Shown here: positions 1 through 64,000 of the stretch, piece by piece
How the letters are laid out: each line of letters opens with the position of its first letter
How positions within the stretch are numbered: the first letter of the stretch is position 1
Assembly (NCBI RefSeq): GCF_015354315.1
Contig: NZ_JADKYY010000011.1
Span: 1 to 64,000, forward strand
Source of the DNA: Planobacterium oryzisoli
GTDB taxonomy: Bacteria; Bacteroidota; Bacteroidia; Flavobacteriales; Weeksellaceae
Direction: 5' to 3'
DNA length: 64,000 bases
The notes under the pieces: model-generated
Databases searched by the model: none
Told to the model about the DNA's origin: nothing
The model's input: the letters and a program-made list of their open reading frames with translations, nothing else
Made by a program: the position numbers and the translations under genes

Positions 1-8
1 ATCAAGAA

Positions 9-51
9 AAGGACGGCATAAACCGTCCTTCTGCTTGGGCTAAAAACCCAA
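9..51. other. Two hairpins at the window edge
   Basis: AAGGACGG (9-16) pairs perfectly with CCGTCCTT (23-30). TTGGG (35-39) pairs with CCCAA (47-51). Neither has an immediate T-run on the plus strand. They sit between whatever gene lies left of the window and the clearer terminator at 91. They may be part of a 3' untranslated region; no function is claimed. Confidence 0.4.
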
Positions 52-90
52 AATCTACTTTTTTAACCCCAATTGGCTAAAAACAAAAGA

Positions 91-127
91 CTGTCCTCAT
101 TTTAGTTATGGGGACAGCCTCTTTTTT
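91..127 (+). terminator. Rho-independent terminator upstream of coaBC
   Basis: CTGTCCTC (91-98) pairs with GGGGACAG (110-117), with one G-T wobble, and is followed by a T-run at 122-126. It would end transcription of a gene outside the window on the left, before coaBC. Confidence 0.7.
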
Positions 128-199
128 ATTTGCCTGGCCGCTTAATAGAAAAATAGAATTGTGTAAATTGCCTGAGTATAATCGCATACATTATATCCA

Positions 200-1396
200 A
201 TGCAAGAGAAAAAGATTTTACTGATCATCACGGGAGGCATTGCAGCCTATAAAATGTACCAGGTGGTTAGGGATCTGGTACGAAGTGGCGCCCAGGTTCA
301 GATAGTACTTACTCCAGGGGCGCGCGATTTTGTGAGCGTTTTAACGCTCTCTACCCTCTCCGGCCGACCGGTGCTTAGTGAATTTTTCACTAAAGAGGAA
401 GTTTGGAATAATCATGTGGATCTTGCTCTTTGGGCCGATCTTATTGTTGTGGCCCCCTGTACCGCGAATACCCTTTCAAAAATGGTCCACGGCCAATGCG
501 ACAATCTTGCATTAGCAGTTTATTTATCCGCGAAATGTCCCGTGCTCATTGCTCCGGCTATGGATCTGGACATGTATGGGCACCCTTCCACAAAATGGAA
601 CCTGGAGATGGCGCAGGAGTACGGTAATGTCATCATACCTGCTGAATACGGAGAACTCGCCAGCGGTTTGGTAGGGGAAGGCCGGTTAGCTTCACCGCAA
701 GTGATCTTAGACTATATTGAGGACTACCTCCTTGGTGTAGGTTCTCATTTTTTTAAAGGCAAAAAGATACTCATTACCGCCGGACCTACTTTTGAACCGC
801 TCGATCCCGTGCGCTTTATCGGGAACCACTCGTCCGGTAAGATGGGCTATGCTTTAGCACGGAGGGCAGCGGCATTAGGGGCGCAGGTCACTCTGGTAAG
901 TGGACCCACAAATCTAGAGCTTACCCATCCCAATATTGTAGTAAAGAAAGTTACTACGGCCCAGCAAATGCTTCAGGAAACACTTCTTTATTACGACGAA
1001 ATGGATATCGCCATTGCAAGTGCTGCCGTCGCGGACTACCGGCCTGAAACCGTCTCCGAAGAAAAAATAAAGAAGAGTGAAGAGAATTTAACGATTTCCC
1101 TGGTTAAAAATCCCGACATTCTCAAAACGTGGGGCGAGCGAAAAAAGAAGCAGTTTCTGGTGGGATTTGCGCTCGAAACCACCGAGGAGATGCACAATGC
1201 GAAGGTAAAACTCGAAAAGAAGAATCTGGATCTGATAGTCCTTAATTCCCTAAAGGACTCGGGCGCAGGATTTCAGCACGACACCAATAAAGTCACCCTT
1301 ATTACAAGGACCGCAGTAGCCGAGTTTTCTTTAAAAAGCAAAAGCGAAGTGGCCGCCGATATATTTGATTTTATTGAGTCGCACTATATCCCGTAA
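200..1396 (+). CDS. coaBC: CoaBC, phosphopantothenoylcysteine decarboxylase / phosphopantothenate-cysteine ligase
   Basis: Bifunctional cytosolic enzyme of coenzyme A synthesis. The C-terminal ligase joins 4'-phosphopantothenate to cysteine, and the N-terminal flavoprotein decarboxylates the product to phosphopantetheine. Visible are the FMN-binding N-terminus (ITGGIAAYK, residues 10-18), the catalytic-histidine segment NHVDLALWAD (His72), PAMDLDM (119-125), and the ligase motifs GPTFEPLDPVR and NHSSGKMG. The length of 398 residues is normal. One oddity is the active-site flap, which reads ELASGL where E. coli Dfp has a cysteine, so residue 155 is serine. The gene stands alone between a terminator and recN; panB of the same pathway lies 45 kb away. 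Confidence 0.96.
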   Translation: MQEKKILLIITGGIAAYKMYQVVRDLVRSGAQVQIVLTPGARDFVSVLTLSTLSGRPVLSEFFTKEEVWNNHVDLALWADLIVVAPCTANTLSKMVHGQCDNLALAVYLSAKCPVLIAPAMDLDMYGHPSTKWNLEMAQEYGNVIIPAEYGELASGLVGEGRLASPQVILDYIEDYLLGVGSHFFKGKKILITAGPTFEPLDPVRFIGNHSSGKMGYALARRAAALGAQVTLVSGPTNLELTHPNIVVKKVTTAQQMLQETLLYYDEMDIAIASAAVADYRPETVSEEKIKKSEENLTISLVKNPDILKTWGERKKKQFLVGFALETTEEMHNAKVKLEKKNLDLIVLNSLKDSGAGFQHDTNKVTLITRTAVAEFSLKSKSEVAADIFDFIESHYIP

Positions 1397-1449
1397 CGCC
1401 ACCTGACTTAGTATCCCATATTAAATAGAAATGCAATTGCATTCATTGT

Positions 1450-1457
1450 TATTTTTG
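1450..1457 (+). promoter_or_regulatory. TAnnTTTG -7 box of recN
   Basis: TATTTTTG matches the Bacteroidota housekeeping sigma -7 consensus. No TTG lies at the usual 17-23 bases upstream. Only four bases separate the box from the recN ATG, so the transcript would have almost no leader. Confidence 0.5.
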
Positions 1458-1461
1458 CAGC

Positions 1462-3120
1462 ATGCTTAAAAAAATCTTCATACAGAATTTTGCACTGATT
1501 GACCATCTGAATATCGACCTGCAGGAAGGACTGCAGGTAATAACCGGTGAGACCGGCGCAGGAAAGTCAATTATTCTGGGCGCACTGCGTCTTTTACGGG
1601 GAGAACGTGCGGATCTTAAGATGATGGCCGATCCGGAGAAAAAATGCATTGTCGAGGCCGAGTTCCATCTTACGGATTTTTACAGAGACTTATTCGAAAA
1701 GCATCAATTGGATTTTGATTCCACTGCGTATTTAAGAAGAGAAATAGGTACTAATGGAAAATCACGCGCCTTTATTAATGATTCTCCCGTTACTCTCGAT
1801 CTACTAAAAGCGGTATCCTCCCAGCTTATCGACATACATTCGCAGTTCCAGACTTCTGATTTGTTTACCCAGGAGTTTCAGTTTGCAATTTTGGATTCGG
1901 TTGCCGGTAGTAGGGACTTGCGGGACAACTACCAAATTCTGTTCCGGGAAATGGAATCAGCCCGAAAAAGAAAACAGGAAAAGCTACAGGAGCTACAAAG
2001 TCTACAACTGCAGGAAGATTTTCAGCTGCATTTATTTAATGAGCTAAGTCAGGCGGAACTTGAAACAACCGATTGGGAAGACCTTAAACAGAAATACGCC
2101 ACGCAGCAACACGCCACACAAATCGTAGAACTGTTATCGGAAGCCTTCCAACGAATCGACATGGAAGGAGCAGGAATCCTGGACGGTATGGGCGAGCTGA
2201 GAGTGAAACTAAGTAAAGTGGCTGAGCTTTCCCACGAGTTCACAGAACTCTACGAGCGGTTTGAGCAGAATTTTCTGGAATTCAAAGACATCGTTTTTGA
2301 ACTCCAGAACAAATCCGAAGAAATACATGTAGATCCCAGTGCAAAACAGGCTTTGGAGGAGCGTATAGACCGAATTCATTTTCTTCTGCAAAAGCACAAA
2401 GCATCGGAAATCTCGGAGCTCATTGCACTGAGAGATTCCTTGGGCAGAGGACAGGAGCAAATATTGCAGCTTCAGGAAGAGATAGCAGCGCTTGAGCTCG
2501 AAAGTAATAAGATGCAGCCTGCGCTTGAAAAAAGCGCAGCGCAGCTGTCTGCTTTCCGAAGCAAGGCGGCAGAAAAGGTCTCGGCCCGTCTGGAAAAAAT
2601 TTTAAGCCGTTTAGGCCTCGAAAAGGCAAAAATCCAAATGCAGCTGACTCCACTTCCGCAGCTTGGTATCTACGGCCAGGATAAAATAGAAATCCTGTTC
2701 CAAGCCAATGCCGGTTTTGATCTTCGGCCAATCCAGGAGGCGGTCTCCGGCGGAGAGCGCTCCCGGGTCATGCTGGCTATTAAATATATTCTTGCCGAAA
2801 GCGCCTTTCTCCCGACCCTTATTCTGGATGAGATCGATACGGGTGTGTCGGGAAAGATTGCAGAGGAAATGGGAGTGCTGATGCGCGAAATGGCCCAGCA
2901 AATGCAACTTGTTGTTATTACACACCTGGCCCAGGTTGCGGCAAAAGGAGACCACAATTATAAGGTGGTGAAACTTCAAGGTGCCGAGCGGACCACAACC
3001 ACTATAATTCCCCTCAATGCAGAGGAGAAGTTGCAGGAAATTGCCCAGCTCCTGTCGGGTGCCACAGTGACAGCGGCAGCGATGGAGCAGGCCAAAGCGT
3101 TAATAAGTACGCCCATGTAA
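1462..3120 (+). CDS. recN: DNA repair protein RecN
   Basis: SMC-like ATPase acting in recombinational repair of double-strand breaks. It has a Walker A GETGAGKS (residues 29-36), a long central coiled-coil region rich in Glu, Gln and Lys (about 160-390), an ABC signature SGGERSR and a Walker B LILDEIDTGVSG near the C-terminus. At 552 residues it has the usual family length. The start is fixed by the classic N-terminus MLKKIFIQNFALID and by the -7 box directly upstream. It lies between coaBC and an ABC exporter pair with no obvious functional link. Confidence 0.96.
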   Translation: MLKKIFIQNFALIDHLNIDLQEGLQVITGETGAGKSIILGALRLLRGERADLKMMADPEKKCIVEAEFHLTDFYRDLFEKHQLDFDSTAYLRREIGTNGKSRAFINDSPVTLDLLKAVSSQLIDIHSQFQTSDLFTQEFQFAILDSVAGSRDLRDNYQILFREMESARKRKQEKLQELQSLQLQEDFQLHLFNELSQAELETTDWEDLKQKYATQQHATQIVELLSEAFQRIDMEGAGILDGMGELRVKLSKVAELSHEFTELYERFEQNFLEFKDIVFELQNKSEEIHVDPSAKQALEERIDRIHFLLQKHKASEISELIALRDSLGRGQEQILQLQEEIAALELESNKMQPALEKSAAQLSAFRSKAAEKVSARLEKILSRLGLEKAKIQMQLTPLPQLGIYGQDKIEILFQANAGFDLRPIQEAVSGGERSRVMLAIKYILAESAFLPTLILDEIDTGVSGKIAEEMGVLMREMAQQMQLVVITHLAQVAAKGDHNYKVVKLQGAERTTTTIIPLNAEEKLQEIAQLLSGATVTAAAMEQAKALISTPM

Positions 3121-3161
3121 CTTTCCTGGCGCAAAGACTACTAATGAAGTAAATCCAAACC

Positions 3162-4631
3162 ATGTATCTTAAACTACTTAGGCTTGAGGTTAAAAGCTTC
3201 TTTAGAAATCCACAATTTGGAGCGAATCTGGCAATGAAAATTCTTGCAGCCTTTGGGATGCTGTATTTTTCTCTAGTATTTTTATCCCTGCCGTTCCTAT
3301 TATATTATTTTGTGAAGGATAAATTGGATGGTGATCCCCTCGTATTCTTTTGCAGCTTCTTCCTATACTATTGGGTTGCGGACCTTCTGATACGGTACTT
3401 CTTGCAACCCATGCCCACCCAGAATATTAAGCCGTTTCTGACGCTTAACATAAGGAAGTCCACGCTGGTTAAATATACTATTGTAAAGACGTTTGCGCAC
3501 TTCTTTAATTGGGGGTATTTACTCTTTTTGATTCCATTTGCAGTATTACTTGTTATCGACGGAAATTATTCCGCTTACAAAGTGGTTCTCTGGACTATTG
3601 CCATTCTTTTTACGTTCTATATTAGCAACTTCACAAATATCTTGTTAAACGGCAAAAACGCCGTGCTGTATTCTCTTGCGGCAGTGTTTATAGTCCTAGG
3701 TGCCCTGGAGTACTACGGAATGCTTTCCCTGAGCACGTTTTCGGAGGCCGCTTTTATGTGGTTCTATCAGGTCCCTGTAAGTGTGTTTATTCCTGTTTTT
3801 CTAACCGGAGTTACGGCCTATTTTGCTTTCCAGGCGATACGGCAGAACTTTTACCTGGATCGGGGTCTGGAGCTGAAAAAAGTAGAAGCCCGCTCGCAGA
3901 ATATAACCTTTTTAAACCGCTTTGGAGTAATGGGTACGTTTTTAAATAACGATATCCGACTTCTGATGCGCAGCAAAGCAGCACGTTCTGCTCTAGTAGC
4001 CAGTTTCTTTTTTCTATTCTATGGTCTGCTGTTCTTTAACAGTGCATACGAAACCGATTTTATGAAGCTCTTTGCAGGTATTTTTGTAAGCGGAGGTTTT
4101 ATGATGATGTTCGGTCAAAGGGTGCCTTCCTGGGACAGTTCCTACTACTCACTTATGATGACCCAGAATGTGCCGTATAAAAAATACCTTATTGCCAAGT
4201 GGACCCTCATTGTTATAGGAATTGCACTTTCGCTCGTTCTCTCTACGGTCTATCTTTATTTTGGCTGGGAAGTTTGGCTGACTATACTTGCTGCGGGCCT
4301 GTATAATCTGGGAGTTAATTCCTATGTGACCCTCCTTGCCGGCGCCTATAACAAGAGTCCCGTAGACCTTAATTCAAGCGCAAAATCCTTTGGGGGCAAG
4401 AACAGCTTCAATCTTAAGACCATGCTTTTAACCATTCCGCAACTGGTCCTTCCTATGGTGGTGTACGCACTCATTAAGCATTTCTTCGGTCAAATGGCGG
4501 CCGTTGCCTCTTTAGGGGTGCTGGGACTTATTGGATTTTCCCTAAGAGAGTATATATTTAATTTTATTGTGAAAGTGTATCGCGTAGAAAAATATTCAAC
4601 GCTGGAATCATTTAAAAAAGTGTCAGGATGA
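3162..4631 (+). CDS. DUF5687-type ABC transporter permease
   Basis: Integral membrane protein of 489 residues with about ten to twelve hydrophobic segments. It resembles the DUF5687 permeases found almost only in Bacteroidota. The N-terminus (MYLKLLRLEVKSFFRNPQ) is a cytoplasmic amphipathic segment preceding the first helix, as in ABC-2-type exporters. The stop codon overlaps the start of the next gene (ATGA at 4628-4631), which encodes its ATP-binding partner, so the two form a translationally coupled exporter. The substrate is unknown; such pairs are often annotated only as ABC transporters. Confidence 0.75.
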   Translation: MYLKLLRLEVKSFFRNPQFGANLAMKILAAFGMLYFSLVFLSLPFLLYYFVKDKLDGDPLVFFCSFFLYYWVADLLIRYFLQPMPTQNIKPFLTLNIRKSTLVKYTIVKTFAHFFNWGYLLFLIPFAVLLVIDGNYSAYKVVLWTIAILFTFYISNFTNILLNGKNAVLYSLAAVFIVLGALEYYGMLSLSTFSEAAFMWFYQVPVSVFIPVFLTGVTAYFAFQAIRQNFYLDRGLELKKVEARSQNITFLNRFGVMGTFLNNDIRLLMRSKAARSALVASFFFLFYGLLFFNSAYETDFMKLFAGIFVSGGFMMMFGQRVPSWDSSYYSLMMTQNVPYKKYLIAKWTLIVIGIALSLVLSTVYLYFGWEVWLTILAAGLYNLGVNSYVTLLAGAYNKSPVDLNSSAKSFGGKNSFNLKTMLLTIPQLVLPMVVYALIKHFFGQMAAVASLGVLGLIGFSLREYIFNFIVKVYRVEKYSTLESFKKVSG

Positions 4632-5404
4632 TAGAAATCGCAAATTTGTCAAAGAGCTACGGAGATAAAACAGTACTGAATATTCCCCAACTGACAGTTA
4701 CCAAAGGGGAAAGCTTTGGTCTGGTGGGTAACAACGGAGCAGGAAAAACCACGCTATTCTCCTTACTTCTGGATTTGATTGAGCCCAGCACGGGAAGTGT
4801 AACCATTGAAGGCAGTGCAGTGCAGTCCAACGAGAAATGGAAAGAGAAAGTGTCCTCCTTCATTGACGACAGTTTTTTGATAGGATACTTAACCCCGGAG
4901 GAATACTTTTATTTTATCGGGGAACTGCGCGGCTTTAACCGGCAGTGGGTAGATCAGTTTCTGCAGCAATTCAATGATTTTTTTAACGGGGAGATTCTTC
5001 AGTCAAAAAAATATATTAGGGACTTATCGAAAGGGAACCAGAAAAAGGTCGGTATTGTAGGCGCTCTGATTGGGAAGCCCGAAGTAATTATCTTAGATGA
5101 GCCTTTTGCAAATTTAGACCCTACCACACAGATAAAACTAAAAGCGCTGATAAAAAAGTGGACATCGGACCATCAGGTGACCTTTTTGATATCCAGTCAT
5201 GATTTAGCGCATACGACCGAGGTAAGTAACCGAATTGTACTCTTGCATAAAGGATCCATCCTTAAAGATATTGCAACCAGTCCGGAAACGCTAAAAGAGT
5301 TGGAGCAGTTTTTTGCCGGTGATATGGCGGATCAAGAAAACGAAGCTAAACCATTTGCTCAGGATCCACCCAGCGGTCAAAGTCCTCTGGCCGTACAAGA
5401 TTAA
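4628..5404 (+). CDS. ABC transporter ATP-binding protein
   Basis: Cytoplasmic nucleotide-binding subunit partnering the preceding permease; the genes overlap by four bases. Walker A is GNNGAGKTT (about residues 38-46), the signature is [10 protein letters not shown], Walker B is [12 protein letters not shown], and the switch histidine is in ISSHDL. After the core the chain carries a polar C-terminal tail (about residues 235-258) with no recognisable domain. The last 59 bases run antisense into the 3' end of fumC, and the tail is encoded largely by that overlap. The transported substrate cannot be told from sequence. Confidence 0.9.
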
Positions 5405-6728
5405 GTCGGACGGCTTCTTCTTTTAATGTGGTTCCGTTGGCGTGCGCCGCTTTTGCAATTTTAGCTGCATTTTCATACCCAATATGCGGGTTTAAAGCGG
5501 TAACGAGCATAAGGGATCTCTCCAATAGCTCCGAAATACGCGGCTCATTGAGTCTCAAACCCTCTATGCAATGTATTCTAAACGAAGTACATACATCGGA
5601 AAGCAGACGTGCAGACTGTAAAAAATTATAAGCTACCACAGGCTTAAACACATTCAGCTCAAAATTACCCTGGGTGCCGGCAAAGGAAATGGTAGTATCA
5701 TTCCCCAGCACTTGCGCGCATACCATAGTTAAGGCCTCGATTTGGGTGGGATTAACTTTGCCGGGCATGATGGATGAACCGGGTTCGTTTTCAGGAAGCA
5801 ATATCTCTCCAATTCCCGAGCGCGGCCCGGAGGCAAGCAGGCGCAAGTCCTGTCCTATCTTATAAAGTGCAACAGCGAGTTGCTTTAATGCACCATGGGA
5901 GGCTACCAGCGCATCGTGGGATGCCAACGCCTCAAATTTATTTTCCGCGGTTGAGAATTCGGTATTGGTAAATTCGGATATGTATTTAGCTACCAATGGT
6001 GCGTACCCCTCCGGTGTGTTTAGGCCGGTGCCCACCGCAGTGCCCCCAAGCGCCAACTGTTTCAAATGCGGAAGGCTTCGCTCAATGGACTGCCTTGCAT
6101 TGCTGAGCTGCGCGGTATAACCCGAGAATTCCTGTCCGAAAGTAAGCGGAGTGGCATCCATCATATGGGTCCTTCCGATCTTCACTACTGTTTTAAACTC
6201 TTCTTCTTTGTCTTTAAAGGATGCAATTAATAGATTCAGATGGGGCAGCAAAGCGTTCTCAAGAAGTTCTACTGCCGCAATATGCATGGCCGTAGGGAAC
6301 GTATCATTAGAACTTTGGGATTTGTTCACATCGTCATTGGGATGGATCGGTGAACTTTCTCCTAAGGTTCCTCCGCTTAAAACCGCAGCACGGTTGGAAA
6401 TCACCTCATTGACATTCATATTGGTTTGGGTTCCACTGCCTGTTTGCCATAGTACTAGGGGAAATTCACTCCAGTGTTCTCCCGCGGTTATCTCATCGCA
6501 TACCTGCGCAATCCAATCCCGCTTAGCAGGCGAAAGGACGCCCAGCGCACAGTTTGTAAATGCGGCGGCTTTTTTGATAACAGCGAAGGCGGAAATAAGC
6601 TCACGGGGCATTGACGAGGGCTCGCCGATCTTAAAGTTGGAACGTGAGCGCTCTGTTTGTGCCCCCCAATACGCATTTTTGGGCACCTTAACTTCACCCA
6701 TTGTATCCCTCTCAATTCTGTAGTCCAT
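5346..6728 (-). CDS. fumC: Fumarate hydratase class II (FumC)
   Basis: Iron-independent fumarase interconverting fumarate and L-malate in the TCA cycle. Superfamily motifs are [13 protein letters not shown] (97-109), [11 protein letters not shown] (138-148), the catalytic-base region [10 protein letters not shown] (His188) and the signature [11 protein letters not shown] (318-328). The ATG at 6728 gives [13 protein letters not shown], the usual N-terminus, and 460 residues. A longer frame starting at 6794 would begin inside a palindrome and add 22 unconserved residues, so it was not used. A class I fumarase is transcribed divergently from the same intergenic region. The gene ends convergently, overlapping the ABC ATPase gene by 59 bases. 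Confidence 0.95.
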
Positions 6729-6780
6729 GGTCGTATGTTTTGCTGCTGTTAATTCTTTAGGCCTTTTACTTACTATGATA

Positions 6781-6794
6781 TTGCTCATGAGCAA
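6781..6794. promoter_or_regulatory. 14-bp perfect palindrome between divergent fumarase genes
   Basis: TTGCTCATGAGCAA is a perfect inverted repeat with no spacer. It lies 53 bases upstream of the fumC start and 57 bases upstream of the fumA start, in a 122-base divergent promoter region. The arrangement suggests an operator for a dimeric regulator. No family match is claimed. Confidence 0.45.
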
Positions 6795-6825
6795 GCCAAT
6801 CGTCCCTATTTTGGGTTTTAATCAG

Positions 6826-6833
6826 TAAATTTA
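6826..6833. promoter_or_regulatory. Possible -7 box in the fumC/fumA divergent promoter
   Basis: TAAATTTA differs from TAnnTTTG only in its last base and is its own reverse complement, so it could be read in either direction. It is 18 bases upstream of the class I fumarase ATG. No well-placed TTG element was found. Confidence 0.3.
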
Positions 6834-6850
6834 CAGCATAAAATATACCA

Positions 6851-8464
6851 ATGGAATTTTTGTACCAAGATCCTTATCCTATTACTAAAGACGAGACGGT
6901 TTATAAACTATTAAGCAGTGAATATGTACATGTAGAAAAGCAGGGCGATAGAGAGATTCTGCGCGTGGAACCCCAAGCCCTGGAGCTCCTTGCTCAGCAT
7001 GCGCTCTCTGATGTCTCGTTTTTACTTCGCTCCTCGCACTTGGAAAAACTTCGGAAAATAATTGACGATCCGGAAGCTACTGATAACGATCGTTTTGTAG
7101 CATACAACCTTCTCCAAAATGCCGCAGTTGCGGTAAAAGGAGCTCTACCTTCCTGTCAGGATACAGGAACAGCAATTTGTGTGGCCCAAAAAGGAGAGAA
7201 TGTATATACAGGCGTGAATGATGCAGAGTGGATCTCAAAGGGAATTTACAATACCTATCAGGAAAAGAATCTGCGCTATTCACAGATTGTTCCCCTTACC
7301 ATGTTTGAAGAGAAAAATTCAGGGAGTAATCTACCTGCCCAAATAGATATTTATGCAACACAAGGCGCAGCCTACAAATTTTTATTCCTCGCAAAAGGAG
7401 GGGGTTCGGCCAACAAGACCTTTCTTTATCAGAAAACCAAGTCGCTTTTAAACGAGAAATCGCTTAGTGAATTTGTGAGCTCTGCGATTATGGACCTGGG
7501 AACGGCAGCGTGTCCACCGTACCATTTGGCTATTGTTATAGGAGGAACGTCGGCAGAAGCTAATCTTGCTGCCGTGAAAAAGGCAAGCGCAGGGTACTAC
7601 GATCATCTACCTACCCAGGGAAATGAGGGAGGGCAGGCGTTCAGAGATCTGGAGTGGGAGAAGAAAATACAGGAAATCTGCCAAAGGAGTGCCATAGGAG
7701 CGCAGTTTGGTGGAAAGTACTTGACGCATGATGTACGTGTTATCCGTCTGCCGCGTCATGCGGCTAGCTGCCCTGTAGGCATGGGGGTGTCGTGCTCTGC
7801 GGACCGAAACATAAAAGGAATGATTACAAAAGAGGGAGTCTTCCTGGAAGCACTGGAAAGTAATCCGGAGCGCTTTTTGCCTGCAACACCTCCGCATCTT
7901 GAAAAGGCAGTTGAAATCGATCTGAATCGTCCTATGGACGAAGTTAGGGCGGAACTTTCAAAGTATCCCATCAAGACACGCCTCAAACTCAGCGGTACCC
8001 TTATCGTTGCACGGGACATTGCGCATGCCAAAATCAAAGAGCTGCTTGACCGGGGAGAGGCTATGCCTGAATATTTTAAGAACCATCCCATTTACTACGC
8101 AGGGCCGGCCAAAACGCCGCAAGGTATGCCATCGGGAAGCTTTGGACCTACTACTGCAGGCCGCATGGATGTATACGTAGATGAATTTCAAAAGGCCGGA
8201 GGCAGTATGATAATGCTGGCAAAAGGTAACCGCAGTAAAGCCGTTACCACGGCATGTGGCACCTACGGTGGATTCTACTTGGGCTCGGTTGGTGGGCCGG
8301 CTGCTATTCTGGCAAAAGAAAATATTCTCTCCGTGGAAGTGGTAGATTTTCCTGAGCTGGGAATGGAAGCCGTACGTAAAATTGAGGTGAAGGATTTTCC
8401 AGCCTTTATTATTACGGACGACAAGGGGAATGATTTCTTTGAATCCATTTCTAAGGGACACTAG
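6851..8464 (+). CDS. fumA: Fumarate hydratase class I ([4Fe-4S])
   Basis: Oxygen-sensitive iron-sulfur fumarase that interconverts fumarate and malate. It is the large single-chain type (537 residues), combining the alpha domain (about 1-330) and the beta domain (about 345-537). The three cluster cysteines are visible as C102 ([10 protein letters not shown]), C221 (GTAACPPYH) and C315 (GVSCSADR). In the C-terminal half, KGNRSKAV and the [11 protein letters not shown] segment match the beta domain. It is transcribed divergently from class II fumC, giving the cell one iron-dependent and one iron-independent isozyme side by side. Confidence 0.95.
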
Positions 8465-8512
8465 AACTCTTAAAATTCAACTACAAAATTTCGTGGAAAA
8501 CAAAAAATACCT

Positions 8513-8520
8513 TATTTTTG
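8513..8520 (+). promoter_or_regulatory. TAnnTTTG -7 box upstream of the small membrane protein gene
   Basis: TATTTTTG ends 16 bases before the ATG at 8537. No exact TTG sits 17-23 bases upstream. Confidence 0.5.
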
Positions 8521-8536
8521 CTCAAAATCTCATAAT

Positions 8537-8809
8537 ATGCTGACGATATTAGAATTGTGGCCTTTCTACCAGTTTCTGTGGTTTATGTTTTTCCTAATCA
8601 TGTTTCTTGTAGGATTCTGGTGTATCTTCATGTTCTTCGGAGTGGTTATCCCTATGTGGCTAACCCAGGGACTTGCAGAATATTTTGGAAAAACCAAACC
8701 TTTTGATCCGGAAGAGATTCGTAGAAAAACGCTGCCCGAACAAGGAGCAGAGGTTATTTACAGCAATCCGAAAGGAGAAGGTCCTTTCATCCATCACGGA
8801 CATCACTAA
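8537..8809 (+). CDS. Small membrane protein, unknown function
   Basis: Ninety residues that I cannot assign to a named family. The first half (about residues 8-45) is very hydrophobic and aromatic and could form one long or two short membrane helices. The second half is a polar tail containing FDPEEIRRKTLPEQ and ending in HHGHH. It has its own -7 box upstream and a strong terminator downstream, so it is probably a real single-gene unit. Its neighbour downstream is a phosphate transporter, from which it is separated by that terminator. Confidence 0.6.
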   Translation: MLTILELWPFYQFLWFMFFLIMFLVGFWCIFMFFGVVIPMWLTQGLAEYFGKTKPFDPEEIRRKTLPEQGAEVIYSNPKGEGPFIHHGHH

Positions 8810-8867
8810 ATGATGTAGAAGTACTGCGCATTTACTGCAGTCTTCTCCCAGCAAAATTATATATAGG

Positions 8868-8896
8868 AATCGGCGCAATTTGCGCCGATTTTTTTT
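8868..8896 (+). terminator. Rho-independent terminator
   Basis: A perfect 10-bp stem, AATCGGCGCA (8868-8877) with TGCGCCGATT (8881-8890) and a 3-base loop, is followed by six further T. It ends the small membrane protein transcript before the phosphate transporter gene. Confidence 0.9.
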
Positions 8897-8941
8897 CATT
8901 AATTTTTGTTAACATTGAGGGGTACTCTACTTCAAGGTTTG

Positions 8942-8949
8942 TAATTTTG
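8942..8949 (+). promoter_or_regulatory. TAnnTTTG -7 box of the PiT gene
   Basis: TAATTTTG ends 16 bases before the ATG at 8966. TTG at 8915-8917 lies 24 bases upstream, slightly outside the usual spacing. Confidence 0.5.
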
Positions 8950-8965
8950 CAGCAAATTGCCTTTG

Positions 8966-11233
8966 ATGGATTTTTACATTTTTATTGTGGGAGCATTGCT
9001 GCTGTTTGCAGCCCTGGATTTAATTGTCGGCGTAAGTAACGACGCAGTTAACTTTCTTAATTCGGCCATAGGTTCCCGGGTGGCCTCCTACCGTACTATT
9101 ATTATAATTGCCATTGCAGGGGTTGTAATTGGATCCGTTTTCTCCAGTGGAATAATGGAAATCGCCCGAAAGGGTATTTTTTATCCGCAGCATTTCAGCT
9201 TTGAAGTCATACTTATTGTGTTTCTGGCAGTGATGCTGACAGACATCATCCTTCTTGATGTATTTAATAGTTTGGGTCTGCCTACCTCAACTACCGTTTC
9301 TATTATCTTCGAATTGTTAGGTGCATCCTTTATGGCAGGTATCCTCTTTACAATATCTAAGAATGAAGGGATAAATGAAATTTGGAAGTATATTAATTTT
9401 GAAAGCACCAATAATATCGTATCGGGAATCTTTCTCTCGGTCCTTATTGCCTTTACAGCGGGAGCGGTTATTCAGTACCTGTGCCGCCTGCTTTTTACTT
9501 TTCAGTTTGAAGATAAACTAGCGCGCTACGGTGCCGTCTTTTCAGGTGTAGGTATTACATCCATTGTCTATTTTCTTTTAATTAAAGGATTAAAAGGCAC
9601 CACCTTGATTGATAAAGACACCAACGCATGGATTGGGGAGAATACCTGGCTAATACTTGCATCCTTAGCAGTTGTCTGTACATTAATTCTATTTATTGTG
9701 CAGAAAGTACTTAAAGTGAATCCTTTAAAGATAGTGGTTCTTGCAGGTACCTTCTCCTTGGCAATGGCATTTGCAGGAAACGATTTGGTCAACTTTGTAG
9801 GGGTTCCGATTACCGGCCTCCTTGCGTACCAGAACTGGGCGGCCTCTGGAGTTCCGGCCGGCGAATACTACATGGATTATCTTGCTGGAAACGATGTTAT
9901 AGTTCCCAACTACATGCTTCTTATCTCTGGGATTATAATGGGCCTTACGATTTGGCTCAGTGCCAAAGCAAAGAAAGTAACCGAGACGGAAGTTAACCTA
10001 GGACGCCAGGACGAAGGGGATGAACGGTTCAAAGCCAATGCCATCTCCCGAAGCATAGTAAACTCCTCGCTGATGTTCAGTAAGGCTTTTGGCATATTGA
10101 TTCCGCGATCGGTTATAAAACGCTACGAGAACAGCTTCGAGAAGAAAAAAATAAAGGAAGCTACCGAAACGCACGACACGCCTTCTTTCGATTTGGTTCG
10201 CGCTACCACAAACCTGGTTATAGCCTCCTCAATCATAGCATGGGCAACTTCGGAAAAACTGCCGCTCTCTACTACCTATGTCACTTTTATGGTGGCCATG
10301 GGAAGTTCTTTAGCCGATAAGGCTTGGGGAAGAGACAGTGCCGTGTACCGAGTAGCTGGAGTTCTTTCTGTTATTGGCGGTTGGTTTGTAACTGCATTTA
10401 TTGCCTTTACTGTTTCAGCACTCTTCGCGCTAATTCTTTACAAAGGAGGGGAGACTGCAACCTACATATTAATTGCAATTGTGTTTGCTTTTCTAATTGT
10501 CTCACACTTGCGCTTCAATAAAAAGGAAAAGGAAAGTAAGAAAACCAAAGACCGGCTTAAAATTTTGGCCAACGGAGATATGAATACCGTGCAGAAATAC
10601 CAGTCTCTGGTAAGTTCCACAGTTTCTGAAATTGCTACGAATTACAACCTTATCCTTGAAGGTCTAATCGGTGGGGATATCGTAAAGCTCGAGTCTGCAA
10701 ACCGGGCTTTAATCGATTTGGAGCAACACGGTTATAATGTGCGCAGTCAAAGTATCAAATACATTAAAACACTTTCTACGAATGATAAACAGACCGCACA
10801 GGCCATCATATTAAGTAGTGACTTCATCCAGGATTTGGCGCAGTCTACGAAATTCCTTAGTGATGAGGCCCTCTTTTATATTAAGAATCTTCATGTGATC
10901 AGTGATCAGGAATTTTTAAGTGATTTAAAAATGTTGGACCGCAAAATGAATCATTTTTTTAATTTGGTTTTAGTATCACTCGAGCAAACGGCAGACGAAG
11001 ACATCGAATCCATTAGAACGGAAAGGGACCAGGTGCGAAGTTTCATTAATGAAAAGCTGGACTTCCAGATCAGTAATATCAACAGAGCCAAACCAAGCAC
11101 CAAGGAGGGTATTTTACAAACCAATGTATTCCTACAGAGTCGCGATATCCAAGCGGTACTTATGCGTATTTCCAAAATGTTCGTTAAACTGTACGAAACC
11201 AGAATGAATCCCTCGGCACTTCAAGGAGAGTAA
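8966..11233 (+). CDS. PiT-family inorganic phosphate transporter with C-terminal PhoU-like region
   Basis: Inner-membrane phosphate permease, 755 residues and so much longer than a minimal PiT protein. The two family repeats are visible: GVSNDAVNFLNSAIGSR near the N-terminus and AGNDLVNFVGVPI near the middle. A further conserved segment, LGLPTSTTVSI, resembles LPLSTTYVTFMVAMGSSLADK. About twelve membrane segments end near residue 520. A soluble helical region of about 220 residues follows and resembles a fused PhoU-like or DUF47-like regulatory domain. The ATG at 8966 was preferred over the TTG at 8957 because MDFYIFIVGALL starts directly before the first helix. Confidence 0.9.
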   Translation: MDFYIFIVGALLLFAALDLIVGVSNDAVNFLNSAIGSRVASYRTIIIIAIAGVVIGSVFSSGIMEIARKGIFYPQHFSFEVILIVFLAVMLTDIILLDVFNSLGLPTSTTVSIIFELLGASFMAGILFTISKNEGINEIWKYINFESTNNIVSGIFLSVLIAFTAGAVIQYLCRLLFTFQFEDKLARYGAVFSGVGITSIVYFLLIKGLKGTTLIDKDTNAWIGENTWLILASLAVVCTLILFIVQKVLKVNPLKIVVLAGTFSLAMAFAGNDLVNFVGVPITGLLAYQNWAASGVPAGEYYMDYLAGNDVIVPNYMLLISGIIMGLTIWLSAKAKKVTETEVNLGRQDEGDERFKANAISRSIVNSSLMFSKAFGILIPRSVIKRYENSFEKKKIKEATETHDTPSFDLVRATTNLVIASSIIAWATSEKLPLSTTYVTFMVAMGSSLADKAWGRDSAVYRVAGVLSVIGGWFVTAFIAFTVSALFALILYKGGETATYILIAIVFAFLIVSHLRFNKKEKESKKTKDRLKILANGDMNTVQKYQSLVSSTVSEIATNYNLILEGLIGGDIVKLESANRALIDLEQHGYNVRSQSIKYIKTLSTNDKQTAQAIILSSDFIQDLAQSTKFLSDEALFYIKNLHVISDQEFLSDLKMLDRKMNHFFNLVLVSLEQTADEDIESIRTERDQVRSFINEKLDFQISNINRAKPSTKEGILQTNVFLQSRDIQAVLMRISKMFVKLYETRMNPSALQGE

Positions 11234-11253
11234 GTTATAAGGTAATGTACCGG

Positions 11254-11284
11254 GCCACTTCATTCAGGAGTGGCTTTTTTTTTT
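11254..11284 (+). terminator. Rho-independent terminator after the phosphate transporter
   Basis: GCCACT (11254-11259) pairs with AGTGGC (11269-11274) and is followed by ten T. Confidence 0.9.
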
Positions 11285-11338
11285 AATTGAGTAAAATACC
11301 AAGTGTTTTGCCAAACAAACTATTCTGCTAAGATTACC

Positions 11339-11346
11339 TATCTTTG
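11339..11346 (+). promoter_or_regulatory. TAnnTTTG -7 box of prfA
   Basis: TATCTTTG lies 19 bases before the ATG at 11366. It falls inside a longer reading frame opening at 11303, which argues that the longer start is not used. Confidence 0.5.
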
Positions 11347-11365
11347 CAGGCAGAAAAAAAATCAT

Positions 11366-12451
11366 ATGTCAAAGTCTTTAGTTCCAAAACTTGAAGCCAT
11401 AAAACAACGGTATAATGAGGTTGCAGACCTTATTATACAACCGGATGTAATCAACGATCAGAAAAGGTATTCTCAGCTGAATAAAGAATACAGCGACCTG
11501 GGAAAAATCGTACGAGTGTACGATTCCTATAAATCCGCATTGGACACCATCGCAGAATCCGAAGAAATTATCGCAGACGGCTCGGACCGGGATTTGGTGG
11601 ATTTGGCAAAAATGGAAAAAACTGAGGCACAGGAGAAACTTCCTGGTTTGGAAGAAGAATTAAAGGTTTTGCTTATTCCAAAGGATCCAGCAGACGATAA
11701 AAATGTTATTGTAGAACTTCGGGCAGGAACGGGGGGCGATGAGGCAGCGATCTTTGTGGAAGATATTTACCGGATGTACGCTATGTACTTTAAGAATAAA
11801 GGATGGCGTCACGAGATAACGGATTCCAATGAAGCGGCAAAAGGGTATAAGGAATTGATTATGAAGGTGGAAGGCGAAGGTGTTTACGGTATTATGAAGT
11901 TTGAGTCGGGTGTGCATCGGGTGCAGAGGGTGCCGGAAACCGAAAGCCAGGGTAGGGTGCATACTTCTGCTATTACAGTGGCGGTACTTCCGGAAGCCGA
12001 AGAAGTGGATGTGGAAATCAACCCTGCCGATATCGAGATGCAGACCTCACGGTCCGGGGGTGCAGGCGGTCAGAATGTGAACAAAGTAGAAACCAAAGTG
12101 CAGCTTACCCACAAACCTTCTGGGCTGGTCGTAGTATGCCAGCAGGCGCGTTCTCAGCTTGCAAACAGAGAGCTCGCCATGGAGATGCTTCGGGCCAAAC
12201 TGTACGATATTGAACTTCAAAAAGTACAGGGTGATGTGGCCGCCCAAAGAAAATCCATGGTTTCCACCGGGGACCGGTCGGCTAAAATTAAGACGTACAA
12301 CTATCCGCAAGGAAGAGTCACAGACCACCGTATAAACAAATCCGTGTATAATTTGGATGCGTATATGAATGGCGATATCCAAGAAATGATTGATGCCGTT
12401 ATAATGGCGGAGAATGCAGAAAAAATGAAGGGGGAGGAAGAAAACTATTAA
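11366..12451 (+). CDS. prfA: Peptide chain release factor 1
   Basis: Ribosomal termination factor for UAA and UAG codons. The peptidyl-tRNA hydrolysis motif GGQ is at residues 234-236 within [10 protein letters not shown]. The codon-recognition tripeptide reads PET (190-192), the PxT type of RF1 rather than the SPF type of RF2. Helical domain 1 covers about residues 1-100. The start [12 protein letters not shown] gives 361 residues, the family norm; the frame remains open upstream to 11303, but those residues are unconserved and contain the promoter. It is followed closely by a small lipoprotein gene. Confidence 0.96.
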
Positions 12452-12497
12452 GATGGTGTGAATTTTGCTGATTTTTTACAAAAAATGTAAATAAAAT

Positions 12498-12794
12498 ATG
12501 AAAAATTCTCTAGTACTAGTCAGTGCAAGCGCACTATTTCTGCTAACCGCTTGCGAGAAAAAAACCACTACGGTTAAGAACGATGAGGGAGGTACAACCA
12601 AAATCGAGACCGTTGGCTTTGATAAAGAAAAAATTGATTCTACGGCGGAAAACATAGAAGAAGGGGTCAAGGATGCAGCCGGTCAGGCCGGTGAGGCACT
12701 GGAAACCGCAGGGCAAAAACTAAAAAAGGGTGCGGAGAATCTGGAAGAAAATGCACAGGAAGCCACCGACGGTGACGGAAACATAAACAAGTAG
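12498..12794 (+). CDS. Small lipoprotein with amphipathic repeats, unknown function
   Basis: Ninety-eight residues. A type II signal peptide ends in the lipobox LTAC, with Cys19 as lipidation site. The mature part is Lys/Glu/Ala/Gly-rich with repeated heptad-like stretches (ENIEEGVKDAAGQAGEALE and QKLKKGAENLEENAQEA) resembling YtxH/LEA-like or apolipoprotein-like amphipathic helices. It would sit in the outer or inner membrane facing the periplasm. It lies 46 bases after prfA and is followed by a strong terminator. No function is known to me. Confidence 0.75.
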   Translation: MKNSLVLVSASALFLLTACEKKTTTVKNDEGGTTKIETVGFDKEKIDSTAENIEEGVKDAAGQAGEALETAGQKLKKGAENLEENAQEATDGDGNINK

Positions 12795-12814
12795 GTAATA
12801 TTATTTATAACGAG

Positions 12815-12841
12815 CCCATAGATAGTTCTATGGGTTTTTTT
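12815..12841 (+). terminator. Rho-independent terminator after the lipoprotein gene
   Basis: CCCATAGA (12815-12822) pairs perfectly with TCTATGGG (12827-12834) across a 4-base loop and is followed by seven T. Confidence 0.9.
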
Positions 12842-13014
12842 GTTAGTACTCCAACGCCATTTTTCCTTAAATTTGAATCGCATACAAATCCTACTGGCCA
12901 GAAGAAAGCCGCAATGTGAATCCCTACTATTAATGCAATACGTTGGTACACTGCAGAGCGCTCACGTATTATAACACTATGTTCACAGGGATATGTAGAG
13001 AAGAATTCTTAATT

Positions 13015-15135
13015 ATGAAACGAAAAGAAATTGTAAACCGCCGGCCGAATTTTTCGCATTCATTTTCAATGCCTCAGCCTTATATGTTTGAGAAAGATGG
13101 CTTGCAGTTACAATCCCGGTATGTACGGAAAGAGAAATTTGCGCACCTGGAAGGAGCCGTTCCGGGAAGCGCACCCTTTTTACGCGGTCCGTATCCCACT
13201 ATGTACGTTCAAAAACCTTGGACGATACGCCAATACGCAGGGTTTTCCACGGCAGAAGAATCCAATGCCTTTTACCGCAGAAATCTAGCGGCTGGGCAGA
13301 AGGGGTTGTCTGTCGCATTTGACTTAGCAACGCATAGAGGGTACGACTCCGATCATCCCAGAGTTGTGGGGGATGTGGGAAAAGCGGGAGTGGCCATTGA
13401 TTCGGTTGAAGATATGAAGATTCTCTTCGATCAGATTCCTTTAGATCAAATCTCTGTTTCTATGACAATGAACGGCGCTGTTCTTCCAATACTGGCATTC
13501 TATATAGTTGCCGCCGAGGAACAGGGTGTTGACCAGTCAAAACTGTCCGGAACGATTCAAAATGATATTCTCAAAGAGTTCATGGTGCGCAATACCTATA
13601 TCTATCCCCCTGAGCCCTCCATGAAGATCATAGCAGACATCTTTTCCTACACCTCAAGGAATATTCCCAAGTTCAATTCTATTTCTATTTCAGGGTACCA
13701 CATGCAGGAAGCAGGAGCTACCCCGGTACTGGAAATGGCTTATACCCTTGCAGATGGGCTGGAGTATGTACGCACGGGAATTAAAGCAGGTATGGATATC
13801 GACAGTTTCGCACCACGTTTGTCGTTTTTTTGGGCCATTGGTATGAACCATATGATGGAAATAGCCAAATTACGTGCAGCAAGAGTTTTATGGGCTGAAT
13901 TAATGGCCCAGTTTAAACCGTCCAATCCAAAATCGCTTGCCCTTCGTACGCATTGTCAGACCTCCGGCTGGAGCTTGACAGAACAGGAGCCGCTAAATAA
14001 TGTTACCAGGACAGCTATTGAAGCTATGGCAGCAGTCCTGGGAGGCGCCCAGTCGCTTCATACCAATGCCTTAGATGAGGCCATAGCACTTCCCACGGAC
14101 CACTCCGCAAAGATCGCCCGCAATACACAGCTCATACTTCAAAAGGAGACAGGGGTGTGTCAGGTTGTGGACCCTACAGCAGGTAGCTACCTGGTGGAAT
14201 CCCTAACGGAGGAAATGATTCTAAAAGCCAGAGAATATATAGAAGAAGTGGAACGGGAAGGAGGAATGACCAAGGCCATTGAAGCCGGCATTCCAAAAAT
14301 GCGCATCGAAGAGGCGGCGGCAATAAAACAGGCCAAGATCGACAACGGGGAGGAATTTATTGTAGGGGTAAATGCTTTCAAAACCAGACTTGCGCAGCAG
14401 GAAATGGAAATACTCGCAATAGACAATACAACAGTGCGTCACAAGCAGCTGGAGCGCCTAAAGCAGATAAAAGAAAACCGTAACCAAGCGCAGGTAACGA
14501 ATGCCCTTCGAGCGCTGAGTAGGTGTGCTAGAGATGGAGAGGGTAATTTGTTGGAGCTTACCATTGAAGCTGCCCGCAAGCGCGCTACCTTGGGGGAGAT
14601 TAGCGATGCATTGGAAGAAGTATTTGGGAGATTTAAAGCGAACGTACGTACAATAGAAGGGGTATATGCTATGAATGCAAAAGAGAATCAGAAATTCAAT
14701 GAAGCGCTGAAATTATCCAATAAGTTCTTTGAACAAAATGGCCGAAGACCAAGAATCATGGTAGCCAAGATGGGTCAGGACGGACACGACCGCGGGGCAA
14801 AAGTGGTTGCCACTTCGTTTGCGGATATGGGCTTTGATGTAGATGTTGCACCCCTTTTTCAAACCCCGGAGGAGGTTGCAAAGCAAGCGATTGAAAACGA
14901 CGTTCATGTGTTAGGGATTTCATCGCTGGCTGCCGGTCATAACACGCTCGTACCCCAAGTGGTAGAGGCATTACGCTCTCTGGGAGCCGATGATATACTA
15001 ATTGTGGTAGGCGGGGTGATACCCAAACAGGACTACGGAAAATTATACCAGCAGGGAGCGCATTTTATATTTGGACCCGGCACCAATCTGGCTGCTTCCG
15101 CGTGCTCAATTTTAAAGAAACTGCTGCAAAACTGA
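13015..15135 (+). CDS. mutB: Methylmalonyl-CoA mutase, catalytic chain
   Basis: Adenosylcobalamin enzyme interconverting succinyl-CoA and (R)-methylmalonyl-CoA, linking propionyl-CoA to the TCA cycle. The N-terminal TIM-barrel catalytic domain (about 40-560) carries [24 protein letters not shown] and [14 protein letters not shown] with its catalytic histidine. The C-terminal B12 domain has D589-x-H591-x-x-G594 ([10 protein letters not shown]), the base-off/His-on cobalamin site. The ATG at 13015 gives [13 protein letters not shown] and 706 residues; in-frame codons back to 12943 are unconserved. No small MutA subunit gene is adjacent. The chaperone meaB lies 1.4 kb downstream. Confidence 0.95.
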
Positions 15136-15136
15136 A

Positions 15137-15167
15137 TAAAAAAAGCCTCCCCTATACAGAGGAGGCT
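15137..15167 (-). terminator. Terminator for the cytochrome c lipoprotein gene
   Basis: AGCCTCC (15144-15150) pairs with GGAGGCT (15161-15167). On the minus strand the stem is followed by a T-run (plus-strand A-run at 15137-15143). It lies directly after the mutB stop, so it may also stall convergent transcription. Confidence 0.8.
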
Positions 15168-15188
15168 ATAGAATACGAGGCAAAATAA

Positions 15189-15461
15189 TTAGTTTACTGA
15201 GGTGATGTAATCGTAAACCAGAGCGCCCTGCTCAGAAGATAGTTTTGCTTTAGGCGCCATAGCATTGACGATACCTATCCACTCGGTATCATTGTGTGCT
15301 TTTGGATCGGGTAAATCATGGCATTTTCCACAAGAATTTTCAAAAATAGTCTTTCCTTCCGCTAATCTTTGGGACTCAGACATCTTGGTTCCGGGTGTTC
15401 CTTTTTGCGTGCAGGATCCTACCAGTAGTAGAACTGCAGGAATAATAAATAGTTTTTTCAT
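15189..15461 (-). CDS. Small c-type cytochrome lipoprotein
   Basis: Ninety residues. A lipoprotein signal with Cys17 (LLLVGSC) is followed by a single cytochrome c fold with the heme-binding motif C44-x-x-C47-H48 (SCGKCHDLP). A methionine in VNAMAPKAKLS is the likely axial ligand. It would be a periplasm-facing, lipid-anchored electron carrier. It runs convergently to mutB with its own terminator. The partner is unknown; the cbb3 oxidase encoded 20 kb away is a possible electron acceptor, but that is only inference. Confidence 0.85.
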   Translation of the reverse strand: MKKLFIIPAVLLLVGSCTQKGTPGTKMSESQRLAEGKTIFENSCGKCHDLPDPKAHNDTEWIGIVNAMAPKAKLSSEQGALVYDYITSVN

Positions 15462-15527
15462 AGTAATTGTATAGTTGCTTTAAATTTAGCTTATTTTTAA
15501 TAATTAAAAACCTTTGCGTACTACGTT

Positions 15528-16523
15528 TTGCTAGCACTTAAATACAAGATCAATACCCTTTATATGCGAAGCGCATTTGTACTTGCGCACGGATCCTACA
15601 CAGAGCGTTCAGCCATCACGGTCACTGTGACAGACCAGAGGCATCATGGGTACGGAGAATTAGTAGTTATTGATTACTACGGTCTCCAATTACAAGATCT
15701 ATGCCTAGAGTTGGAACTTGTAGCGGGGTATCTAAAAGATCTAGTTTCGGTCCATCCCATGGAAATCTATGCGTATTTGTGCTCTTTACCTATTCATAGT
15801 TTTGTCCGCTCCGCTGTGGACTGCGCCTGTTGGGACTATTACGGTAAAAGCATGGGTAAATTGTTTTCTGAATTAAATAATATACCCCGGTCCACACCGC
15901 TTCAATCGAGCTTTACCATTGGTGTGACAGACTCTAAAACCCAACTACAGCAGGCAAACCAAAGTGCATGGAATTTTATCAAATTCAAGTGCGACAGGGA
16001 GTATGAAAATCTCTTAAGGGACTGCGGGCTTATTCAAAAAAAGTTTGCCATTGATTTTAATGGAAGTCTTAATAGAAAACAATATGCAGAACTGCTGGAT
16101 AGTACTTGGTGCGCTGCATTGCAGTATATAGAGCAGCCGGTACCTGCTACCGAGCGCCCCAAAAGAAGGCAGAGAACTACCCTGCCCGTTATAGCGGATG
16201 AAGCATTTCAAGAAGCCAGTGACTTAAAGCAGATCGCTGAATCGTACGACGGCATTAATATTAAATTACTGAAAGTAGGCGGACTCACACCTGCACTTTT
16301 AAAAATTCAGCAAGCAAAGCAATTGGGTCTTAAAGTTATGATTGGCTGTATGACAGAATCCACTGTGGGAATCTCTGCGGCCGCAGTCCTGGCGCCCCTT
16401 TGTGATTATGCAGATCTGGATGGCGCAAACCTTATTGCGAATGATTATGCCTATGGAAGCACAGTGCAGGAAGGGCTTATCAGTATAAGCACTAAGCCTG
16501 GGCTTGGTATTGGACTATTATAA
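15528..16523 (+). CDS. Dipeptide epimerase (L-Ala-D/L-Glu epimerase-like), enolase superfamily
   Basis: Predicted Mg-dependent epimerase, probably recycling murein dipeptides or epimerising other dipeptides. Enolase-superfamily barrel motifs are in order: the catalytic KxK in FIKFKCD, Mg ligands in AIDFNGS, EQPVP and IADEAF, and the second catalytic lysine in NIKLLKVGG. The GCMTESTVG segment is typical of the dipeptide epimerase branch. The start is inferred to be TTG at 15528, because the first strand (ALKYKINTLYMRSAF) aligns with the family N-terminus. The first ATG, at 15564, would delete that strand. Substrate specificity cannot be read from sequence. Confidence 0.82.
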   Translation: MLALKYKINTLYMRSAFVLAHGSYTERSAITVTVTDQRHHGYGELVVIDYYGLQLQDLCLELELVAGYLKDLVSVHPMEIYAYLCSLPIHSFVRSAVDCACWDYYGKSMGKLFSELNNIPRSTPLQSSFTIGVTDSKTQLQQANQSAWNFIKFKCDREYENLLRDCGLIQKKFAIDFNGSLNRKQYAELLDSTWCAALQYIEQPVPATERPKRRQRTTLPVIADEAFQEASDLKQIAESYDGINIKLLKVGGLTPALLKIQQAKQLGLKVMIGCMTESTVGISAAAVLAPLCDYADLDGANLIANDYAYGSTVQEGLISISTKPGLGIGLL

Positions 16524-16533
16524 TTTGAATAGT

Positions 16534-17514
16534 ATGGAATTTTCAATTGAGCAGTTATATCATGGTATTTTAAAGGGGGATAGGCGTTCGCTTGCACGGG
16601 GCATAACTCTAATAGAAAGTGTACACCCTACGCACCGCGTTCTGGCAGATCAACTACTAGATAAAATAGCGCCCCGCGCTGGTAATTCTTTGCGCATAGG
16701 GATAACAGGGGTACCGGGCGCCGGTAAAAGTACCTTTATTGAACAGTTTGGGATGAGTGCAATCCAAAAGGGCCATAAGGTTGCAGTACTGGCTGTTGAT
16801 CCCAGTTCCAATATCAACAAAGGTTCCCTTCTTGGAGATAAGACCAGGATGGAATTGCTAAGCAGAGAAGAAAAGGCCTTTATAAGGCCATCACCTACTT
16901 CTGGGTTTCTGGGCGGTGTAGCCAATGCCACTTTTGAAACTATGCTTCTCTGTGAAGCGGCAGGATACGACATAGTACTTATTGAAACCGTTGGCGTTGG
17001 GCAAAGCGAAGTGATGGTATCACAGATGTGCGACGTGTTTTTGTTAATAAGTTTGATAGGAGCGGGCGATGAGCTGCAGGGAATTAAAAAAGGGATAATG
17101 GAAATGGTGGATATTATCTTTATTAATAAAGTGCAAGAATCAAATCTGCAGGCTGCAAGAAAGGCAAGAGCAGAACTCATTCATGCACTGCAGTTTTTAA
17201 GAAGAGAGAACACCTGGAAGGTACCTGTTTTACTTGGATCCGCCTTAAATGAGAAAGATGTTTTAAACGTTTGGAAATCTGTGGAAGAGTTTTCTTCCCA
17301 TAAAAAAGATGAGGGATTCTTTTATGAGCATAGAAAAAGACAGGCAGAGGATCGTTTTGAGTTTTGGGTCAATAATTTAATTATTGATAAAGCAAAACAA
17401 AGCAATGCTCTTTCTGAAAACTTCGATAAACAGCGTGCAAAGGCATCCTCTATGCTTACTAACCCAAGTTCGCAGGCACGGAGATTTGTAGAGGAATTAT
17501 TTAGGGACCTGTGA
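16534..17514 (+). CDS. meaB: Methylmalonyl Co-A mutase-associated GTPase MeaB
   Basis: G3E-type P-loop GTPase that loads and protects the cobalamin cofactor of methylmalonyl-CoA mutase. Walker A is GVPGAGKST (59-67). The conserved AVDPSSNINKGSLLGDKTRM and IETVGVGQSE segments carry the switch regions, and FINKVQESN corresponds to the base-recognition region. The ATG at 16534 gives MEFSIEQLYHGILKGDR, the normal N-terminus, and 326 residues. It belongs functionally with mutB, from which it is separated by the cytochrome and epimerase genes. Its 3' end overlaps the convergent DUF4251 gene by 18 bases. Confidence 0.95.
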   Translation: MEFSIEQLYHGILKGDRRSLARGITLIESVHPTHRVLADQLLDKIAPRAGNSLRIGITGVPGAGKSTFIEQFGMSAIQKGHKVAVLAVDPSSNINKGSLLGDKTRMELLSREEKAFIRPSPTSGFLGGVANATFETMLLCEAAGYDIVLIETVGVGQSEVMVSQMCDVFLLISLIGAGDELQGIKKGIMEMVDIIFINKVQESNLQAARKARAELIHALQFLRRENTWKVPVLLGSALNEKDVLNVWKSVEEFSSHKKDEGFFYEHRKRQAEDRFEFWVNNLIIDKAKQSNALSENFDKQRAKASSMLTNPSSQARRFVEELFRDL

Positions 17515-18024
17515 TTTTTCTACTGCTGTTATATAGCCTTCATAGGAGATAGGTTGTCGGTCCACTGCATCAATAGATAAGTAAGCTCTGCCGTTAGGGT
17601 ACACATCGAGGAATATGCGTTGAATATTGGAAATGTCATTCGGTTGCATCGTAATTGTAGTGCTCTTACTGCTGTTTTTCACATTGTAGGAGTAGGATTT
17701 CGAATCAAAATAATGTCCTTGCTGGTCCCGGTTAAAAGTCCCGGAATAACTTCTGCCAAAATAGGGTAGTTGTGCGGACAGGTTCTTTCTACTGATTTGC
17801 AGCGTATAACCCGGATCTAAATCCAGAAGTCGTGCGTAGCCTCCTGGAAGAGAATTTGCAGCATTTACCACATCGTAATTCATAGGTAGCGCTTTTCGCG
17901 CATGGAACGTGAATGCTTGCTCCGAAATTAATCGCTCTACCGTGGCTTTGTCCAGCGTATTTTGAGTGGTGCAACCAAAAAGCAAAAAGCTCACTAGGAC
18001 GGATAAAATATAGATGTTTTTCAT
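17497..18024 (-). CDS. DUF4251 lipoprotein
   Basis: Bacteroidota-specific periplasmic lipoprotein of 175 residues and unknown function. The lipobox is LLFGC (Cys18). The mature part has the DUF4251 pattern: FTFHARKALPM near the start, LPYFGRSYSG in the middle, and a closing YLSIDAVDRQPISYEG segment. It is transcribed toward meaB and overlaps its end by 18 bases. It is probably an envelope protein; no catalytic residues are apparent. Confidence 0.85.
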   Translation of the reverse strand: MKNIYILSVLVSFLLFGCTTQNTLDKATVERLISEQAFTFHARKALPMNYDVVNAANSLPGGYARLLDLDPGYTLQISRKNLSAQLPYFGRSYSGTFNRDQQGHYFDSKSYSYNVKNSSKSTTITMQPNDISNIQRIFLDVYPNGRAYLSIDAVDRQPISYEGYITAVEKSQVPK

Positions 18025-18143
18025 TCTTGTAGTATTTATCGATATAGTTACAAAATTTATGCTAAAATCTACAAGAATATTTACTGCAGTACAAATGGAA
18101 TAAAAATTGTTTATGGCTGCATAACATTAAATAAATAATTCTT

Positions 18144-18953
18144 ATGAAAATAATTAAAATTTTGGGTATATGGATAGGTGCTGCCACAATGGTGGCGTGT
18201 TCCACGAATCCAATTACAGGTAGACGTTCTGTACAGATTGCAAACGATCAACAGATCGCAGCAATGGCGGACCAGCAGTATGATCAAGCATTAGCACAAT
18301 CCAAGGTTGTAAAAGGTACCACTGCTGCAAATCAGGTGCGTACAGTAGGTGTTCGGTTACAGAATGCCGCCATTAATTATTACAAAACCATAGGAAGGTC
18401 TGAAGATCTTTCAGAATTTGCCTGGGAATACAATCTTCTGGAAGATAAAGCAGCCAATGCATGGTGTATGCCAGGCGGTAAAGTGGCGGTGTATACAGGT
18501 ATTTTACCTATAACACAGAACGAAAATGGCCTAGCAGTAGTTCTTGGACACGAAATATCGCATGCGCTTGCAGGTCATGGAAATGAGAGAATTTCTCAAG
18601 CGATGATTGCCCAGTATGGTGGTGCAATATTGGGAAGCACTATCTCCAGCGGCCAGTGGGCTCAGGTCTTTTCTCAAGTATACCCGCTCGGAGCTCAAGT
18701 TGCTTTATTGAAATACGGTCGTAAGCAAGAACTTGAAGCAGACGAAATGGGACTTTATTTAATGGGAATGGCTGGTTATGATCCGCGGGGAGCACAACCG
18801 TTTTGGCACCGGATGGAAACAATGAGTACTTCTACCAACCGTCCGCCTGAGTTCCTATCAAGCCACCCAAGTCCTGATAACCGAAGAACCCAAATTGAGA
18901 GAAATCTACCAAAAGCTCTTGAGTACTATAAAGCAGCGGGTGGTAAAATTTAA
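18144..18953 (+). CDS. M48-family metalloprotease lipoprotein
   Basis: Zinc endopeptidase anchored by a lipoprotein signal (MVAC, Cys19), related to E. coli LoiP/YcaL. The zinc motif HEISH spans residues 136-140, with H136 and H140 as ligands and E137 as catalytic base. The third ligand is in ELEADEMGLYLM. At 269 residues it is a single-domain enzyme without the TPR extension of BepA. It probably degrades damaged envelope proteins. The neighbouring genes encode other envelope proteins, but on different transcripts. Confidence 0.9.
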   Translation: MKIIKILGIWIGAATMVACSTNPITGRRSVQIANDQQIAAMADQQYDQALAQSKVVKGTTAANQVRTVGVRLQNAAINYYKTIGRSEDLSEFAWEYNLLEDKAANAWCMPGGKVAVYTGILPITQNENGLAVVLGHEISHALAGHGNERISQAMIAQYGGAILGSTISSGQWAQVFSQVYPLGAQVALLKYGRKQELEADEMGLYLMGMAGYDPRGAQPFWHRMETMSTSTNRPPEFLSSHPSPDNRRTQIERNLPKALEYYKAAGGKI

Positions 18954-19034
18954 GAGCTACCTAAAGACGTAATATATTTCAAACCTTTCCAATATTTACA
19001 CTAAATTTGGGAAGGTTTGTTAATTATTAGCCCT

Positions 19035-19367
19035 ATGAAAAGTATTAGTTTAATTGGAATTGTCTTACTGCTCCTCTCTGCATTGTTGTTCTATCTGACC
19101 ACTGATTTTTCGGTTGAGCAGATTAAGTTATCCCACATGATGGGTATAATGGGTGGAGTAGGTATAGGCCTGATCATTGGCGGAATGGTAGGCTATGTAT
19201 CGAAAGGTACAGCGCTTAAGCACCAACAGAAAATGAAGGAACTCCGTGAGCTGCAAAAGGAAAAAGTGCTACTGGAGAAAAGAAACGCCGAGTTAGCAAG
19301 GGAAAATAAGATTTCGGAATTGGACACGGAAAGTGCCACAAAAAAAATGCCTGATAATTTTTACTGA
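19035..19367 (+). CDS. Small membrane protein with C-terminal coiled coil, unknown function
   Basis: 110 residues with two hydrophobic helices (about 4-22 and 37-58; the second is Gly-rich, MMGIMGGVGIGLIIGGMVGY). A highly charged Lys/Glu segment (about 68-100) looks like a coiled coil. I do not recognise a family. The ATG at 19035 was chosen because it starts directly before the first helix. The last 20 coding bases lie within the hairpin that terminates the convergent gene. Confidence 0.65.
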   Translation: MKSISLIGIVLLLLSALLFYLTTDFSVEQIKLSHMMGIMGGVGIGLIIGGMVGYVSKGTALKHQQKMKELRELQKEKVLLEKRNAELARENKISELDTESATKKMPDNFY

Positions 19368-19377
19368 TTATCAGGCA
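19340..19377 (-). terminator. Terminator for the outer membrane protein gene
   Basis: TGCCTGATAA (19348-19357) pairs perfectly with TTATCAGGCA (19368-19377) around a 10-base loop. The minus-strand T-run corresponds to the A-run at 19340-19347. The hairpin is built partly from coding sequence of the convergent small membrane protein. Confidence 0.8.
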
Positions 19378-19403
19378 CTATTCCATTTATGTGCTATTTC
19401 TTA

Positions 19404-20030
19404 TTAGAAGGTGTAACCCACCCCCAGAATTAGCAAACTAGGACGGTTGTCGTATCTAACGGTATAGGTTTCTCCCGATACGTTGTTGTTAATAAATTCT
19501 CTTTGGTCGTTGGTGAATGCTCCTTCGTATCTTGCGTTGAGAACAAAATTGCTGATTTTTGCTTGGGCACCGAATTGATAGCCTACTGTAAAGTTATCCT
19601 TGGCGTTTTCACGAAAGTCATTATACTGATTGTCGGTGCTAAGGTTATAACTTGCTACAGGACCAACAAATACGCCAAGCGTTTGACCCAATACATTGGT
19701 TCCTACTAAAACCGGAAGGTCCACTCGGTTGCTTTTCGCTTCAATAGTTGTATTGGTTACAGGATCCGTTAGCTCATTCTTAAAAGTAGAATAATACAAC
19801 TCGGGTTGAATAAACAGAGAAGTTGGTAAATCCACTTTTACTGATAGACCGAAATTGTATCCTACACTGTTTTTACCTTCAGACTCGTATGCTTCTACTG
19901 CGGAATTCGATATATTTTCCCAAGTCGGGTTACTGGTTGGGAAGAGCATGTTGGCTTTTCCCGATACTGAAACCTGAGCGAAAGCAGTTGCTGAGAATGC
20001 TATTAACGCTAGACTAATTGTTTTTTTCAT
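19404..20030 (-). CDS. Outer membrane beta-barrel protein
   Basis: 208 residues with a cleavable signal peptide ending in AFAQ. The mature protein is made of alternating hydrophobic strands and ends in phenylalanine (GVGYTF), the C-terminal signature of outer membrane barrels. It resembles the small porin/OmpW-PorT-like barrels common in Bacteroidota. Its start codon lies 17 bases inside the end of mlaF, so mlaE, mlaF and this gene are translationally coupled. That placement suggests an envelope role linked to lipid transport, which is inference only. Confidence 0.85.
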   Translation of the reverse strand: MKKTISLALIAFSATAFAQVSVSGKANMLFPTSNPTWENISNSAVEAYESEGKNSVGYNFGLSVKVDLPTSLFIQPELYYSTFKNELTDPVTNTTIEAKSNRVDLPVLVGTNVLGQTLGVFVGPVASYNLSTDNQYNDFRENAKDNFTVGYQFGAQAKISNFVLNARYEGAFTNDQREFINNNVSGETYTVRYDNRPSLLILGVGYTF

Positions 20031-20832
20031 TTTCTCTAACTTTTGTAGTTACGTTTGTAATTGAAGTTTTATCGGTTTGCAGAAAGTAGTCTCTAAGTTC
20101 TTTAAATAGCTCTGAAGAATACACAAAATCTATCAAATTGCGGTTCCCAGCAGTTATCACTTTATTTTTATCACCTTCCCATTCCAATATTCCATTTTTG
20201 AGATATACAATTTTCTCGCCAATTGTCATCACGGAATTCATATCGTGGGTGTTGATAATAGTAGTGGTATTGTATTCTTTGGTGATTTCCAGGATCAGAT
20301 CGTCAATTACATTTGAGGTATACGGGTCCAGACCACTGTTCGGTTCATCGCAAAAGAGATACTTAGGATTATTGACAATAGCCCTAGCTATCGCCACCCT
20401 TTTCTGCATTCCTCCAGAGATTTCCGACGGAAATTTTCGGTGTGCATTGTCTAAATGTACCCTGCCCATTACTTCAAAGGCCCTGCGTTTTTTTTCCCTG
20501 AACGTTAAATTGGTAAACATATCCAAGGGGAACGTGATATTTTCTTCTACAGTGAGCGAGTCGAATAATGCGCTGCCTTGAAATACGGTGCCGATCTCCG
20601 AGCGTAGTGTCTGCTTCTCGTCACGCCCCATCTTCATGATATCTCTTCCGTCAAAAAGAATGGTTCCACTGGTGGGCTCATGAACGTTAAGTAAGGATTT
20701 TAGAAAAACAGTCTTCCCTGAGCCACTTTGCCCAATGATAAGATTAACCTTACCAGTTTCAAACGTAGTCGTAATACCTTTAAGTACTTCCGTGCCGTCA
20801 AATTCTTTTTTAAGACTTTTTACCTCAATCAT
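20014..20832 (-). CDS. mlaF: MlaF-like ABC transporter ATP-binding protein
   Basis: ATPase of the MlaFEDB-type system that moves phospholipids between the membranes. Walker A is GQSGSGKT (34-41), the signature ISGGMQKR, Walker B LFCDEPNSGLDP and the switch TIINTHDMNS. It is 272 residues. Its ATG shares one base with the stop codon of mlaE (TAATG), and its 3' end overlaps the outer membrane protein gene. The substrate-binding MCE protein (MlaD) is not in this operon but at 29.9 kb. Confidence 0.92.
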   Translation of the reverse strand: MIEVKSLKKEFDGTEVLKGITTTFETGKVNLIIGQSGSGKTVFLKSLLNVHEPTSGTILFDGRDIMKMGRDEKQTLRSEIGTVFQGSALFDSLTVEENITFPLDMFTNLTFREKKRRAFEVMGRVHLDNAHRKFPSEISGGMQKRVAIARAIVNNPKYLFCDEPNSGLDPYTSNVIDDLILEITKEYNTTTIINTHDMNSVMTIGEKIVYLKNGILEWEGDKNKVITAGNRNLIDFVYSSELFKELRDYFLQTDKTSITNVTTKVRENEKNN

Positions 20833-21584
20833 TAGCTAAGAATCATTTGGGTTAGAATTAATTCGGAAAGAATGATAAATACCATCGTCCAAACGACAGC
20901 TTGGGTGCTGGCTCTTCCCACTTCAAGGGATCCACCTTTGACATTATATCCAAAATAGGCCGGAACCGTAGCAATTATAAACGCAAACACCACTGTTTTT
21001 ACAAAGGCGTAGGTGTAAAATAAGTTGGGCATATACATTTGAATTCCGCTGATATAATCCGCTGAAGTCCAGTTTCCGGTAATCTGTCCTGCCAAATAAC
21101 CGCCGTATACTCCTACCACAATAGAAAGTGCTATAAGAAGAGGGTTAAAAATAACACAGGCTAATATTTTTGGCAGGATTAAAAAATTGGAAGAATTTAC
21201 TCCCATGATATCCAAAGCATCAATCTGTTCAGAAACACGCATGGTGCCTATACTAGAGGCAATATACGACCCTACTTTACCGGCTAGTACTAAGGAAATG
21301 ATTGTTGGAGAAAATTCCAAAACCAATACCGCTTTGGTAGCGTAGCCCACAAAGGTAGCCGGAATAGGAAACGACGAAGCACTGAAATTATTAAACATCT
21401 GAATTGCAACAACCGCCCCTACAAAGACGGAGGTAAAGACCACTAACCCACATGAATTTACTCCAAGGTCATTGATTTCACGCATAAAAAGCTTCCAGAA
21501 CACCGATGCTTTCTGCGGCGTTCGGATGGCTTTACCCATTAAGATAAAGTACTCACCTAGTGCCGAAAGGAACTTTTTTATCAT
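20832..21584 (-). CDS. mlaE: MlaE-family lipid ABC transporter permease
   Basis: Inner-membrane permease of the MCE lipid transport system, 250 residues with about five to six membrane segments. The conserved MlaE core reads VLAGKVGSYIASSIGTMRVSEQIDALDIMGV in family terms (seen around residues 100-130). PAYFGYNVKGGSLEVGRASTQAVV matches the C-terminal signature. It is the first gene of mlaE-mlaF-OMP. It has the length of a full MlaE, with no fused STAS domain. Confidence 0.92.
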   Translation of the reverse strand: MIKKFLSALGEYFILMGKAIRTPQKASVFWKLFMREINDLGVNSCGLVVFTSVFVGAVVAIQMFNNFSASSFPIPATFVGYATKAVLVLEFSPTIISLVLAGKVGSYIASSIGTMRVSEQIDALDIMGVNSSNFLILPKILACVIFNPLLIALSIVVGVYGGYLAGQITGNWTSADYISGIQMYMPNLFYTYAFVKTVVFAFIIATVPAYFGYNVKGGSLEVGRASTQAVVWTMVFIILSELILTQMILS

Positions 21585-21654
21585 TCTACGAAAGTAATAT
21601 TATTATTTTAATTTTTTGAGCAAAAGGTCCTTTCCCTAATGTATACGGGAAGAG

Positions 21655-22281
21655 TTAAGGAATATTCAGATACTTATGCGTTTGAACGGAGGCTCTCCAT
21701 TGGGGGTTTTGCATGATGAAGTCGGTTATAGCGGGATACATGGTATCTCTTTTACTCCACTCACTTTGCAGATAAAGCATACAATTTCTAGTAACTTTCT
21801 CGGCCTCCTGCAATGCAAATTGGAAGTCGTGATTGTTATAAACGATTACTTTCAATTCGCTGGCAACCGTATAAATTTGGGGCAAAGGCAGCATGGTTTT
21901 TTTAGGGGAAAGGGTTATCCAGTCTAAAATACCACTCAAGGGGTACGCGCCCGAGGTTTCAATATGAATGGTACATCCGAGTTCTTTAAGGCGCTGCGTT
22001 AAGGGATTCAAATTGTACATAAGTGGCTCCCCGCCGGTAAGTACCACAGTCTTGCAGAAACTTGCAGCTTTCTCTGCAATTTCTCGCGCATTATGCAAAG
22101 GGTGGAGCAGTGGATTCCAACTCTCCTTTACGTCGCACCAATGGCATCCCACGTCACAGCCACCCAGACGGATGAAATAAGCTGCTTTTCCTGTATGAGC
22201 ACCCTCGCCTTGAATAGTATAAAAATGCTCCATTACCGGGAGCATTACACCTTGATCTAATAATTCATTTTCTTTATTCAT
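21655..22281 (-). CDS. queE: 7-carboxy-7-deazaguanine synthase QueE
   Basis: Radical SAM enzyme converting 6-carboxytetrahydropterin to 7-carboxy-7-deazaguanine in queuosine synthesis. The cluster motif is C42-x3-C46-x2-C49 (GGCDVGCHWCD). GEGAHTGKAAYFIRLGGC, TGGEPLMYNL and HIETSGAYP complete the family pattern. The ATG at 22281 gives 208 residues. The frame is open upstream into folD coding sequence, but those residues are unconserved. It follows folD by 17 bases and probably shares its transcript. No other queuosine genes are in the window. Confidence 0.93.
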   Translation of the reverse strand: MNKENELLDQGVMLPVMEHFYTIQGEGAHTGKAAYFIRLGGCDVGCHWCDVKESWNPLLHPLHNAREIAEKAASFCKTVVLTGGEPLMYNLNPLTQRLKELGCTIHIETSGAYPLSGILDWITLSPKKTMLPLPQIYTVASELKVIVYNNHDFQFALQEAEKVTRNCMLYLQSEWSKRDTMYPAITDFIMQNPQWRASVQTHKYLNIP

Positions 22282-22298
22282 CCAATAATAGAGCTTGG

Positions 22299-23177
22299 TT
22301 ACTTGCCATGCTTCTTGTATGCAAGAAGGGTGTTCTTCATGAGCATAGCACGTGTCATTGGTCCTACTCCCCCTGGAACTGGTGTGATCCATCCTGCTAC
22401 CTCTTTACACGATTCAAAGTCCACATCGCCTTCAAGGTGGTAGCCTTTGGTTCCATCATCTTCTACGCGCGTAATTCCAACATCAATGATTACTGCACCG
22501 GATTTGATCATGTCTGCTTTTAAGTATTTTGGTGCACCTAACGCGACAATAATGATGTCTGCCTGGCGCGTGAACTGCTCAATATTTTGTGTATGGCTGT
22601 GCACCACTGTAACTGTGGAGTCTCCTGGATTTCCTTTACTGCTCAATAGGATACTCATGGGTCTGCCAACAATTCTGCTGCGGCCAATAACGACGCAATG
22701 CTTGCCTTTTGTTTCGATATTGTACCGCTCTAAGAGCGTCATGATGCCATAAGGGGTGGCCGGTAAATAAGCATCCATTTCCAATGCCATTCTTCCAAAA
22801 TTTTCCGGATGAAACCCATCCACGTCTTTTTTGGGATCTATCGCATTAATTACGGTTTCTTGGTCTATGGATTTGGGCAGGGGTAGTTGTACGATAAAGC
22901 CGTCGATAGAATCGTCCTGGTTCAGTAGTTCAATTTGTTCCAAAAGTTCTTTCTCATTGACCGTATCGGGCAGTTTGGTTAAGGTAGAGGTAAATCCAAC
23001 CTCCTGGCAATCTTTAACTTTACTGCTGACGTATGCTTTACTTGCTCCGTTTTCGCCGACAAGGATTGCAGCAAGATGGGGCGGTCGCAAACCTTTTTCA
23101 ACGATTTTATCAACCTCTCTTTTTATTTCTTCTTTAATGTCCTGGGAAACCTTAAGGCCATCTAATATTACTGCCAT
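22299..23177 (-). CDS. folD: Bifunctional methylenetetrahydrofolate dehydrogenase/cyclohydrolase FolD
   Basis: NADP-dependent enzyme of one-carbon metabolism that oxidises 5,10-methylene-THF and hydrolyses methenyl-THF to 10-formyl-THF. Catalytic segment SKAYVSSKVK (Tyr and Lys of the active site), QLPLP, the nucleotide-binding GRSRIVGRP and the terminal PVPGGVGPMT are all intact. It is 292 residues. It starts three bases after the pgi stop and precedes queE, forming a pgi-folD-queE operon. Confidence 0.96.
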   Translation of the reverse strand: MAVILDGLKVSQDIKEEIKREVDKIVEKGLRPPHLAAILVGENGASKAYVSSKVKDCQEVGFTSTLTKLPDTVNEKELLEQIELLNQDDSIDGFIVQLPLPKSIDQETVINAIDPKKDVDGFHPENFGRMALEMDAYLPATPYGIMTLLERYNIETKGKHCVVIGRSRIVGRPMSILLSSKGNPGDSTVTVVHSHTQNIEQFTRQADIIIVALGAPKYLKADMIKSGAVIIDVGITRVEDDGTKGYHLEGDVDFESCKEVAGWITPVPGGVGPMTRAMLMKNTLLAYKKHGK

Positions 23178-23180
23178 ATC

Positions 23181-24830
23181 CTAATTGTTTTTCTTGTTTT
23201 TAAAGTAATTGATAAGGCCCTGCGTAGAGCTGTCGTTCTCGTGGGATTCCTCGTCGGTAGTTAAATTTCTAAGGATATTTCCAGCAAGCACCTTTCCAAG
23301 TTCCACGCCGTACTGGTCAAAACTGTAAATATTCCAGATGATACCCTGTACAAAGATTTTATGCTCGTAAAGCGCGATTAACTGTCCCAGAGAATAGGGC
23401 GTTAGTTCATCAAAGAATAATGAGTTTGTAGGGGTATTGCCCGGGAAAACCTTGAAGTTAGTCATTCGCGATGCATCCTGGTGCGATAAACCTTGTTGCA
23501 ACAGTTCGTCCTGCGCCTCCTCTTCTGTTTTTCCAAAGGCCAGGGCCTGAGTTTGTGCAATGTAATTGGCCAGGAGTTTAGGTTGGTGGTCGGAAAGGGG
23601 ATTGCATGAATTAACATAAGCGATAAAATCGGCTGGAATTAATTCCGTTCCCTGATGCAGGAGCTGGTAAAACGCATGCTGCCCATTTGTTCCCGGTTCG
23701 CCCCAAATCACAGGTCCCGTCTGATAATCCACAAATGCCGAGGAGCGGTCTACACATTTGCCGTTACTCTCCATATCCGCCTGCTGTAAATATGCAGCAA
23801 AGCGATCCAGATATTGCGAATACGGTAAAATTGCGTAGGAAGAAGCATCAAAAAAATTGCGGTACCAGATGCCAAGCAGTCCCATTAAGACGGGTATATT
23901 AGCTTCAAGGGGCGTCTCTTTGAAATGTTTATCGATTGCATTAGCCCCCTCAAGTAGTTTCAAAAAGTTGGCATGTCCAATGGAAAGCGAAATACTAAGG
24001 CCAATCGCACTCCATAAAGAATAACGACCGCCTACCCAGTCCCAAAACTCAAAGATGTTTTCAGGAGCAATCCCAAAGGAACTTACCGCTTGCGTATTAG
24101 TGGAAAGTGCAACAAAGTGTTTTGCAATATCTTTTTCACTGGCTCCAGACTGCAGAAACCAGCGGCGTGCAGATTCTGCATTGGTCATGGTTTCCTGTGT
24201 GGTAAAAGTTTTTGAAGCGATAATAAATAGAGTGCTCTCAGGATCCAATGTGCGGATTGTTTCTGCGATATGATTGCCATCAACGTTTGATACAAAATGG
24301 ACATTCAAACGCGAACGATAATGTTTGAGCGCAGAGCTTACCATAACAGGACCTAAATCGGATCCACCGATGCCAATATTAACAACATCAGTAATTGCCT
24401 TTCCTGTATATCCTTGATGCTCACCAGAAATAACTTTCGTGCTGAATGCATCCATCTGATCTAAAACCCGTTTGATTTGAGGTTTTATATCCTTTCCATC
24501 GACAAAGATCGGTTCTTGAGAGAAATCGCGAAGTGCGGTATGCAGTACAGCCCTGTTTTCCGTTTCATTTATCTTATCCCCGTTAAACATGCGTTCGATC
24601 GCATCTTCCAAATGGCACTCCTTTGCCAGGTCCAAAAGCAAAGTTAAAGTCTCATCGGTAATGAGGTTTTTTGAGTAATCAAACAAAAAATTATCCGTCT
24701 GAACAGACATTTTAGAAAAGCGTTGTGGGTCTTGTGCAAAGAGACTGCGTAGCTCCCATTGGTTTTGATGGTAATGGGCGGTTAACTTTGACCAAGCAGT
24801 AGTTTTTTGTGGATTTATTCGTGGAAGCAT
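23181..24830 (-). CDS. pgi: Glucose-6-phosphate isomerase
   Basis: Glycolytic and gluconeogenic enzyme interconverting glucose-6-phosphate and fructose-6-phosphate. Family motifs include [14 protein letters not shown], the [18 protein letters not shown] region with the catalytic Glu and His, and the C-terminal signature [18 protein letters not shown]. At 549 residues it is the long (E. coli-type) form. It is first in a tight minus-strand cluster with folD and queE, with a -7 box about 43 bases upstream. Confidence 0.97.
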
Positions 24831-24873
24831 GGAGCTGTTTTTTGATGTTTTAGAATAAGGAATTTTAACGACG

Positions 24874-24881
24874 CAAATTTA
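24874..24881 (-). promoter_or_regulatory. TAnnTTTG -7 box of pgi
   Basis: Read on the minus strand, TAAATTTG lies 43 bases before the pgi ATG. It begins only a few bases after the T-run of the lon terminator, so lon termination and pgi initiation are packed together. Confidence 0.5.
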
Positions 24882-24920
24882 GGAAAAATTATACCTCCAT
24901 ACGGAAATGGAGGTATAATT
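24882..24920 (-). terminator. Rho-independent terminator of lon
   Basis: A perfect 14-bp stem, with plus-strand arms at 24887-24900 and 24907-24920 and a 6-base loop, contains ACCTCCAT/ATGGAGGT. On the minus strand it is followed by T residues. Confidence 0.88.
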
Positions 24921-24949
24921 GAAATGGTATTACTATGATTTTACTTAGC

Positions 24950-27355
24950 TTAATCGACAAGTGCTAGGTCTATCACTTCACTCATCCGTGAAACGTAATG
25001 TATTTGTAATTTATTCAGGTAGTCTTTGTTTATTTCCTCAACGTCTTTCTTGTTGTCCTTACTTAAGATTACTTCCTTAACTCCTGCCCTGGCAGCGGCT
25101 AGAAGTTTCTCTTTAATACCTCCTACTGCCAAGACTTTTCCTCTCAAGGTAATTTCCCCTGTCATTGCCAGATGGCTCTTTACTTTTTTATTCTTAAAGC
25201 TGGACACCATGGATGTGAGCATCGCTATTCCTGCAGAAGGACCATCCTTGGGAGTTGCTCCTTCCGGCACGTGCACATGTATATTTTTGTTCTTAATGTG
25301 CTCGTGGGAAATGCCTAAATCGCTGTGTTTTGCCTTTATGAATTCTAGGGCAATCGTTGCCGATTCCTTCATCACGTTGCCTAAGTTACCTGTCATGCTC
25401 AGAGTTCCTTTCCCCTCACTCAATATACTTTCAATGAACAGAATGTCCCCGCCCACGCTCGTCCAGGCTAGACCTGTGACCACTCCAGGTACTGAAGTGA
25501 TCTCCGAAAGACTTTTTGGTCGTGGTACCCCTAAGATTTGATCTATTACGGCCACTGTAATCTTGGAATCATATTCTTTTTCCATGGCTATTTGCAATGC
25601 AACCCAGCGTGCTATTGCAGCAATACGTTTCTCCAAAGTACGCACCCCACTTTCAGAGGTGTGCGCATTAATAATATGTTGAAGTTCCTTATCGCCCAGC
25701 TTGAAAGATTTGTTACTAAGTCCGTTGTCTTGCTGTAACTTTTTGATTAGATGTCGTTTCGCTATCTGAACCTTTTCTTCTAAAGTATAACCGGTCAGCT
25801 GAACTATCTCCATCCGGTCAAGAAGCGGCGTTTGAATGGTGTTTAACGAATTTGCGGTGGCAATGAACATGACTTTTGAGAGGTCGTACCCGTATTCGAG
25901 GTAATTGTCATAAAAACTATGGTTCTGTTCCGGATCTAATACCTCCAGAAGCGCGGAGCTTGGATCGCCATGAATTCCTTGTCCCACCTTGTCGATTTCG
26001 TCCAAAACAATAACAGGATTGGAGGTTCCGGCTTTTTTAATGGATTGTAATATTCTCCCCGCCATAGCACCTATATAGGTCTTTCTGTGCCCTCGGATTT
26101 CGCTTTCGTCATGCAGCCCACCAAGCGATACGCGTACATATTTTCTGCCAAGAGCGTCAGCCACGGATTTTCCTAAGGATGTTTTTCCTACCCCTGGAGG
26201 CCCCACTAAGCAAAGTATCGGGGACTTCATATCGTTTTTCAATTTAAGCACCGCCATGTGCTCCAAAATACGTTTTTTAATATCCTCGAGTCCGAAATGC
26301 TCCCGATCCAGCATTCTTTGTGCCTTATTTAAATCAAAACTGTCCTGAGAATATTTATTCCAAGGTAATTCGGTGAAAAAATCCAGGTAATTTCTCTGGA
26401 CATTGTAGTCCGGCGAGTTGGGATGTTGGCGTTGAAGTCTACTTAGTTCTTTAGTAAAATGCTCCTCTACATCAGACGGCCACACGATCTGAGCGGCTTT
26501 ATTGCGAAGCTCTTCCGCATCCGATTCTGCACCTCCGCCTAGTTCTTCCTGAATAGTCTTTATCTGTTGGTTCAAAAAGTACTCACGTTGCTGTTTATCC
26601 AGATCGCGTGAAGTTTTCTGGTGAATCTGATTTCTAAGATCCAGCTTTCTGAAGTCTTCGTGCATTAGTTCGTAGCAGTTCTGAGCCCGCTTCATTAAAC
26701 TTTTTTCTTCTAGTAGCCGTTGCTTCTCTTCTATTTCAAAATTACCGTTCGTGCAAATGAAATTAAGTAGATCTTCATGGTCATTCAAATTGTTAATCGC
26801 AAAATTCGCAGCGTTTGGTATGTTTGGATCTAGCTGAATAATCTTAAGTGCTAGTTCTTTGATATTCTCCAATAATGCATCAAATTCCTCCTTATTGCGT
26901 GTGGAGGAGTCTTTCAATAGTTGTAGTTTCGCTTTAAAATAGGGTGAGGTAGAGACAAAATCTTTAATTTTAAAACGTTGTACCCCCCTTGTTATCGCAG
27001 TTATATTACCCTCGGGTAAGGTGATTATTTTTATAATGCGCGCCAGTGTTCCAATGCTGTGGAGGTCGCCCTCAGAAGGACTTTCCAGCATGCCGTTTTT
27101 TTGCGTGACAATTCCAATTATATCACCGTTACGATGGGCTTCTTCAAGTAATCTTTTGCTTTGCTCGCGGCCAGCCGTGATGGGAATAACCACTTTTGGG
27201 AACATAACCATATTGCGTACCGGAAGAATGGCAAATTCTTCTTTATTCTTAGAATTTCTCTTATCGTCTGCATCCGAAAACTCTACTTCATCCGCAACAA
27301 TATTAAAATCTCCTTCCATTAGATTGTCAAATTCCAAGTTTTCAAATTCGTTCAT
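24950..27355 (-). CDS. lon: ATP-dependent protease Lon
   Basis: Cytosolic AAA+ serine protease that degrades misfolded and regulatory proteins. The N-terminal substrate domain (about 40-240) begins at FAILPVRNMVMFP. The AAA+ module has Walker A GPPGVGKT (385-392) and Walker B VIVLDEIDK. The proteolytic domain has the Ser707-Lys748 dyad (KDGPSAGI and VGGIKEKLL). It is 801 residues, a normal LonA. It is divergent from ppiD across a 260-base region with a palindrome 13 bases before its ATG, a plausible site for stress control. Confidence 0.97.
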   Translation of the reverse strand: MNEFENLEFDNLMEGDFNIVADEVEFSDADDKRNSKNKEEFAILPVRNMVMFPKVVIPITAGREQSKRLLEEAHRNGDIIGIVTQKNGMLESPSEGDLHSIGTLARIIKIITLPEGNITAITRGVQRFKIKDFVSTSPYFKAKLQLLKDSSTRNKEEFDALLENIKELALKIIQLDPNIPNAANFAINNLNDHEDLLNFICTNGNFEIEEKQRLLEEKSLMKRAQNCYELMHEDFRKLDLRNQIHQKTSRDLDKQQREYFLNQQIKTIQEELGGGAESDAEELRNKAAQIVWPSDVEEHFTKELSRLQRQHPNSPDYNVQRNYLDFFTELPWNKYSQDSFDLNKAQRMLDREHFGLEDIKKRILEHMAVLKLKNDMKSPILCLVGPPGVGKTSLGKSVADALGRKYVRVSLGGLHDESEIRGHRKTYIGAMAGRILQSIKKAGTSNPVIVLDEIDKVGQGIHGDPSSALLEVLDPEQNHSFYDNYLEYGYDLSKVMFIATANSLNTIQTPLLDRMEIVQLTGYTLEEKVQIAKRHLIKKLQQDNGLSNKSFKLGDKELQHIINAHTSESGVRTLEKRIAAIARWVALQIAMEKEYDSKITVAVIDQILGVPRPKSLSEITSVPGVVTGLAWTSVGGDILFIESILSEGKGTLSMTGNLGNVMKESATIALEFIKAKHSDLGISHEHIKNKNIHVHVPEGATPKDGPSAGIAMLTSMVSSFKNKKVKSHLAMTGEITLRGKVLAVGGIKEKLLAAARAGVKEVILSKDNKKDVEEINKDYLNKLQIHYVSRMSEVIDLALVD

Positions 27356-27615
27356 AAGTTAATTGTCTTGACAGAATGTCATTTTTTGTATGAGATCAGT
27401 AAAAATAAAATGCACAGATATGCTAAATACTCGGATTATGTGTGCAAAATGAATAAGGCTCAATTCCTATGCCACTCAGGCAACTTTTATATGCTGTGAC
27501 AGATTTGCCGAATTATGGTATTTATTCAAACTAGTGCGGTCAAATTAAATGTGTTCTTTTTTTTCTAATATCTTTAAAATGTGTATTTTCGCACACTGAT
27601 AAAAATGAATAACGA
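27356..27615. promoter_or_regulatory. Divergent promoter region between lon and ppiD
   Basis: This 260-base AT-rich gap contains a perfect inverted repeat TGACA-GAA-TGTCA at 27369-27381 near lon. It also holds a minus-strand TATTTTTA (27400-27407), a near match to the -7 box for lon, and a plus-strand TATTTTCG (27584-27591), a near match 24 bases before ppiD. No reading frame in it looks coding. Confidence 0.45.
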
Positions 27616-29763
27616 ATGGCAGTTTTAGGTGAAATAAGAAAAAGATCATGGTTAATGGTAGGTGTGATAGCGGTAGCGCTATTGGCATTTTTAGTTAATC
27701 CCGATACATTTGATCAGGTTTTCGGTAAAAACCCTAACATTTTAGGTAAAGTTAATGGCGAGGAAATCACCAGAGATGAGTTTAGTGATCAATTATTTAT
27801 TCTGCAGCAACAGGCGCAACAGCAGGGAGCTCCCGCAGTAGGTCTAGAAGAGCAGGCCTGGCAAATGTTAGTGCAGTCTAAACTCATTAAACAGCAATTC
27901 GAAAAGCTCGGATTAAATTTGAACGACGATTTCTTTTGGAGTCAAGTGCAGTACGATCCATTGTTTTCTCAAAATCCAAGTTATTTCGATGAAAAAGGAA
28001 ATTTTAAACTTCAGGAAGTAAAAAAATACTACGAAGGGCTGGAAGAAAGTGGGAATATTCAAGAATACAATCAATGGTTGAAATTTAAAAAGAGTATTGA
28101 ATACCGCATGATGGCCAGACAACTTTTCGCCAACATCAGCAATGGTATAACAGTAAGTAAAAAGGAGGCCGAAGAGATGATTCGCCAAAGAGATTTGACT
28201 GCTCAGATCGATTATGTAAAAGTGGATTACGCCTCATTCTTGCAGAAAAACCCCATTAAAGTAACTACCGCGGATCTGGCAGATTTTATAAAAAAACGTC
28301 CACTTACCTACAAAGCAGAGGCGTCCAGAAATGTAGGTCTTGTTTATTTCCCTGCAACACCTAGCCTCAAGGACGATCAAAAGGCTAAAGCGGAAATCGA
28401 TAAGTTATTCGCTCAAGGTACGGATGCTAGTGGAGGAACCGAAAATTTCAAGAATACTACAAACGATTCCATGTTTGTGATGTTAAATTCTGATCTTCCT
28501 TTTAATCCTACATATTTCACTAAGGAACAGTTGCCTGCCACAATTGCGGACGATGTTGTTAATGCACCTATTGGCCAGGTATTCGGACCGTATAAAGAGC
28601 AGAATTTTTATGTAGTTTCCAAGTTACTAGACAAAAAGACTTCGGATTCTACCTTATCGCGTCATATTCTAATAGCACATAAAGACAGTCCGGCCGGGCA
28701 GGGAGTTACGCGTACTAAAGAAGAAGCAAAAAAATTAGCAGATTCAATCGGGACTATTCTTAAGAGCTCTATTGATAGATTCCCCGAGTTTGTAGCTGTC
28801 TCTAATGATCCGAGCTCCGCTGCACAAGGAGGAAGCTTGGGTTGGACAACACCAGAGACGCCTTTTGTTCCTGAATTCTTAGCCTTCCTAAACGCTAATC
28901 CTAAAGGAGCGACGGGCGTAGTGGAAACACAGTTTGGTTACCACATCATCAATATCCAGGATAAAAAAGCCGGAGCGATGGGGTACAAGATTGCTAATTT
29001 GGTCAAGGCGGTTAAACCTTCAGATGAGACAGAAAACGCAGTGGATAAGAATGCCAGAAGGTTTATACAGCAAGTTCAAGGCAAGTCTTTCAATGATTTC
29101 TCAAATTTGGCAAAAAAATCAAATTACCAGTTTGTAAATCCTAAAACTTTAAAAAGATTTGAAGGTCAGATTCAAGGATTGGGAACGGATAAAGACGAAG
29201 AAATAATTGCTTGGGCGTTCGACAAGAAAAGGAAAAAAGGAGAAACGGAATATTTTGTAGTGGAAGGCACAGGTGATCGAATCGTAGCTTTCTACAATGG
29301 AAAACAGGATGCCGGTCTAGTGGATCCAGAATCTGTGCGAGAGCAGATTGAGCCAGTAGTGAAGAATCAGCTTGCTGCAAAGAAAATAGTAGAAAGAATA
29401 AATGGTGCAAAAGCTACGTCATTAGAACAAATTGCTAAGCTTTTTGGAACTTCCAAAGCAAGTGCTGATGTGAATCTGCTTACTCCAGCAGTGGGTATGG
29501 CGATGGAGCCTAAAGTTGCTGGTGCTGCTTTTGGAATTGGAAAAGGAAAGTTGTCTAAGCCTGTGGAAGGAATGACAGGCGTCTACGTAGTGCTTAAGAA
29601 ATCCGAAAAAGTAAATAAACAACCAGGTGATGCGAAGCAAGTTGCTGAAGCGATTGCCGGCCAAAATGCACAAATGTTTGGACAATTGCTGATGAAGAGC
29701 TTACAGGATAACGCGGACATTGAGGACTACCGAATAGAAGTTTGGAATAAGCCAGTACAATAG
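27616..29763 (+). CDS. ppiD: PpiD-like membrane-anchored peptidylprolyl isomerase
   Basis: Periplasmic folding factor anchored to the inner membrane. A short cytoplasmic N-terminus (MAVLGEIRKRSW) precedes a single membrane helix (about 13-28). SurA_N-type helices follow (KVNGEEITRDEFSDQL), and a parvulin rotamase domain lies at about 340-460 (SRHILIAHKD, GGSLGWTTPE, TQFGYHIINI). It has 715 residues, with a second, more divergent C-terminal half as in Bacteroidota SurA/PpiD proteins. It is divergent from lon, consistent with protein quality control, and ends at a strong terminator. Confidence 0.92.
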   Translation: MAVLGEIRKRSWLMVGVIAVALLAFLVNPDTFDQVFGKNPNILGKVNGEEITRDEFSDQLFILQQQAQQQGAPAVGLEEQAWQMLVQSKLIKQQFEKLGLNLNDDFFWSQVQYDPLFSQNPSYFDEKGNFKLQEVKKYYEGLEESGNIQEYNQWLKFKKSIEYRMMARQLFANISNGITVSKKEAEEMIRQRDLTAQIDYVKVDYASFLQKNPIKVTTADLADFIKKRPLTYKAEASRNVGLVYFPATPSLKDDQKAKAEIDKLFAQGTDASGGTENFKNTTNDSMFVMLNSDLPFNPTYFTKEQLPATIADDVVNAPIGQVFGPYKEQNFYVVSKLLDKKTSDSTLSRHILIAHKDSPAGQGVTRTKEEAKKLADSIGTILKSSIDRFPEFVAVSNDPSSAAQGGSLGWTTPETPFVPEFLAFLNANPKGATGVVETQFGYHIINIQDKKAGAMGYKIANLVKAVKPSDETENAVDKNARRFIQQVQGKSFNDFSNLAKKSNYQFVNPKTLKRFEGQIQGLGTDKDEEIIAWAFDKKRKKGETEYFVVEGTGDRIVAFYNGKQDAGLVDPESVREQIEPVVKNQLAAKKIVERINGAKATSLEQIAKLFGTSKASADVNLLTPAVGMAMEPKVAGAAFGIGKGKLSKPVEGMTGVYVVLKKSEKVNKQPGDAKQVAEAIAGQNAQMFGQLLMKSLQDNADIEDYRIEVWNKPVQ

Positions 29764-29782
29764 AATAATTAAATTAAAGATA

Positions 29783-29816
29783 AGCGACGGAATTTCTTAG
29801 TTCCGTCGCTTTTTTT
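29783..29816 (+). terminator. Rho-independent terminator after ppiD
   Basis: AGCGACGGAA (29783-29792) pairs perfectly with TTCCGTCGCT (29801-29810) and is followed by T residues to 29816. Confidence 0.92.
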
Positions 29817-29865
29817 ATGTTTTGCCCTAAGCACGTAGTTTACAGTGTTTTTCTTTAAATTATCA

Positions 29866-29873
29866 TATATTTG
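29866..29873 (+). promoter_or_regulatory. TAnnTTTG -7 box of mlaD
   Basis: TATATTTG lies 19 bases before a GTG at 29893 and inside a longer frame starting at 29845. Its position supports the GTG as the true start. Confidence 0.5.
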
Positions 29874-29892
29874 TGTGCTAAAAAATACAAAA

Positions 29893-30840
29893 GTGAATTT
29901 ATCGAAAGAAGTTAAGGCCGGATTAATTGCGGTAGTTGCTATATTAGGATTTGTCTTTATGTTTCAGTTCATGAAAGGAAAAAATCTTTTTACTACCGAC
30001 AATATTTTCTATGCCAAGTATGATAATGTAGAAGGATTAGAAGCTTCCAGCCCTGTTTCAATCAATGGATTGAAAGTGGGTCAGGTGGATGCCATTACCC
30101 CTATTACAGACGCCAAGGGTAAGATACATTTTGTTTTGAAAGTAATTGTAGACGACGAATTTGAATTCTCTAAGAAGTCTACCATCGAAATTTTCGAGCC
30201 AGGTTTCATGAGCGGCAAGCAGGTTCGTATCAATCTAGCGTATGGTGGAGAGATGGCTAAAGATGGTGATACCTTAGCGGGTGGGTATAAAGATTCAATG
30301 CTCAACAGTATAGGATCGCAAGTAGGTCCCGTTAAGGATCAGGTGCAGTCGGTTTTGAAACGGGTGGATTCTTTGATGCTTAATGCAAATGCTATTACCG
30401 ATGCACGTAATCAAGCTGAAATCAGGGCGCTACTTGCCAGTTTGAACCGTACGGTTTCCGCTTTTGAAACTACCAGCCGACAAACAAATCAATTGCTTGC
30501 AAACAACGATCCAAGAATTCAGAGAATGTTGGATAATGCAAATCTAGCAACCGTAAGCGCTAAAAATGCAATCGACAAATATGGGACTGTTGCGGAAAGT
30601 ATCGACACTGAAAAGCTTAACAATACTATTGAAAAGCTGAGCGTAACTGCCGATAAATTGAATAGTGTTATTTCGGGAATACAAAATGGTGAAGGATCGC
30701 TTGGAAAATTAGCGAAAGATGAGCAACTTTACAATAATCTAAATAAAACAGCAGAGAATCTAAATGTTTTGGTAGAGGATATGAAAGCCAATCCAAAGCG
30801 CTACTTAAATATCTCGGTATTTGGTAAGAGCTCAAACTAA
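29893..30840 (+). CDS. mlaD: MlaD-like MCE-domain lipid transport protein
   Basis: Inner-membrane-anchored MCE protein that should feed lipids to or from an MlaE/MlaF transporter. An N-terminal helix (about residues 9-24, AGLIAVVAILGFVFMF) is followed by the MCE domain (about 35-115, YDNVEGLEASSPVSINGLKVGQV). A long helical and coiled C-terminal tail completes the 315 residues. The start is inferred to be GTG at 29893 (MNLSKEVKAG), from homology and the -7 box just upstream. It is 8 kb away from mlaEF and precedes a membrane Fe-S protein gene. Confidence 0.9.
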   Translation: MNLSKEVKAGLIAVVAILGFVFMFQFMKGKNLFTTDNIFYAKYDNVEGLEASSPVSINGLKVGQVDAITPITDAKGKIHFVLKVIVDDEFEFSKKSTIEIFEPGFMSGKQVRINLAYGGEMAKDGDTLAGGYKDSMLNSIGSQVGPVKDQVQSVLKRVDSLMLNANAITDARNQAEIRALLASLNRTVSAFETTSRQTNQLLANNDPRIQRMLDNANLATVSAKNAIDKYGTVAESIDTEKLNNTIEKLSVTADKLNSVISGIQNGEGSLGKLAKDEQLYNNLNKTAENLNVLVEDMKANPKRYLNISVFGKSSN

Positions 30841-30853
30841 TTAAATTTTGACC

Positions 30854-32176
30854 ATGGAGTATATTGACAATGTGCTTTTTGTTGTATTACTGGTTGCAGG
30901 TATTTTCCTGTTTGCCCGTAGTCTGAATTCTATATTCCAAAATATTAAACTTGGGAAGTCAATAAACCGTTCCGACCGTCCCTCAGAGCGCTGGATGCGG
31001 ATGACCTATGTAGCATTGGGGCAAAGTAAAATGGGCGCCCGCCCGGTTGCAGGTTTTCTACATCTCTTGGTATATGTCGGATTCGTTATAATCAACATTG
31101 AACTGATTGAAATTATTATTGATGGTATTTTCGGAACACACCGCGTTCTTTCGGGTTTGATGGGTACTACACTGTACGGGCTATTTACTTCTACTCTGGA
31201 AATCCTTGCTTTATTAGTACTTATTGCTGTAGTTCTGTTTTTTGCACGACGCAATTTTTATGGTGTAAAGCGATTAACTATGAAAGAGCTTTTTGGTTGG
31301 CCCAAGAACGATGCGAATTGGATTTTGGTGATTGAATTCGCTCTGATGACCGCTTTCTTCGTGATGAATTCATCAGATGTCTTGCTACAACGCTCAGGCG
31401 CCTACCAAACACTTGGAAATTTTCCGGTAAGCGAACTTCTGTTTGTCCCTATAATAGATTGGTTTAGTTTCGCAGATACGGCCCTGGTATTCACTGAAAG
31501 GTCTGCTTGGTGGTTTCACTTTATAGGTATTTTATTTTTCATGAATTACCTTTACTATTCGAAGCATTTACACATTATTCTGGCTTTTCCCAATACCTGG
31601 TATTCAAAATTGGAACCCAAAGGGGAAATGAATAATCTTGCGTCGGTTACAAGAGAAATAAAGTTAATGATGGATCCAAGTGCAGATCCTTATGCGGCCA
31701 CAGAGCAGAACAGCAATGATAAATTTGGAGCCAGCGATATTTTTGACCTTAACCAGGTCCAGCTTTTAAATGCATATACCTGTACGGAATGCGGTCGGTG
31801 TACAGCAGTATGTCCCGCCAATCTTACAGGCAAAAAACTCTCCCCGAGGAAAATAATGATGGACACCAGAGACCGTCTGGAAGAAGTGGGTCGAAATATT
31901 AAAGCCAACGGCACTTTCCAACCCGATGGCCGCCAGCTCTTAGACGATCATATTACGCGTGAAGAACTCAGAGCCTGTACCACCTGTAACGCATGTGTGG
32001 AGGCTTGTCCCGTATTAATTGATCCCCTATCTATCATTATAGATTTGCGTAGGTACATGATTATGGAAGAATCTTCTGCTCCTCAGGAATGGAACGTTAT
32101 GATGTCCAATATTGAGAATAATGCAGCACCTTGGCAATACAATCAAGCGGATAGATTGAATTGGGCAAGTGAATAA
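30854..32176 (+). CDS. Membrane-bound 4Fe-4S dicluster protein
   Basis: 440 residues. The N-terminal half has about five hydrophobic helices resembling a nitrate reductase gamma/HdrE-like membrane anchor. The C-terminal half has two 4Fe-4S motifs, CTECGRCTAVCP (near 305-316) and CTTCNACVEACP (near 380-391). It is followed 23 bases later by a CCG-domain protein. Together they resemble a heterodisulfide-reductase-like (HdrED/GlpC-like) module that could pass electrons between the membrane and a cytoplasmic disulfide or flavin partner. The ATG at 30854 was used. The true substrate is unknown. Confidence 0.85.
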   Translation: MEYIDNVLFVVLLVAGIFLFARSLNSIFQNIKLGKSINRSDRPSERWMRMTYVALGQSKMGARPVAGFLHLLVYVGFVIINIELIEIIIDGIFGTHRVLSGLMGTTLYGLFTSTLEILALLVLIAVVLFFARRNFYGVKRLTMKELFGWPKNDANWILVIEFALMTAFFVMNSSDVLLQRSGAYQTLGNFPVSELLFVPIIDWFSFADTALVFTERSAWWFHFIGILFFMNYLYYSKHLHIILAFPNTWYSKLEPKGEMNNLASVTREIKLMMDPSADPYAATEQNSNDKFGASDIFDLNQVQLLNAYTCTECGRCTAVCPANLTGKKLSPRKIMMDTRDRLEEVGRNIKANGTFQPDGRQLLDDHITREELRACTTCNACVEACPVLIDPLSIIIDLRRYMIMEESSAPQEWNVMMSNIENNAAPWQYNQADRLNWASE

Positions 32177-32199
32177 TTTCTTATAATTGAAGTTTAGAT

Positions 32200-32979
32200 A
32201 TGGAACTGAAGATAAAGACAATGGCAGAATACGCCGCCGAAGGTAAAGCTCCTGAGATTCTTTTTTGGGTAGGATGTGCCGGTAGCTTTGACGACCGCGC
32301 AAAAAAGATAACCAAAGCTTTTTGTAAGATTCTAAATAAGATTGGTGTCGAATTCGCAGTTCTGGGTCAGGAGGAAGGATGTACCGGAGATCCTGCCAAG
32401 AGAGCAGGTAACGAATTTGTATTTCAGATGATGGCTCTAACCAATATTGAGATACTAAATGCCTACGAAGTGCGCAAGATTGTAACGGCATGTCCCCACT
32501 GTTTCAATACGTTGAAGAATGAGTATCCAAGCCTGGGTGGGAATTATGAAGTGGTACATCATACGCAGTTGCTAAAGGATCTTATGCAACAGGGTAGGCT
32601 TAAAGTTGAAGGCGGAAAGTTCGAAGGTAAGAAGATTACCTTCCATGATCCTTGTTATCTGGGCCGTGCAAACGATGAGTATGAGGCGCCTCGGGATTTA
32701 CTCAAAAAGCTCGATGCGGAACTTGTCGAAATGAAGAGGTGCAAACAAAATGGTCTTTGCTGCGGAGCAGGCGGGGGACAGATGTTCAAAGAGCCAGAAA
32801 AGGGTTATACCGATATAAATATTGAGCGCACTAAAGAAGCTTTAGAAGAAAATCCTCAGGTAATTGCTACCGGGTGCCCATTTTGCATGACGATGATTAC
32901 CGACGGAGTAAAACATTTCAATAGCACAGTGGAAGTGAAAGATATTGCTGAGCTACTAGCAGAAGTTGACGACCTTTAA
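32200..32979 (+). CDS. CCG-domain (Fe-S)-binding oxidoreductase subunit
   Basis: 259 residues with two cysteine-rich (CCG) domains like those of HdrB, GlpC and LutA. The first is around FWVGCAGSFDDR and ACPHCFNTLKNEYP; the second is around HDPCYLGRAND, LCCGAGGGQMF and GCPFCMTM. In HdrB these cysteines hold a non-cubane cluster that acts on a disulfide. It is the cytoplasmic partner of the preceding membrane Fe-S protein, and the pair is probably cotranscribed with mlaD. Physiological electron donors and acceptors are not identifiable here. Confidence 0.87.
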   Translation: MELKIKTMAEYAAEGKAPEILFWVGCAGSFDDRAKKITKAFCKILNKIGVEFAVLGQEEGCTGDPAKRAGNEFVFQMMALTNIEILNAYEVRKIVTACPHCFNTLKNEYPSLGGNYEVVHHTQLLKDLMQQGRLKVEGGKFEGKKITFHDPCYLGRANDEYEAPRDLLKKLDAELVEMKRCKQNGLCCGAGGGQMFKEPEKGYTDINIERTKEALEENPQVIATGCPFCMTMITDGVKHFNSTVEVKDIAELLAEVDDL

Positions 32980-32988
32980 GAGAGTGAA

Positions 32989-33483
32989 ATGAAAATTGAA
33001 CAATCAGAAATAATTGAAACAAATGACTACAGGGTAATTATATATCCTGCCTCGCGGCCTTTCACGGCAAAAGAGAGTAAAGATATTGCGGAGAAATTAT
33101 TTGAATATCTTTCCACTTGGCGAGCCCATGGTAAACCATTGTCCTCGTCCTTTAAGATTGAGCATAATCAATTTATTATCGTTGTGGTGGATGAAGATAA
33201 GGAAATGGCTTCTGGCTGCTCGATTGATGCCTTAAATTCAGTACTTCGCGAATTGGACACAACCTATTCGCTAGGACTGTTTGACCGTATGAAAGCGAGT
33301 TATATGATTGGAGAAAACATTATTACCAAACCTCTTGCGGAATTTCGTAAAGAAGTGCGTAGCGGTGAAATTAGTGAGGACGCACAGGTTTTTGACTTTT
33401 CGAAATCAACGTATGTGAATTATTTGTCCGATTTCTTACTGCCTTTACGCCGCAGCTGGGCAGGGATTTATGTGAGCAACTGA
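32989..33483 (+). CDS. Conserved Bacteroidota protein, unknown function
   Basis: 164 residues, soluble, with no signal peptide, membrane helix or obvious catalytic motif. It begins 10 bases after the CCG-domain gene and is therefore probably in the same operon, ending at the terminator at 33509. The sequence looks like a compact alpha/beta fold (SSFKIEHNQFIIVVVDEDK, then ASGCSIDALNSVLRELD). I recall similar proteins mislabelled as ABC transporter ATPases, but there is no P-loop here. A link to the Fe-S module is suggested only by position. Confidence 0.65.
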   Translation: MKIEQSEIIETNDYRVIIYPASRPFTAKESKDIAEKLFEYLSTWRAHGKPLSSSFKIEHNQFIIVVVDEDKEMASGCSIDALNSVLRELDTTYSLGLFDRMKASYMIGENIITKPLAEFRKEVRSGEISEDAQVFDFSKSTYVNYLSDFLLPLRRSWAGIYVSN

Positions 33484-33508
33484 ATAACTCCAATACCAAT
33501 TTAAGAAT

Positions 33509-33537
33509 AGCCTGACATTTGCAGGCTTTTATTTTTT
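33509..33537 (+). terminator. Rho-independent terminator
   Basis: AGCCTG (33509-33514) pairs with CAGGCT (33522-33527), and a T-rich run follows. It closes the presumed mlaD-FeS-CCG-unknown operon. Confidence 0.75.
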
Positions 33538-33569
33538 AGTGAGCGTATCGTAGCTAAGGACACAAAAAC

Positions 33570-34064
33570 ATGAAATACTACCTAACTATATTAGTGCTGA
33601 TTTCCAATTTGATAGGGTGCGCCCGTTCTGAAGGCCCCCAGGAAGTTCAAATTGACCAGACTCTAAAAATTTATTATAAAGACACGCAGGGTAGGGATTT
33701 GCTTTCTATATGGCAGAATGCGGGCGCAGATCCAATACGCTGGGAAGATCTATTGGCTGCCCGAGCTGGAGAGAATGTAAATTTCTTAACCAAGAAAGAC
33801 TCTTTGGGAATAAACTACATTGAATATCAGGCAGGAGCAACCCGGCTAGAGACGTCTGATGCCTCAACTATGGATAGATTGTTTACTACAGAGATCCAGG
33901 TTAATTATACCACAGACTCGCTCGCTGAGGTTCATAGCGATACATTACAAGTCATATATAGGCTAAGTCCAACTCGGTTTTTTATATCAAAAGTTCAGTA
34001 TAACCAGCAGTTGCTAGCAATAGATCCTATCGGAGCGGGCAATAGTGTTACTGTGGTTAAATAA
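33570..34064 (+). CDS. Putative lipoprotein, unknown function
   Basis: 164 residues with a lipoprotein signal peptide ending at LIGC (Cys17). The mature part is beta-rich and polar, with no recognised domain. It lies between a terminator and the serS promoter, so it is probably transcribed alone. Nothing in the sequence or neighbourhood identifies a function. Confidence 0.65.
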   Translation: MKYYLTILVLISNLIGCARSEGPQEVQIDQTLKIYYKDTQGRDLLSIWQNAGADPIRWEDLLAARAGENVNFLTKKDSLGINYIEYQAGATRLETSDASTMDRLFTTEIQVNYTTDSLAEVHSDTLQVIYRLSPTRFFISKVQYNQQLLAIDPIGAGNSVTVVK

Positions 34065-34068
34065 TCCG

Positions 34069-34076
34069 TAAATTTG
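34069..34076 (+). promoter_or_regulatory. TAnnTTTG -7 box of serS
   Basis: TAAATTTG lies 39 bases before the serS ATG. No TTG is found at the usual distance upstream. Confidence 0.45.
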
Positions 34077-34115
34077 TATGCCATAGAGTAAGGGCGTACG
34101 GTTAATACAAGACAA

Positions 34116-35387
34116 ATGTTGCAAGTAAGTTTTATAAGAGAAAACAAAGACAAAGTGCTAGAAGGCCTTAAAAAGAGAAAATTTAAGGAAGTAGAATTGG
34201 TAGATAGTGCTTTGCAGCTGGATGATCAGCGAAAGAGATTACAGTTTGAGCTGGATGAAAAACTGGCGGAACTTAATAGTGTTTCGAAAGAAATTGGCGC
34301 ACTATTGAAGAATGCTCAAAAGGAATTAGCAGAGCAGGCTAAATCGCGCACTGCAGACCTAAAGAATGCAACACAGAGCTTAAAGTCACAATTGGAAGAA
34401 ATTGAAGAGAATCTGCTTCAGGTACTCTATCTTATTCCTAATATTCCGGCACCGATTGTTAAAGAAGGCGGCGGAGCAGAGGAGAATGAAATCGTTTTCC
34501 AAAGCCACGAAATCGCTCTTAATTCTACGGGACTTCTTCCGCACTGGGAATTAGCGAAAAAATATAATCTAATTGACTTTGAACTAGGCGTAAAAATTGC
34601 TGGTGCAGGTTTTCCCGTCTATCTTGGCAAGGGCGCCAGGTTGCAGCGGGCTTTAGTACAGTATTTTTTAGATAAGAACGTGGATGCGGGATACCAAGAA
34701 GTTAATCCTCCCCATGTGGTAAATGAAGCGTCAGGCTACGGCACGGGCCAACTACCAGACAAAGAGGGACAGATGTACCACGTAGGTATGGATGATCTGT
34801 ACCTTATACCCACTGCTGAGGTACCTGTCACAAATATCTATCGTAATGTAATTGTAGAGGAAAACCAACTGCCGATAAAAAATACGGCGTTTTCTCAATG
34901 CTACCGTCGGGAAGCAGGCAGTTACGGTGCACACGTACGGGGACTCAATAGACTGCATCAATTTGAGAAAGTAGAGATTGTTCGTATCGAAAAGCCTGAA
35001 GATTCATATGAAGCCTTAGACGAGATGGTTGAGCATGTAAAAGAGATTCTTAACGAACTTGAGCTCCCTTATAGAGTGCTTCGCCTTTGTGGAGGAGATA
35101 TGGGCTTCACTTCTGCATTGACTTATGATTTTGAAGTATGGAGCGCCGCGCAAGAGAGGTGGTTAGAAGTTAGTTCCGTTTCCAATTTCGAGACATATCA
35201 GGCTAATAGACTTAAGTGCCGCTACAAAGGTTCTGAAAAGAAGGCACAGCTTGTTCATACGCTAAACGGTTCAGCTATGGCACTTCCTAGGATTATGGCC
35301 GCTCTGCTGGAAAACAATCAGAGCCCGGAGGGAATAGTATTGCCAAACAAGATTGCCCGGTATGCAGGAATGGAGATAATAAACTAG
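34116..35387 (+). CDS. serS: Serine-tRNA ligase
   Basis: Class II aminoacyl-tRNA synthetase charging tRNA(Ser) with serine. The N-terminal antiparallel coiled-coil arm that binds the long variable arm of tRNA(Ser) spans about residues 30-105. Motif 2 is seen in FSQCYRREAGSYG and HQFEKVEI, and motif 3 in NGSAMALPRIMAALLEN. It has 423 residues, the usual length. It stands alone with its own terminator. Confidence 0.97.
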   Translation: MLQVSFIRENKDKVLEGLKKRKFKEVELVDSALQLDDQRKRLQFELDEKLAELNSVSKEIGALLKNAQKELAEQAKSRTADLKNATQSLKSQLEEIEENLLQVLYLIPNIPAPIVKEGGGAEENEIVFQSHEIALNSTGLLPHWELAKKYNLIDFELGVKIAGAGFPVYLGKGARLQRALVQYFLDKNVDAGYQEVNPPHVVNEASGYGTGQLPDKEGQMYHVGMDDLYLIPTAEVPVTNIYRNVIVEENQLPIKNTAFSQCYRREAGSYGAHVRGLNRLHQFEKVEIVRIEKPEDSYEALDEMVEHVKEILNELELPYRVLRLCGGDMGFTSALTYDFEVWSAAQERWLEVSSVSNFETYQANRLKCRYKGSEKKAQLVHTLNGSAMALPRIMAALLENNQSPEGIVLPNKIARYAGMEIIN

Positions 35388-35413
35388 ATTTTCAAAGGAA
35401 TTATAGTAAAAGT

Positions 35414-35441
35414 ACAGTTTAAATAAAACTGTCCTTTTTTT
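35414..35441 (+). terminator. Rho-independent terminator of serS
   Basis: ACAGTTT (35414-35420) pairs with AAACTGT (35426-35432) and is followed by CC and seven T. The T-run reaches the stop codon of the convergent SafE gene. Confidence 0.82.
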
Positions 35442-36183
35442 AATGGCAGGTACTGTGATCGCCCTGCATGTGTTCCCTTGAATTATTGTGTTGTACTTCG
35501 AGTGCTTGCTTTTCTGGGGAGAGGAAAGGAATCCCAAGCTCCAGAGCCCGGACGATAATTAATGAGCCCATAATAAGCATTATAAAGGGCATTATTTTTA
35601 ATACTTTGATTCTAAGTGCACTATTGAGCATTCCACCAAATAGGACTACTAAAAATAGGAAAGGAAAGGTGCCTAGTCCGAACAGTGTCATGAAAAGTGC
35701 TCCCTGGACTATACCGCCCGCGGCAAGAGATGCGGTGAGCGCGACGTACACCATGCCACAAGGAAGTAAGCCGTTTAGAATACCTGTTAGAAATCTAGAC
35801 TTCAGATCCTTTTGAGCAAGTAATTTTCCTAAACGCATTTTTACTTGAAGCAGTCCACGGTTTACAATGGGTATCTTCGTGGCGAAATCGCCTTTTGTAA
35901 ACGTGAAGAACGCCATAACTATCAGTGATATCCCCACGAAGATCGTAAGATATTGCTGAAGTCCAGCTAGTTTGAATCCCTCTCCTAGGATTCCAAGGAT
36001 ACCGCCCAGTAGTGTGTAGGTAACAATCCGACCTAAGTTATAGGTGGTATTTTGGAGATGGAAATTGATTGCTTGTTTTTTACTGAGTCCCATACTGAGT
36101 GCTATGGGCCCGCACATACCAATGCAGTGAAAACCGGTTGCAAAACCTAAGCTCAAAGCAGAAAATATTAGCGCACTTTCCAT
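35440..36183 (-). CDS. TauE/SafE-type membrane protein of the cbb3 oxidase cluster (DsbD_2 family)
   Basis: 247 residues with about six membrane helices. Cysteines are placed as in copper- or thiol-handling membrane proteins: HCIGMCGP at the first helix and LLPCGMVY in the middle. A soluble tail ends in HSTCH. Proteins of this family are regularly encoded in cbb3 oxidase clusters and are thought to help assemble the oxidase, perhaps through copper or redox handling. It is the last gene of the ccoG-fixH-safE unit and overlaps fixH by 16 bases. Confidence 0.85.
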   Translation of the reverse strand: MESALIFSALSLGFATGFHCIGMCGPIALSMGLSKKQAINFHLQNTTYNLGRIVTYTLLGGILGILGEGFKLAGLQQYLTIFVGISLIVMAFFTFTKGDFATKIPIVNRGLLQVKMRLGKLLAQKDLKSRFLTGILNGLLPCGMVYVALTASLAAGGIVQGALFMTLFGLGTFPFLFLVVLFGGMLNSALRIKVLKIMPFIMLIMGSLIIVRALELGIPFLSPEKQALEVQHNNSREHMQGDHSTCH

Positions 36184-36626
36184 AAAATATCGTAGTCAAT
36201 TTGGTACGGTTTCCCTTGTTGACTCCACTGTACTTTAAGCGTATAAGAGCCTGGGATTAGAACGGCAGCAGGTATTTGCAGGAGGTTGTTTTTGAGAGCT
36301 ACTTGTTTGTTTATATCCAATTTAGCATCGTCCGTTCTAAATAGGGTAAATTCCACGGTATTGCGGTCTAAAGCTATGGTAGAAGGAAACTCAACGGTGA
36401 TACCCTCCGCTGTCTGGTTGTACGAAGGTTGTTCCTTAAGTGCATCCGCGTTGTTTTTTGCATCGATTACCTCCTGATACATCAATTCGTCCTGGTAGTA
36501 ATTTGTAGACACTAGCTCAGCGTTTTGCCAGGATCTTGTAAAGAAGAAGATAAGTGATAATATAAATAGGATGAAAAGACCCAGTGCCGTTGCAACACCA
36601 TGTCCCCATGTAAAGTTCTTAAACAT
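36168..36626 (-). CDS. ccoH: FixH/CcoH-family cbb3 oxidase assembly protein
   Basis: 152 residues. An N-terminal membrane helix (about 10-30) is followed by a periplasmic beta-sandwich domain, as in FixH. The motif TNYYQDELMYQEVIDAKNNA after the helix matches the conserved FixH region. It contributes to assembly or stability of cbb3 oxidase. It lies six bases after ccoG and overlaps the downstream SafE gene. Confidence 0.88.
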   Translation of the reverse strand: MFKNFTWGHGVATALGLFILFILSLIFFFTRSWQNAELVSTNYYQDELMYQEVIDAKNNADALKEQPSYNQTAEGITVEFPSTIALDRNTVEFTLFRTDDAKLDINKQVALKNNLLQIPAAVLIPGSYTLKVQWSQQGKPYQIDYDILWKVR

Positions 36627-36632
36627 AACTAT

Positions 36633-38090
36633 CTAAAATTGTAATTTAAAAGGGCCTTCAAAATAGGTTTCGAAGGAGTCTAACATTTCTCCGTCTTCAT
36701 CAAATACACCAATAGTAACATTTTGCTTGGAGAGTTTAATTTCATCTTGCGGGAAACTGACATTTACAGTTCCTTTTGAAATCTGGTCTTTCTTTAATTT
36801 AATTCTGTCGGTATTACTGAACGTGACCTTGCCGTTTTCGGGGTTGATAACTTTGATGGTCACCACGCGGTCTTTATTGGTTTTATTTAAGAACGTATAA
36901 TTGTATATGTTGGTAATTTGACCATCTCTGACGAAGAATGTAGAGCCTGCAGGTTTAATAAATTTGGCTTCCAGTTCGCCTCTACTGTATAATAGAAACG
37001 CTAGAAAACCAGTTAATACGAGAAGAACTACCGTGTAGGCTTTCATTTTTCCCGTAAAGGTAAACGGTCGTTCCTGTTCAATTTCGTCTTCCGTTGCATA
37101 GCGAATTAAGCCAGGAGGTAGACCGGTTTTTATCATAACCTCATCACAAGCATCGATACAAGCGGTACAATTTATACATTCCAGCTGCTGGCCGTTACGG
37201 ATGTCTATTCCAGTAGGGCATACCACTACGCACTGATTACAGTCTATACAATCGCCTTTTCCAGCTGCACGCCTGTCTTCTCCCTTTCTCCATTTGGCTC
37301 TGTTTTCCCCTCTTTTGAAATCGTAATAAACGTTAATGGTCTGCTTGTCAATAAGAACACCCTGCAATCTGCCATAGGGGCAGACAAGTGTACATACCTG
37401 TTCACGAAACCAAGCAAAGACAAAATAGAAAGCGGCTGTAAATAGAATCATTACAAGAAAGTTTGAAGGATGGGCAAACGGTCCTTCTTGCATAATTTCC
37501 AAAACCCTTTCGTAACCCACGATATACATAAACATTACATGGGTAATGATCAGGGAAATAACTATGTAAATACTCCACTTGAGCGATCTTTTCCAAATCT
37601 TTTCTGCATTCCAGGGCTGCTGGTCCAGTCGCATTTGTCTGTTTCTGTCTCCCTCGATGGCGTACTCAATTTTTCTAAAGATCATCTCCATAAAAATTGT
37701 CTGAGGGCAAATCCACCCGCAAAATATCCGGCCGAAGACTACTGTGAAAACAATAATAAATATTATTGAGGCTATGGCACCCAGAGCCAGGATGAAAAAA
37801 TCTTGGGGGTAAAACGGTTGTCCGAAAATGAAAAACTCCCGATCCAAAACATTGAGGAGAAGGAAGGGGTTGCCGTTGATTTTTAAGAAAGGAATAGCAA
37901 AAAATACTGCAAGCAAGAATATGCTAACAAGGAGACGGTAGTTGGTATAGCGGCCTTTCGGTTTTCTTGGAAACACCCACTTTCGCTTGCCGCTCTGATC
38001 CATTGTGTTTACAGTATCTCGGAATGTTTCAGGGTCCACCACCTGGCCTTGACCACCGCGGAAATTGACGTCTTTATCTTGATATGCCAT
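36633..38090 (-). CDS. ccoG: Cytochrome c oxidase accessory protein CcoG
   Basis: Membrane-bound polyferredoxin implicated in copper reduction for cbb3 assembly. Residues 1-50 are cytoplasmic and about five helices follow, with RIFCGWICPQTIF in a membrane loop. Two 4Fe-4S motifs (CIDCNQCVVVCP and CINCTACIDACDEVM) occupy the middle. A C-terminal Ig-like periplasmic domain follows a last helix (about residues 345-485). It is 485 residues. It is separated from ccoP by a strong hairpin, so expression of the ccoGH-safE unit may be set independently. Confidence 0.95.
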   Translation of the reverse strand: MAYQDKDVNFRGGQGQVVDPETFRDTVNTMDQSGKRKWVFPRKPKGRYTNYRLLVSIFLLAVFFAIPFLKINGNPFLLLNVLDREFFIFGQPFYPQDFFILALGAIASIIFIIVFTVVFGRIFCGWICPQTIFMEMIFRKIEYAIEGDRNRQMRLDQQPWNAEKIWKRSLKWSIYIVISLIITHVMFMYIVGYERVLEIMQEGPFAHPSNFLVMILFTAAFYFVFAWFREQVCTLVCPYGRLQGVLIDKQTINVYYDFKRGENRAKWRKGEDRRAAGKGDCIDCNQCVVVCPTGIDIRNGQQLECINCTACIDACDEVMIKTGLPPGLIRYATEDEIEQERPFTFTGKMKAYTVVLLVLTGFLAFLLYSRGELEAKFIKPAGSTFFVRDGQITNIYNYTFLNKTNKDRVVTIKVINPENGKVTFSNTDRIKLKKDQISKGTVNVSFPQDEIKLSKQNVTIGVFDEDGEMLDSFETYFEGPFKLQF

Positions 38091-38102
38091 TTTGCTATAA
38101 AT

Positions 38103-38152
38103 TTAAAAAAACATAATTCGTTATTATCAGTTAATGATAACGAATTATGTTT
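38103..38152 (-). terminator. Strong hairpin terminator between ccoP and ccoG
   Basis: A perfect 16-bp stem has plus-strand arms at 38109-38124 and 38137-38152 and a 12-base loop. On the minus strand it is followed by a T-run, so it should end or attenuate the oxidase structural transcript. A TAAATTTA near match to the -7 box at 38098-38105 could restart transcription for ccoG. Confidence 0.8.
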
Positions 38153-38174
38153 CAGTTAAGTTACAAAATATCAC

Positions 38175-39053
38175 TTATTTTTCCCAGTTTGCTTCGGTTC
38201 CCTGAGGCGCTGCACCTCCTTGTGCAGGTGTAATTGGTTGTTGTTCTTGGTTAATATGATATATGTAAGATGCTACTTTCTGAATATCGTTACCAGTTAA
38301 TTGCCCATTTTGTCCAAAAGCGACCATGGTTGGGTTGTTTGGAGAGCCGTTGTACACGACATGAAAAACGCTTTTGAATAAAGTGGACTCAGGCTGATTA
38401 ATCCACGCATTATCGGTTAGGTTCGGTCCAATGCCTCCTTTACCACCATCCATATGACAGGATACGCAGTTTGTTTTAAAGATTTCCTCACCTTCTGTTA
38501 CCATATCGCTAGAATACACTGCATTTTCCAAGGTCGCCTGCGGAGCTGTTTTCATATATTCGTCGATTGCAGCAAGCTGGGTCTTGTATTCCTCGTCGTA
38601 CTCTTTAATAGGGTCAGCGAAATTGGTGAATGAGTAGGATACTACATAAATGATACAGTAGATGACACCGAAGTAGAATAATCCTAACCACCACTTAGGT
38701 AATTGGTTGTCTAATTCCATTATTCCATCAAAACCATGGTCAATAAGCATATCCTTCTCTTCTTTGGCAGTCTGCTTCTTGAAAGCGCTGTCCCACAGAG
38801 CTTTTAGAAAAGGTTTTTTCTTTTCCAGTAGGTAAGCCGCTTTTTCTTCCTCGTTTAATGCCTTGAATTTGTGATTCTCAATTAAATCGCCAATAGCATT
38901 GTGAATCATTGCTAGGATAATACTAATTGCGACCGTGCCCCAAAAATACGGAGAGGTGAAGAATGAATTATTCTGTACAAACATGTAGTACATGATAAAC
39001 AGTATGGTCAGAATAATCAGTATGTTAACAATTACAGGAGTTCTTGTTTTCAT
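38175..39053 (-). CDS. ccoP: cbb3 oxidase subunit CcoP, monoheme form
   Basis: Membrane-bound cytochrome c subunit passing electrons to CcoO and CcoN. Two N-terminal hydrophobic segments (about 8-25 and 36-55) precede a charged linker. The conserved FixP N segment DNQLPKWWLGLFYFG (115-129) opens the third helix. One cytochrome c domain follows, with C196-x-x-C199-H200. Classical CcoP has one helix and two CxxCH motifs; only one motif exists here. The length, 292 residues, is normal because extra helices replace the missing heme domain. It lies seven bases after ccoQ. Confidence 0.93.
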   Translation of the reverse strand: MKTRTPVIVNILIILTILFIMYYMFVQNNSFFTSPYFWGTVAISIILAMIHNAIGDLIENHKFKALNEEEKAAYLLEKKKPFLKALWDSAFKKQTAKEEKDMLIDHGFDGIMELDNQLPKWWLGLFYFGVIYCIIYVVSYSFTNFADPIKEYDEEYKTQLAAIDEYMKTAPQATLENAVYSSDMVTEGEEIFKTNCVSCHMDGGKGGIGPNLTDNAWINQPESTLFKSVFHVVYNGSPNNPTMVAFGQNGQLTGNDIQKVASYIYHINQEQQPITPAQGGAAPQGTEANWEK

Positions 39054-39060
39054 GATGTTG

Positions 39061-39252
39061 TTATGGGTTTAATGGTTGGTCATCATCCTCGAGTGGTGCA
39101 TTAGCCGCTTCATCGTAATGTTTTTTAGGTCTGCTGAAAACATACACGATGACAGCGATAAAAAATACCATAAAGATCAGTAACGCTAGAGTCTGAAATA
39201 GACCGGTGAACTGCTCATTGGAAACGATATCTTTTACATTCTGAGGAATCAT
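39061..39252 (-). CDS. ccoQ: CcoQ-like small cbb3 oxidase subunit
   Basis: 63 residues with one membrane helix (about 18-38) and a short cytoplasmic tail. The post-helix motif FSRPKKHYDEAANAPLEDDD is the hallmark of CcoQ/FixQ-type subunits, which stabilise the oxidase. It sits in the conventional place between the catalytic subunit and CcoP. Confidence 0.9.
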   Translation of the reverse strand: MIPQNVKDIVSNEQFTGLFQTLALLIFMVFFIAVIVYVFSRPKKHYDEAANAPLEDDDQPLNP

Positions 39253-39271
39253 AAGCTTATATTGTTGCTAA

Positions 39272-41527
39272 TTAGTCGTTACTTGCTGTTTGTACTTCAG
39301 TTGTTTTGATATCTGTACCTAATCTTTGCAAATAAGCTATCAATGCGATAATCTCTTTTTTCTCCAGTTCTCCTTCAGGTCTGGTAGCATATGCTTGTTT
39401 TAAATCCGCCGCTTCTGAGAATATCTGGTTAACAATAAACTTGGCTTGGTTGTCTGCCCATACATCCGCAGTATCAATTTGTGCCTGTGTATAAGGAACA
39501 TCAAATACATCCTTCATTAAAGTTAACTTGTTTGCCATTTGGGAGCGGTCCAGATCATTTGCTATCAGCCAAGGATACCGCGGCATGATGGAACCAGCAG
39601 ATGTAGAACGGGGGTTGTACATGTGCTTATAGTGCCATGACGAAGGGTTTTTTCCTCCCTGTCTGTGAAGGTCCGGTCCAGTTCTTTTAGAGCCCCAAAG
39701 GAATGGCCTGTCGTATACAAATTCACCGGCTTTAGAATATTGTCCATTCTTTCCATTGAAGCGAACAACTTCGTCACGAAATGGTCTGATCATTTGTGAG
39801 TGGCAGGAATTACATCCTTCTCTAATGTATAGATCTCTACCTTCTAGTTCGAGCGGTGTATATGGTTTAACTGCAGAGATAGTAGGTACATTCTCCTTAA
39901 CCGTTAAGGTAGGAATGATTTGCACGGCACCTCCAATTGCCACCGCAATGAATGCCAATATAGATAGTAGAACCGGCATTCTTTCTAACCACAAGTGCGT
40001 TCCCTCTCCTTCCTTTCTGGAATTACTAATATTAGCTAGAGCAGGAGCTTCTGCAGGCAGGTCTTTTTGGAATGATCCTTTTCTCACAGTCGCAACCACG
40101 TTTATTGCCATAAGGATAGCCCCTGTAATATAGAGTGAACCTCCAACAAAACGCATGATATAGTAAGGGATAATGGCCGTAACTGTGTCCAGCCAGTTCT
40201 TCCAAACCAATGTGCCGTCCGGATTAAACTGTTTCCACATTAGGCCTTGAGTAAATCCAGCGATGTAAAGTGGTACCGCATAGAAGATGATACCTAGCGT
40301 GCCCAACCAGAAATGCCAGTTTGCTAATTTAGTAGACCAAAGTTTGGTTCTCCACATTATTGGTAGCATGTAGTAGATCATACCAAACGCTATAAAGCCA
40401 TTCCAACCTAAAGCACCTAGATGAACGTGACCAATTACCCAGTCCGTATAATGGCCGATTTTATTTAACGTTTTTGTCGCTAAGAGCGGCCCTTCGAATG
40501 TTGCCATACCGTAGCAGGTAATAGCCACAACAAAAAACTTAAGGATTGGATCTTCGCGAACCTTATCCCATGCACCTCTTAGCGTTAGAAGTCCATTAAG
40601 CATACCTCCCCAAGATGGAGCGATTAGCATGATTGAGAAACCAGTTCCAAGAGCCTGAGCCCATGCTGGTAGTGCCGTATATTGTAAATGGTGCGGACCT
40701 GCCCAGATATATACAAATATTAATGACCAAAAGTGAATGATCGATAATTTATAGGAAAATACAGGTCTGTCAGCAGCCTTAGGAAGAAAGTAGTACATAA
40801 GTCCAAGAACAGGTGTAGTAAGGAAAAATGCTACTGCATTGTGCCCATACCACCACTGAACTAAAGCATCCTTTACTCCCGCATACGCACTGTATGATTT
40901 CCACATGGTTAATGGAACTTCCAGGTTATTGAAAATATGTAGCATTGCTACGGCAATCCACGTTCCTATATAGAACCAAATGGCAACGTATAAATGGCGT
41001 ACTCTTCTCTTAGCAATAGTTCCAAACATGTTGATACCAAAAAGAACCCATGAAATAGTAATTAGGATATCGATTGGCCACTCATGTTCTGCGTATTCTT
41101 TGGAAGTGTTTATACCCATAAAGAAGGTAATCACTACAGCTACAATCATGATTTGCCACGTCCAGAAGTGCGCCCATGAGATAGCATCACTATACATTCT
41201 GGCTTTTAGTAGACGTTGTAGTGAGTAGTAAGCTCCAGCAAATATACAGTTACCCACAAAAGCAAATACCACTGCAGATGTATGCAACATACGAATTCTA
41301 CCGAATCCGAAGGCTCCCTGTGAGTTTATTAATCCTTCAATATTTCCGGCCGCCAAACTCTTAATAGTCGGGTCGTCTGTTCCTAAGAAAAACTCAGGAA
41401 GTTCCGGGTAAAAAAGCATTAATGCAGCAGTAAGACCGAACGTAAAACCTATGATACCGAAAATAACGGTAGCATATAAGAATGCACGCACGATGCTATT
41501 GTCATAACTAAACTTTTGTGTTTCCAT
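39272..41527 (-). CDS. ccoN: cbb3 cytochrome c oxidase, fused CcoN-CcoO subunit
   Basis: Terminal oxidase core reducing O2 to water with high affinity and pumping protons. Residues 1-480 form CcoN, with about twelve helices. Likely metal ligands include His82 (low-spin heme b), His229 in WWYGHN and His279/280 in GPHH (copper B), and His367/369 in GHVHLG (hemes). After a linker and a helix (about 518-540) comes CcoO, with one heme c site C572-x-x-C575-H576 and SQMIRPFRDE. In many bacteria these are two separate genes; the fusion is common in Bacteroidota. It is 751 residues. Confidence 0.96.
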   Translation of the reverse strand: METQKFSYDNSIVRAFLYATVIFGIIGFTFGLTAALMLFYPELPEFFLGTDDPTIKSLAAGNIEGLINSQGAFGFGRIRMLHTSAVVFAFVGNCIFAGAYYSLQRLLKARMYSDAISWAHFWTWQIMIVAVVITFFMGINTSKEYAEHEWPIDILITISWVLFGINMFGTIAKRRVRHLYVAIWFYIGTWIAVAMLHIFNNLEVPLTMWKSYSAYAGVKDALVQWWYGHNAVAFFLTTPVLGLMYYFLPKAADRPVFSYKLSIIHFWSLIFVYIWAGPHHLQYTALPAWAQALGTGFSIMLIAPSWGGMLNGLLTLRGAWDKVREDPILKFFVVAITCYGMATFEGPLLATKTLNKIGHYTDWVIGHVHLGALGWNGFIAFGMIYYMLPIMWRTKLWSTKLANWHFWLGTLGIIFYAVPLYIAGFTQGLMWKQFNPDGTLVWKNWLDTVTAIIPYYIMRFVGGSLYITGAILMAINVVATVRKGSFQKDLPAEAPALANISNSRKEGEGTHLWLERMPVLLSILAFIAVAIGGAVQIIPTLTVKENVPTISAVKPYTPLELEGRDLYIREGCNSCHSQMIRPFRDEVVRFNGKNGQYSKAGEFVYDRPFLWGSKRTGPDLHRQGGKNPSSWHYKHMYNPRSTSAGSIMPRYPWLIANDLDRSQMANKLTLMKDVFDVPYTQAQIDTADVWADNQAKFIVNQIFSEAADLKQAYATRPEGELEKKEIIALIAYLQRLGTDIKTTEVQTASND

Positions 41528-41540
41528 ATAAACTAATACT

Positions 41541-41762
41541 TTATTCTGTTCTTTCGTTTTCTTTGTCCCGGCTTCGCGTTTCCTGAGTTTCTTCTGTGGC
41601 TTGTACGGTTTTCTCGTCTTTTACACCGTCGTCAAATAATATTCGTACTGCCGGCGATTCATCGTCCTCAAATTGGCCTTTGCGAGCATTAATAATAAAA
41701 ACTATTAAAAAAATGACCGCTAAAGATACACTGCAAATTATCATTAAATAGAGTATATCCAT
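41541..41762 (-). CDS. ccoS: cbb3 oxidase maturation protein CcoS
   Basis: 73 residues. One N-terminal helix (about 3-25) is followed by the CcoS-type motif NARKGQFEDDESPAVRILFDD and a charged tail. CcoS is needed to insert cofactors into CcoN. It is the first gene of ccoS-NO-Q-P, and a TAAATTTG box lies only seven bases upstream of its ATG. Confidence 0.92.
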   Translation of the reverse strand: MDILYLMIICSVSLAVIFLIVFIINARKGQFEDDESPAVRILFDDGVKDEKTVQATEETQETRSRDKENERTE

Positions 41763-41769
41763 AGGATGG

Positions 41770-41777
41770 CAAATTTA
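41770..41777 (-). promoter_or_regulatory. Proximal TAnnTTTG -7 box of the cco structural operon
   Basis: On the minus strand TAAATTTG ends seven bases before the ccoS ATG. A transcript starting from it would be almost leaderless. Confidence 0.45.
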
Positions 41778-41792
41778 AAATTTTCGAGTTCT

Positions 41793-41800
41793 CAAATTTA
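41793..41800 (-). promoter_or_regulatory. Distal TAnnTTTG -7 box of the cco structural operon
   Basis: A second identical TAAATTTG on the minus strand lies 23 bases upstream of the first. Either could be the working promoter. Confidence 0.45.
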
Positions 41801-41809
41801 TGGAAAAAT

Positions 41810-41825
41810 AATGATATAAGTCACT
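41810..41825. promoter_or_regulatory. Candidate Crp/Fnr-family site upstream of ccoS
   Basis: AATGA-N6-TCACT has the TGA-N6-TCA geometry bound by many Crp/Fnr regulators and lies just upstream of the two -7 boxes. The divergent Crp/Fnr gene at 44.4 kb is the obvious candidate partner. This is a pattern match only. Confidence 0.3.
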
Positions 41826-41874
41826 TCACGTTAAAAAACGTTAATTTAAAACCCTTCTAAATAGGATGCGTTTA

Positions 41875-44262
41875 CTATCGATACAGCTTGAAATATTTTG
41901 TACTTCGAACCCAGGTTGCCAAAGTAGTAAAAGCAACTACTGTAATCGAGCTTATCGGCATTAAGATAGCGGCAACTAAAGGGGACATGTAACCCATAAC
42001 CGCCACCGAAATTCCAATAACGTTGTAAAGTAAGCTGATTGCAAAGGTTATTCTTACGATCGAAATAGAATCATGACCTAAATGGAGGTATTTGTGTAAA
42101 TGTGTTACTTTCTTCCCGCTCATAATTATGTCCGAAGCAGGAGTAAATGCATTACTGTCGTCCGCAACAGCAACCCCCAAATCACTTTGCTTAAGTGCTC
42201 CAGCATCATTAAGCCCGTCTCCGAGCATCATGACTTTCTTGCCTTCCTTTTGTAATTTTCGTATATAATTCAACTTGCTCTCAGGATCCTGATTAAAAGC
42301 CATATTAACCAAGCTAGGGAAGAGTTCCTGAAGTTGCTTTTTTTCGGATTCATTGTCCCCACTTAAAACATGTAGTTGGTAGGAGGAAAGTTCTTGAGAA
42401 AGTTTATTCAAATTTTTCCTGTATTCGTTTTTGAATATATATTTCCCTACAAATTTGTCGTTTTTAGAAATATAAACAGCGGTTTCCAGGTTTATTTTGT
42501 CCTGACTACTGTATCGTGCGGAGCCTATCTTGTAATGCTGTCCCCGGACGGTTCCCTCGTATCCTTGGCCGGGATAATCACTAAAGTTTTCTACTTCAAA
42601 ATAGAGGTCTGTTTCCTCTATCTCACTGTAGAGCATTTTTGATAATGGATGGTTGCTGTTCTTTAGTAAAGACTTTAGATTGATCAAGTCCTGACTGGTT
42701 AATGGTTCCCCTTCGTACCGGATCTTCGATCTTTTGTTTTCGGTTAAAGTACCGGTCTTATCAAATACAATGGTGTCAATTTCAGCCATTTTTTCGATAG
42801 TTAGCGTGTCTTTCACGTAAAACTCGTTTCTTCCAAGAATACGCATAATATGGCCAAAAGTAAACGGTGCAGAGAGTGCGAGTGCGCACGGACAGGCCAC
42901 AATGAGAACCGCGGAAATTACCTGAAACATTTGTTCTTGGTCGATCCGATACCAGTACACCCCAGCGGTCAAAGTGATTAAAAGAATTACAAATGTAAAG
43001 TACTTGCTGATTTTATTGGTTAAATTGTCCAGTCCATGTTCGTGCTTTTTGAACGCTTCCTTATTCCAGAGCTGTGTTAAATAGCTTTGGTCGACATTTT
43101 TTATCACTTCCAATTCAAGGACAGACCCCACTTGCTTGCCTCCAGCAAAAATTTTATCTCCTGGGCTCTTGGTAATAGTGGAGCTTTCACCGGTAATGAA
43201 GCTATTGTCTATGTTTCCCTGGCCACTGATCAATATGGTATCCACCGGAATGATTTCCTGGTTCCGCACCATAATGCGATCGCCTAATTGTAGTTCAGAT
43301 AACAGTATGTTTTTCTGAACTCCTCCGTCCAAAAGCTTAGTTACAGCGATCGGGTAGAATGATTTATAATCACGGTCGTAGGAAAGCGCACTGTAGGTCC
43401 TTTTCTGAAACACCTTGCCAAGCAGCATGAAAAATAAAAGTCCACATAAAGTATCAAAATACCCAGGACCATAATCAGTAAGGACTTCGTAGATACTTCG
43501 CAAGTACAGTACCAAGATTCCCAAAACAATTGGGACATCAATATTTACCACCCTATTCTTAAGTCCGTAAAGCGCGGATTTAAAGTAATCCGAAGCGGAA
43601 TAGAATACGACCGGGGTTGCAAGAAGGAACATTATAAACCGAAATAGATGTTTGTACTGCTCCATCCAATAGTCGGAAGTGCCCAGTATAATTTCTGCAT
43701 ATTCCGGAAAACTAAAAAACATTCCGTTTCCAAATGCAAAACCTGCCACAGCCAATTTAATAAGTAAAGTCTTGTCCAGTACCACTTCTTTCTTATCTGC
43801 CGTTTCCAGGTTTATTACCGGCTTATACCCAAGGGAAGAAAGTAAAGTGGCTAATTCACTTAATTTGAATTTTTGCGAATCAAAAGAAACCTGTAGTGTT
43901 TTCTTCGTAAAATGAACTTGGGAATAGTGTATGTGTGGACTTAAGTCATGAAGACTTTCTAAAAGCCAGATACAGGAAGAGCAGTGAATGACCGGGATCT
44001 TAAATGTCACCAAAGTGGTGGTGCCTTCGCTAAAATCGGTAACTTTTGAGAATATCTCCGCAGTATCTAAGTAGCTAAAATCTTCTCCAGAAGTTTCGGG
44101 GCGGATACCCGATTTTTTATTTAGCTCGTAAAATTTGCTTAAGTCATTGGAATTTAGAATTTCAAACACGGATTTGCACCCAACACAACAAAATAACTTT
44201 TCTTGGAAGGTGATGCGCTCCTTTTGAATTTCTTGGCCACAATGATAGCAGTTTTCACTCAC
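41875..44262 (-). CDS. ccoI: CcoI/FixI-type heavy-metal P1B ATPase
   Basis: Copper-exporting P-type ATPase supplying copper for cbb3 oxidase. The N-terminus has the paired cysteine region CYHCGQ and CCVGC, then a heavy-metal domain with HCSSC. Eight membrane helices include CPCALALSAP (metal site). The cytoplasmic part has the phosphorylation site DKTGTLTEN and a hinge GDGLND. The start is inferred to be GTG at 44262 (MSENCYHCGQ), 795 residues. The frame stays open to 44406, but that extension would cross the promoter region. It is transcribed toward ccoS and divergent from the Crp/Fnr gene. Confidence 0.95.
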   Translation of the reverse strand: MSENCYHCGQEIQKERITFQEKLFCCVGCKSVFEILNSNDLSKFYELNKKSGIRPETSGEDFSYLDTAEIFSKVTDFSEGTTTLVTFKIPVIHCSSCIWLLESLHDLSPHIHYSQVHFTKKTLQVSFDSQKFKLSELATLLSSLGYKPVINLETADKKEVVLDKTLLIKLAVAGFAFGNGMFFSFPEYAEIILGTSDYWMEQYKHLFRFIMFLLATPVVFYSASDYFKSALYGLKNRVVNIDVPIVLGILVLYLRSIYEVLTDYGPGYFDTLCGLLFFMLLGKVFQKRTYSALSYDRDYKSFYPIAVTKLLDGGVQKNILLSELQLGDRIMVRNQEIIPVDTILISGQGNIDNSFITGESSTITKSPGDKIFAGGKQVGSVLELEVIKNVDQSYLTQLWNKEAFKKHEHGLDNLTNKISKYFTFVILLITLTAGVYWYRIDQEQMFQVISAVLIVACPCALALSAPFTFGHIMRILGRNEFYVKDTLTIEKMAEIDTIVFDKTGTLTENKRSKIRYEGEPLTSQDLINLKSLLKNSNHPLSKMLYSEIEETDLYFEVENFSDYPGQGYEGTVRGQHYKIGSARYSSQDKINLETAVYISKNDKFVGKYIFKNEYRKNLNKLSQELSSYQLHVLSGDNESEKKQLQELFPSLVNMAFNQDPESKLNYIRKLQKEGKKVMMLGDGLNDAGALKQSDLGVAVADDSNAFTPASDIIMSGKKVTHLHKYLHLGHDSISIVRITFAISLLYNVIGISVAVMGYMSPLVAAILMPISSITVVAFTTLATWVRSTKYFKLYR

Positions 44263-44284
44263 GTTCTTATAAGGACTTGACCTG

Positions 44285-44292
44285 CAAAAATA
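44285..44292 (-). promoter_or_regulatory. TAnnTTTG -7 box of ccoI
   Basis: Minus-strand TATTTTTG lies 22 bases before the ccoI GTG. The nearest upstream TTG (plus 44318-44320) is 25 bases away and lies in the right arm of the palindrome. Confidence 0.5.
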
Positions 44293-44303
44293 TAACAAAA
44301 AAC

Positions 44304-44321
44304 TTTGCCCTTCAGGGCAAA
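44304..44321. promoter_or_regulatory. Inverted repeat between the ccoI and Crp/Fnr promoters
   Basis: TTTGCCC-TTCA-GGGCAAA is a perfect 7-bp inverted repeat with a 4-base spacer. Its left arm contains the TTG of the Crp/Fnr gene promoter and its right arm covers the -33 region of the ccoI promoter. A protein bound here would contact both promoters. Confidence 0.5.
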
Positions 44322-44335
44322 ATAGTCTATTTTTG
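44305..44335 (+). promoter_or_regulatory. Complete TTG-N20-TAnnTTTG promoter of the Crp/Fnr gene
   Basis: TTG at 44305-44307 and TATTTTTG at 44328-44335 are 20 bases apart, within the 17-23 range known for flavobacterial promoters. The box ends 18 bases before the ATG. Confidence 0.65.
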
Positions 44336-44353
44336 CTGATAAATATCATAGGT

Positions 44354-45067
44354 ATGTCAGCAGAAAAACAGGAACTTATAGAAAAAAATTTTTTGAGTGT
44401 TTTCAATGAAGTTTCTTTTAAGGAAATGTTATCAGAAGAGGATTTTAAGAAGTATATGGATGCGAAGAAAACGGTTCATATCCGTAAAGGAGAATTAGTA
44501 TTCGCAGAAGATGAAAATCCTAATGGAGTTTATTTCATCGAAAAAGGTACGGTTAAACTCTCTAAGTCTGGTGTATACGGAAAAGACCAAATTCTTCGAT
44601 TTATTAAAGATGGAGATTTAGTGGGTTACCGTTCCCTCCTGATAGGGGAAAACTTCCAGGCAAAGGCGGAAGCAATGTCCGATATTCAAGCGGTTTTTGT
44701 GCCAGGCGACGTTTTTTTACACATGCTAGAGGTGGATCCCAAGCTTTCCTTTGCAATGCTTCAGAAGTTTGCTTATGAGCTTGGAGAATCGTCCAATACA
44801 ATCACTTATCTTGCTCAAAAGACAGTTCGAGAGCGATTGGCCGAAGTTCTTTTGCTTTTAGAGCAAAAATTAGGTACAGATCCCGAAGGATTTATAAGAA
44901 TATCCTTGACCAGAGAGGAAATTGCCAATCTAATTGGAACCGCTACGGAAAGCGCCATTAGGTTGATTTCGGAATTTAAACACGACGAATTAATTGAAAC
45001 CGAGGGACGAAATATTAAAATCCTCAACCACGAGAAACTAATAAAGTTAGGTCACGTGGTGATGTAA
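44354..45067 (+). CDS. Crp/Fnr-family transcriptional regulator
   Basis: 237 residues. A cyclic-nucleotide-binding-like beta-roll (about 40-130, GVYFIEKGTVKL and GDLVGYRSLL) is joined by a long dimer helix to a C-terminal winged helix (LTREEIANLIGTATESAIRLI). The protein contains no cysteine at all, so it cannot carry an Fnr-type 4Fe-4S oxygen sensor. The ATG at 44354 follows the promoter and replaces a TTG at 44333 that overlaps the -7 box. Its divergent position beside ccoI suggests that it controls the oxidase cluster, as FixK does elsewhere; the signal is unknown. Confidence 0.9.
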   Translation: MSAEKQELIEKNFLSVFNEVSFKEMLSEEDFKKYMDAKKTVHIRKGELVFAEDENPNGVYFIEKGTVKLSKSGVYGKDQILRFIKDGDLVGYRSLLIGENFQAKAEAMSDIQAVFVPGDVFLHMLEVDPKLSFAMLQKFAYELGESSNTITYLAQKTVRERLAEVLLLLEQKLGTDPEGFIRISLTREEIANLIGTATESAIRLISEFKHDELIETEGRNIKILNHEKLIKLGHVVM

Positions 45068-45089
45068 CGCTGATAGATAACCTGTTATT

Positions 45090-45905
45090 ATGTCTGTTCA
45101 TTCTGAAATTAAAAAGGTTACAACGGAGACCTTGCGTAAGCTGAAGTTCGATAAAGAACGTATTACGATGCTTACTGCCTACGATTATACCACTGCTAAA
45201 ATGGTCGATGCCGGAGGCGTGGATTCCATACTGGTGGGTGATTCTGCTGCAAATGTGATGGCAGGGCACGAAACAACACTGCCCATTACATTAGACCAAA
45301 TGATCTACCACACACAATGTGTGGTGCGTGGAGTGGAACGTGCACTGGTGGTGGCGGATCTGCCTTTTGGAACCTATCAGAGTAATCCAGATAAAGCATT
45401 GGATTCCGCGGTACGTATGATGAAGGAGGGAGGAGCACATGCTATAAAGATTGAAGGAGGAGAGGAAATTGCAGACAGCATAAGAAAGATTGTGAATGCA
45501 GGAATTCCCGTAATGGCGCATTTGGGTTTAACGCCGCAGTCCATTTACCAATTTGGCACCTATAAGGTACGGGCCAAAGAGCAGCAGGAGGCAGATAGAC
45601 TTCTCAAAGATGCAAAACTAGTAGAAGAGCTAGGATGTTTTGCCTTAGTATTGGAGAAAATACCCGCAGACTTGGCCACTCAGGTTTCAAAGTCTCTATC
45701 CATCCCGACAATAGGAATAGGCGCTGGTGCTGGCTGTGACGGACAAGTTCTAGTGTACCACGACATGGTAGGAATGAATCAAGGATTTTCTCCTAAGTTT
45801 CTTAGACGGTATCTGGATCTATATAACGAGATTAGTGGAGCCGTATCCAAATACGTTTCCGATGTAAAATCGGGAGATTTTCCAAATGAAAATGAAAGTT
45901 ATTAA
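45090..45905 (+). CDS. panB: 3-methyl-2-oxobutanoate hydroxymethyltransferase (PanB)
   Basis: First committed enzyme of pantothenate synthesis, moving a hydroxymethyl group from methylene-THF to ketoisovalerate. TIM-barrel motifs include MLTAYDYTTAKMVDAGG, SILVGDSAANVM with its Mg-binding region, KIEGGEE, MAHLGLTPQS and GIGAGAGCDGQVLV. It is 271 residues. It starts 22 bases after the Crp/Fnr gene and its stop codon abuts the next ATG. The product feeds CoaBC further on in the pathway. Confidence 0.96.
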   Translation: MSVHSEIKKVTTETLRKLKFDKERITMLTAYDYTTAKMVDAGGVDSILVGDSAANVMAGHETTLPITLDQMIYHTQCVVRGVERALVVADLPFGTYQSNPDKALDSAVRMMKEGGAHAIKIEGGEEIADSIRKIVNAGIPVMAHLGLTPQSIYQFGTYKVRAKEQQEADRLLKDAKLVEELGCFALVLEKIPADLATQVSKSLSIPTIGIGAGAGCDGQVLVYHDMVGMNQGFSPKFLRRYLDLYNEISGAVSKYVSDVKSGDFPNENESY

Positions 45906-46235
45906 ATGAAAAATATTCAAACACTGCAAGCCATTGTCTCAGTGGGCGCGTTAGTATGCTTATTGGCAGGTTGGTTCCAATTTTTTAGTCCGGAAATAAA
46001 CAATTTCCTTTACCACAAGCTGTTTTATGTAATGATTGGACTAAGCTTCGCCCTTATGGCACCAATCCTTACCAATAAAAAATTTATTTATCCTATGTAT
46101 GCTGCAGCAGTTCTTAGCATCGTCGGGGTTTTTTTTCCTGAAGATAGTCCTTTGGCAATCCTTAAAACTATTGGTCTCTTTGCCGGTGTAATCATTTCTC
46201 TTTTTAACAGGCCACGCGTTCAAAGACGTTCGTAG
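45906..46235 (+). CDS. Small four-helix membrane protein, unknown function
   Basis: 109 residues that are almost entirely hydrophobic, with about four membrane helices and a basic C-terminus (NRPRVQRRS). The ATG directly follows the panB stop with no gap, so it is translated from the same transcript. No family is recognised and nothing visible links it to pantothenate metabolism. Confidence 0.65.
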   Translation: MKNIQTLQAIVSVGALVCLLAGWFQFFSPEINNFLYHKLFYVMIGLSFALMAPILTNKKFIYPMYAAAVLSIVGVFFPEDSPLAILKTIGLFAGVIISLFNRPRVQRRS

Positions 46236-46252
46236 CATAATTTACCGGCAGT

Positions 46253-46972
46253 ATGGCCCCGAATAATCACCAAAATTTTGATCCAGAGCAGATTGCATAC
46301 GAAGACAACCACATAATTATAATTAATAAAAAGGTGGGTCAGCTTGTGCAGGGGGATAAGACAGGGGATTTGTCCTTACTTGACCACATCAAATCCTATA
46401 TTAAGACGCGGAATCAAAAGTCAGGCAATGTTTTTCTAGGTTTGGTTCATCGCATTGACCGGCCCACCAGTGGACTGGTTATCTATGCAAAAACCTCCAA
46501 AGCCCTTTCGCGACTGACCGTGATGGTCAAAGACCGAGAGATAAAGAAAGTGTATTGGGCGCTAGTGGAAAAAGCCGACCTGGCACCAAGTGCTACACTT
46601 GTTCATTACTTGCAGAAAAATGAAAAAACCAATAAGAGCGTAGTTTTTCCCCGGCCTACTTCGGGAGCCAAGGAGGCGCGACTACACTATACTAAGCTGA
46701 TGGATCTTGATAACTATAGCCTCCTAGAAATAGAATTATTCACTGGGCGCCATCATCAGATTCGTGCGCAGCTTTCTAAAACCGGTGTGCCCATAAAGGG
46801 AGATCTAAAATACGGTGCTTCACGTTCCAATCCTGACGGAGGTATTTCGCTTCACGCGCGCGCTCTAGAGTTTACTCACCCAGTTAACAAAACTACAATT
46901 AGCGTTACTGGTGCACTGCCCAATGAAGTGTTATGGAATGTAGTAAAAGCACAAAAAAAGCTCAGTCAATAA
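46253..46972 (+). CDS. RluA-family pseudouridine synthase
   Basis: RNA modification enzyme isomerising uridine to pseudouridine in rRNA or tRNA. The catalytic aspartate lies in HRIDRPTSG (near residue 70), preceded by the conserved NKKVGQLVQGD segment. TGRHHQIRAQL is the second family motif. At 239 residues it lacks the N-terminal S4 domain of RluC and RluD, so the target site cannot be assigned. It is third in panB-membrane protein-pseudouridine synthase; its stop lies in the aconitase terminator hairpin. Confidence 0.92.
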   Translation: MAPNNHQNFDPEQIAYEDNHIIIINKKVGQLVQGDKTGDLSLLDHIKSYIKTRNQKSGNVFLGLVHRIDRPTSGLVIYAKTSKALSRLTVMVKDREIKKVYWALVEKADLAPSATLVHYLQKNEKTNKSVVFPRPTSGAKEARLHYTKLMDLDNYSLLEIELFTGRHHQIRAQLSKTGVPIKGDLKYGASRSNPDGGISLHARALEFTHPVNKTTISVTGALPNEVLWNVVKAQKKLSQ

Positions 46973-46986
46973 AAATTGACTGAGCT
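46953..46986 (-). terminator. Rho-independent terminator of aconitase
   Basis: AGCTCAGTCAA (46959-46969) pairs perfectly with TTGACTGAGCT (46976-46986). On the minus strand it is followed by a T-run (plus A-run at 46953-46959). The stem includes the last codons of the convergent pseudouridine synthase gene. Confidence 0.88.
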
Positions 46987-47006
46987 ATATCTGAAACTAG
47001 TTGCTT

Positions 47007-49277
47007 TTATTTATTTGCTTCCATTGCAATCAGGTTAAGTGCTGAACCAGCTCTAAACCATCCGATTTGCTGATCGTTATAGGTGTGGTTGGCTATAATG
47101 ATATCTTTGGTTCCGTCCGAATGTACTATTTCTAGTGTAAGAGGACGGCCCGGCGCAAATTGATCAAGATCTAAGAAATTAAAAATATCGTCTTCTCTAA
47201 TCTTATCGTAGTCGGCTTTATCTGCAAAAGTAAGACCTAGCATACCCTGCTTTTTAAGATTGGTTTCGTGAATTCTTGCAAAAGACTTAACCAACACAGC
47301 CTTGACCCCTAAATGTCTTGGTTCCATTGCTGCATGTTCCCTTGAAGATCCCTCACCGTAATTCTCATCACCTACTACAATGGATGGTATGCCAGCGGCT
47401 TTGTATGCTCTTGCTACATTAGGCACCTCATCAAACTGACCGGTAAGTTGATTTTTAACTTTATTGGTCTCCATATTGAAGGCATTGACCGCTCCGATAA
47501 GCATATTGTTAGAAATGTTATCTAAGTGGCCTCGGTATTTTAACCATGGTCCAGCCATAGAAATATGGTCTGTGGTACATTTGCCAAATGCCTTTATTAA
47601 TAGTCTTGCGCCGGAAATGTTTTCTCCATTCCAAGCTGAAAATGGTTCGAGTAACTGTAGTCTGTCTGAATTAGGATCCACCAGTACTTGAACGGAAGAG
47701 CCGTCTTGTGAAGGAGCTTGGTATCCATTGTCTCCAACGTCAAAACCGCGTGGAGGCAACTCAAAACCATTGGGTTCATTTAGGTGTACCTGTTCGCCTT
47801 GGGCATTTGTTAGACTGTCGGTTATAGGGTTAAAGTCCAAGCGCCCGGATATGGCTACCGCTGCAACCATTTCTGGTGATGCCACAAAAGCATGCGTATT
47901 TGGGTTCCCGTCTGCCCTTTTTGCAAAATTTCGGTTAAAAGAATGTATTATAGAATTTTTTTCTCCTTTTTCCGCGCCTTCTCTATCCCACTGACCAATA
48001 CATGGTCCACAAGCATTGGTGAATATACGTGCATTTTCAAATTTTCTAAACGAATCCAAAAGTCCGTCACGTTCGGCAGTATATTTGACTTGCTCCGAAC
48101 CTGGATTGATTCCCAAGATAGCTTTTGGTTTCACACCTTTCGAAACTGCGTCTTCTACTATGGAAGCAGCACGGGAAAGATCCTCGTAAGAAGAATTAGT
48201 ACAAGATCCTATCAACGCCCATTCTACATCTAAAGGCCATCCGTTAAGCTCAGCCTTTTCTTTAAATTCCGCTACAGGTGTAGCTAAATCTGGAGTAAAA
48301 GGACCATTAAGATGTGGGGTAAGCTCAGAGAGATTAATTTCTATTACCTGATCGAAGTATAGTTCTGGATTGGCGTACACTTCAGGATCCGCTGTAAGGT
48401 GCTCAGCGATCTGGTCGGCAGCAGCCACTACATCTTGTCTGCCTGTCGCAGCCAAATATCTTCGCATAGAATCGTCGTAACCAAAGGTTGAGGTTGTAGC
48501 CCCAATCTCTGCACCCATATTACATATCGTACCTTTACCTGTCGCGCTCATTGATGTAGCGCCTTCACCGAAATATTCGACAATACACCCTGTTCCTCCT
48601 TTCACCGTTAAAATTCCGGCTACCTTGAGGATAACATCTTTGGCACTTGTCCATCCGTTGAGTTTTCCTGTTAACTTTACACCAATCAACTTTGGCATTT
48701 TTAGTTCCCATGCCATTCCGGCCATCACATCTACTGCGTCCGCTCCTCCGACACCAATGGCAACCATTCCAAGTCCACCCGCATTTACAGTATGCGAATC
48801 CGTACCAATCATCATTCCGCCGGGAAATGCATAATTCTCAAGAACTACCTGGTGGATAATACCTGCTCCTGGCTTCCAGAAGCCAATTCCGTATTTATCA
48901 CATACAGAGCTTAAGAAATTAAATACTTCAGAGTTTTTATTGATAGATTCTTGTAAATCCCTTTCAGCGCCAACTTTTGCCTGAATTAAATGGTCGGCAT
49001 GAGCCGTTGAAGGAACCGCAACTTTGGCTTTGCCAGCTTGCATAAATTGCAATAAAGCCATTTGCGCAGTTGCATCCTGCATGGCTACTCTATCCGGGGC
49101 AAAATCCACATAAGAGTTACCTCTCTCATAAGCTTCAGTGGCATTTCCTTGCCAAAGGTGCGTGTAAAGGATTTTCTCTGATAGTGTAAGAGGTTTTCCT
49201 ACTGCCGATCTAGCCGCCGCCACTCGCTCAGGATACTTCTCGTACACTTTTTTGATCATATCAATGTCAAAAGTCAT
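47007..49277 (-). CDS. acn: Aconitate hydratase
   Basis: TCA-cycle enzyme isomerising citrate to isocitrate through a 4Fe-4S cluster. It is of the mitochondrial type (about 756 residues). Cluster and active-site segments include [18 protein letters not shown] with two cluster cysteines, and [11 protein letters not shown]. The swivel domain has [15 protein letters not shown]. The ATG at 49277 gives [12 protein letters not shown]; the frame stays open to 49355, but those residues are unconserved and cover the promoter. Its 4Fe-4S cluster makes it, like the class I fumarase, vulnerable to oxidants. Confidence 0.96.
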
Positions 49278-49316
49278 ATCTATAAGTATTTGAATTATCG
49301 TAAAAATTTTAATCTT

Positions 49317-49324
49317 CAAAATTA
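49317..49324 (-). promoter_or_regulatory. TAnnTTTG -7 box of aconitase
   Basis: Minus-strand TAATTTTG lies 39 bases before the ATG at 49277 and inside the rejected N-terminal extension. Confidence 0.45.
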
Positions 49325-49425
49325 CGAAAAAAAATGGGGCCTTGTGGAATCCCAATTATTTAGATTTCGTATAAATAAAATGGTTCGTTTCTATACACTA
49401 GCAGTCATTTGGAAAAAATTGGCTG

Positions 49426-49433
49426 TATATTTG
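49426..49433 (+). promoter_or_regulatory. TAnnTTTG -7 box of the WG-repeat gene
   Basis: TATATTTG lies 16 bases before the ATG at 49450. Confidence 0.5.
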
Positions 49434-49449
49434 CTACACCAAGCAGCAA

Positions 49450-50190
49450 ATGAGGAACACGTTCAAACTATTCTTATTTTTGTTTTCTATAGTGTCACTG
49501 ACTTCGCAGGGGCTGAAAGCGTCTTTTCAAACAGAGCTCGGGCCTACACCGGGTCACTTCATAGCAGACACTGTCAAAATTAGGTCTGTTGCCGATTGGA
49601 TACCTAAACGTATTGGTAATAAATTCGGCTATGTTCATAGAGATGGCGTTAAAACAATAAAGGCTCGCTTTTCCCATGTTAGTTTCTTTGCTGAAGACTG
49701 TACTTTGTTACATTCAATAAATCCAGAAGTAAGAAAGTACGGAACCTCTAAGTATGCTACGGTTCGTTTTGAAGGTAAAGATTATAGAATAGACCAAAAT
49801 GGAACACTGCTTTATTTATATAACAAAGAGGATTTAGGATTATGTCCCTTAGTGTTTAAGGAACAAAGGTTTTTTTCTTTTGTTAGAAATGGCTTTTACG
49901 GACTCGTAGAAAAGGCAACTTTTTTTGATGAAACAGACTACCGTCAGTACGTAATTTATCCCCAGTTCCAATATCTACATGTTTTAGAAGGAGATGATTT
50001 AGATAATCCTATGCTTATAGCCGTAAAGGATAACAAATTTGGGGTTATTACTATAGAGGGCAAGATTGTCATCCCTTTCCTCTATGACGACATTAAACGC
50101 AATTACGCTTGGAAATTAGGAGGTCTATTCGAAGTGAGTCTTGATGCAAAAGAATATTTTTTTGTAGACGTGCATAATCGTAAATACTAA
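49450..50190 (+). CDS. Secreted WG-repeat-like protein, unknown function
   Basis: 246 residues with an N-terminal signal peptide (about 1-20, ending near TSQG). The mature protein has repeated segments NKFGYVHRDGVKTI, NGFYGLVEK and NKFGVITIEGKIVIPFLYDDI, typical of WG (KWG leptospira-type) repeats that form beta-rich surfaces. Such proteins are common and uncharacterised in Bacteroidota. It is a single gene preceding the TPP riboswitch by about 30 bases, with no sign that it is part of the thiamine unit. Confidence 0.75.
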   Translation: MRNTFKLFLFLFSIVSLTSQGLKASFQTELGPTPGHFIADTVKIRSVADWIPKRIGNKFGYVHRDGVKTIKARFSHVSFFAEDCTLLHSINPEVRKYGTSKYATVRFEGKDYRIDQNGTLLYLYNKEDLGLCPLVFKEQRFFSFVRNGFYGLVEKATFFDETDYRQYVIYPQFQYLHVLEGDDLDNPMLIAVKDNKFGVITIEGKIVIPFLYDDIKRNYAWKLGGLFEVSLDAKEYFFVDVHNRKY

Positions 50191-50200
50191 ATTAATTTCC

Positions 50201-50208
50201 TATTTTTG
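50201..50208 (+). promoter_or_regulatory. TAnnTTTG -7 box upstream of the TPP riboswitch
   Basis: TATTTTTG lies 11 bases before the riboswitch, right for starting a transcript that contains the whole aptamer. Confidence 0.55.
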
Positions 50209-50218
50209 TAATCAAATT

Positions 50219-50292
50219 AAAGGGGTGCTGCGTAAAGCGGCTGAGATTATACCCGATGAACCTCGAACAGGTAATGCTGTTTAGGGAATCAG
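50219..50292 (+). ncRNA. TPP riboswitch (THI element)
   Basis: The leader has the conserved thiamine pyrophosphate aptamer: GGGGTGC (50222-50228), CTGAGA (50241-50246), TACCC (50250-50254), TGAACCT (50257-50263), GGTAATGC (50270-50277) and AGGGAA (50283-50288), in the right order. GGGGT pairs with ACCC to form helix P2. It should repress the downstream TonB receptor when TPP is abundant. The same GGGGT can also pair with ACCCC at 50319-50323. Confidence 0.95.
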
Positions 50293-50357
50293 GAATTAAG
50301 TTTCCGTATATCTTTTTGACCCCTTTTATTCCGTTAAATTAAAAACAATTTATAAGA

Positions 50358-52463
50358 ATGAAAGGATTTTTTATTTCTGGGCTCATTGCTGGGCCGCTAG
50401 TTTTTTCACAAGTTTCAGGGGATTCGATCTCAATGGGGGAAGGCCGAATTGAGGCCATTGAATTTACCCGTCGGTTACCAGTAACCAAAGAAGTTCTTAA
50501 TGTTTCCGCAGATTTGCAGGATAAAAACCTGGGCCAGGACCTACCGGTTTTACTAAAAAACCAAACTTCAGTAGTTGCCACTTCAGATGCAGGTAACGGG
50601 ATAGGATACACGTCGCTTAGAATTAGGGGAGTTTCACCAGGTTCCATAAATGTGATGCTAAATGGTGTACCGTATAATGACTCTGAATCTCAAGGAACGT
50701 TTTTCGTGAATGTGCCCGATTTAACTAGCTCGGCGGGACAGATAGTAATTCAGCGTGGAGTCGGCACCTCAACCAATGGAGTAGCTGCGTTTGGAGCGAG
50801 TGTTAATATTCTCACCAAAGACCCTTCCCCTGCGCCCTATGTGCGTGGTGAGAACTCTTTGGGATCATTCAATACCCAAAAGTATGCATTAGAAATTGGC
50901 TCGGGCACATTTTTTAAAAAGCGGTTTTCTGTAATGGGACGATTCAGCAAGATTCAATCCGACGGTTATATAGAACGGGCGTCCTCTAATTTAAATTCTT
51001 ATAACCTCACAAGCATGTATAAGCACAACAAAACCTTGGTGCGACTCATGGTATTTGGTGGAAAGGAAAAAACGTATCAAGCGTGGAATGGGGTAGATAG
51101 ACAAACATGGGAGGACAATCCTCGTTTTAACAGTGCCGGTGCTATTTACGATGATGCGTGGGAGAACATTGTGGACTTCTACTCTAATGAAACAGATAAT
51201 TACAGGCAAAATCACACCCATCTTACATGGAAACAGTTGTTATCGGACCAGTGGAACATTGAGACAACTCTTCACCATACCCGAGGAAAGGGGTATTATG
51301 AAAACTACAAACAGGACGCAGATTATTCCAAGTATAATTTAACGGATTATGCAGGGTCTTCAGACTTCATTCGTAAAAAATGGCTAGACAATAATTTTTA
51401 CGGTATAGTTTCCAATGCCAATGCCTCATTTTCCAATGTAGAACTACAGCTTGGTTTGGTGGCAAACCAGTACAGTGGTTGGCACTACGGTAGGGTTAAC
51501 GACGTTTTTGTGCCTGAAATTTCTGAATATGAGTATTACCGAAATTACTCGTTGAAAAATGAAGTTTCAGGATATATGAAATCCATTTTCCATTCTGATA
51601 AATTCTCGTGGTTTGGAGACTTGCAAGTCCGAACGATTGACTATTCCACAAGAATTGATTTAGAAGGAGACGGTGAGGGAGGAAATATCAATAGTTATTG
51701 GACTTTTTTTAATCCTAAATTTGGGGTAAGTTACCAATTGGGCATAGGCAGGTTGTATTTATCTTATGCAAAGGCTATGCGTGAACCCAACCGAGATGAC
51801 CTGCTCTCTGATCCCACGACTAGGGCTGAAAAACTGCATGACTTCGAATTAGGGATTGAGGGCAGAATGAACAGCTCACTAATTTTTGCGGCGAACGTAT
51901 TTCATATGTTCTATAAGGATCAACTGGTCTTATCCGGAGCTATTAATGATATTGGAGAATTTATAAGAACAAATTCCGGACGTTCCTTCCGGCAAGGTCT
52001 TGAGATTTCTTCCAGGTTTAGTTTAACTGAAAAATGGGAGTTTTTAGCCAATGCCACATTTAGTCGTAATATCAATGTCGATTTCAAATCGGAAGAACAA
52101 TCCGAAATAGCCGACTTGGGAAGAACACCAATAGCATTTTCACCCGAATCAATGGCTAACCTAAAGGTAACCTATAAGCCCAACCATCAGTTTCGATTCT
52201 CACTTTCTAATCAGTATGTTGGAAAACAATACCTAGATAATACAGGGAACGATGCGCTTACGACTGATGCCTATCTTTTAAATGATTTTATGGCGGGTTA
52301 TGAAGTGGAACTCAATAAAATTGGACTTGAAATAAACGTTTTGCTAAATAATATTTTTGATCAAAAATATGTGAACAACGGATACGTGTACGATGGAGAA
52401 CCCTACTATTTTGCTCAAGCAGGACGGAATTTCCTATTAGGTGTTGCAGTTAATTTTAAATAA
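50358..52463 (+). CDS. TPP-riboswitch-controlled TonB-dependent receptor (probable thiamine uptake)
   Basis: Outer membrane active transporter of 701 residues. A signal peptide (about 1-17) is followed by a plug domain (about 40-160; DAGNGIGYTSLRIRGVSPGS and VMLNGVPYNDSESQG). A 22-strand barrel ends at GVAVNFK. It lacks the carboxypeptidase-like extension of SusC proteins. Control by a TPP riboswitch identifies it as a thiamine or thiamine-precursor importer of the kind predicted in Bacteroidota. It is the only gene in the unit; no thi biosynthesis genes follow. Confidence 0.92.
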   Translation: MKGFFISGLIAGPLVFSQVSGDSISMGEGRIEAIEFTRRLPVTKEVLNVSADLQDKNLGQDLPVLLKNQTSVVATSDAGNGIGYTSLRIRGVSPGSINVMLNGVPYNDSESQGTFFVNVPDLTSSAGQIVIQRGVGTSTNGVAAFGASVNILTKDPSPAPYVRGENSLGSFNTQKYALEIGSGTFFKKRFSVMGRFSKIQSDGYIERASSNLNSYNLTSMYKHNKTLVRLMVFGGKEKTYQAWNGVDRQTWEDNPRFNSAGAIYDDAWENIVDFYSNETDNYRQNHTHLTWKQLLSDQWNIETTLHHTRGKGYYENYKQDADYSKYNLTDYAGSSDFIRKKWLDNNFYGIVSNANASFSNVELQLGLVANQYSGWHYGRVNDVFVPEISEYEYYRNYSLKNEVSGYMKSIFHSDKFSWFGDLQVRTIDYSTRIDLEGDGEGGNINSYWTFFNPKFGVSYQLGIGRLYLSYAKAMREPNRDDLLSDPTTRAEKLHDFELGIEGRMNSSLIFAANVFHMFYKDQLVLSGAINDIGEFIRTNSGRSFRQGLEISSRFSLTEKWEFLANATFSRNINVDFKSEEQSEIADLGRTPIAFSPESMANLKVTYKPNHQFRFSLSNQYVGKQYLDNTGNDALTTDAYLLNDFMAGYEVELNKIGLEINVLLNNIFDQKYVNNGYVYDGEPYYFAQAGRNFLLGVAVNFK

Positions 52464-52498
52464 AGTAGGAAAGAAAAACACCTTTGAGTCTAGAAAGT

Positions 52499-52532
52499 TT
52501 GGGGGACTATTCCCACTAATGTTCTAAATTTG
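52499..52532 (+). promoter_or_regulatory. TTG-N23-TAnnTTTG promoter of the HU-like gene
   Basis: TTG (52499-52501) and TAAATTTG (52525-52532) are 23 bases apart. The box ends six bases before the ATG at 52539, giving a near-leaderless transcript. Confidence 0.55.
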
Positions 52533-52538
52533 CAGTGC

Positions 52539-53111
52539 ATGAAAATTACTGACTCTATATTAGAACTGCTCAAACATTCTGAGAAAGTTGCACTCCCGGG
52601 TTTTGGTTTATTTCGCTTGTCCCGCGCTGAGGCGGTTCTACTTAAGAAGGAAGAGAGCTTGTTACCCCCTTCGTATAAGGTAGATTTGGAGATTGATTAT
52701 ACAGTTTGGGAGGAGGAATTGATATCGTACATTGCAACAAGAAACCACCAGCATCGTCAGCAAGTTGCCCTAGAGGTTGATAAACTTGCACAGTTTTGGA
52801 AAAACCAAATACAAGAAGGAGAAACCCGCATTGATATGACGCCCTTGGGAGCTTTATATTTAGAAGAAAATTCGCATGTATTTAAAGGCGTGCGGGTGGA
52901 TTCATTGCGGTCCGATCTTTATGGACTCCAGGAGATTAGTCTTCAAAAGCTGAAACGAGGTAAAACTTCGCAAAAACCCTATTATCCCACCTACCTTTGG
53001 TGGGGACTTTTAATCTTGCTATTGTTTTCTTTAGCGGTCTTCTTTATTCCGGAACTTAGAGAACTGGTATTGGGAAGTGCCACAGTGTTCGATAACAATC
53101 TGACTAAATAA
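52539..53111 (+). CDS. Membrane-anchored CCDC81-like HU-domain protein
   Basis: 190 residues. The N-terminal part (VALPGFGLFRLSRAEAVLL, about 17-35, and PPSYKVDLEIDY) matches the prokaryotic CCDC81-like HU domains found in Bacteroidota. A second, weaker HU-like segment may run to about residue 135. One membrane helix (152-170) and a short tail complete it. Longer relatives usually carry a C-terminal SPOR domain, which is absent here. The ATG at 52539 was chosen over a TTG within the promoter. It could bind nucleoid or septal components, but the function is unknown. Confidence 0.7.
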   Translation: MKITDSILELLKHSEKVALPGFGLFRLSRAEAVLLKKEESLLPPSYKVDLEIDYTVWEEELISYIATRNHQHRQQVALEVDKLAQFWKNQIQEGETRIDMTPLGALYLEENSHVFKGVRVDSLRSDLYGLQEISLQKLKRGKTSQKPYYPTYLWWGLLILLLFSLAVFFIPELRELVLGSATVFDNNLTK

Positions 53112-53171
53112 CTACCGAGCTGGAAGGTCAGACAGTTCACTATTTTCTAGTACCAATTAATAAACTATATC

Positions 53172-53687
53172 ATGGCGAAAATAAAAACGGCTTCAGACTC
53201 TCTGACAATAATGACCAATATCGTATTACCTAACGAGACAAATTCATTGCGTAATCTTTTTGGGGGAGAATTGCTTGCAAAAATGGATCGTTGTGCCTCT
53301 ATTTCAGCAGCCCGCCATTGTGAACGACGGGTAGTGACTGCTTCGGTCAATCACGTTTCTTTTAATCATCCTATACCTGAGGGCGGAATTGTGGTTTTGG
53401 AGTCGAAAGTTTCACGCGCTTTTTCTACTTCTATGGAAATCTACGTAGATGTATGGCTGGATGATCCCATAGCAGGAAAAAAAATCCACACCAATGAAGG
53501 CATCTATACATTCGTGGCAGTAGATGAATTCAATAAGCCTGTGCCCATTCCTCAAATGGAACCTGAGAGCGACCTAGAAATTGAGCGGTTTAAAGCGGCT
53601 TTTCGCCGTAGAGAATTATCTCTTATTCTTTCCGGTAGGATGAAACCACAGGAATCCGTGGAATTAAAAAAACTATTTTGCCAGTAA
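53172..53687 (+). CDS. Acyl-CoA thioesterase (hotdog fold)
   Basis: 171 residues with the hotdog-fold acyl-CoA hydrolase pattern LPNETNSLRNLFGGELLAKMD, including the conserved Asn, Gly-Gly and catalytic Asp. HPIPEGGIV and IYTFVAVDEF complete the sheet. It hydrolyses fatty acyl-CoA to free acid and CoA; chain-length preference is not apparent. The stop codon is one base before the ATG of the next gene, so they are cotranscribed. Confidence 0.92.
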   Translation: MAKIKTASDSLTIMTNIVLPNETNSLRNLFGGELLAKMDRCASISAARHCERRVVTASVNHVSFNHPIPEGGIVVLESKVSRAFSTSMEIYVDVWLDDPIAGKKIHTNEGIYTFVAVDEFNKPVPIPQMEPESDLEIERFKAAFRRRELSLILSGRMKPQESVELKKLFCQ

Positions 53688-53688
53688 A

Positions 53689-54618
53689 ATGCGGATACTT
53701 CAAATTGATACGAACCATTCACTTATAAAACAGCAGCTTGAAGCGCATGGACATCACGTAGAAGAAGATTTTATTTCGGATCATACGGCTTTACTTTCCA
53801 AAATTGCAAGCTACCAAGGCCTCATTCTAAGAAGCAGGGTGCCTATAGACAGAACCTTATTAGATGCGGCAATTAATTTGAGATTCATAGCAAGGGTCGG
53901 AGCTGGAATGGAAAATATCGATGTTGCGTACGCAGAGAAAAAGGGAATAGTGTTAATAAACAGTCCCGAAGGAAACAGAGATGCGGTTGCTGAACATGTA
54001 TTGGGAAGTCTTTTGACTATTACCAAGAAACTCGCCTCCTCAGCGCAACAGATTAAAAAGGGGTTATGGCTTCGGGAGGAAAACAGAGGCGATGAACTAC
54101 TTGGAAAGACCTTAGGTATCATCGGGTACGGGAATATGGGGAAGGCTACAGCCAAAAGGTTTGCTGGACTAGGTTTGCGGGTGCTATGTTACGATATTAA
54201 AGAGGGTGTGGGGGACAGTTATGCGACGCAGGTGGATCTTGCTACCCTGCAACAGAATGCGCACATTGTGTCTTTACACGTGCCATTAACTACCGACACA
54301 TTGTACCTGGTGGATGAGAAGTTCATTAGCTGTATGTATCATCCTTTTTATTTAGTTAATACCGCCCGGGGAAAGAATGTAGATACTGGTGCATTGGTGG
54401 CGGCCCTCAAAACAAACAAAATACTAGGCGCATCCCTGGATGTTCTTGAGTATGAAACCGCATCCTTCGAACAACTTGACCAAATGCCCAGTGAAATGGA
54501 ATTCTTGCTAAATGCAGAAAATGTGCTGCTTACCCCGCACATCGCTGGCTGGTCTGTACAGAGCAAAGAACGATTGGCGCAAATTATCGTTGATAAAATT
54601 CTTAAAACCTTTTCTTAA
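53689..54618 (+). CDS. D-isomer 2-hydroxyacid dehydrogenase (SerA-like)
   Basis: 309 residues. NAD-binding Rossmann motif GIIGYGNMGKATA is in the middle. Catalytic residues lie in NTARGK (Arg), LDVLEYE (Glu region) and TPHIAGWS (His). It resembles D-3-phosphoglycerate dehydrogenase without the C-terminal ACT domain. The substrate could be 3-phosphoglycerate or another 2-hydroxyacid. It follows the thioesterase by a single base. Confidence 0.88.
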   Translation: MRILQIDTNHSLIKQQLEAHGHHVEEDFISDHTALLSKIASYQGLILRSRVPIDRTLLDAAINLRFIARVGAGMENIDVAYAEKKGIVLINSPEGNRDAVAEHVLGSLLTITKKLASSAQQIKKGLWLREENRGDELLGKTLGIIGYGNMGKATAKRFAGLGLRVLCYDIKEGVGDSYATQVDLATLQQNAHIVSLHVPLTTDTLYLVDEKFISCMYHPFYLVNTARGKNVDTGALVAALKTNKILGASLDVLEYETASFEQLDQMPSEMEFLLNAENVLLTPHIAGWSVQSKERLAQIIVDKILKTFS

Positions 54619-54692
54619 CAACAATTATGATTTCTTAGATTCTCTCAACACGAATAAACTTGTAAATTGCAAGGATTTTTAGTGTAAAGTGA

Positions 54693-55946
54693 ATGAAATG
54701 GGAATCTAAAATTATAGCCTCGGTACTTTTGGGGTTATGTGTTTTGTCATGTAATAAAAGCTCTGCCACACTTACAGAAAGCGCACATACCTCCCTTCCG
54801 AATTTTGGCAATGTGCAACTGGAGGAAGTTTTTACTGATAAAGATAACCGGATAAAAGGCAAGAATCAGGTGGTGTCGGTAATCGATAATTACTACCAGC
54901 AAGTATGGGAGAAAGGCAATTTATGGGGAGGATTTTTAGTTGCGAAGGGAGATGCCATCCTATATGAGAGTTATAGGGGATTTAGTCAGGATAAAGAGAT
55001 TGGGCCAATAGGTCCAGAGACAGCGTTGCACGTAGCTTCAGTAAGTAAGACATTAACAGCTATGGCCGTCCTTAAATTGGTTGAATCGGGTAAATTACAG
55101 CTTGATCAGACCGTAGATAGCATTTTAAAAGGCTTTCCCTATCCTCAAGTAACAATAAAACAGTTGCTTAACCAAAGAAGTGGATTGCCGAAGTATGAGT
55201 ACTTTCTAGAAAAAATTGATCCTGCTTCCCCAGAACTTAATAAAAAGTACTTGACCAATGAGGATATACTTTCCCTAATGATCCGGTATAAGCCCGAGAT
55301 GCCGCGTAAGCCAGATACAGGCTTTATGTATTGTAATACCAATTATGCCCTTTTGGCTTTGGTATTAGAAAGAGTGACCGGAGAGAGTTATCCGGAAGCT
55401 ATGAAGCAAATGGTATTTATTCCACTCGGTATGAATAATACGTATGTTCTGGAAGAACATTTGATGGACAAGGCAGCCAAATCATTTTTCGCACGAGGTC
55501 CCTCGATATATCCTTACGACCGTTTGGATCTGATCTACGGTGATAAAAACATTTTCACAACACCTCGTAATCTTTTGAATTTCTCCAGGGCGATGTATTC
55601 CCCTGATTTTTTGGAATCATCACTGATGAAGCAGGTATTTATGCCTTATAGTAATGAAAGGCCAGGCATCAATAACTATGGGTTGGGCTTTCGAATGAAA
55701 GTGTACGATCCCCAAAGCAAGCTTACTTATCATAATGGTTGGTGGCACGGAAGCAATTCTGTCTTTGCTCATCTGCGATCCTCCAAGGTTACAATAATAG
55801 CGATTGGTAACAAATACTCCCAACGCATTTATTCATCGCTAGCTCTAAGTGCTCTTTTTGAGAACTTTCCCTATGAAGTGGATAAACTGTACAAAACAAT
55901 TGATTCCAGTGGACAGGACATAGCGCAAATTCCTTCGGGGGAATGA
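54693..55946 (+). CDS. Serine beta-lactamase-like lipoprotein hydrolase
   Basis: 417 residues. The lipobox is VLSC (Cys20). The penicillin-binding/class C fold has the nucleophile motif SVSK (in HVASVSKTLTAM), the Tyr motif YCNTNYA and the C-terminal HNGWWHGS. Such proteins are usually D-alanyl peptidases or esterases rather than resistance beta-lactamases. It is periplasm-facing. No regulatory ampR-type gene is near. Confidence 0.9.
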   Translation: MKWESKIIASVLLGLCVLSCNKSSATLTESAHTSLPNFGNVQLEEVFTDKDNRIKGKNQVVSVIDNYYQQVWEKGNLWGGFLVAKGDAILYESYRGFSQDKEIGPIGPETALHVASVSKTLTAMAVLKLVESGKLQLDQTVDSILKGFPYPQVTIKQLLNQRSGLPKYEYFLEKIDPASPELNKKYLTNEDILSLMIRYKPEMPRKPDTGFMYCNTNYALLALVLERVTGESYPEAMKQMVFIPLGMNNTYVLEEHLMDKAAKSFFARGPSIYPYDRLDLIYGDKNIFTTPRNLLNFSRAMYSPDFLESSLMKQVFMPYSNERPGINNYGLGFRMKVYDPQSKLTYHNGWWHGSNSVFAHLRSSKVTIIAIGNKYSQRIYSSLALSALFENFPYEVDKLYKTIDSSGQDIAQIPSGE

Positions 55947-55955
55947 TAAATTCTG

Positions 55956-55963
55956 TAAATTTG
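55956..55963 (+). promoter_or_regulatory. TAnnTTTG -7 box of the Ig-like lipoprotein gene
   Basis: TAAATTTG lies 14 bases before the ATG at 55978, just after the hydrolase stop codon. Confidence 0.5.
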
Positions 55964-55977
55964 AACAAAATAGGTAA

Positions 55978-57666
55978 ATGAAGGGTTATCTTGGGTTAGT
56001 ACTGTGTCTGTTTGTTCTGTTTTCCTGTGCACGGGTTGGTTCTCCTGTCGGGGGTGCAAAGGATACAATACCACCCGTATTTACAGGTAGTAATATTGAT
56101 ACTACCCGCACCAACATAGGCCGCTCGATTGGGGAGTTAAGACTTGATTTTGATGAGTATGTAACTTTAAAGGATGTTTCTAGAAACCTCACTATTTCGC
56201 CACCTATAAAGCTTAAAAAAGTGCTTCCAACTATGCTGGGAAGCAAAACTGTACTAGTTCAGTGGGAAGGGGACCTACAGGAAAACACCACCTATAACTT
56301 TAATTTTGGAAATGCAATAGCGGACTTAAATGAGGGTAATGTGCTGCCGTATTTTACATTTGCTTTTTCTACAGGTCCTAAATTGGATGAACTGTATATA
56401 ACCGGAGATATTTTTGATGGCATGAAGCCCAAACCCACAGAAAGAGAGTTGCTTGAGGGTTCCAAAAATAATTTCGTAGTAGGTCTTTATAAGGCAGAGG
56501 ATAGTCTAGATTTCAGGAAGAAACCTTATTATATTGCGAAGGCAGATGAGCAAGGATATTTTGAACTAAACTATCTTTCTCCCGGCCAGTACAGACTTGT
56601 GGCTTTTAATGATGAAAACCAGAATTCTGTGGTGGACCCTGGTAAAGAAAGTGTGGGATTTCCGGAATATATCATTGATTTGGACAGCAGTATTTCGTCT
56701 TTGCCCATTGAACTATTCCCTAGTTCTAAACCTGTACGGTATGTAGAGACAAAAACCATAGCAGGTGGAGTCGAATTAATTTTTGAAGGTAATCCCGAAC
56801 AAATTGAGATTACGACCGATAATTCCAAAGTAAATGATTTTAAAATCCTGCACAGAAAGCACTCGGATACTGCGAGAGTATATTTTGATGCCGACGCCCT
56901 AGGAATAGGTATAACGCAGAGTGAAAATATTAAATTCAAGTATGTGGCTGAAGACAAATCGGGCGACGCTTCGGTCTTTTATCGGAAGATAGCAGATGAA
57001 AATATGACGCTGTCCAACGTAAGCGGCGCAGTAGTAAGACCTTCCTCTAAAATGCTCTTTGAAAGCAATTTTCCAGTCACGTCCTTACAAACTCAAAATT
57101 GGAAATTACAGCAGGACAGTACGCTTAATCTGGAATTTAACGCAAGAATACTAGAAGGCAATCCTTTTAAATTTGAAATTGAAGCTCCGTTTGAGCAGAA
57201 TAAAAAATACACACTTAGTGTTCCAAGGCAAAGTGTATTTTCGTATTATACCAACAATGACAAGGCCTATGAATTTAATTTCACTGTAGATAGGAAAGAA
57301 AACTACGGAACACTTGTAGTGCAGCTGGCTAACCTACCTGATAAGCCGTTTTGGATGCAGTTGCTCGATGAAAAACAAGCAGTGGTGACAAATATTAAAG
57401 AACCCGGTACTACATTTAGTTTTGAGAATATAAGTCCAGGAATTTACAGTCTAAGAATTTTAATTGATGAAAATGAAAATGGATTCTGGGATTTAGCCAA
57501 TATAAACACGCTGGAGCGTGCAGAACGGGTAGTGGTTTTCCCTAAGAAGCTGGAAATAAGACCGCTGTGGGAGAATAGAGAGTACTGGGATGTACAAAGC
57601 AATACAACACAAATGCCTGCAACAGAGTTAGGTTCAAATAGCAATAATGATGAAGACCTGGATTAA
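55978..57666 (+). CDS. Ig-like domain lipoprotein (Bacteroidota type)
   Basis: 562 residues with lipobox LFSC (Cys17). After the signal, the segment GSPVGGAKDTIPP is characteristic of Bacteroidota lipoproteins with an SbsA-type Ig-like domain (about 25-130). A prealbumin-like carbohydrate-binding-type fold is suggested near 180-235 (GYFELNYLSPGQYRLVAF) and again near 480-510. No enzymatic motif is seen. It is probably surface or periplasmic and structural. Its last 20 bases overlap the start of the heme-binding gene. Confidence 0.82.
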   Translation: MKGYLGLVLCLFVLFSCARVGSPVGGAKDTIPPVFTGSNIDTTRTNIGRSIGELRLDFDEYVTLKDVSRNLTISPPIKLKKVLPTMLGSKTVLVQWEGDLQENTTYNFNFGNAIADLNEGNVLPYFTFAFSTGPKLDELYITGDIFDGMKPKPTERELLEGSKNNFVVGLYKAEDSLDFRKKPYYIAKADEQGYFELNYLSPGQYRLVAFNDENQNSVVDPGKESVGFPEYIIDLDSSISSLPIELFPSSKPVRYVETKTIAGGVELIFEGNPEQIEITTDNSKVNDFKILHRKHSDTARVYFDADALGIGITQSENIKFKYVAEDKSGDASVFYRKIADENMTLSNVSGAVVRPSSKMLFESNFPVTSLQTQNWKLQQDSTLNLEFNARILEGNPFKFEIEAPFEQNKKYTLSVPRQSVFSYYTNNDKAYEFNFTVDRKENYGTLVVQLANLPDKPFWMQLLDEKQAVVTNIKEPGTTFSFENISPGIYSLRILIDENENGFWDLANINTLERAERVVVFPKKLEIRPLWENREYWDVQSNTTQMPATELGSNSNNDEDLD

Positions 57667-58108
57667 AGTACTGGGGTATGTGGCGGCGGGTGTGCTGCTT
57701 ATCCAGTTAATTCCCGTAGACCAGAGCAATCCTCCGGTGGATAAAACGGTGAATTTCATGGATCTTCAGAAGACGCCTGCCTCGGTACGACAGATTATTG
57801 AGAAGAGCTGCTACGACTGCCATTCGTTTGAAACCAAATATCCTCCTGTGGCAAAGATTGCTCCGATATCTTGGTCTATTGCACATAATGTACAGAAAGC
57901 GAGGGAAAACCTGAATTTCTCTACTTGGGGCCTGTACAATAGCGATCAGAAGAAAGATATTTTAAAGCGGGCCGCAGAAATGGTAGAGGAGAAGAAAATG
58001 CCGGTACCTGGCTACATTGCGCAGCACCCTGAGGCTCGTTTAAATATGGAGCAAAGGAAGGCTCTGTCTTCTTTTTTTAAAGAAATGCTTGAAGAACATC
58101 AGTATTAA
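57647..58108 (+). CDS. Membrane-anchored heme-binding domain protein
   Basis: 153 residues. An N-terminal helix (about 5-22) anchors a periplasmic domain with one c-type heme site CYDCH (near residue 55), of the haem_bd family. Segment FETKYPPVAKIAPISW follows the site, as expected. The alternative start codon at 57650 is equally possible. It overlaps the previous gene by 20 bases and the convergent Nudix gene by 4. It may be an electron carrier or sensor; the role is unknown. Confidence 0.85.
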   Translation: MMKTWIKVLGYVAAGVLLIQLIPVDQSNPPVDKTVNFMDLQKTPASVRQIIEKSCYDCHSFETKYPPVAKIAPISWSIAHNVQKARENLNFSTWGLYNSDQKKDILKRAAEMVEEKKMPVPGYIAQHPEARLNMEQRKALSSFFKEMLEEHQY

Positions 58109-58617
58109 GCCAAAGTGTATTGCTTTAGAAAGTTGCGCTGAGATTCAAACGCTAATTCGTTTAGGTCTAATTCCTTTAGTGGTACCCAGACCACTTCCGA
58201 CAGTTCTTCGCTACACATTAAAAATTTGGGTTTTTCGAGCAGATCATACCTAAAAAAAAGATCCATTGTACTGTACTCAATGGCTTTAAACAGGTATTTA
58301 TTCGGCCTAGAGCCTAAATAGCACAGAGAATCTGGATTAAGATCTATTTGCAACTCTTCCCAAATTTCTCTTTTACAGGTCTGTTCAGCAGTTTCCATCG
58401 GATCCGAGAATCCTCCGGGAAGGTCTAAAAGGCCCATTCCAGGTTTGTTTTTACGTCTTGTAAGGAGTATGTCTTTTCTGTGCTGTAGAACGACTGCTAC
58501 TGCCGATGCGCAGTTGTTATAAAGAACAAACCCACAGGCTGTACAACTCCACTTTTTTGATTCTTCGTATCTAAGACCCGATTTCCCGCATTGGGGACAG
58601 TATGTTAATTCGTTCAT
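58105..58617 (-). CDS. Nudix hydrolase with N-terminal zinc ribbon
   Basis: 170 residues. The N-terminal zinc ribbon CPQCG...CTACG (7-10 and 25-28) resembles that of NADH pyrophosphatases. The Nudix box is GGFSDPMETAEQTCKREIWEEL, seen from about residue 68, matching GX5EX7REUXEE. The usual final Gly of the box is Gln here. The substrate is unknown, probably a nucleotide-linked diphosphate. Its ATG overlaps the xerD stop by four bases on the same strand, so it is translationally coupled to xerD. Confidence 0.88.
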   Translation of the reverse strand: MNELTYCPQCGKSGLRYEESKKWSCTACGFVLYNNCASAVAVVLQHRKDILLTRRKNKPGMGLLDLPGGFSDPMETAEQTCKREIWEELQIDLNPDSLCYLGSRPNKYLFKAIEYSTMDLFFRYDLLEKPKFLMCSEELSEVVWVPLKELDLNELAFESQRNFLKQYTLA

Positions 58618-59519
58618 AAACTCTTTGCTTTGTTTCTGGGGTGGTATTCAAGTATAGCAGTGTGGAGTGCTTCCGTTTTTAAATGGGTATAAATCTCGGT
58701 TGTGGTGATACTGGAATGGCCTAACATTTCTTGGATATACCGCAAATCCGCTCCGTTCTCCAGTAGATGGGTTGCATAACTATGGCGGAAAGTATGGGGT
58801 GAAATGGTTTTGGATATGCCTGCAGCTGCTGCTAATTTTTTAATTATTATAAATACCATGACTCTGGTAAGCTTTCTCCCCCGAATGTTGATAAATACAA
58901 AATCCTGGTGACCATCTTGGAGAGCAAACGTATTTCTCACTCCCTGAATATAGCGCGAAAGAATCTCTGCAGTATAACTTGCCAAAGGTACTAGCCGGGT
59001 TTTATCCCCTTTTCCCTTAATCCGTAGAAAAAGTTCTTTAAAATTAATATCTGAGAGTCTGAGATTGGTAAGTTCGCTTACCCGAAGTCCGCAACCATAT
59101 AACACTTCTATTATTGCTTGATTGCGTTTACCCAGGGCAGTGTTATCTGACACCGCCACTATCCTGTCGATTTCTTCTGTACTCAGAGTATCAGGTAGAT
59201 ACAAGCCAAGTTTTGGGCTTTCCAATAGCAAAGTGGGGTCGTCAGCACGAATATTCTCATCAAGCAAATATCTATAGAATGCCTTAACTGAGGAGATCCA
59301 CCTGGCCTGAGAACGCTCATTAATATTCCTTTTAGATAGAATATAAAGGCATTCGTGAAGATGCTCAGAGGTTGCTTTACTAATATCTAATTCCAAAAGA
59401 GTGGCAATCTCACTTAGGATCTTAACATCGCTTAAATAGGCAGCGGCGGTATTGGCTGCAACCTGCTTTTCCAGAAGCAGATAGTTTTTAAAACCAACTA
59501 AATGAAGTTGAAAATCCAT
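58614..59519 (-). CDS. xerD: Site-specific tyrosine recombinase XerD
   Basis: Chromosome dimer resolution recombinase acting at dif during division. The N-terminal SAM-like core-binding domain covers about 1-90. The catalytic residues are R146 (GCGLRVSEL), K170, H242 and R245 (HTFRHSYATHLL), H268 (LGHSS) and the nucleophile Y277 (TEIYTHL). It is 301 residues, the housekeeping length. Its neighbours are not mobile-element genes, so it is the chromosomal enzyme rather than a phage integrase. It follows the deaminase by seven bases. Confidence 0.93.
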   Translation of the reverse strand: MDFQLHLVGFKNYLLLEKQVAANTAAAYLSDVKILSEIATLLELDISKATSEHLHECLYILSKRNINERSQARWISSVKAFYRYLLDENIRADDPTLLLESPKLGLYLPDTLSTEEIDRIVAVSDNTALGKRNQAIIEVLYGCGLRVSELTNLRLSDINFKELFLRIKGKGDKTRLVPLASYTAEILSRYIQGVRNTFALQDGHQDFVFINIRGRKLTRVMVFIIIKKLAAAAGISKTISPHTFRHSYATHLLENGADLRYIQEMLGHSSITTTEIYTHLKTEALHTAILEYHPRNKAKSL

Positions 59520-59526
59520 TGCATAT

Positions 59527-59967
59527 TTACTCAGGCATTAGTACGGAACGAGGAATCTGTAAAACTTCCACATTATGAGAAGTAAGGAAATTGATACCTT
59601 CATTGTCCGAATAGGCATCTATATACACTAATCGAGAAATACCCGATTGCAGAATAAGTTTACTGCACTCTTTACACGGAGATAAGGTAATGTATAAAGT
59701 TGCACCTTTAGCCGATTGCGTCGAACTGGATAGTTTGAGGATGGCGTTTGCTTCTGCGTGAAGAACATACCAATGGGTGTTACCAGCGTTATCTTCACAT
59801 TCATTAATTGAGCCCGAGGGGGTTCCATTATAGCCGTCCGAAATTATCATCCGGTCTTTGACTATTAGGGCTCCCACCTGTTTGCGCCGACAATACGACA
59901 GCTTTGCCCACTCTAAAGCCATTTTTAAATAAGCCAGGTCGAATTTATTATACTGATGATCTTCCAC
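59527..59967 (-). CDS. Deoxycytidylate (dCMP) deaminase
   Basis: 146 residues. Zinc-dependent deaminase converting dCMP to dUMP for thymidylate synthesis. The zinc and catalytic motif is H70-A-E72, with C98 and C101 in PCKEC. An additional NECEDN segment matches the ComEB/dCMP deaminase branch. It lies five bases after the crotonase gene and before xerD, in one minus-strand run: crotonase, deaminase, xerD, Nudix. Confidence 0.92.
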   Translation of the reverse strand: MEDHQYNKFDLAYLKMALEWAKLSYCRRKQVGALIVKDRMIISDGYNGTPSGSINECEDNAGNTHWYVLHAEANAILKLSSSTQSAKGATLYITLSPCKECSKLILQSGISRLVYIDAYSDNEGINFLTSHNVEVLQIPRSVLMPE

Positions 59968-59971
59968 AGTA

Positions 59972-60736
59972 CTAAAAATTTGGTTTTCTCTTCTCTAGAA
60001 AAGCAGCTACCCCTTCCTGCTTGTCTTTCAGCTCGAAAAGCTCCCCGAAAAAGCGTATTTCCTTATCAAAACCCTCACGACTATTCGAGCAATTGACGGC
60101 CTCAATTGCTCGCGCAATAGCCAGTGGTGAATTCCTAGCAATCTTCTCCGCAAATTCTATGGTTTTATCTAGCAATTCTTCAGAATCATAGACGCGGTTT
60201 ACCAAACCAATTTCGTATGCACGCTCGGCGGACACCATTTCTGCAGAAAATATAAGTTCGTTGGCGATTCCTTTACCAACTAGCTGAGGTAGTCTTTGAG
60301 TGCCACCGTACCCTGGAATGAGGCCTAAGGTTACTTCTGGTAATCCCAGCCGGGCATTGGTGGAGGCAAAACGCAAATGGCAGCTCATTGCCAATTCTAA
60401 ACCTCCTCCCAATGCAAAACCATTGATTGCAGCGATGACAGGTTTGGAAAGATTTTCCACCTTATTGAAAAGTTTATTTTGTCCCTCTCTTGCAAGGCTC
60501 TCTGCTTGCTGGGAATCAAAATCTGCAAATTCCTTAATATCTGCTCCTGCTACAAATGCTTTTTCTCCTGAGCCCGTCAGTATTATAACTCGTATCTGCT
60601 CGTCGTTATTAGCTGCAGTGAGCGCTTCGCTCAGTTCAGTTATAACATATTTATTCAATGCATTAAGGCTTGCTGGTTTATTGATAGTTATAACTGCAAT
60701 TCTGCCTTTGATTTCAAACAGTAGATCTTGATACAT
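59972..60736 (-). CDS. Enoyl-CoA hydratase (crotonase family)
   Basis: 254 residues. Crotonase fold with oxyanion-hole region AGADIKEFAD and INGFALGGGLELA, and the catalytic glutamates in GGGLELAMSC and LPEVTLGLIPGYGGTQRL. It hydrates trans-2-enoyl-CoA in fatty-acid or related degradation. It is first in the minus-strand run that continues through xerD and Nudix, and it is divergent from oxyR. Confidence 0.93.
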   Translation of the reverse strand: MYQDLLFEIKGRIAVITINKPASLNALNKYVITELSEALTAANNDEQIRVIILTGSGEKAFVAGADIKEFADFDSQQAESLAREGQNKLFNKVENLSKPVIAAINGFALGGGLELAMSCHLRFASTNARLGLPEVTLGLIPGYGGTQRLPQLVGKGIANELIFSAEMVSAERAYEIGLVNRVYDSEELLDKTIEFAEKIARNSPLAIARAIEAVNCSNSREGFDKEIRFFGELFELKDKQEGVAAFLEKRKPNF

Positions 60737-60829
60737 AGTTAAAGGGGTTAAAAATTTGAATAAGTTGCAATTTAAGCAATTCTGCGCATTGCAGCGTGGG
60801 AAATAGTATTAGCATATCATTGAAAGCCT

Positions 60830-60837
60830 TATATTTG
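60830..60837 (+). promoter_or_regulatory. TAnnTTTG -7 box of oxyR
   Basis: TATATTTG lies 20 bases before the oxyR ATG at 60858. It overlaps the GTG that opens the longest frame, supporting the later start. Confidence 0.5.
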
Positions 60838-60857
60838 TGATAGATAAAACTAATCAC

Positions 60858-61805
60858 ATGAACATTCAACAACTGGAATATCTTATTGCTGTGGATAAGT
60901 TTCGACACTTTGGAAAAGCGGCTCAGGCATGTTTTATCACACAACCCACCCTGTCCGCAATGATCCAGAAATTTGAAGATGAACTGGATGTGAAAGTGTT
61001 TGATAGAACCACCCATCCAATCCGTACCACCGATGTGGGTGCGGAAATTATTCTTCAAGCGAAAAAAATTATAGATGCAGTCAATGAACTCAGGAATAAA
61101 GCTGATCTACTCAATAATGTGCTTGGCGGTAAATTAACATTAGGTATTATTCCTACAGTTGCTACCTATATCCTACCCGTAGAAATTTTTGCTTTTTTGA
61201 GTGAGAATCCCAAAGTGGAGATGAATGTCAAAGAAATGACCACAGAGTCAATTCTCAAAGCACTTAAGAGTGGTGAATTGGACGCAGGGATCATCTCGAC
61301 ACCGTACGATGGTGCCAGCGAGTTTTATCAGGATTTTCTCTTCAATGAAGAATTGATGCTGTACAGCAGTGAAAACAACGTATCTGGGGACAAATATGTA
61401 ATACCTCAAGATGTAGACGTAGAAAAGGTCTGGCTATTAGAAGAAGGTAACTGCTTACGGACACAATTTGAAAATATCTGTCAGTTGAAGGAAAATGTGC
61501 TGAAGCCAAAAAATCTGGACTTTAGAGCTTCCAATATAAATACCTTAGTGCAGATGGTGGATAGAGTTGGAGGTATTTCTATAGTTCCAGAGCTTGCCAA
61601 AACACAACTCTCCGAGCCACAGTTGCAAAAAATACAACGGTTTCGTAAACCTTTCCCCTATAGAGAAATTAGTATAATTTACTACAAGCCCACCTACAAG
61701 CAGAAAATGATTGATGAGTTAATTCGTGCTATTCAGAATTCCGTACATAAAAAACTGGGCTATCATACGGCTCCGGATGATTACATCAGTATTAAGCCCC
61801 AATAG
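60858..61805 (+). CDS. oxyR: Hydrogen peroxide regulator OxyR
   Basis: LysR-type transcription factor of 315 residues. The winged helix is at the N-terminus (residues 3-60, RHFGKAAQACFITQPTLSAMIQKFE) and the ligand domain at about 90-300. The redox pair of OxyR is present: C199 in EEGNCLR and C208 in ENICQL, the same numbering and spacing as in E. coli, so peroxide should form a disulfide that activates it. ATG 60858 was chosen by homology (MNIQQLEYLIAV) and promoter position. It is divergent from crotonase; its targets are not in the immediate neighbourhood. Confidence 0.95.
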   Translation: MNIQQLEYLIAVDKFRHFGKAAQACFITQPTLSAMIQKFEDELDVKVFDRTTHPIRTTDVGAEIILQAKKIIDAVNELRNKADLLNNVLGGKLTLGIIPTVATYILPVEIFAFLSENPKVEMNVKEMTTESILKALKSGELDAGIISTPYDGASEFYQDFLFNEELMLYSSENNVSGDKYVIPQDVDVEKVWLLEEGNCLRTQFENICQLKENVLKPKNLDFRASNINTLVQMVDRVGGISIVPELAKTQLSEPQLQKIQRFRKPFPYREISIIYYKPTYKQKMIDELIRAIQNSVHKKLGYHTAPDDYISIKPQ

Positions 61806-61816
61806 TTCGGCTTATT

Positions 61817-61846
61817 TTGCGGGAAAGAAAATAGATAGTAAATTTG
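61817..61846 (+). promoter_or_regulatory. Complete TTG-N19-TAnnTTTG promoter of metK
   Basis: TTG at 61817-61819 and TAAATTTG at 61839-61846 are 19 bases apart, an excellent flavobacterial promoter. It leaves a leader of about 120 bases before the metK ATG. Confidence 0.65.
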
Positions 61847-61973
61847 CAATCTAAATTGCGAGGAAAAATTTGTGCTGATTGCAACCTCAGTAAAAAATGC
61901 TAAAAACCAAACTTCTCTTTTAGTTTATTTTCTGAACTTTCCAAGCGAATTTTTAATATCAAATAAAAATTAC
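61847..61973 (+). other. Untranslated leader of metK
   Basis: About 120 bases separate the promoter from the metK ATG, unusually long for this window. The stretch is AT-rich and open in frame, but the extra residues are unconserved. A short GAGG/CCTC pairing and a TGCTAAAAA tract are visible. I could not fit it to a SAM riboswitch class with confidence. Confidence 0.3.
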
Positions 61974-63257
61974 ATGCCCTATTTATTTACTTCTGAATCC
62001 GTTTCAGAGGGACATCCGGACAAAATTGCTGATCAGATTTCTGATGCGCTTATAGATCATTTTCTTGCTTTTGACCCCAATTCTAAGGTGGCTTGCGAAA
62101 CTTTAGTAACCACCGGACAAGTAGTTCTTGCCGGAGAAGTTAAGTCTGAAACCTATCTTGATGTGCAGAGTATCGCACGAGGGGTGATTAATAAAATAGG
62201 CTATACGAAGGGCGAATATATGTTTGCCGGTGACTCTTGCGGAGTTATCTCTGCAATCCACGAACAGTCTCCTGATATCAACCAAGGAGTCGACCGTGCC
62301 GTGGATTCACGTGACTTTGAGGAAAAAGCCAATGGGCAAGGAGCCGGTGACCAAGGGATGATGTTTGGTTATGCAACCAATGAGACCGAAAATTACATGC
62401 CTCTAGCACTCGATCTTGCGCATGCACTTTTGGTGGAGCTTGCAAATCTTCGAAGGGAAAATTCGGCTATCAAATACCTTCGTCCTGATTCCAAGTCACA
62501 AGTTACTATTGAATATTCAGACGATCACAGACCCATCCGGATCGATTCCATAGTAATTTCCACGCAGCATGATGAATTCGGAAGTGACGAAGCTATGCTA
62601 GCAAGAATAAGAAAAGATATGATTGAAATTCTTATTCCCCGAGTTAAGGCAAAACAAAAGATTGAGATTCAGGATTTGTTTACAGATAGTATAACCTATC
62701 ATATTAACCCAACGGGTAAGTTTGTTATCGGTGGACCTCATGGCGACACCGGTTTGACCGGAAGAAAGATTATAGTGGATACTTACGGTGGTAAGGGAGC
62801 ACACGGTGGAGGAGCGTTTTCTGGTAAAGATCCTTCTAAAGTAGATAGAAGCGCAGCATACGCAACACGGCATATAGCGAAGAACCTAGTGGCCGCAGGT
62901 GTGGCTGATGAAGTTTTGGTTCAAGTATCGTATGCTATTGGGGTTGCGCAACCTTGTGGTTTGTATGTTAACACCTACGGTACTTCAAAAGTCAATAGTA
63001 CCGATGGGGAGATCGCTGTCAAAGTCCTGGAGCTATTTGATTTAAGACCTTATGCCATCGAACAGAATCTAAAATTGAGAAATCCTATTTATCAGGAGAC
63101 CGCTGCCTATGGCCATATGGGCCGTGCACCGTATACTGGAAGTAAGACCTTTACCAACGGAACTAATACCGAGAAAATTACTATCAACGATTTGGAGTTT
63201 TTTACTTGGGAGAAACTGGATAGGGTAGAGGATATTAAGAGAGCATTTGGAATCTAA
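61974..63257 (+). CDS. metK: S-adenosylmethionine synthetase
   Basis: Makes SAM from methionine and ATP. Signature segments are [14 protein letters not shown] (catalytic His), [12 protein letters not shown], the [21 protein letters not shown]-type loop (near residues 250-270) and [12 protein letters not shown]. The ATG at 61974 gives [15 protein letters not shown], the usual N-terminus, and 427 residues. The frame is open to 61872, but those residues are unconserved. It has its own strong promoter and a long leader. Confidence 0.97.
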
Positions 63258-63305
63258 GGAAGCAGTATTCTAAGGAATTAAAGTAGTTATTTTAAAATAC
63301 AGTGT

Positions 63306-63788
63306 ATGAGATTTCTGAAATTGTTGGTTTTGCTTGGATTGATAATATCAGGCAGTCAGTTTGCTCAAGTCACTGTGCATCGAATGGTTCACACTGGGTT
63401 TACCTACCAAAATATGGGATTTGGAGAAGTCGGTGGGCGTCTCCTATTTTTAACGACTGACGATGTACTATTCAGAGTGGGCGCTGGTGCTTTGGTGGGG
63501 TATAGCCAGGACAAGGTAAAGGCAATGCCGAAACTACAAGGGGATGTTCTTTTTAATTTCAGACGCGGTGTTGATGTTTACCACTCGCATTATTTTCTAA
63601 CAGGGGTGGAAGCAACTACCAAATATTTAGCACCTAAAGTGGGGGTGTCGGTTTTAGGACTGATTGATCTGACTGCTGGCTACGGATTCCCTCTTGGCTC
63701 CCAGGAACAAGGGCAGAAGAAATTTCAAGGCTTAAACTTAAATTTTACTTTGAACGTTCCTATAGTTCTTATTAAAGATCTATTATAG
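63306..63788 (+). CDS. Secreted or outer-membrane protein, unknown function
   Basis: 160 residues with a signal peptide (about 1-20, ending FAQ). The mature part has alternating hydrophobic/polar beta strands rich in Gly, like a small barrel, but ends in Leu-Leu rather than Phe. I do not recognise a family. It lies 48 bases after metK and 17 bases before a HAD-hydrolase gene. Confidence 0.65.
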   Translation: MRFLKLLVLLGLIISGSQFAQVTVHRMVHTGFTYQNMGFGEVGGRLLFLTTDDVLFRVGAGALVGYSQDKVKAMPKLQGDVLFNFRRGVDVYHSHYFLTGVEATTKYLAPKVGVSVLGLIDLTAGYGFPLGSQEQGQKKFQGLNLNFTLNVPIVLIKDLL

Positions 63789-63805
63789 TAGCGTCGTATT
63801 CCTAT

Positions 63806-64000
63806 ATGATAAAACATGTCTTTTTTGATCTGGATAATACCCTTTGGGACCACCGGGCGAATGCAAAACTTACTTTAGAACAACTTTTTGACCAGTACAC
63901 CATCGGTCAGGAATATTCCCTACGCTTTGATGATTTCCATAAGGAGTACTTTACAATAAACGAGAATCTCTGGGCGCAAATCCGCGATGGGGAAATTGAT
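63806..64000 (+). CDS. HAD-superfamily hydrolase, YjjG-like (partial, runs off the window)
   Basis: Only the first 65 codons are present. The N-terminus carries the HAD nucleophile motif D8-L-D10-N-T (FFDLDNTLWD), followed by a helical cap segment (ANAKLTLEQLFDQY). It resembles the pyrimidine 5'-nucleotidase YjjG branch of the family, to which WD after the motif is typical. The remainder lies to the right, so the domain order and length cannot be judged. Confidence 0.8.
   Translation, partial: MIKHVFFDLDNTLWDHRANAKLTLEQLFDQYTIGQEYSLRFDDFHKEYFTINENLWAQIRDGEID

Follow-up and report, generated by a model that had tools for sequence, protein, structure and literature searches.

The gap between ccoI and a divergent Crp/Fnr-family regulator gene (crp) in Planobacterium oryzisoli contains a conserved FNR-type box, TGAT-AAAT-ATCA (TGATAAATATCA, positions 44337 to 44348). 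This box is likely to be a working operator by which the encoded Crp/Fnr protein represses its own gene and activates ccoI. The proposal is built on the sequence, its conservation, a fixed spacing and the fit of the recognition helix, and from these we infer binding by the encoded protein, the start sites, the repression, the activation and the signal. The initial annotation of the window, by which we mean the whole analysed stretch of 64,000 nucleotides, had assigned the operator function to an inverted repeat in the same gap. Its idea that the encoded protein acts on both promoters is still the best reading of the gap, but the site that it named was wrong, and the conserved box lies 15 bp downstream. 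Thus, a palindrome that probably arose by chance is replaced by a conserved and testable operator. This gives a concrete prediction for the control of the cbb3 oxidase genes in Chryseobacterium, Kaistella and relatives, and hints at a rule for the position from which Crp/Fnr proteins activate Bacteroidota promoters. The type of control is ordinary, i.e. FixK/FNR-like regulation of a cbb3 oxidase, and it is undescribed for this lineage in the literature found; our search, which covered subscription journals thinly, returned no described operator at ccoI/crp in Flavobacteriia.

The ccoI/crp gene pair

The ccoI gene encodes the copper P-type ATPase of cbb3 oxidase assembly and is located on the minus strand (41875 to 44262, with a GTG start at 44262). 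Its product contains the Pfam domains E1-E2_ATPase and, N-terminally, ATPase-cat_bd, and its match to the NCBIfam heavy-metal ATPase model is below the cut-off. The divergent regulator gene (44354 to 45067, plus strand, ATG at 44354) starts 91 bases away and encodes a 237 amino acid protein. The presence of a cNMP_binding (PF00027) and a HTH_Crp_2 domain (PF13545), both above their cut-offs, assigns this protein to the Crp/Fnr superfamily. A terminator-like hairpin (TCGGGGCGGATACCCGA) followed by TTTTTT is found inside ccoI on its antisense strand (44096 to 44112, plus strand).

Conservation was analysed in two sets of loci. Set 1 was drawn from 59 genomes (own, genus, family and order), of which 45 contained a match to the regulator with E <= 1e-20; the best 30 loci, the window's own among them, were used, and ccoI is the divergent neighbour of the regulator gene in 27 of these. 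Set 2 was drawn from genome contigs and comprises the best 80 of 177 loci, mostly from Chryseobacterium, Kaistella, Epilithonimonas and Cloacibacterium. The divergent ccoI/Crp-Fnr pair is kept in all of these 80 loci, with a gap of 86-106 bases. Pooling both sets provided 107 pairs, including the window's own and some duplicates, and the 102 pairs with a box gave 72 distinct box-anchored sequences.

The FNR-type box

The box is located directly behind the -7 box of crp. The pattern TGAY-N4-RTCA is present in the gap in 79 of the 80 loci of set 2 (best 80 of 177), where it reads TGATAAATGTCA in 62 loci, TGATAAATATCA in nine, TGACAAATGTCA in six and has other forms in two, and in 25 of the best 30 loci of set 1. 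The strict box is missing in L095 of set 2 and in L011, L019, L029, L032 and L033 of set 1, although these five set 1 loci carry the same regulator helix. L011 and L095 apparently represent one genome, that of Cloacibacterium rupense, in which the gene pair and the recognition helix are kept and the strict box is lost.

As the sequences were anchored on the box pattern, its fixed letters appear conserved through the selection of the rows; among the free letters of the box-anchored distinct sequences, the middle AAAT is 94-97% conserved and the following T 96%. The box contains the core of an anaerobox, TGAT-N4-ATCA with its inner G at a distance of five bases from the dyad. Of the full consensus TTGAT-N4-ATCAA, the outer T...A is absent, the window reading CTGATAAATATCAT. 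In L026 and L027, which have no adjacent ccoI, the box is still found behind the crp -7 box, indicating that it is tied to the crp gene.

Promoters and their distance to the box

In the Flavobacterium psychrophilum transcriptome, TAnnTTTG is found at -12 to -5, according to the available text of PMC9723704. In the window, both promoters use TATTTTTG as -7 box, and a scan for the sigma-70 consensus gave no match. For crp, the -7 box (44328 to 44335, plus strand) is preceded by the -33 element TTTG (44304 to 44307, plus strand), and the arrangement TTG (44305 to 44307)-N20-TATTTTTG is present, its TTG lying within the inverted repeat as the initial annotation had proposed. Each base of both elements is 84-100% identical across 37 distinct sequences that share this spacing and were selected by TAnnTTTG at the place of the window's -7 box.

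The -7 box of ccoI (44285 to 44292, minus strand; TAATTTTG in many relatives) is located at a fixed distance to the FNR-type box. The -33 region of this promoter had likewise been placed within the repeat. This holds for its position, but the sequence 20 bases upstream of the -7 box is CTG instead of TTG and is not conserved, and the minus-strand TTTG of the repeat is 25 bases away from the -7 box. No conserved -33 TTG was detected at the ccoI promoter in the pooled homologous gaps, which would fit an activator-dependent promoter.

Between the box centre and the first T of the ccoI -7 box, 49.5 bases were counted in 52, 50.5 in 25 and 52.5 in two of 79 loci (best 80 of 177; two of the 79 also hold a second, nearer TAnnTTTG), and the corresponding distance to the crp -7 T is 13.5 or 14.5 in all 79. 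Counted from the start of the box, the ccoI -7 T is 45 bases away in 17, 44 in two and 46 in one of 23 set 1 loci, and the others show 40, 36 and 35; L025, with 40, deviates by half a turn, and L031 and L034 are one turn shorter. If the -7 box corresponds to -12 to -5, the predicted start sites place the box centre at about -62.5 for ccoI and +3.5 for crp in the window, and at -61.5 for ccoI in the 52 of 79 loci with the 49.5-base spacing. Its sequence extends across the transcription start predicted for the regulator gene. According to PMC6343905, the centre of FNR class I sites is at -61.5 or -71.5.

The inverted repeat

The repeat TTTGCCC-TTCA-GGGCAAA (TTTGCCCTTCAGGGCAAA) is present at 44304 to 44321 exactly as initially described, and it was correctly noted to differ from the Fnr consensus, while the FNR-type box nearby was overlooked. 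A genome search for further copies had been recommended; it returned a single exact copy of the 14-base pattern in the 2.1-Mb genome and, with up to two mismatches allowed, 12 places versus four for the backward control. Lack of conservation among relatives with the same gene pair had been named beforehand as the outcome that would speak against the repeat, and this is what was observed. It is kept in none of the 80 set 2 loci (best 80 of 177), where its best match has 4-7 mismatches in 14 positions, and in none of 71 distinct aligned sequences (pooled sets, window excluded), which have 4-9 of 14 mismatches at the aligned position. The best matches in the 29 relatives among the best 30 set 1 loci also have 4-7 of 14 mismatches.

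Only the left end of the repeat, TTTG, is conserved, which fits its role as a -33 element. In the 37 of 71 sequences that have the -7 spacing of the window, the four bases of GGGC in the other arm (44315 to 44318) are 54, 32, 14 and 5% identical. We also considered a hairpin that is conserved in spite of drifting letters and rejected it, because the 71 sequences contain on average 3.5 of seven complementary pairs versus 3.8 of seven at control positions. In addition, the inner G of the repeat is six bases from the dyad versus five in the FNR, NnrR, HcpR and CRP consensuses, and its half-sites are 2 bp too wide apart for published CRP/FNR operators.

Among 20,000 shuffles of the gap, 5.1% contained a perfect inverted repeat of 7 bp with 3-8 bases in the loop, as did three of 83 distinct homologous gaps, one of them the gap of the window itself; the repeat exceeds chance expectation weakly. 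As RNA, it folds better than shuffled sequences on both strands (z -3.1 and -3.9), and read leftwards, on the minus strand, it is terminator-like with a 9-pair stem followed by TTTTTTG. Conservation and geometry led us to reject the repeat as an operator, and in this respect it is very probably a lineage-specific coincidence around the -33 TTTG of the crp promoter.

The regulator and its paralogues

The 237 residues of the regulator include no cysteine and hence no N-terminal cysteine cluster, so the protein is not of the Fe-S FNR type. Its score with the NCBIfam Fnr model is 75.7 bits versus a cut-off of 228, and the regulators in the best 30 loci of set 1 have zero or one cysteine in their first 60 amino acids. 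The recognition helix motif GTATES is found in 29 of the best 30 loci of set 1 and in 78 of the 80 loci of set 2 (best 80 of 177), the exceptions being L022, a mis-hit of the motif search, and two set 2 loci that were missed or mis-hit.

Alignment to the solved Crp/Fnr protein 3h3u identified Thr180, Glu181 and Arg185 (CRP numbering). A correlation between residues and bases, in which R180 goes with G3 and E181 with A6 of the half-site, is reported in the available portion of PMC1274295. By this rule, Glu181 predicts a half-site of the TTGA type, which is what the box contains, whereas the repeat has TTGC. The fit to the residue-base rule supports the view that the encoded protein may bind the box.

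Three genes with HTH_Crp_2 are found in the genome, the one in the window and two paralogues. One of these (L218, about 41400-42021 on contig C12 of the own genome) encodes a Crp/Fnr protein with the FNR-like helix RIETIIR and is located beside a gene for a multi-pass membrane protein; a TGATTGAAATCA site (TGAY-N4-RTCA, C12:42010) is present right after its HTH. Among relatives with the box, the number of HTH_Crp_2 genes ranges from 2 to 15, which leaves room for a paralogue as the binder; the sole complete genome with a single such gene, G016, has no strict box.

A second box and the rest of the genome

A second FNR-type box (TGACTTATATCA, 41812 to 41823, minus-strand reading) was detected upstream of ccoS-ccoNO. 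Of 73 distinct regions on the downstream side of ccoI, derived from the best 80 of 177 loci, 65 have a strict box. The open reading frame at 41541 to 41762 (minus strand) encodes a small membrane protein of 73 amino acids that is ccoS-like by its position and that we take to be CcoS. The 751-aa open reading frame at 39272 to 41527 (minus strand) is presumably a CcoN-CcoO fusion, and a CxxCH-type CHSQ motif is present in its second part.

The ccoS promoter contains two conserved TAnnTTTG motifs about 23 bases apart (41760-41830; L076-L155), both of which read TAAATTTG in the window. The first (41793 to 41800, minus strand) is 17.5 bases from the centre of the second box, and the second (41770 to 41777, minus strand), the likely -7 box of ccoS, is 40.5 bases away. 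The 17.5-base spacing is found in the window and in 63 of the 73 distinct regions; in 62 it is accompanied by a motif at 39.5-41.5 bases, and one more has the 17.5-base spacing only. The remaining ten comprise eight that lack the strict box and two in which the box is at the end of the read stretch. The farther spacing of 40.5 would put the box at about -52.5, which differs from the position at ccoI by one helical turn.

Across the genome, the box by itself occurs at 105 places versus 113 for the backward control; it shows no enrichment and thus has no predictive value of its own. Combined with a TAnnTTTG 32-48 bases further on, it occurs at 12 places versus four in the control. These 12 include ccoI, ccoS, a radical-SAM HemN-like gene, a Mrp-type ATPase, a multicopper nirK-like gene, PEPCK, a YceI gene and a TonB receptor, and one place (L180) is inside an open reading frame, judged by its context; the names hemN and nirK are our reading of Pfam domains. 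The gap between box and TAnnTTTG is 33-35 or 44-46 bases in nine of the 12 places, and the binomial P of 0.006 is only indicative, because these windows were chosen after ccoI and ccoS had been seen.

At the nirK-like multicopper gene (L219, own genome, C15:98938-98992), the box TGACATTTGTCA is 41.5 bases from TAAATTTG, and in the congener L220 TGACAAAAATCA is found at the place of this box. The hemN-like gene was rejected as a conserved target, as a box at the same spacing was found in 0 of 25 relatives. For the nirK-like gene, conservation is weak, with a box at the same place in one of ten relatives and a near-match in another. On these counts, a wider regulon beyond the cbb3 genes is put forward as a suggestion only.

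Proposed mechanism and alternatives

We propose that a Crp/Fnr dimer would bind the TGATAAATATCA box and cover about -3 to +9 of the crp promoter, which would block it and lead to autorepression. The same dimer would be placed some 62 bp ahead of the predicted ccoI start, i.e. at a class I distance, where it could recruit RNA polymerase to a promoter that has a -7 box and no conserved -33 element. The second box would serve ccoS-ccoNO. The signal is probably low oxygen or the redox state. Caution on this point is advised by a study of CRP/FNR homologues from wastewater genomes (PMC8510549, available in part), in which Flavobacteriales proteins are placed near MalR and carbon sensing is predicted; these homologues may not be orthologues of the window protein.

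The strongest competitor of a common operator is that the box acts on crp alone and that its constant distance to ccoI merely reflects a short, slowly evolving gap. This is rather improbable: the gap of 86-106 bases (best 80 of 177 loci) is indeed short, with both promoters packed into it, but its length varies by 20 bases and the spacing between box and ccoI by three. The absence of a conserved -33 element at ccoI and the recurrence of a similar spacing, one turn shorter, at ccoS also speak against an effect on crp only. It is somewhat less probable still that the box is bound by a paralogue (C12:41816-42007, helix RIETIIR), which would make crp and ccoI targets of another regulator. Such a protein is available, since the genome contains three HTH_Crp_2 genes and the FNR-like helix of L218 is joined by the TGAY-N4-RTCA site at C12:42010. 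However, the box stays with the crp promoter even without an adjacent ccoI (L026, L027), which is the usual pattern of autoregulation.

Two further explanations concern the repeat, and we give both very little credence. As an operator at which the regulator shuts or alters both promoters, the repeat would have in its favour the perfect 7-bp arms, its uniqueness in the genome, its position over the crp -33 element and the ccoI -33 region and its resemblance to the NnrR consensus ctTTGcgnnnncgCAAag (PMC1274295, as far as available). Against this, it is absent in 80 of 80 relatives that keep the pair (best 80 of 177), no drifting hairpin takes its place in the pooled sequences, its inner G is six instead of five bases from the dyad, and Glu181 calls for A at the place of the repeat's C, by the rule in the same partly available article. 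If the repeat instead served in this lineage as a terminator or hairpin against antisense transcription from crp toward ccoI, the minus-strand 9-pair stem with its TTTTTTG and the folding z of -3.9 would be explained. However, no transcript is known to cross the repeat, which is unconserved and situated upstream of the ccoI -7 box.

Returning to the box as operator of both genes, a broader generalization can be offered tentatively and with considerably less confidence: in this flavobacterial family, a cysteine-free Crp/Fnr protein would combine self-repression and activation of oxidase assembly at one common operator, and the Bacteroidota RNA polymerase would follow class I spacing, with the box centred around -52 or -62 from a TAnnTTTG promoter that lacks a -33 element. 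If true, the regulator would serve the lineage as its master switch for oxygen or redox state, replacing Fe-S FNR.

Comparison with known systems

Within the family, FNR recognizes TTGAT-N4-ATCAA, and HcpR TTGAC-N4-GTCAA or TGTGA-N6-TCACA. By its letters, the closest look-alike of the repeat is the NnrR operator ctTTGcg-N4-cgCAAag (PMC1274295, partial text), but the repeat is 2 bp wider between its TTGC/GCAA half-sites, and Glu181 of the window protein suits TTGA. The predicted position of the box upstream of ccoI resembles that in Escherichia coli FNR class I promoters, in which the activator site is near -61.5, although the sigma consensus differs here (PMC6343905, in the part available).

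Bradyrhizobium FixK2, as presented in the accessible sections of PMC9104804, is an auto-repressed cbb3 regulator with no known cofactor, as we propose here. It recognizes a 14-bp imperfect palindrome, TTGA/C-N6-T/GCAA. Its activity is set by the single cysteine C183 and by FixLJ, whereas the window protein has no cysteine.

The rhizobial systems, described in the available text of PMC7888657, share several features with the window. FixK/FnrN control fixNOQP and fixGHIS, and FnrN is autorepressed through a box at -2. Thus, a Crp/Fnr protein, anaeroboxes of the TGAT-N4-ATCA type and a cbb3 oxidase with its assembly genes are found in both cases, and a common operator in a divergent gap, at -62/+6, has been proposed there for another regulator (K-box). 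In contrast to the window, the activating rhizobial anaeroboxes are at -32 to -34 and fixK is controlled by FxkR or FixJ. FnrN also has a cysteine cluster, whereas the window protein is free of cysteines and would act from one box that is common to crp and ccoI.
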